Shown one piece after another: positions 1 through 13,984 of a stretch of DNA of 13,984 bases (within the stretch, counting starts at the first letter, position 1; each line of letters opens with the position of its first letter). The stretch is from Candidatus Electrothrix marina (lineage in GTDB: Bacteria > Desulfobacterota > Desulfobulbia > Desulfobulbales > Desulfobulbaceae). Position numbers and translations under genes: made by a program. Location: the NCBI GenBank assembly GCA_004028495.1, contig MTKS01000022.1, forward strand, positions 1-13,984. Direction: 5' to 3'. The notes beneath the pieces are model-generated. The model ran no database searches and had not been told where the DNA came from. It saw nothing but the letters and a program-made list of their open reading frames with translations.

Positions 1-144
1 AAACCAATCGGCAACAGGCCGGATAAAGGAATAGGCAACCGCAAAACCGACTGCTGCTGCGGACAGAGAGATGATGAGGCAGGAGCGCAGTTCGCCAAGA
101 TGTTCTATAAGAGATTGTTGTGTCAGTGATTCAGGATTACTCAT
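1..144 (-). CDS. tatC: Sec-independent protein translocase TatC (N-terminal 48 residues, cut by window edge)
   Basis: Reading the minus strand from the ATG at 144 gives 48 residues that run off the window. Residues 14-20 read EHLGELR, the conserved TatC N-terminal cytoplasmic motif (HLxELR), whose Glu is part of the twin-arginine signal binding site in the family. It is followed by a hydrophobic stretch from about residue 22 to 41 that would be the first of six TatC membrane helices. TatC is the receptor subunit of the Tat system, which moves folded proteins across the inner membrane. No strong Shine-Dalgarno sequence is seen before this ATG, but the reading starts exactly where TatC homologues start. 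The gene is divergent from the response regulator at 503. The rest of the protein lies outside the window, so integrity cannot be judged. Confidence 0.85.
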   Translation of the reverse strand, partial: MSNPESLTQQSLIEHLGELRSCLIISLSAAAVGFAVAYSFIRPVADWF

Positions 145-181
145 GTTCTATTTTTTTCGTAGGATTAATTTTTTGATCATA

Positions 182-210
182 AGCATACCCTATTCATAAC
201 TTGATGTTAA
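182..210 (-). promoter_or_regulatory. Candidate sigma-70 promoter for tatC
   Basis: On the minus strand, TTAACA (-35, bases 205-210) is followed after 17 bases by TATGCT (-10, bases 182-187). This lies about 40 bases upstream of the tatC ATG. Matches to consensus are 5/6 and 4/6. It is a prediction from sequence alone. Confidence 0.4.
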
Positions 211-221
211 GACTTTTCCTG

Positions 222-325
222 TTTTCTTGCTGTAATCGCTGTTTATCATCTGTGCTTTGCCGTGTAGTGTTCTGAGATAGTGATTGACGTAATGGTCAAT
301 CCATTGATAGATTACAGCAAGTAAA
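222..325. repeat. Nested inverted repeat in the tatC / response-regulator intergenic region
   Basis: The 145-502 stretch has no gene. Inside it, CTTGCTGTAATC at 226-237 is matched perfectly by its reverse complement at 310-321, and a run of T outside the left arm can pair with A outside the right arm after a one-base bulge. Nested within is a second perfect hairpin: GATTGAC at 282-288 and GTCAATC at 295-301 around a 6-base loop. The unit could be a regulatory RNA fold, a cruciform or a degenerate miniature element. The rest of 322-502 holds only the Shine-Dalgarno AGAGGA at 486-491 for the next gene. Confidence 0.55.
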
Positions 326-502
326 AGCGGCATAAAAGCTGCGATACTGCGTCGGGCTCGTATGAAATTTATATTAAGGAAGGGCTGTGATCGTCTCCGG
401 GAAAAGAAATTGCTCCCTATGTTTTCGGTTCCCCTCCTTTTGCAAGAAATTTGACGAAGAGCAAAGAAGTAGAGCGAAGTTAATTAGAGGAACGACATAC
501 CC

Positions 503-1864
503 ATGCCCCGTATTCTTATTGTAGATGACGAGTTAAGTATGCGTGATTTTCTCAAAATTTTGTTTGAGAATGAGGGCTACGAAGTCTCTGTCGCGCCGGA
601 TGCGGCCACAGCGTTGGACGTTGCTGTGAAAGATCCGTTTGATGCTGTTATTACGGATATTCGTATGCCCGGCATGAACGGTCTTGAACTGCTGGCGGAG
701 CTGAAACGGCATTTTCCTGATTTACCGGTAATTATGATCACTGCTTATGCCTCGCCCGATGATGCTGTACAGGCAATGAGGCAGGGTGCCTTTGATTATA
801 TTACCAAGCCGTTTCATGTTGATGAACTGAAGAATGTCATCAGGACGGCGGTTCAGCGCAAAGCATCGGCGGAAAGGAACGAGACAGGAGAGACCTTTTC
901 GGGAATCATCGGGTCCAGCCCGGAAATGCTGCGAATTTTCGATCTGATCAGGCGAGTGGCACCCACCCCGGCCAGTGTGCTTATCTACGGTGAATCCGGG
1001 ACCGGAAAGGAACTGGTCGCCAAGGCCCTTCATGAGCATTCCAAGGTTGCTGCAAATCCCTTTGTTCCGATCACATGCAGTGCTATACCGGAAAGTCTCC
1101 TTGAAAGCGAACTCTTCGGCCATGTCAAAGGCTCCTTTACAGGTGCTGTGGCTGATAAACCCGGGCTTTTTCAGCAGGCTGATTCAGGCACGGCCTTTCT
1201 TGATGAAATCGGCGAGCTTACGCCGATAATCCAGACCAAGCTTTTGCGGGTGCTTCAGGAGCGTGAGTTCATGCCGGTGGGGTCGACAAAGACAAAGCAG
1301 GTTAATGTCCGTATTATCTCCGCAACCAATCGGAATCTGGAAGACGAAATCATGGAAAAACGTTTCCGGGAAGACCTCTTCTACCGTCTGGCTGTTGTGC
1401 CGATCCGGGTACCGCCGCTCAGAGAGCGCAAAGGCGATGTTCCGTTGCTGGTGGATTATTTCCTGAAAAAATATTCCGAACTGCTCGGCAAAGAAGTACA
1501 GACCATTTCTTCTTACGGTCTGGAAGTTTTGATGGACTACAACTTCCCGGGCAATGTGCGGGAATTGGAGAATATCATTGAGCGCGGGGTGGCCCTTGAA
1601 GCATCCAATATTATTCTTCCGGAAAGTCTTATCCTTTCCCGGAAAGAGAAGCCGGGCCTACAGAAAGAACCCTTATTTGTCGGAGCACAGGATGAGCGGG
1701 AACTGTTTGATCGGGGGATGGAGGATATCCTGATTGACTTGGAGACCAGAATGATTAAGCATGCGCTTGAAGCGGCTGAAGGCTCGAAAATGCGGGCTGC
1801 TGAACTGTTGAAGATCAGTTTCAGATCTTTGCGGTATAAGACGAAAAAATACGAGATGGATTGA
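503..1864 (+). CDS. Sigma-54-dependent NtrC-family response regulator, PilR-like
   Basis: 453 residues with the full NtrC-class layout. Residues 1-120 are a receiver domain with acidic pair D8/D9, phospho-acceptor D52 in TDIRMPG, T80 and K102. Residues 134-370 are the AAA+ sigma-54 interaction domain: Walker A GESGTGKE at 163-170, sigma-54 contact loop GSFTGA at 210-215 (usually GAFTGA), and Walker B GTAFLDEIG at 229-237. The last ~35 residues are a Fis-type helix-turn-helix. Phosphorylation by a partner kinase would allow ATP-driven opening of sigma-54 promoters. The histidine kinase follows directly, its start 80 bases after this stop, so the two form an operon. The six-helix kinase type and overall look resemble PilR/PilS of type IV pilus control, but regulon identity is inference. 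The start is supported by AGAGGA 11 bases upstream. Confidence 0.9.
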   Translation: MPRILIVDDELSMRDFLKILFENEGYEVSVAPDAATALDVAVKDPFDAVITDIRMPGMNGLELLAELKRHFPDLPVIMITAYASPDDAVQAMRQGAFDYITKPFHVDELKNVIRTAVQRKASAERNETGETFSGIIGSSPEMLRIFDLIRRVAPTPASVLIYGESGTGKELVAKALHEHSKVAANPFVPITCSAIPESLLESELFGHVKGSFTGAVADKPGLFQQADSGTAFLDEIGELTPIIQTKLLRVLQEREFMPVGSTKTKQVNVRIISATNRNLEDEIMEKRFREDLFYRLAVVPIRVPPLRERKGDVPLLVDYFLKKYSELLGKEVQTISSYGLEVLMDYNFPGNVRELENIIERGVALEASNIILPESLILSRKEKPGLQKEPLFVGAQDERELFDRGMEDILIDLETRMIKHALEAAEGSKMRAAELLKISFRSLRYKTKKYEMD

Positions 1865-1944
1865 ATTTAGGGAAAAAGAAAACAAAAGGCTGCCGACCGG
1901 AGTTTTTCATCCGCCATTCTGAAGAAGAATATGAAGAAAATATT

Positions 1945-3699
1945 ATGTCTATAAACAAACTTATCAATGATTTGAAACCCATACAGGATTCCAGGGAACA
2001 GCTGCGTCGCCATCTGGTCTGGATGATCATGACAAGGGTGATACTTTTTACGCTGCTGATCGCTGTGACAGTGGTCCTGCAGAGTTTGGGGCGTAATGTC
2101 ATTCTGCCTCCCAATGCTGTGACTATGGCTTTTCTCTCCGTGGTGTTTATTTACTCTATCGGATCTGCAGGGCTTTTGCAGACAAAAAAAAGTCATTTTA
2201 CTCGGTTCGGGCTTATTCAGGTTCTTTCGGATACGGTCTTTTCCGCCTTATTGGTGCTGGGCACCGGATGCAGCCAATCTATCTTCAGGCCGATTTTTAT
2301 CTTTCCTGTCCTTATCGGGGGATTGAATCTGAATCGGATCGGGGGGCTTTTGGCCGCCACAGCTTCTTCTGTCTTATACGGGGCGATTCTTCTCTGCGAG
2401 TATTTGGAATATATTCCTCCTTTTTATTCCCATACCAATTATATTCCTCCGGATTATTTTCTTGATATTGTGAATAAATTTGCGGTTTATGTTGTGCTTT
2501 TTTTTGCTATCGGTCTGTCGAGCAGTATTGTCGCCGCAAGGCTGCGCAAGACTGAAGACGCGCTTTCCAGGACATCAGTACAGTTTGATCGTCTCAGTCT
2601 CCTGTATAAACAAGTTTTTGACGATATAAATACCGGCATCATCACTGTTGACGGCAGAAATTTAGTCACTTCCTGCAATCTTGCCTTTGAAAAAATAACA
2701 GGCTTTTCTGCCGAGAAGATTATCGGCCTTCCTTTTGATGGTTTTTTTCCGGCAATGATTCTCACGGAACATGATGAGAGCAGGCAGGCGGTTGATCTTG
2801 CACGACAGGACGGGAGGCTGACCCGGGTCAGGTTTACCCTGGCGCAGCTGAATCTTCCGCCTGACCCTGATATACAAGGTGACCTGCAAGCTGATCAGGA
2901 AGATGCACGCTGCAAGGTGATCACTATGCAGGATATCAGCTTATTGGAAAAGATGGAGCAGCAGGTCAGAGACAGTGAAAAAATGGCGACCATCGGTGAA
3001 TTGAGCGGCGGTATCGCCCATGATTTTCGTAATCCCTTGGCAGCTATTTCCGGATCTGCTCAGATTTTGAGTGTCCATACCAGAGAGCGGCAGAAAGAGT
3101 CCGACGATCCGATCATCAGCACCAACCGACATCTCACAGATATTATCCTGCGCGAATCAGACAGGATGGAGAAGACGATTAATGATTTTCTTCAGTTTTC
3201 ACATCCCAAAGAGCTGGATCCGGAATGGTTTAATCTGAAACGGGTGGTTGTCGATGCTGTCCGGCAGATACAGGGCAAGAAATCGCGCTATCCAGGGTGT
3301 ACTATAACGGCTGATATTCCGGAAAATCTTGATTGCTGGGGAGACAGGCAGCTGGTGCAGATTATTCTGGTGCATCTCCTGGAAAACAGTTGCTTTGCCT
3401 CGGCGCACAGTACGGAGCCGATTATTATTCAGGTGCGGGAGGAACAGGAGAAAGGGCAGTCCTGTCTTTGCATTGCGGTCATTGATCAGGGCATCGGCAT
3501 TGCAGACGAAATTCGGGATAAGGTGTTCACCCCTTTTGTTTCCGGTCGGGAGGACAGTGCCGGGCTCGGGCTGGCTATTGTTCAACAGTTTGTTGAACAG
3601 CACGGCGGTACAGTGACGCTGTTGGAGCCGGAACAGGGCTGTATTGTCGAAATACGGCTGCCTCTTCCGGCTTCAACAGAGGATGAAGAAATAGGTTGA
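1945..3699 (+). CDS. Membrane sensor histidine kinase, PilS-like (6 TM, PAS, HisKA, HATPase)
   Basis: 584 residues from the ATG at 1945; an in-frame TTG at 1861 would add 28 hydrophilic residues but overlaps the regulator stop and has no clear ribosome site. Six hydrophobic helices lie in roughly the first 190 residues. A PAS domain follows (start near DDINTGIITVDG, with the ITGFSAEKIIG signature). The dimerisation domain contains IAHDFRNPL with the phospho-acceptor His at residue 359 (bases 3019-3021). The ATPase domain has an N-box (LLENS), G1 box DQGIGI and G2 box SAGLGLAIV. It would autophosphorylate and pass phosphate to D52 of the upstream regulator. Layout matches PilS-type kinases. 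The stop lies 7 bases from the stop of convergent murA, with no clear terminator hairpin between them. Confidence 0.88.
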   Translation: MSINKLINDLKPIQDSREQLRRHLVWMIMTRVILFTLLIAVTVVLQSLGRNVILPPNAVTMAFLSVVFIYSIGSAGLLQTKKSHFTRFGLIQVLSDTVFSALLVLGTGCSQSIFRPIFIFPVLIGGLNLNRIGGLLAATASSVLYGAILLCEYLEYIPPFYSHTNYIPPDYFLDIVNKFAVYVVLFFAIGLSSSIVAARLRKTEDALSRTSVQFDRLSLLYKQVFDDINTGIITVDGRNLVTSCNLAFEKITGFSAEKIIGLPFDGFFPAMILTEHDESRQAVDLARQDGRLTRVRFTLAQLNLPPDPDIQGDLQADQEDARCKVITMQDISLLEKMEQQVRDSEKMATIGELSGGIAHDFRNPLAAISGSAQILSVHTRERQKESDDPIISTNRHLTDIILRESDRMEKTINDFLQFSHPKELDPEWFNLKRVVVDAVRQIQGKKSRYPGCTITADIPENLDCWGDRQLVQIILVHLLENSCFASAHSTEPIIIQVREEQEKGQSCLCIAVIDQGIGIADEIRDKVFTPFVSGREDSAGLGLAIVQQFVEQHGGTVTLLEPEQGCIVEIRLPLPASTEDEEIG

Positions 3700-3706
3700 C
3701 CGGCAA

Positions 3707-4990
3707 TTAACCGGCGATCTGCTCTATCTCGGCACCGACGCGGCGGAGTTTCTCCACCATGTTTTCATACCCCCGTTCAAGATGATATATTCTTGATATT
3801 TCCGTTATACCTGACGCGGAAAGTCCGGCGACGACAAGAGAGGCCGAGGCCCGCAGATCTGTGGCCATCATGGGTGCCCCTATGAGTTTATTGCGGGCGA
3901 TTCCGTTGATAACCGCCGTGGCTCCGTCAATATTGATTTTTGCTCCCAGACGTTGCAGCTCGGCAACATGCATGAAGCGATTTTCAAAAATTGTTTCATG
4001 GATAATGGAAGTTCCGTTGCACTGGATCATCAGGGCCATGAATTGGGCCTGGAGATCTGTGGGAAATCCGGGGTAGGGCATGGTGGTGATGTTAACAGCC
4101 TGTAAAGGACAGCTGTGCCCCTGATCATTAAGAGGGCAGGAGGCGATGATACTGCTTTTTTTTGCCTCTATGGTCATGCCGACAGCTTGAAGCTTTTCTA
4201 TGAGGACCGGCAGGTGTGAGGGATCACAGTCGGTGATTTCGAGTTCTCCGCCTGTGGCCCCGACGGCTATGGCATAGGTGCCCGCCTCGATGCGATCCGG
4301 GATAATTGTGGCCTCAGTGGCCTGTAACGAGGCAACACCGATTACGGTGAGGCAATCCGTGTCCCGGCCTTCAATCCGTGCTCCCATTGCGGTGAGCATG
4401 TCAATGAGATTGCCCACCTCGGGTTCTTTGGCCGCATTGCGGATGATCGTTGTTCCGGTTGCCTTGACCGAGGCCATGAGCACGTTTTCTGTCCCGGTGA
4501 CCGAAGGAATATCAAAATACATCGTGTTGCCGGTCAGCGAACCCTGAACCCGCGCTTCCACGTAGCCGCTCTCAAGATGGGTGACTGCGCCGAGCTGCTC
4601 AAAACCGCGCAAATGGAAATTGATGGGCCGGGCACCGATGGCGCAGCCGCCGGGCAGAGAGACCCGAGCGTGGCCTGTCCGTGTGAGCAGAGGCCCCAGG
4701 ACCAGAACCGAAGCCCGCATGGTCTTGACCAGATCGTAGGGAGCTTCCGCGCCGGTCAGGTCGGTTGTGTTGATCTGCACGGAACCGCCGGACCGTTCCC
4801 ATGTTGCTCCTAAAGTCTGGAGAAGCATGAGCATGGTGCGGGTGTCGCGGAGATCCGGGACGTTGTGGAGGGTGTAGGTTCCCGGAGTCAGCAGGGTGGC
4901 GGCCAGCAGGGGGAGTGCTGCATTTTTTGCCCCGCTGACCTTGATGCTTCCCCGTAAAGGGCGTCCGCCGTTGATTCGTATCTTATCCAT
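3707..4990 (-). CDS. murA: UDP-N-acetylglucosamine 1-carboxyvinyltransferase
   Basis: 427 residues, the normal MurA length. MurA transfers enolpyruvate from PEP to UDP-GlcNAc, the first committed step of peptidoglycan synthesis, in the cytoplasm. Visible hallmarks: the N-terminal GAKNAALP motif with catalytic K22 and N23; the flexible-loop Cys at 116 in [11 protein letters not shown], the residue fosfomycin alkylates; and [13 protein letters not shown], containing the conserved substrate Asp. The Cys form rather than the Asp variant predicts fosfomycin sensitivity at the target level. It stands alone, convergent with the kinase gene and with its own promoter about 130 bases upstream. No frame defect is seen. 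Confidence 0.96.
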
Positions 4991-5121
4991 TGTGCTTAGT
5001 AGTAATTATGCTGTTATGGGCCGGGAGCGGCTGCTCATGATTTTCGGCAGGATGTTTACCCTGTGGTCAATCGATTTTCATCTTTCTTCGCAAGGTAACC
5101 GTTGAGTTGATGCGAACTGCC

Positions 5122-5150
5122 ATCCTAAAAAGCGACGGTCTTTTTGTCAA
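5122..5150 (-). promoter_or_regulatory. Sigma-70 promoter for murA
   Basis: On the minus strand, a perfect TTGACA (bases 5145-5150) is followed after exactly 17 bases by TAGGAT (bases 5122-5127, 4/6 match). It points at murA and would give a leader of about 120 bases. The 4991-5406 intergenic stretch otherwise holds the divergent promoter at 5290 and no credible gene. Confidence 0.6.
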
Positions 5151-5289
5151 GGCAATCGGAGGATGGATCAGACCGGGGATTGTAAACTTTGGTGAAATAT
5201 TGACAAAAAGATGCATACCGCGCGGTGCGGCAGAGGCCGAAATTATGCGGTATCCTGAGGTGGAAGTATACCGTCTCGTTTTCCGGTGC

Positions 5290-5317
5290 TTGACAAGGAA
5301 AGATTTTACCATATACA
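5290..5317 (+). promoter_or_regulatory. Sigma-70 promoter for the triple-repeat secreted protein
   Basis: TTGACA at 5290-5295, a 16-base spacer, then TATACA at 5312-5317. The predicted start of transcription near 5324 would give a leader of about 80 bases. A perfect 10-base palindrome, ACCATATGGT, sits at 5341-5350 in that leader and could be an operator; its function is unknown. Confidence 0.55.
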
Positions 5318-5406
5318 GTTGAGCTAGATATCCACCACATACCATATGGTCTATTTCCTGCCTTCAGTGGCATGAACCATCCTGGTCCGTTCATGGAGAG
5401 GTACAG

Positions 5407-6117
5407 ATGAAGAGCGTTATTGTGTTTTGTGCAATCATGTTTTGTGCGATCATATTGCGTACAGGACAGGCTGCAGCAGTTATTAAAGACTGCGGGGAGC
5501 TGAAGTCCGAGATAGCTGCAAAGCTGGATGCCGCCGGTATCTCTCCGTCTGTTCTTGCTGTTGTGGATAAGGACTGGGCAGGTGCCGGAAAAATAGTAGG
5601 CAGCTGCGAGAACGGAACAAAGAGGATAGTGCGTATTCCGGCAGCCGGTCCTGTGTCCGGGGACGGGCAGGCGGATATACCCTCCCGCCCCTCCGTAACA
5701 TTTGCGTACGGTATTAAAGACTGTGAAGAGCTGAAGTCCGAGATAGCTGCAAAAATGGCTGCCGCAGGCGTATCCTCGTTTTTTCTTGCCATTGTGGACA
5801 AGGACAGGAAAGGTGCCGGAAAAATACTGGGGAGCTGTGAGAACGGAACAAAGAGGATAGTTCGTGCTCCCGTAGTCGATAGCGCGTCCGGGATTGAGCA
5901 GGCATATGTGAAGAGGTGGCCGGCAGACGCCCCCTCCGTATCACTTGCATATGGTATCAAGGACTGCGGAGAGCTGAAGTCCGAGATAGCTGCAAAGCTG
6001 GTCGCCGCAGGCGTATCATCGTTTCATCTTGCCATTGTGGATAAGGACAGGACAGGTGGTGGAAAGATAGTGGGGAGCTGTGAGAATGGAACAAAGAGGA
6101 TTATCCGCCGGAAATAG
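5407..6117 (+). CDS. Secreted protein with three tandem DUF1161-like domains
   Basis: 236 residues. Residues 1-24 are a signal peptide (Met-Lys, hydrophobic core, cleavage expected after QAAA), so the product should be periplasmic or exported. The mature part is three near-identical domains at residues 26-76, 103-153 and 184-234. Each has KDC(G/E)ELKSEIAAK near the start and VGSCENGTKRI or LGSCENGTKRI near the end. Each has just two cysteines 38 residues apart (29/67, 106/144, 187/225), likely one disulfide per domain. The domain resembles DUF1161, a small periplasmic family of unknown function usually found as one copy per protein; that match is from memory. DNA units start at 5482, 5713 and 5956 and share long identical stretches, pointing to recent duplication. 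Linkers also share PSV(T/S)(F/L)AYG. Start supported by GGAGAGG at 5395-5401. Confidence 0.8.
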   Translation: MKSVIVFCAIMFCAIILRTGQAAAVIKDCGELKSEIAAKLDAAGISPSVLAVVDKDWAGAGKIVGSCENGTKRIVRIPAAGPVSGDGQADIPSRPSVTFAYGIKDCEELKSEIAAKMAAAGVSSFFLAIVDKDRKGAGKILGSCENGTKRIVRAPVVDSASGIEQAYVKRWPADAPSVSLAYGIKDCGELKSEIAAKLVAAGVSSFHLAIVDKDRTGGGKIVGSCENGTKRIIRRK

Positions 6118-6195
6118 CAAACTGCGTACTGTGTGGCGACTTGGGGAACCTCAGCCAGTAGCTAGGCTCGTATGGCAACTCGTCTGCGTTGAGGC

Positions 6196-6299
6196 GTAGC
6201 GGGAGAAAAGACAACAGGTCCAGCTTATCAAAAAGGCAGGCCCCATCATGGGGTCAAGCCAAAGACCCCCTTGATATTTTGCTCACCCTGCCGGGCTAC
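6196..6299. repeat. Repeat B, copy 1 (MITE-like palindromic repeat)
   Basis: This ~104-base segment matches those at 7852-7953 and 9404-9500, plus a half copy at 11853-11902. Shared blocks include GACAACAGGTCCAGCTTA, CAAGCCAAAGACCCCCTT and ATATTTTGC(C/T)CA. An internal hairpin CCCCA-TCA-TGGGG marks the centre. The ends are inverted but degraded here (GTAGC at the left, GGGCTAC at the right). The rest of 6118-6369 holds no gene that I can support. Confidence 0.7.
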
Positions 6300-6369
6300 C
6301 AAGCTTGCTTTTTCAAACAAAAAGATATAAGTTGCTATGTAATGGGAACATTTTCAACGAGGTGTACAA

Positions 6370-6573
6370 ATGGAACAGGTTCAGTATATTTCAAATGCAA
6401 ACAGCAAGGTTACCGGGGTTATTGTTCCGATAGACCTGTGGCGGGAGATTGAGTCGGAGCGAGAAACCGCCCGGCTGTTGCAAAGCGAAAACATGAAACG
6501 CCGATTACTGGAAGCAAAAAATCGCAAAGAAGGGATTCCTCTCGACGATGTCTGCACACAGCTTGGAATTTGA
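6370..6573 (+). CDS. YefM/Phd-like antitoxin of a type II TA pair
   Basis: 67 residues, intact. It is preceded by GAGGTG at 6359-6364, five bases before the ATG. The N-terminal half (YISNANSKVTGVIVPIDLW) looks like a short beta/alpha DNA-binding start. The C-terminal half is a charged helix (SENMKRRLLEAKNRKEG) of the kind that wraps a YoeB-type toxin in YefM-like antitoxins. Its 3' end overlaps the toxin start at 6548 by 26 bases, the usual translational coupling in these operons. The usual job is to bind and neutralise the toxin and repress the shared promoter. Family assignment rests mainly on the YoeB partner; the antitoxin sequence alone is less diagnostic. Confidence 0.7.
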   Translation: MEQVQYISNANSKVTGVIVPIDLWREIESERETARLLQSENMKRRLLEAKNRKEGIPLDDVCTQLGI

Positions 6574-6810
6574 TCCGTCAGCTTTTGACGATCTGACGTG
6601 GTGGATTGAAAAGGACCGGAAAAATCCTTGCGGATCATGAAGCTGGTCAAAGAGGTTCAGATAAATCCTTTTCAGGGAACCGGTAAGCCGGAACCGCTGA
6701 AACATGAGCTGTCCGGTTGCTGGTCTCGCAGGATTGACAAAGAGCATCGTCTGGTTTACGAAGTGCAGGAAGATAAAATCAGAATCCTTGCCTGCCGCTA
6801 CCACTATTAA
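6548..6810 (+). pseudogene. yoeB: YoeB-type mRNA interferase toxin, broken by a one-base frameshift
   Basis: From the ATG at 6548 the frame reads MSAHSLEFDPSAFDDLTWWI and stops at TGA 6638-6640 after 30 codons. One frame over, the rest of a YoeB follows to 6810: [11 protein letters not shown], then [32 protein letters not shown] and the C-terminal CRYHY. The catalytic residues known for YoeB (Glu in KPEPLK, Arg in SRRI, terminal His-Tyr) are all kept. The break sits at five A residues, 6620-6624; restoring a sixth A gives D-R-K-K-S-L-R-I-M, an ordinary YoeB sequence. So a single base loss in an A-tract separates this from a full 87-residue toxin. It could be a real mutation, a slippery switch or a sequencing error. 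Confidence 0.85.
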
Positions 6811-6838
6811 CCCCTCCCTCCTTAACCGCAGTTTTTCT

Positions 6839-6985
6839 CTACACAAAACCCGCGTTTACAATACTCTCAGGCACTGAAAAAGGATGCTTTTGCCGTGTCC
6901 GTTCAATTGTCTGCCGCAATATTTTCCGGCATTCCGGTTTATCGAAAAGATGCCGCCGCCGGAAGGTCACCGCCGGGATGACATG
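6839..6985 (-). pseudogene. Fragment of REP-associated tyrosine transposase (RAYT), N-terminal part
   Basis: On the minus strand the frame reads VIPAVTFRRRHLF, then DKPECRKILRQTIERTRQKHPF, and then diverges before a stop at 6839-6841. This corresponds to about residues 12-45 of RAYT (Y1 transposases that mobilise REP repeats), which typically read TVVTYRRRPLF...R..L...I..TR...PF. The HUH and catalytic Tyr regions are absent. It starts inside repeat A copy 1, as expected for a RAYT gene flanked by its own REP. A related fragment lies at 10270-10431. Family assignment is by eye. Confidence 0.55.
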
Positions 6986-7110
6986 AGGTTTCCGCACCCG
7001 GTGTTGAAACACCGGGCTATTATCGGCAGTCCCTACGGGACGCTGTTTTCCGGACGCCTTCGCCCCGGAGGGGCAATCGAAAATAGCCCACCGTTTTAAC
7101 GGTGGGTAGC
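6952..7110. repeat. Repeat A, copy 1 (159-bp REP-like palindromic repeat)
   Basis: It aligns without gaps to 7698-7856 with about ten mismatches by hand count. It contains three strong hairpins: CCCGGTGT-TGAA-ACACCGGG at 6997-7016, GCCCC-GGA-GGGGC near 7062-7074, and CCCACCGTT-TT-AACGGTGGG at 7087-7106. This is the style of REP elements mobilised by RAYT transposases. Its left end contains the start of a RAYT reading frame on the minus strand. Together with the RAYT fragment it fills the gene-free stretch 6811-7142. Confidence 0.8.
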
Positions 7111-7142
7111 GGCTTAGAACCAAGCCCAAAATCCGCATCTGC

Positions 7143-7172
7143 TTGACATGGAGCATACCATCCACTTAGAAT
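7143..7172 (+). promoter_or_regulatory. Sigma-70 promoter for the DUF4160/DUF2442 pair
   Basis: TTGACA at 7143-7148 (6/6), an 18-base spacer, then TAGAAT at 7167-7172 (5/6). The -10 box lies about 50 bases before the ATG at 7222. Confidence 0.6.
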
Positions 7173-7221
7173 ACGCAGGATGAACTATTCAAAGTCAATT
7201 TGAACTGAGAGAAAATATACC

Positions 7222-7449
7222 ATGCCCAGAATCGCATTTTTTTTTGGAATTTCGATTTATATGTATATGGACGACCACGGTGTTCCTCACTGTCACGGAG
7301 TTTACGGTGATTATGCCGGGTCTTTCAGTTTGGAAAACGGAGAACGAATTGCCGGAGAAATGCCACCCAAACAGGAAAGAAAAATCAAAGAATTCATCTC
7401 GGCGAACAGAGAAGATTTAATGGAGGCATGGCATGACCTCAGCAAGTAA
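7222..7449 (+). CDS. DUF4160 family small protein
   Basis: 75 residues beginning MPRIAFFFGISIYMYMDDHG, with the DUF4160 pattern: P-x-I near the start, then a (D)DHGxPHxH block (here DDHGVPHCHGVYG), then a helix ending near EAWHDLSK. The conserved His and Asp could bind metal, but no biochemical role is established to my knowledge. DUF4160 genes are typically followed by a DUF2442 gene, as here, and the pair is often listed as a putative TA-like module. The 3' end overlaps the next start by 17 bases. The Shine-Dalgarno is weak (GAGAGA at 7206-7211). Confidence 0.75.
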   Translation: MPRIAFFFGISIYMYMDDHGVPHCHGVYGDYAGSFSLENGERIAGEMPPKQERKIKEFISANREDLMEAWHDLSK

Positions 7450-7732
7450 GACACCTTGGAAAAAAGCGGTCGGAGCAAAGCCGCATCAGGGATATCGGCT
7501 GCATGTGATGATGGAGGATGACGAAGCATTGGATTTGGATCTGACCCCTCTGATTACACAGCGTGAGTCTTTTTGGCGACTGAAGAATTTTAGGTATTTC
7601 AAGAAAGTCGCTATTGATCCTCTGGGCGGTTTATGCTGGCCCGGTGGTGAGGATATTGCTCCGACCAGAATTCCGTATTATGCTGTTGGAAAAAGGGGCC
7701 GCCGTCGGAAGGTCACCACTGGAATGACATGA
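7433..7732 (+). CDS. DUF2442 family protein with C-terminus supplied by repeat A
   Basis: 99 residues. The DUF2442 core runs from about residue 18 to 85: a GYRLHVMMEDDEALDLDLTP strand pair, a helix around RLKNFRYFKKVAID and the family-like ending GGLCWPGGEDIAP. GGAGG at 7422-7426, six bases before the ATG, supports the start inside DUF4160. The last ~11 residues (RGRRRKVTTGMT) are encoded by repeat A copy 2, which begins at 7698, so the native C-terminus has been replaced or extended; the domain itself seems complete. Function is unknown; the tight coupling suggests the two proteins act together. Confidence 0.72.
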   Translation: MTSASKTPWKKAVGAKPHQGYRLHVMMEDDEALDLDLTPLITQRESFWRLKNFRYFKKVAIDPLGGLCWPGGEDIAPTRIPYYAVGKRGRRRKVTTGMT

Positions 7733-7856
7733 GATTTCCGCACCCGGTGTTGAAACACCGGGCTCTTATCGGCAGTCCCTCCGCGACGCTGTTTTCCGGG
7801 CACCTTCGCCCCGGAGGGGCAATCGAAAATAGCCCACCGTTTTAACGGTGGGTAGC
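7698..7856. repeat. Repeat A, copy 2 (159-bp REP-like palindromic repeat)
   Basis: Second copy of the repeat at 6952-7110, same orientation and length, with the same three hairpins. Its left part codes, on the minus strand, for the RAYT start HVIPVVTFRRRPLF and then breaks off. It overlaps the 3' end of the DUF2442 gene, and its right end (GTAGC) runs directly into repeat B copy 2. Confidence 0.8.
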
Positions 7857-7953
7857 GGGCAAGAGACAACAGGTCCAGCTTACCAAAAAGGCAGGCCCCA
7901 TTGTGGGGGCAAGCCAAAGACCCCCTTAATATTTTGCCCAACCTACCGGGCTA
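7852..7953. repeat. Repeat B, copy 2
   Basis: Matches copy 1 at 6196-6299 over its length, including GACAACAGGTCCAGCTTA and a centre hairpin CCCCA-TTG-TGGGG. Ends: GTAGCGGGCAA at the left and TTGCCCAACCTACCGGGCTAT at the right. Its right end coincides with the stop codon of the RelE/ParE-type toxin on the minus strand. Confidence 0.75.
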
Positions 7954-8253
7954 TTGAAGCAGACGCTTTTTCCATTTTTCAGGGTGTTGAGAGGTGTGAA
8001 AAACACTGTAAACTGTTAGCGTGTTCTTTCTGTATTCGTAAAATATCGCGTAGGGAAATCGCCTGAGCAGTACCCTTCGCCAGTCTCCGGTTACTTTGGC
8101 ATGCAGTTCAGGTAGGCGGCAGATAAACTGTATTCCTGCTTCGACGCAACTGAGGAACTCCTCGCCTAAACCGACTCTTCTGTCCTCATACCATTGATAG
8201 GCGTCCTCAATATCCAGCTCAACTTCCGGAGCAAACACAAGCTCAACGGCCAT
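7951..8253 (-). CDS. RelE/ParE superfamily toxin
   Basis: 100 residues, intact. It shows the ParE-like plan: an N-terminal strand and helix (LVFAPEVELDIEDAYQWYED), a second helix (GEEFLSCVEAGIQFI) and the C-terminal sheet VLLRRFPYAIFYEYRKNTLTVYSVFHTSQHPEKW. The FPYAIFYE and (V/L)xHxxxxPxKW signatures are typical of this branch. Members either cleave ribosome-bound mRNA or inhibit gyrase; which one applies cannot be told here. The antitoxin precedes it and overlaps by 11 bases. The TAG stop is formed by the last bases of repeat B copy 2, so the original 3' end may have been altered by a few codons. Confidence 0.82.
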   Translation of the reverse strand: MAVELVFAPEVELDIEDAYQWYEDRRVGLGEEFLSCVEAGIQFICRLPELHAKVTGDWRRVLLRRFPYAIFYEYRKNTLTVYSVFHTSQHPEKWKKRLLQ

Positions 8254-8461
8254 GATGTCCCCTGACCTTCGCTTTTATATCTTCCCATGTAAGAGAGGAG
8301 GCGGGGTTGTTTATTAAATTTTCCCGGCGGCGGTTCAGTTCCTTAGCCTGCCATTCATGAATCGGCACATCAGATGGTTCAGCGGCAAGATCATCCCAGA
8401 GATCTTCCACAAGCTGAAGTTTTTCCGGCGGACTCAGGTTAAAAATGGATTCCGTGTTCAT
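8243..8461 (-). CDS. Antitoxin, putative addiction module component (TIGR02574-like)
   Basis: 72 residues from the ATG at 8461. An in-frame GTG six bases upstream is possible, but GAGG lies five bases before the ATG and fits it better. The sequence LSPPEKLQLVEDLWDDLAAEP followed by PIHEWQAKELNRRRENLINN and SLTWEDIKAKVR is the standard pattern of this short antitoxin family, which is paired with RelE/ParE toxins in a fixed antitoxin-first order, as here. It should neutralise the toxin at 7951-8253 and autoregulate the operon. Confidence 0.85.
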   Translation of the reverse strand: MNTESIFNLSPPEKLQLVEDLWDDLAAEPSDVPIHEWQAKELNRRRENLINNPASSLTWEDIKAKVRGHHGR

Positions 8462-8494
8462 AGTCACCTCATTATTGATCTTTGCGGATTGTCA

Positions 8495-8544
8495 AAAGTA
8501 CATTGCTACTTTCTCAGTATAATGCGGTTATGCGATATAATCAA
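8495..8544 (-). promoter_or_regulatory. Promoter and inverted repeat for the antitoxin/RelE-ParE operon
   Basis: On the minus strand TTGATT (8539-8544), a 17-base spacer and TATACT (8516-8521) form a good promoter. Just downstream is an inverted repeat, AAAGTA (8495-8500) / TACTTT (8507-8512), well placed for an autoregulatory operator. Confidence 0.5.
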
Positions 8545-8580
8545 TTCAATCGCCCCGCCGGTTACCGGTCCTTGCAACAC

Positions 8581-8687
8581 AATCCCCCGGTGACGCAAGA
8601 TCATCCCCAAGGGGCGCATGGAAATCCCGTGGGCGGCAAGCGGGAATGTGGGTCGTTTTTGGGAAGCGAAGGGTTGCCCAACCTACA
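8581..8687. repeat. Repeat C, copy 1, with a scrap of repeat B end
   Basis: CCCCCGGTGACGCAAG at 8584-8599, then CATCCCC, GAAATCCCG and GCGGGAATGTGGG recur in the same order at 11780-11857. A shorter version (GACGCAAGACAATCCCC) is at 10188-10204. The right side here ends in TTGCCCAACCTAC (8675-8687), equal to the right end of repeat B copy 2. No gene is supported in 8545-8709. Confidence 0.5.
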
Positions 8688-8709
8688 AGGCTTACCGTCC
8701 AGATGATAC

Positions 8710-8747
8710 TTGCTTTTCCTTTCTATCCGTTATATTATCTATATAAC
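8710..8747 (+). promoter_or_regulatory. Promoter with overlapping inverted repeat for the antitoxin/PIN module
   Basis: TTGCTT at 8710-8715, a 17-base spacer, then TATTAT at 8733-8738 (5/6). A perfect inverted repeat, GTTATAT (8729-8735) / ATATAAC (8741-8747), overlaps the -10 box, the usual place for TA autorepression. Confidence 0.5.
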
Positions 8748-8782
8748 AATTATCAATAGTTTTTTTTGATGAGGTGAACACC

Positions 8783-9028
8783 ATGAATGCAGCCCTTAAA
8801 CCGATCATAAAAAATATTCGTCAGTTTCCCTTATCAGATCAATTGGAACTGATAAGTGAAATAACACGCACACTTTCTCACTGTTACCCTAAGAAACGTG
8901 ACAACAACGCAAAAGCTCTCTCGAATCACCATGAATGGTTTGACAAAATCATCCGCCTGAATCCGTCTGAAACATCCACGGAAACGCTTAATCGTCGGAT
9001 AGAGCAGGAAAGAGAATCCTGGGATTAG
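8783..9028 (+). CDS. Small protein, probable antitoxin partner of the PIN toxin
   Basis: 81 residues from the ATG at 8783; an upstream in-frame GTG at 8774 is part of the GAGGTG ribosome site and is not preferred. I do not recognise the family. The N-terminal third (IIKNIRQFPLSDQLELISEI) resembles short antitoxins that start with a helix on 'L...dQLeLi..i', and the C-terminal tail (NRRIEQERESWD) is highly charged. Its position, ending 2 bases before the start of a PIN-domain toxin, and its own promoter with an overlapping inverted repeat make an antitoxin role likely. Confidence 0.6.
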   Translation: MNAALKPIIKNIRQFPLSDQLELISEITRTLSHCYPKKRDNNAKALSNHHEWFDKIIRLNPSETSTETLNRRIEQERESWD

Positions 9029-9030
9029 GC

Positions 9031-9403
9031 ATGGCCTTCATTTACGCAGATAGCTGTATTATTATTTACCTGATAGAAGGTGATTTCAAGCGAAGAGAAC
9101 GGATTGCGGAATATCTCCAGCATTCCGAGTCCGCACCGAACCGCATCGGTTTTTCTGATCTGACCCGCATGGAATGCCTGATTCATCCTGTTCGTGAAGG
9201 GAATGTGCAGTTGCGTTCCGCTTACGAAGAATTTTTCAGCGGCCCTTGCTCTGATTATATCCCACTGACTTCCGAAGTTTTTGACAAGGGGACTCGGCTC
9301 AACAGAGTTGATGTCGGAATATCCGTTGAAGTGCCTCCACTCTGACCCCTTCCATCCCGCCGCCCCTCTGCGCTTTCTAATTCTCACGGATCACGTCTTC
9401 AAC
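9031..9403 (+). pseudogene. PIN-domain (VapC-like) toxin, frameshifted and interrupted by repeat B
   Basis: The first ~91 residues read as a PIN ribonuclease: FIYADSCIIIYLIEGD with the metal-binding Asp at residue 7, and LTRMECLIHP with the acidic residue at E48. Frame 0 then meets a stop at 9343-9345 with an atypical tail. Shifting one base near 9304 gives ELMSEYPLK, HSDPFHPAA and FLILTDHVFN, which corresponds, with decay, to the usual PIN end 'LKxPDALHLAAA...FLTNDxxF' holding the other acidic residues. That frame then runs into repeat B copy 3 at 9404. The toxin thus has a frameshift and a lost C-terminus and is probably inactive. The frameshift alignment is by eye. Confidence 0.7.
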
Positions 9404-9500
9404 GTAGGGTGGGCAAAAGACAACAAGTACATCTTGCCAAAAAGTCATCCCCCATCGTGGTGACAAGCCAAAGCCTCCCTGCATATTTTGCCCACCCTAC
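9404..9500. repeat. Repeat B, copy 3, with perfect 15-bp terminal inverted repeats
   Basis: 97 bases. The left end GTAGGGTGGGCAAAA (9404-9418) is the exact reverse complement of the right end TTTTGCCCACCCTAC (9486-9500). The interior (GACAACAAGTACATCTTGCC, then CAAGCCAAAGCCTCCC) matches the other copies. This is the best preserved copy and defines the element as a small non-coding MITE-like repeat. It sits where the PIN toxin reading frame should have continued. Confidence 0.82.
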
Positions 9501-9503
9501 TAC

Positions 9504-9533
9504 TGGAAGAGAAGATCAGAATCCTTGCCTGCC
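9504..9533 (+). pseudogene. Scrap of a second yoeB 3' end
   Basis: TGGAAGAGAAGATCAGAATCCTTGCCTGCC is nearly identical to the stretch at 6768-6797 coding for the end of the YoeB above ([10 protein letters not shown]). Only about ten codons remain (EEKIRILAC), directly after repeat B copy 3 and before the minus-strand HigA-like gene. It is a relic with no function expected. Confidence 0.6.
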
Positions 9534-9549
9534 CTAGCAAATTACATCT

Positions 9550-9828
9550 TCACGCAACAGCCAGTCGGCAGCCGAGTGCCTTGATGACCCTGCTGACTGT
9601 AGAGAATCTCGGATTCCCCTCTCCGGCAAGGGCCTTGTACAGGCTCTCACGATTCAGGCCCGCCTTTCTGGCCACCTCGCTCATCCCCTGTTTTCTGGCC
9701 AGATACCCCAGGGCAACAAGGAAAACTCTGGGATCGTCATCCATGTAGGCGTTATTCAGATATTCATTGATTTCTTCCGTTGTTTCCAGATAATCGAACG
9801 GGTTGTAGGATTTGGTTGCAAGCGTCAT
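9550..9828 (-). CDS. HigA-like addiction module antidote (TIGR02684-like), first copy
   Basis: 92 residues, intact. N-terminal half: FDYLETTEEINEYLNNAYMDDDPRVFLVALGYLARKQ. Then a helix-turn-helix: GMSEVARKAGLNRESLYKAL, followed by GNPRFSTVSRVIKALG. This layout (short helical lead, Xre-type HTH, 'xPxFxTxxxVxxALG') is that of the antidotes paired with HigB/RelE-like 'killer proteins', toxin gene first. The ATG overlaps the toxin stop (ATGA, 9825-9828), and GGGAGA just upstream supports the start. It should bind the toxin and repress the operon. Its toxin carries a nonsense codon; a paralogous antidote lies at 10438-10740. Confidence 0.85.
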   Translation of the reverse strand: MTLATKSYNPFDYLETTEEINEYLNNAYMDDDPRVFLVALGYLARKQGMSEVARKAGLNRESLYKALAGEGNPRFSTVSRVIKALGCRLAVA

Positions 9829-10130
9829 AACTGTTCTCCCGATTGTTTGAGCATCTCTTTTGCCTTTTTTATATCCCTTTCCTGGGTCGATTTATTTCCT
9901 CCACAGAGCAGGAGGATTATCTGACCATCACGGATCACGTAATACAGGCGATAGCCCTGCCCGACAAAAATCCGCATTTCACTGATGCCGCTGCCGACCG
10001 GTGCTACATCACCGAAGTTACCGAGCTTTGCCCGGTCAAGACGGGCGGCAACCGCAAGAACCGCCTTACGATCACGCAGCTTTTTCAGTCATTTATCAAA
10101 AGAGGACGTTGTTTTGATTTCATAGATCAT
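9825..10130 (-). pseudogene. HigB/RelE-like killer toxin with one in-frame TGA
   Basis: From the ATG at 10130 the minus strand encodes MIYEIKTTSSFDK, then TGA at 10089-10091, then 87 further uninterrupted codons: LKKLRDRKAVLAVAARLDRA, LGNFGDVAPVGSGISEMRIF, GYRLYYVIRDGQIILLLCGG and NKSTQERDIKKAKEML. Family members have Trp at the TGA position (F-x-x-W-L-x-x-L-x-D-R-x-A), so a single TGG to TGA change explains it. All other hallmarks (RLDR, G-N-F/L-G-D, GV/SGxxEMR, YRxYY, GG-K-S-Q-DI-KA) are intact. The codon after TGA starts with C, the context most prone to readthrough, so trace full-length product is possible. Translation from a downstream start would lose the first helix. Confidence 0.85.
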
Positions 10131-10269
10131 GATTATTTGTAGCCTGCAAACTACAGTTTATCAAGAACAGAGAAGTGAATAGAAGAGACGCAAGACAATC
10201 CCCCTGTGACTCGACAAGGGAGATGATCCTGCTCATGGGATTTGCGGGTTGATGGTTAGCGGTTGTTGT

Positions 10270-10431
10270 TTACTTGTGGTCGGGGTGTAAAGGGTGCTTT
10301 TGTCGGGTTCGTTCGATTGCCTGCCGCAATATTTTTCGGTATTGCGGGTTATGGAAAAGGGGGTGCCGCCGGAAGGGCACCACCGTGAAGAAGAAGGTTC
10401 TGCCCGGTAAAAAGGGTCGGGGATAATTTGA
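10270..10431 (-). pseudogene. RAYT (REP-associated transposase) N-terminal fragment
   Basis: The minus strand reads SNYPRPFLPGRTFFFTVVPF, then RRHPLFHNPQYRKILRQAIE, then RTRQKHP, and leaves homology before a stop at 10270-10272. This is the classic RAYT/TnpA_REP start (NYRR..LPGGTYFFTVV..RR..LF). The initiator codon is missing: an in-frame TGA lies two codons upstream. The HUH and Tyr motifs are absent. It follows directly behind the second HigA-like gene. The rest of 10131-10269 contains only a short piece of repeat C near 10188. Confidence 0.65.
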
Positions 10432-10437
10432 CTGTCC

Positions 10438-10740
10438 TCAGTGAACAGGTTGGGCAACAAGGCGAACACCGAGAGCGGTGCATACCCGGTTTATCGTGTC
10501 AAACCTTGGTTTCGCATGAGGTGTGAGTGCTTTATACAATGCCTCTCTGGTAAGACCTGTGGCCTTTGCGATCTCACTCATACCACGGGCCTTGGCCGCA
10601 ACGCCCAGAGCGTGTGCAAGCTCGGCGGCATCTCCGTCTTCAATCACCATCGTCACATAAGCGGCGATATCTTCCTCGCTCTTGAGCTGCCGGGCCATAT
10701 CAAACTCAGGCAGATCGGCAATGCGTGTTTTACGGGGCAT
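10438..10740 (-). CDS. HigA-like addiction module antidote, second copy
   Basis: 100 residues, intact, and paralogous to the antidote at 9550-9828: LKSEEDIAAYVTMVIEDGD, then an HTH with GMSEIAKATGLTREALYKAL and KPRFDTINRVCTALG. GGAGGA lies 7 bases before the ATG and supports the start. The toxin gene precedes it, ending three bases upstream, but is broken. As a DNA-binding antidote it could still repress its promoter or cross-neutralise related toxins. Confidence 0.85.
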   Translation of the reverse strand: MPRKTRIADLPEFDMARQLKSEEDIAAYVTMVIEDGDAAELAHALGVAAKARGMSEIAKATGLTREALYKALTPHAKPRFDTINRVCTALGVRLVAQPVH

Positions 10741-10743
10741 GGT

Positions 10744-11026
10744 TTATTCCTCCAGTTTTGCGTAAAGTCGTTTGGCTTTTGCAATATCCACCTGCTGTGA
10801 ACTCTTGTCTCCGCCTCCGAGCATAATGATCAGGGTGTCTCCTTTTTTGGCATAATACATGCGCCAGCCGGGACCGAAAAACTCCCTCATTTCAAAGATG
10901 CCGTCACCCACCGGCTTGACATCACCGAGGTTGCCGCACTTGTGCCCTGTCCAGACGGCGGCTCAATCTGAGACGGGTCACACGGTCTTGCAGACCGTCG
11001 AGAAGTGTTATCCCGTTATTTTCTTT
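10744..11026 (-). pseudogene. HigB/RelE-like killer toxin, 5'-truncated and frameshifted
   Basis: The last 64 codons (from 10938) are a clean killer-protein C-terminus: CGNLGDVKPVGDGIFEMREF, GPGWRMYYAKKGDTLIIMLG and GGDKSSQQVDIAKAKRLYAK. Upstream, the preceding part continues in another frame as KENNGITLLDGLQDRVTRLR, LSRRLDRAQ. One extra G at 10939 joins them wrongly. Before codon KENNG there is a TGA and no start, and the usual 'PFxxW' segment is missing, so the 5' end is deleted as well. The remnant begins about 7 bases after the vapC stop. It is not expected to be functional. Confidence 0.78.
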
Positions 11027-11032
11027 TCAAAA

Positions 11033-11419
11033 TTACCACATTACCTGCACATCATAAAGGCCGAAAAAAGAATCGCACGAGAGCAAAATAAGCGAGTCCG
11101 TCATAGCCTGAGCAATCAACATCCGGTCGAACGGGTCTTTGTGATGCCGGGGAAGTCGGCCTGCTTGAAAAGCGTATCTGTCGGTTATGGGAAGGGACTC
11201 AATCTGATTTCCTGCAAGTTCCTGCGCCAGAAATATTTCCGGTGCATCTGGCAGCGGGAGCCGTCCCAAGGCATATTTAATGCCGACTTCCCATGAGCTT
11301 GCGGCACTCCAATACAAGGTATTCCCGTTGTCTTTTATGAGCTTTCGGGCGGTTTCTGAAAGTTGCGCGTCATCTGTGATCCACCACAGAAAGGCATGTG
11401 TGTCCAAAAGAATATTCAT
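11033..11419 (-). CDS. vapC: VapC-family PIN-domain toxin
   Basis: 128 residues, intact. PIN ribonuclease with all acidic residues in place: D6 in LLDTHAFLWW, E44 in SSWEVGIKYALGRL, D95/D98 in HHKDPFDRMLIAQA, and D116 in LLSCDSFF. The DTHAxLWW start and KDPFDRmLiAQA motif define the branch commonly paired with Phd/YefM-type antitoxins, which is what precedes it. Such toxins are Mg-dependent RNases, typically cutting tRNA or rRNA. The start overlaps the antitoxin stop by 4 bases (ATGA). One of only two clearly intact toxins in this cluster. Confidence 0.9.
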   Translation of the reverse strand: MNILLDTHAFLWWITDDAQLSETARKLIKDNGNTLYWSAASSWEVGIKYALGRLPLPDAPEIFLAQELAGNQIESLPITDRYAFQAGRLPRHHKDPFDRMLIAQAMTDSLILLSCDSFFGLYDVQVMW

Positions 11420-11649
11420 TGTTCAAAGGCATCAATGATGTCGTCAGGAAGCGGTTCAAAGAACTCCTGCGGAACAGTGAATTTTCCTTTGGCCGAGCCG
11501 GGCTTGCGGGGAGCGGTTTTCTTTTGAAAAGGAACAAGTCGCGCCACGGGTTCACCGTAGCGGGCGATGATCACCTCATCTCCTTTTTCGACGACGGCGA
11601 TCAGTTTGGAAAACTGTGTTTTTGCCTGATGAATATTTATCTGCTGCAT
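11416..11649 (-). CDS. Phd/YefM-family antitoxin partner of VapC
   Basis: 77 residues, intact. The N-terminal MQQINIHQAKTQFSKLIAVV and GDEVIIARYGEPVARLVPF are the Phd/YefM DNA-binding fold. The Pro/Lys-rich middle and acidic C-terminus (PLPDDIIDAFEQ) would lie across the VapC active site. AAAGGAG sits 7 bases before the ATG. It is translationally coupled to vapC and presumably autoregulates through the palindrome upstream. Confidence 0.9.
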   Translation of the reverse strand: MQQINIHQAKTQFSKLIAVVEKGDEVIIARYGEPVARLVPFQKKTAPRKPGSAKGKFTVPQEFFEPLPDDIIDAFEQ

Positions 11650-11666
11650 AACATTTCTCCTTTCTA

Positions 11667-11697
11667 TATATATATCAGAACCGGACTAAGTTTAGTC
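11667..11697 (-). promoter_or_regulatory. Promoter/operator region of phd-vapC
   Basis: An alternating TATATATATA at about 11666-11675 supplies the -10 on the minus strand. Just upstream is a near-perfect palindrome, GACTAA-GT-TTAGTC, at 11684-11697, where a Phd-type repressor would be expected to bind. No clear -35 box is seen. The rest of 11698-11775 contains nothing I can assign. Confidence 0.45.
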
Positions 11698-11775
11698 TAC
11701 ACCGAAACGGAAAATATCTCAAAGAAAATGTTCTTATCCGACGAACACTCATTCATCTCAGCCCCTCATTGCAAA

Positions 11776-11902
11776 ATCATCCCCCGGTGACGCAAGGCAA
11801 TCCCCTTTTCTCATCTCCTTCCTAGGCAGATGGGAAATCCCGCAGGCGGGAATGTGGGGGCAAGCCAAAGCCCCCTTAATATTTTGCCCACCCTACCGGG
11901 CT
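11776..11902. repeat. Repeat C copy 2 joined to the right half of repeat B (copy 4)
   Basis: 11780-11857 repeats the order of blocks at 8584-8650: CCCCCGGTGACGCAAG, AATCCCC, GAAATCCCG, GCGGGAATGTGGG, with a small TCCCGC-AGG-CGGGA hairpin. From 11853 it continues as the right half of repeat B (CAAGCCAAAGCCCCCTTAAT, then ATTTTGCCCACCCTACCGGGCT). It ends abruptly inside the tnpA reading frame. Confidence 0.6.
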
Positions 11903-12248
11903 GATCGGTGATGTCGCCCTCCGAGTTCGTGAGCTTGTTCGTCAAACGTGCGAGTCTTTCGAGATTCAGATTCTCAAAGGAGTTGTGAGTAAGGACCATG
12001 TCCATATCTTTGTGTCGGCACCGCCGACAATGGCTCCGAGCGAGATCATGCGTCGAATCAAGGGGCGCACGTCGAGTAAGTTGTTTTCAGAGTTTCCGCA
12101 CTTGCGCAAGCGGTTCTGGGGGCGTCATTTTTGGGCACGCGGCTATTTTTGCGCCTCGTCAGGTCAAGTGACCGACGAAATGATATCGTCGTATCTTGCC
12201 CATCATTTCGAGCCGAAAAAAGATGATGATTTTCGGACTGAATCATAA
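11901..12248 (+). pseudogene. tnpA: IS200/IS605-family TnpA transposase, 5'-truncated
   Basis: An open frame of 115 codons without its own start: LIGDVALRVRELVRQTCESF, SKDHVHIFVSAPP, MRRIKGRTSSKLFSEFPHLR, HFWARGYFCASSG, MISSYLAHHFEP. HVH is the HUH metal-binding motif, and Tyr in ISSYLAHH matches the catalytic Tyr of Y1 transposases. About 30 N-terminal residues (the '...YHIVWCPKYRRKVL' part) are missing, replaced by the end of repeat B at 11902. An internal ATG would omit still more. Two hairpins follow the stop. The protein is probably inactive for lack of the first strands, though the active-site residues persist. No tnpB is present. Confidence 0.85.
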
Positions 12249-12290
12249 CGGGTCTTTATGACCCGTATCCGGACTTTCAGTCCTCTTTTT
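12248..12290 (+). terminator. Paired hairpins with T-run after tnpA
   Basis: ACGGGTC-TTTAT-GACCCGT (12248-12266) is a perfect 7-bp hairpin beginning in the tnpA stop codon. GGACT-TTC-AGTCC (12271-12283) follows, then TCTTTTT. The second fits a short Rho-independent terminator; both could also be IS end structures. Confidence 0.5.
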
Positions 12291-12292
12291 AA

Positions 12293-12501
12293 CTCGATGA
12301 ACCAGTTTTTTATACTTGACTGAATTTAAAAGAAATTATCCGGCAAGGTTCATCTTTGAATATTCAGTAAAATAGGCATGTTAAGTTTTCCTGGCACTTT
12401 CTGGCTATGCGAGTGCCCAAAAGAACAGCAAATGTGGCCTCGGACGATCCCATGAAAAATCAACGTGTTAAAAGTAAACAATTAAAAACTGGCTCATCGA
12501 G
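12293..12501. mobile_element. 209-bp MITE-like element with 18-bp inverted ends and flanking TTTAA
   Basis: The left end 12293-12310 (CTCGATGAACCAGTTTTT) and right end 12484-12501 are reverse complements with one mismatch. TTTAA lies directly outside both ends (12288-12292 and 12502-12506), consistent with a target duplication. There is no transposase inside. Two internal inverted repeats exist: ACTGAAT (12319-12325)/ATTCAGT (12362-12368) and GGCACT (12393-12398)/AGTGCC (12412-12417). It lies between the tnpA terminator hairpins and the IS-type hairpin at 12508. Confidence 0.6.
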
Positions 12502-12507
12502 TTTAAC

Positions 12508-12527
12508 CCACCGTCTTTAGACGGTGG
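12508..12527. repeat. IS200/IS605-type end hairpin
   Basis: CCACCGTC-TTTA-GACGGTGG is a perfect 8-bp stem with a 4-base loop, followed by TTGTTAAGT. Such subterminal hairpins are bound by TnpA at IS200/IS605 ends, so this may be the right end of the truncated element. Downstream, 12528-12965 has a further 7-bp hairpin (ATCTGGC at 12567-12573 / GCCAGAT at 12580-12586), a 20-codon ORF start at 12741, a tRNA-like scrap near 12793-12832 and an 11-T run at 12890-12900. No full gene is seen. Confidence 0.55.
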
Positions 12528-12965
12528 TTGTTAAGTCGTCTCTTTGGTGGAATCTAATGCGAAGTTATCTGGCGGCGTTGCCAGATGATATTGGAGTTGG
12601 TAAGCGACTTTGTTCGATAGGGTTCGCTACCACGTTTTCCTTCTCTCTGTCTATAACGATGACACTTTATCACCTTGTTTCTGCATAAGCAATTGAAAAC
12701 CATAGTCTCGTTCATCGATGAATTGCAAGGGGGATGAGCGATGAGTTTTTCAGGAGATCGACGTGCTGTGGAGAGGTTGAGAGAGGGGCTTGTTGGGATT
12801 TGAATCTGCGACCCCGACTTGTAACCCGCATGGCTGTGCGGTTTGATTTTGCTTTGTGATACCTGTATGGGTACAACTGCGTAAACAGATTTTTTTTTTT
12901 GCCTTGTTATTACTCTCCATGGTATTGTTTGTTAATTGATAAATATTTTCATCGAGGAGAGCGGT

Positions 12966-13984
12966 ATGAGATTAATATTGATTTATTTAAGCGTAGCATG
13001 CTTTATTTTAACAGCATGTAGTTCTACTGTTACTGTTAAAATTCATCCTCCAATAGCAGAGCGGTCAAGTGAAAAAGTACTTGCACTCTTTTTAGATGGA
13101 ACGCAGAACGATAGAGATAAAAGGACCAACATTTCAACTCTTAGTGAAATTGTAACACACCAAAACAAAGACAATTTATATGTTTTTTACAACGAAGGTG
13201 TGGGAACCAAATTTATCGGTGCTGGAACAGGCTGGGGGCTTGATACGGACGTTGCGGAAGCATATACGTTTTTGTCTGAGTACTATTCCCCAGATAGTAA
13301 ATTATATATTTTTGGTTTTAGTAGAGGAGCTTACACAAGCAGGATACTGGCGGGAATGATATACGCAATAGGAATTTATGACTTGACGTCATTTGATAAA
13401 GATGATCGTCTCAAAATATCCAAGCAACTTTATCATGCATATAAAAGAAAAGGTAACGATGTCGAATTAATAAGAAAAAACGGAGCTGGTATTATTGATA
13501 AATGGAATGGTAAATTCAACTCTAAGAAGACGAGCAGACTGAAAGTGGACTATAATCCTTCTATAGAAGTGATGGGATTGTGGGATACTGTTGAGGCTCT
13601 AGGTGTAATACCGACATTGGAAGCAATGAAGCGAGCATTGTTTGGGATTGAAGATCCACAGAACATAGTAAATCCTAATGAACGTTACATTGACCAAATA
13701 TGCAATGTAAAGCATGTGTATCATGCTCTTTCATTAGACGATAATCGAGCGAATGTATTTACTCCTATAATTATTAGTAGTGATAACGTAGTGCTTATGT
13801 GCGAGAAAAAGGATTCGTCTATTTTGAAAGTTGAAGAGGTTTGGTTTGCTGGCGCACATTCTGATGTAGGAGGAGGATATTCTATAAATGAGAATACAAA
13901 AGAAGGAGAAGATGTTGACCGAGATGTTTTCCTCTCTGGGTTATCTTTAAACTGGATGATATCAAAAATAAAAGAGTCTGCACC
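12966..13984 (+). CDS. Lipoprotein with DUF2235 / Tle1-like alpha/beta-hydrolase domain (cut by window edge)
   Basis: 339 codons to the window end, frame open. Residues 1-18 are a lipoprotein signal: hydrophobic MRLILIYLSVACFI, then lipobox LTAC with acylated C18. The rest follows the DUF2235 pattern: LFLDGTQND (41-49), YNEGVGT, nucleophile elbow GFSRGAYTSR with S119, MGLWDTVEALG, and WFAGAHSDVGGGY with the conserved His and Asp. DUF2235 includes the Tle1 phospholipases of type VI secretion and many uncharacterised hydrolases; ester or lipid hydrolysis is a family-level inference. GAGGAG at 12954-12959, 6 bases before the ATG, supports the start. The gene is clearly more AT-rich than all others here. 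The C-terminal part and any downstream immunity or partner gene are outside the window. Confidence 0.85.
   Translation, partial: MRLILIYLSVACFILTACSSTVTVKIHPPIAERSSEKVLALFLDGTQNDRDKRTNISTLSEIVTHQNKDNLYVFYNEGVGTKFIGAGTGWGLDTDVAEAYTFLSEYYSPDSKLYIFGFSRGAYTSRILAGMIYAIGIYDLTSFDKDDRLKISKQLYHAYKRKGNDVELIRKNGAGIIDKWNGKFNSKKTSRLKVDYNPSIEVMGLWDTVEALGVIPTLEAMKRALFGIEDPQNIVNPNERYIDQICNVKHVYHALSLDDNRANVFTPIIISSDNVVLMCEKKDSSILKVEEVWFAGAHSDVGGGYSINENTKEGEDVDRDVFLSGLSLNWMISKIKESA

Follow-up and report, generated by a model that had tools for sequence, protein, structure and literature searches.

Why should toxins break while the antitoxins beside them stay open? The question is raised by a 13,984-nucleotide stretch of DNA (the window) from the fragmentary assembly of a cable bacterium (probably Candidatus Electrothrix), here called G000, with G numbers also used for other genomes of its genus. 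We located seven toxin–antitoxin (TA) type modules in it, in which four toxins are defective. The original prediction had placed the modules correctly, and its count of seven was confirmed, with module 2 presumed to be a TA pair. The features are as follows.

6370..6573, forward strand: module 1 antitoxin, Phd/YefM-like, 67 aa, open; weak PF02604 match below the cut-off
6548..6810, forward strand: module 1 YoeB toxin, frame shifted by one base within a short homopolymer (near 6620-6630); the 3′ piece matches PF06769
7222..7449, forward strand: module 2 DUF4160 ORF, open; protein identical in G006
7433..7732, forward strand: module 2 DUF2442 ORF, open; 3′ end enters a repeat (7691-7858), likewise in G006
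7951..8253, reverse strand: module 3 ParE-type toxin, open; PF05016
8243..8467, reverse strand: module 3 antitoxin (Unstab_antitox/TIGR02574), open; domain match above the cut-off
8774..9028, forward strand: module 4 presumed antitoxin, 84 aa, open; without Pfam or NCBIfam match
9031..9345, forward strand: module 4 PIN toxin, internal in-frame 32-codon deletion; open to its natural stop
9550..9828, reverse strand: module 5 antitoxin (HI1420 type, TIGR02684), open; profile match
9825..10130, reverse strand: module 5 toxin (HI1419 type), interrupted by an in-frame nonsense codon after some 14 codons; the G007 copy matches TIGR02683
10438..10740, reverse strand: module 6 antitoxin (HI1420 type), open; profile match
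10744..11002, reverse strand: module 6 toxin remnant (HI1419 type), without its 5′ end and with an internal frame change; from comparison with G003
11033..11419, reverse strand: module 7 PIN (VapC-type) toxin, open; PF01850
11416..11649, reverse strand: module 7 antitoxin (Phd/YefM), open; PF02604

The toxins of modules 3 and 7 are open. In module 3, a ParE toxin and a TIGR02574 antitoxin, both above cut-off, lie adjacent, and the toxin has a close full-length counterpart in G006 only, others being at most 38% identical. In module 7, a PIN toxin and a Phd/YefM antitoxin adjoin and each scores above its cut-off, placing the pair among VapBC/PIN systems. Modules 5 and 6, in which the toxin comes first and the antitoxin lies downstream, are of the HI1419/HI1420 type, as the window antitoxins and the intact toxins of G007 and G003 score above the NCBIfam cut-offs. 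The remaining assignments are looser: the module 1 antitoxin reaches 19.5 bits against a PF02604 cut-off of 29.8 and is thus Phd/YefM-like rather than YefM, and the module 4 PIN domain reaches 17.5 bits against 23.6, short of a VapC-type assignment, while its relative in G003 gives a weak VapC structure match (E 0.013) and matches no NCBIfam model.

Intact relatives define each lesion. The window YoeB lies in two pieces, 6548-6640 and 6628-6810, whereas G006 (at the same place) and G003 encode an open YoeB of 87 aa. The G006 copy differs from the window copy by a single base in a short homopolymer run; it matches TIGR02116 above the cut-off and over its whole length, a match that the window copy holds only in pieces, resembles YoeB/RelK structures by sequence, and ends in RYHY, of which we take the last His-Tyr to be catalytic. 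The module 5 toxin has 87 open codons beyond its nonsense codon, and the module 6 toxin is cut at its 5′ side at the junction 11002/11003 when read against the open 98-aa copy of G003. Relative to the 136-aa PIN protein of G003, the module 4 toxin lacks 32 codons (96 nt) containing the PDAIHLA and TND stretches, and the identical deletion occurs in G006. The prediction that four toxin frames are broken therefore stands for YoeB and the two HI1419-type toxins and was rejected for PIN, whose lesion is an in-frame deletion. Reading of the ORFs bore out the companion claim that the partner antitoxin is open in every module.

The same bias recurs across the genus. For paired counts, we took three toxin families in eight genomes and traced broken partners by reading all frames, merging second pieces of already counted genes (one of 37 HI1420 rows, one of 29 YoeB rows and one of 22 non-HI1419 Gp49 rows). 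A dead toxin with an open antitoxin was found 19 times and an intact toxin with a damaged antitoxin 0 times; at 13 loci the antitoxin was damaged and had no intact toxin of its own. Three loci were left out as uncertain: G005:551804 (a short antitoxin next to a toxin with a stop), G006:2098102 (a broken toxin with an altered antitoxin tail) and G001:C195 (antitoxin open, toxin end unclear). Among 36 HI1420-type loci, both genes are open at 14 and the antitoxin is open with a broken toxin at 11 or with an untraceable toxin at two; it is damaged at nine, and at none of these does its own toxin remain intact. YoeB partners were judged from 330 nt upstream, with start codons checked individually for three antitoxins: the toxin is open at 22 of 28 loci, always preceded by an open antitoxin ORF, and damaged at six, two of which keep an open antitoxin. 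The 21 other Gp49-type toxins comprise 15 open pairs, three broken toxins with open antitoxins, one locus with both damaged, two uncertain and none of the reverse kind; the other Gp49 toxin of G000 (C89, scoring 24.6 against the TIGR02683 cut-off of 62.85) has its own open antitoxin-like ORF.

Orthologues of the window modules point the same way. The module 1 antitoxin is open in all five genomes where it was found, including one locus without YoeB (G001:C210). The module 3 antitoxin is open at five of five loci in four genomes, although the toxin is lost at three; in G005 and G007 almost all of it is deleted. In module 4, the toxin is damaged at three of five loci and the antitoxin open at all five. 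Over modules 1, 3, 4, 5 and 6, we counted 12 independent disrupting events in toxins and 0 in antitoxins (length-based binomial p 0.0009; about 0.009 without the four G000 lesions that prompted the test), a bias beyond chance. Neutral decay without order was rejected.

Does this bias mean that the antitoxins are under continued selection? That an antitoxin is open next to a broken toxin does not by itself show selection; how old the lesion is has to be measured beforehand. Module 6 shows 0 synonymous differences from G003 in the antitoxin (98 codons) and the toxin remnant (55 codons), against a murA dS of 0.36, and module 1 shows 0 from G006 in the antitoxin (67 codons) and the YoeB part (60 codons), against a murA dS of 0.40. 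Given zero synonymous divergence from intact copies, these two lesions are recent. Compared with G007, the module 5 toxin past its stop carries 23 synonymous and 3 nonsynonymous differences (raw counts) and its antitoxin 16 and 2, and since the remnant matches the antitoxin in constraint, this lesion is recent as well. Most G000 lesions are thus too young for antitoxin decay to show. Exchange between lineages would explain the low divergence of some modules. The argument that neutral decay should strike both genes, and that the antitoxins must therefore be under selection, is unsupported, since antitoxin damage next to a working toxin should be selected against, which would put the toxin first in any case. 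The lesions are young, HI1420-type antitoxins do become damaged, and we rejected selection read from openness alone.

Older toxin losses are more telling, although each omega value comes from a small number of changes and the loci are non-independent. Antitoxin 3 has an omega of 0.04 between toxin-bearing loci and 0.36 between G005 and G007a, which share the toxin deletion, the latter being one value of a spread that includes 0.18 and 0.34 for the other two toxin-less pairings. Antitoxin 1 in G001, where YoeB is lost, gives 0.21-0.29. Constraint is looser after older toxin loss in these two cases, but it was kept once: between G001:C12 and G002:C82, 29 synonymous and 16 nonsynonymous differences give the antitoxin an omega of 0.12, and what is left of the toxin at its 3′ side is constrained too, with 13 and 7 differences and an omega of 0.14, which runs against plain decay. 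These two loci probably have one old toxin deletion in common, but their junctions differ by 6 nt, making parallel deletion possible; a family-wide search of 73 genomes found no relative of the G001:C12 antitoxin above 46% identity outside G002:C82. The shortened PIN, whose G000 and G006 copies differ by 3 synonymous changes and no nonsynonymous one, likewise sits poorly with plain decay.

We propose, with a probability of roughly 0.78, that the cluster is a turnover site of exchanged type II TA modules that decay in order, toxin first. A module would arrive or be copied; a toxin lesion would be tolerated immediately, the antitoxin still being present, whereas breaking the antitoxin while its toxin is live would be lethal or costly, and such lesions would be purged. 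Intact toxin copies are presumably active, and the cell would be harmed if the antidote went first, so the toxin would die first; the antitoxin would afterwards lose constraint and eventually break as well. G000 would then present four modules caught after the first step. With selection expected to act against antitoxin damage as long as the toxin works, this order needs no later benefit from the antitoxin. Judging from the sequences of relatives, toxin before antitoxin may well be the ordinary order of TA decay.

It is unlikely, though not negligibly so, that antitoxins are instead retained for a benefit after toxin loss, against incoming TA modules (anti-addiction) or as regulators. Other species of the genus do carry intact cognate toxins with high identity, the divergence of some modules is far below that of murA, and the G001:C12/G002:C82 antitoxin stayed constrained. 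Against this, toxin loss was followed by looser constraint on antitoxin 3 in G005/G007a and on antitoxin 1 in G001, nine of the 36 HI1420-type antitoxins are damaged, and G000 modules 1, 5 and 6 are too young to be informative. An anti-addiction role is possible for the G000 antitoxins; as no second YoeB, second module 4 PIN or further HI1419-type toxin was seen in the 70% complete assembly, any target of theirs would lie outside it.

Somewhat harder to credit is a continuing role for some shortened toxins, which would act as inert partners (co-repressors) or sustain translation of the antitoxin. The in-frame PIN deletion, free of nonsynonymous change between G000 and G006, and the one constrained toxin remnant would fit, as would the HI1419-type 3′ part, open up to the antitoxin at 10 of 11 loci with a broken toxin and open antitoxin (the exception being G003:45462). 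However, of the indel lesions read, just those of the module 4 PIN and of G001:C28 preserve the frame, older constraint explains the remnants of modules 1, 5 and 6 given their recent lesions, and in G005 and G007 the antitoxin of module 3 is open with its toxin nearly all gone. A more elaborate version, in which cable bacteria would keep antitoxin and inert truncated toxin half as a regulatory or immunity pair, with lesions that repeatedly abolish toxin killing yet spare the HI1419-type 3′ part, the in-frame deletion taking the PIN active-site region, and both partners under purifying selection and protective against intact modules circulating among species, strikes us as quite improbable. Sequencing or assembly error is the least credible account and, as a sole cause, was rejected: the YoeB lesion is one homopolymer base in a fragmentary assembly, 0 synonymous differences from an intact copy, and may be either real or an error, but a nonsense codon, a rearrangement junction plus frameshift and a 96-nt deletion shared with G006 make up the other three, like lesions occur in single-contig genomes, and open neighbouring ORFs of 453, 612, 427 and 236 aa make error in general unlikely.

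The pattern is probably ordinary TA turnover, and it is well replicated. Chromosomal loci degenerate by deletions and nonsense mutations, and inactive toxin mutants arise through drift, according to PMC7167474 and PMC2654758. Orphan antitoxins are abundant in Klebsiella pneumoniae (PMC7192599) and E. coli (PMC10790755), where they are interpreted as pairs undergoing degradation or as potential anti-addiction factors; our genomes resemble these in holding many antitoxins without a working toxin. By its own criteria, the E. coli study (PMC10790755) finds orphan toxins to be abundant too, whereas here 0 intact toxins in the examined families lack an open antitoxin. For one genus, this yields a countable rule: in those families, each intact toxin has an open antitoxin, while the converse fails. 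Modules 5 and 6 belong with HI1419/HI1420 (TIGR02683/TIGR02684) by their antitoxins and intact relatives, although both window toxins are broken; with YefM-YoeB the locus shares the toxin family, through the G006 copy, but its antitoxin is weakly Phd/YefM-like and the window toxin is broken. Chromosomal TA decay was reportedly described by Mine and colleagues in 2009 for ccdO157 in E. coli; here, in contrast, several unrelated families are decaying in one cluster, followed across eight genomes of one genus.

The window is contig C22 of an assembly of 2.05 Mb in 472 contigs, about 70% complete (G000). Outside its TA cluster it carries a sigma-54 regulator, a kinase-like ORF, a DUF1161 gene and a gene that, from our reading of the sequence, we take to be murA; the best named match of its product is from Candidatus Electrothrix gigas AU1_5 (89% identical). 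The relatives compared, G001-G007, are seven genomes of one genus with G000, probably Candidatus Electrothrix. There are seven TA-type modules, and reading of the ORFs bore out for every one of them the claim that the partner antitoxin is open.

Features of the window and its modules
Module 1: Phd/YefM-like antitoxin and YoeB
Module 2: DUF4160/DUF2442, a presumed TA pair
Module 3: ParE, open, and TIGR02574 antitoxin
Module 4: unnamed antitoxin and PIN toxin
Modules 5 and 6: HI1419/HI1420 type
Module 7: PIN toxin, open, and Phd/YefM
5407-6117: protein with three DUF1161 repeats; homologous DNA adjoins murA in 7 of 7 same-genus genomes
6997-7042 (+), 7061-7106 (-), 7807-7852 (-): Rfam RF01687 Acido-Lenti-1 RNA, three matches above gathering score
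6945-7112 and 7691-7858: dispersed repeats enclosing the RF01687 matches, both recurring in relative G006
About 8574-8628 and 11779-11805: inter-module stretches matching a 21-bp tandem repeat array of relative G005 (stretch L172, 14365-15064, about 33 copies)
11985-12248: IS200-type (Y1) transposase, 5'-truncated
12936-13982: ORF with Tle1-like catalytic domain, cut short by the end of the contig

The original prediction also held that four toxin frames were broken by distinct lesions, which stood for YoeB and the toxins of modules 5 and 6 but not for the PIN toxin. YoeB differs from the open copy in G006, which lies beside murA with much of the same cluster, by one base within a homopolymer run, and a further open copy is present in G003. 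The module 5 toxin is interrupted by an in-frame stop around codon 14, beyond which 87 codons are open; the module 6 toxin, an open copy of which encodes 98 aa in G003, is cut at 11002/11003 with a change of frame, and the adjoining DNA is sited elsewhere in G003. Neither of these two modules was found in the G006 cluster. The PIN gene instead lacks 32 codons in frame relative to G003 (136 aa) and reaches its natural stop, and the same deletion is present in G006. The deleted part, where we presume the catalytic acids to lie, includes a PDAIHLA stretch that aligns weakly with a VapC structure.

Orthologues of modules 1 and 3-6 in the relatives were read from both the toxin and the antitoxin side. 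The antitoxin was open at 5/5 loci for each of modules 1, 3 and 4, and at the five closest loci for module 5 (identity 88% or more). YoeB was open in two (G003 and G006), frameshifted in G000, replaced at its end in G007 and absent from G001; in G007 about 40 unrelated residues stand in place of the last two (L169, 3669-4040). ParE was open in two, had lost almost its whole length in G005 and at one of the G007 loci, and was cut at another G007 locus. The module 4 PIN gene was open in G001 and G003, carried the in-frame deletion in G000 and G006, and had an early stop in G007. The module 5 toxin was open solely in G007 among the five closest loci, with different lesions in G000, G003, G005 and G006, and open at the next two (G005 and G007; 83%), and that of module 6 was broken in G000, whereas G003, G006 and the more distant loci of G005 and G007 had open copies. 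Across modules 1, 3, 4, 5 and 6 there were 12 independent toxin events (3, 2, 2, 4 and 1) versus 0 antitoxin events (p = 0.0009, toxins making up 522/939 codons; about 0.009 by our own arithmetic without the four G000 lesions that prompted the test); the bias recurs in relatives, with p-values serving as guides only because the loci are related. In G003, TA-type ORFs are densely arrayed at a locus away from murA (L167, 8128-19844), which holds counterparts of modules 1, 4, 5, 6 and 7, and within it lies an ORF that we read as transposase-like (13109-14545).

A wider count over three families in the eight genomes gave the same direction. HI1420-type antitoxins occupied 36 loci (37 rows, two being pieces of one gene): both genes were open at 14, the antitoxin was open beside a broken toxin at 11 and beside no toxin trace at 2, and the antitoxin was damaged at 9, comprising 1 with a broken toxin, 7 without toxin trace and 1 tandem fragment behind an intact pair. 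YoeB was open at 22 of 28 loci (29 rows), each with an open antitoxin ORF upstream; of the six damaged copies, 2 had an open antitoxin, 3 had no complete antitoxin within the 330 nt examined, and 1 was uncertain. Other Gp49-type toxins (21 loci) were open beside an open downstream antitoxin-like ORF at 15, broken beside such an ORF at 3 (G001:C25, G003:1036371, G002:C76), damaged together with it at 1 (G003:C2:706810) and uncertain at 2. Including G001:C210, where antitoxin 1 is present and YoeB absent, discordant loci numbered 19 with a dead toxin and open antitoxin versus 0 of the reverse, or 16 versus 0 when the three G000 loci are set aside; p was 0.00003, again only a guide, for the 16 versus 0 counted ahead of the last family. 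Damaged antitoxins that lacked an intact toxin of their own numbered 13 (9, 3 and 1).

Broken non-HI1419 Gp49-type toxins (L123 in G001:C25, L114 in G002:C76, L176 in G003, L124 in G006) retain a 3' part next to the antitoxin, and many broken HI1419-type toxins do likewise. At G002:C106 (L137) the start of the antitoxin ORF resembles the toxin start of G001:C28, the arrangement that a deletion of the toxin reaching back to its first residues would leave.

The bias had been read as selection for the antitoxins, on which the young lesions of modules 1, 5 and 6 in G000 say nothing. Modules 1 and 6 show 0 synonymous differences from G006 and G003, respectively, against murA dS of 0.40 and 0.36, which points to recent exchange between lineages. 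Compared with G007, the module 5 toxin after its stop (23 synonymous, 3 nonsynonymous) and its antitoxin (16 and 2) are under similar constraint, which marks the stop as recent. An older lesion is the deletion in module 4, common to G000 and G006, and the PIN part compared has since gained 3 synonymous and 0 nonsynonymous differences, the antitoxin comparison being muddied by recombination. Antitoxin 4 (window 8774-9028; L099, L167) is identical in nucleotides between G006 and G003 over the 84 codons compared, though the neighbouring PIN gene differs between them (dS 0.12), which points to recombination within the module.

Constraint after older toxin loss gave a divided answer. Antitoxin 3 had an omega (a dN/dS-type ratio) of 0.36 between G005 and G007a, which have a common toxin deletion (4 synonymous, 5 nonsynonymous), of 0.18 and 0.34 in other toxin-less pairings, of 0.13-0.32 in mixed pairings and of 0.04 between toxin-bearing G000 and G006 (6 and 1). 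Antitoxin 1 of G001, without YoeB, gave 0.21-0.29 in four pairings, versus 0.08-0.17 in the other five computable ones. These small numbers suggest relaxed constraint after toxin loss. The exception is G001:C12 versus G002:C82, which lost the same toxin region and where constraint was kept (antitoxin omega 0.12, remnant 0.14); the internal deletion in these HI1419-type toxins (L161, 1219-1462; L151, 1225-1459) leaves a constrained 3' part running into the antitoxin start, and the lesion is probably, rather than surely, common to both since the junctions differ by 6 nt.

An ordered decay probably accounts for the bias: a toxin without its antitoxin would harm the cell, so antitoxin lesions would be tolerated only once the toxin is dead. 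One review holds a functional antitoxin indispensable to cells with the toxin gene, and reviews describe TA decay and inactive toxin mutants (PMC2654758, PMC7167474). The literature searched, on TA systems of cable bacteria, orphan or solitary antitoxins, ccdO157 decay, and antitoxins with pseudogenes or frameshifts, yielded no report of such a pattern in cable bacteria. Events of this kind are known, and the instance and its replication within one genus appear new within that literature; ordinary in mechanism, the cluster is of use as a clean natural series. Surveys of Klebsiella (PMC7192599) and E. coli (PMC10790755) find orphan antitoxins to be common; the E. coli survey also reports many orphan toxins, whereas our tally of three families contains none.
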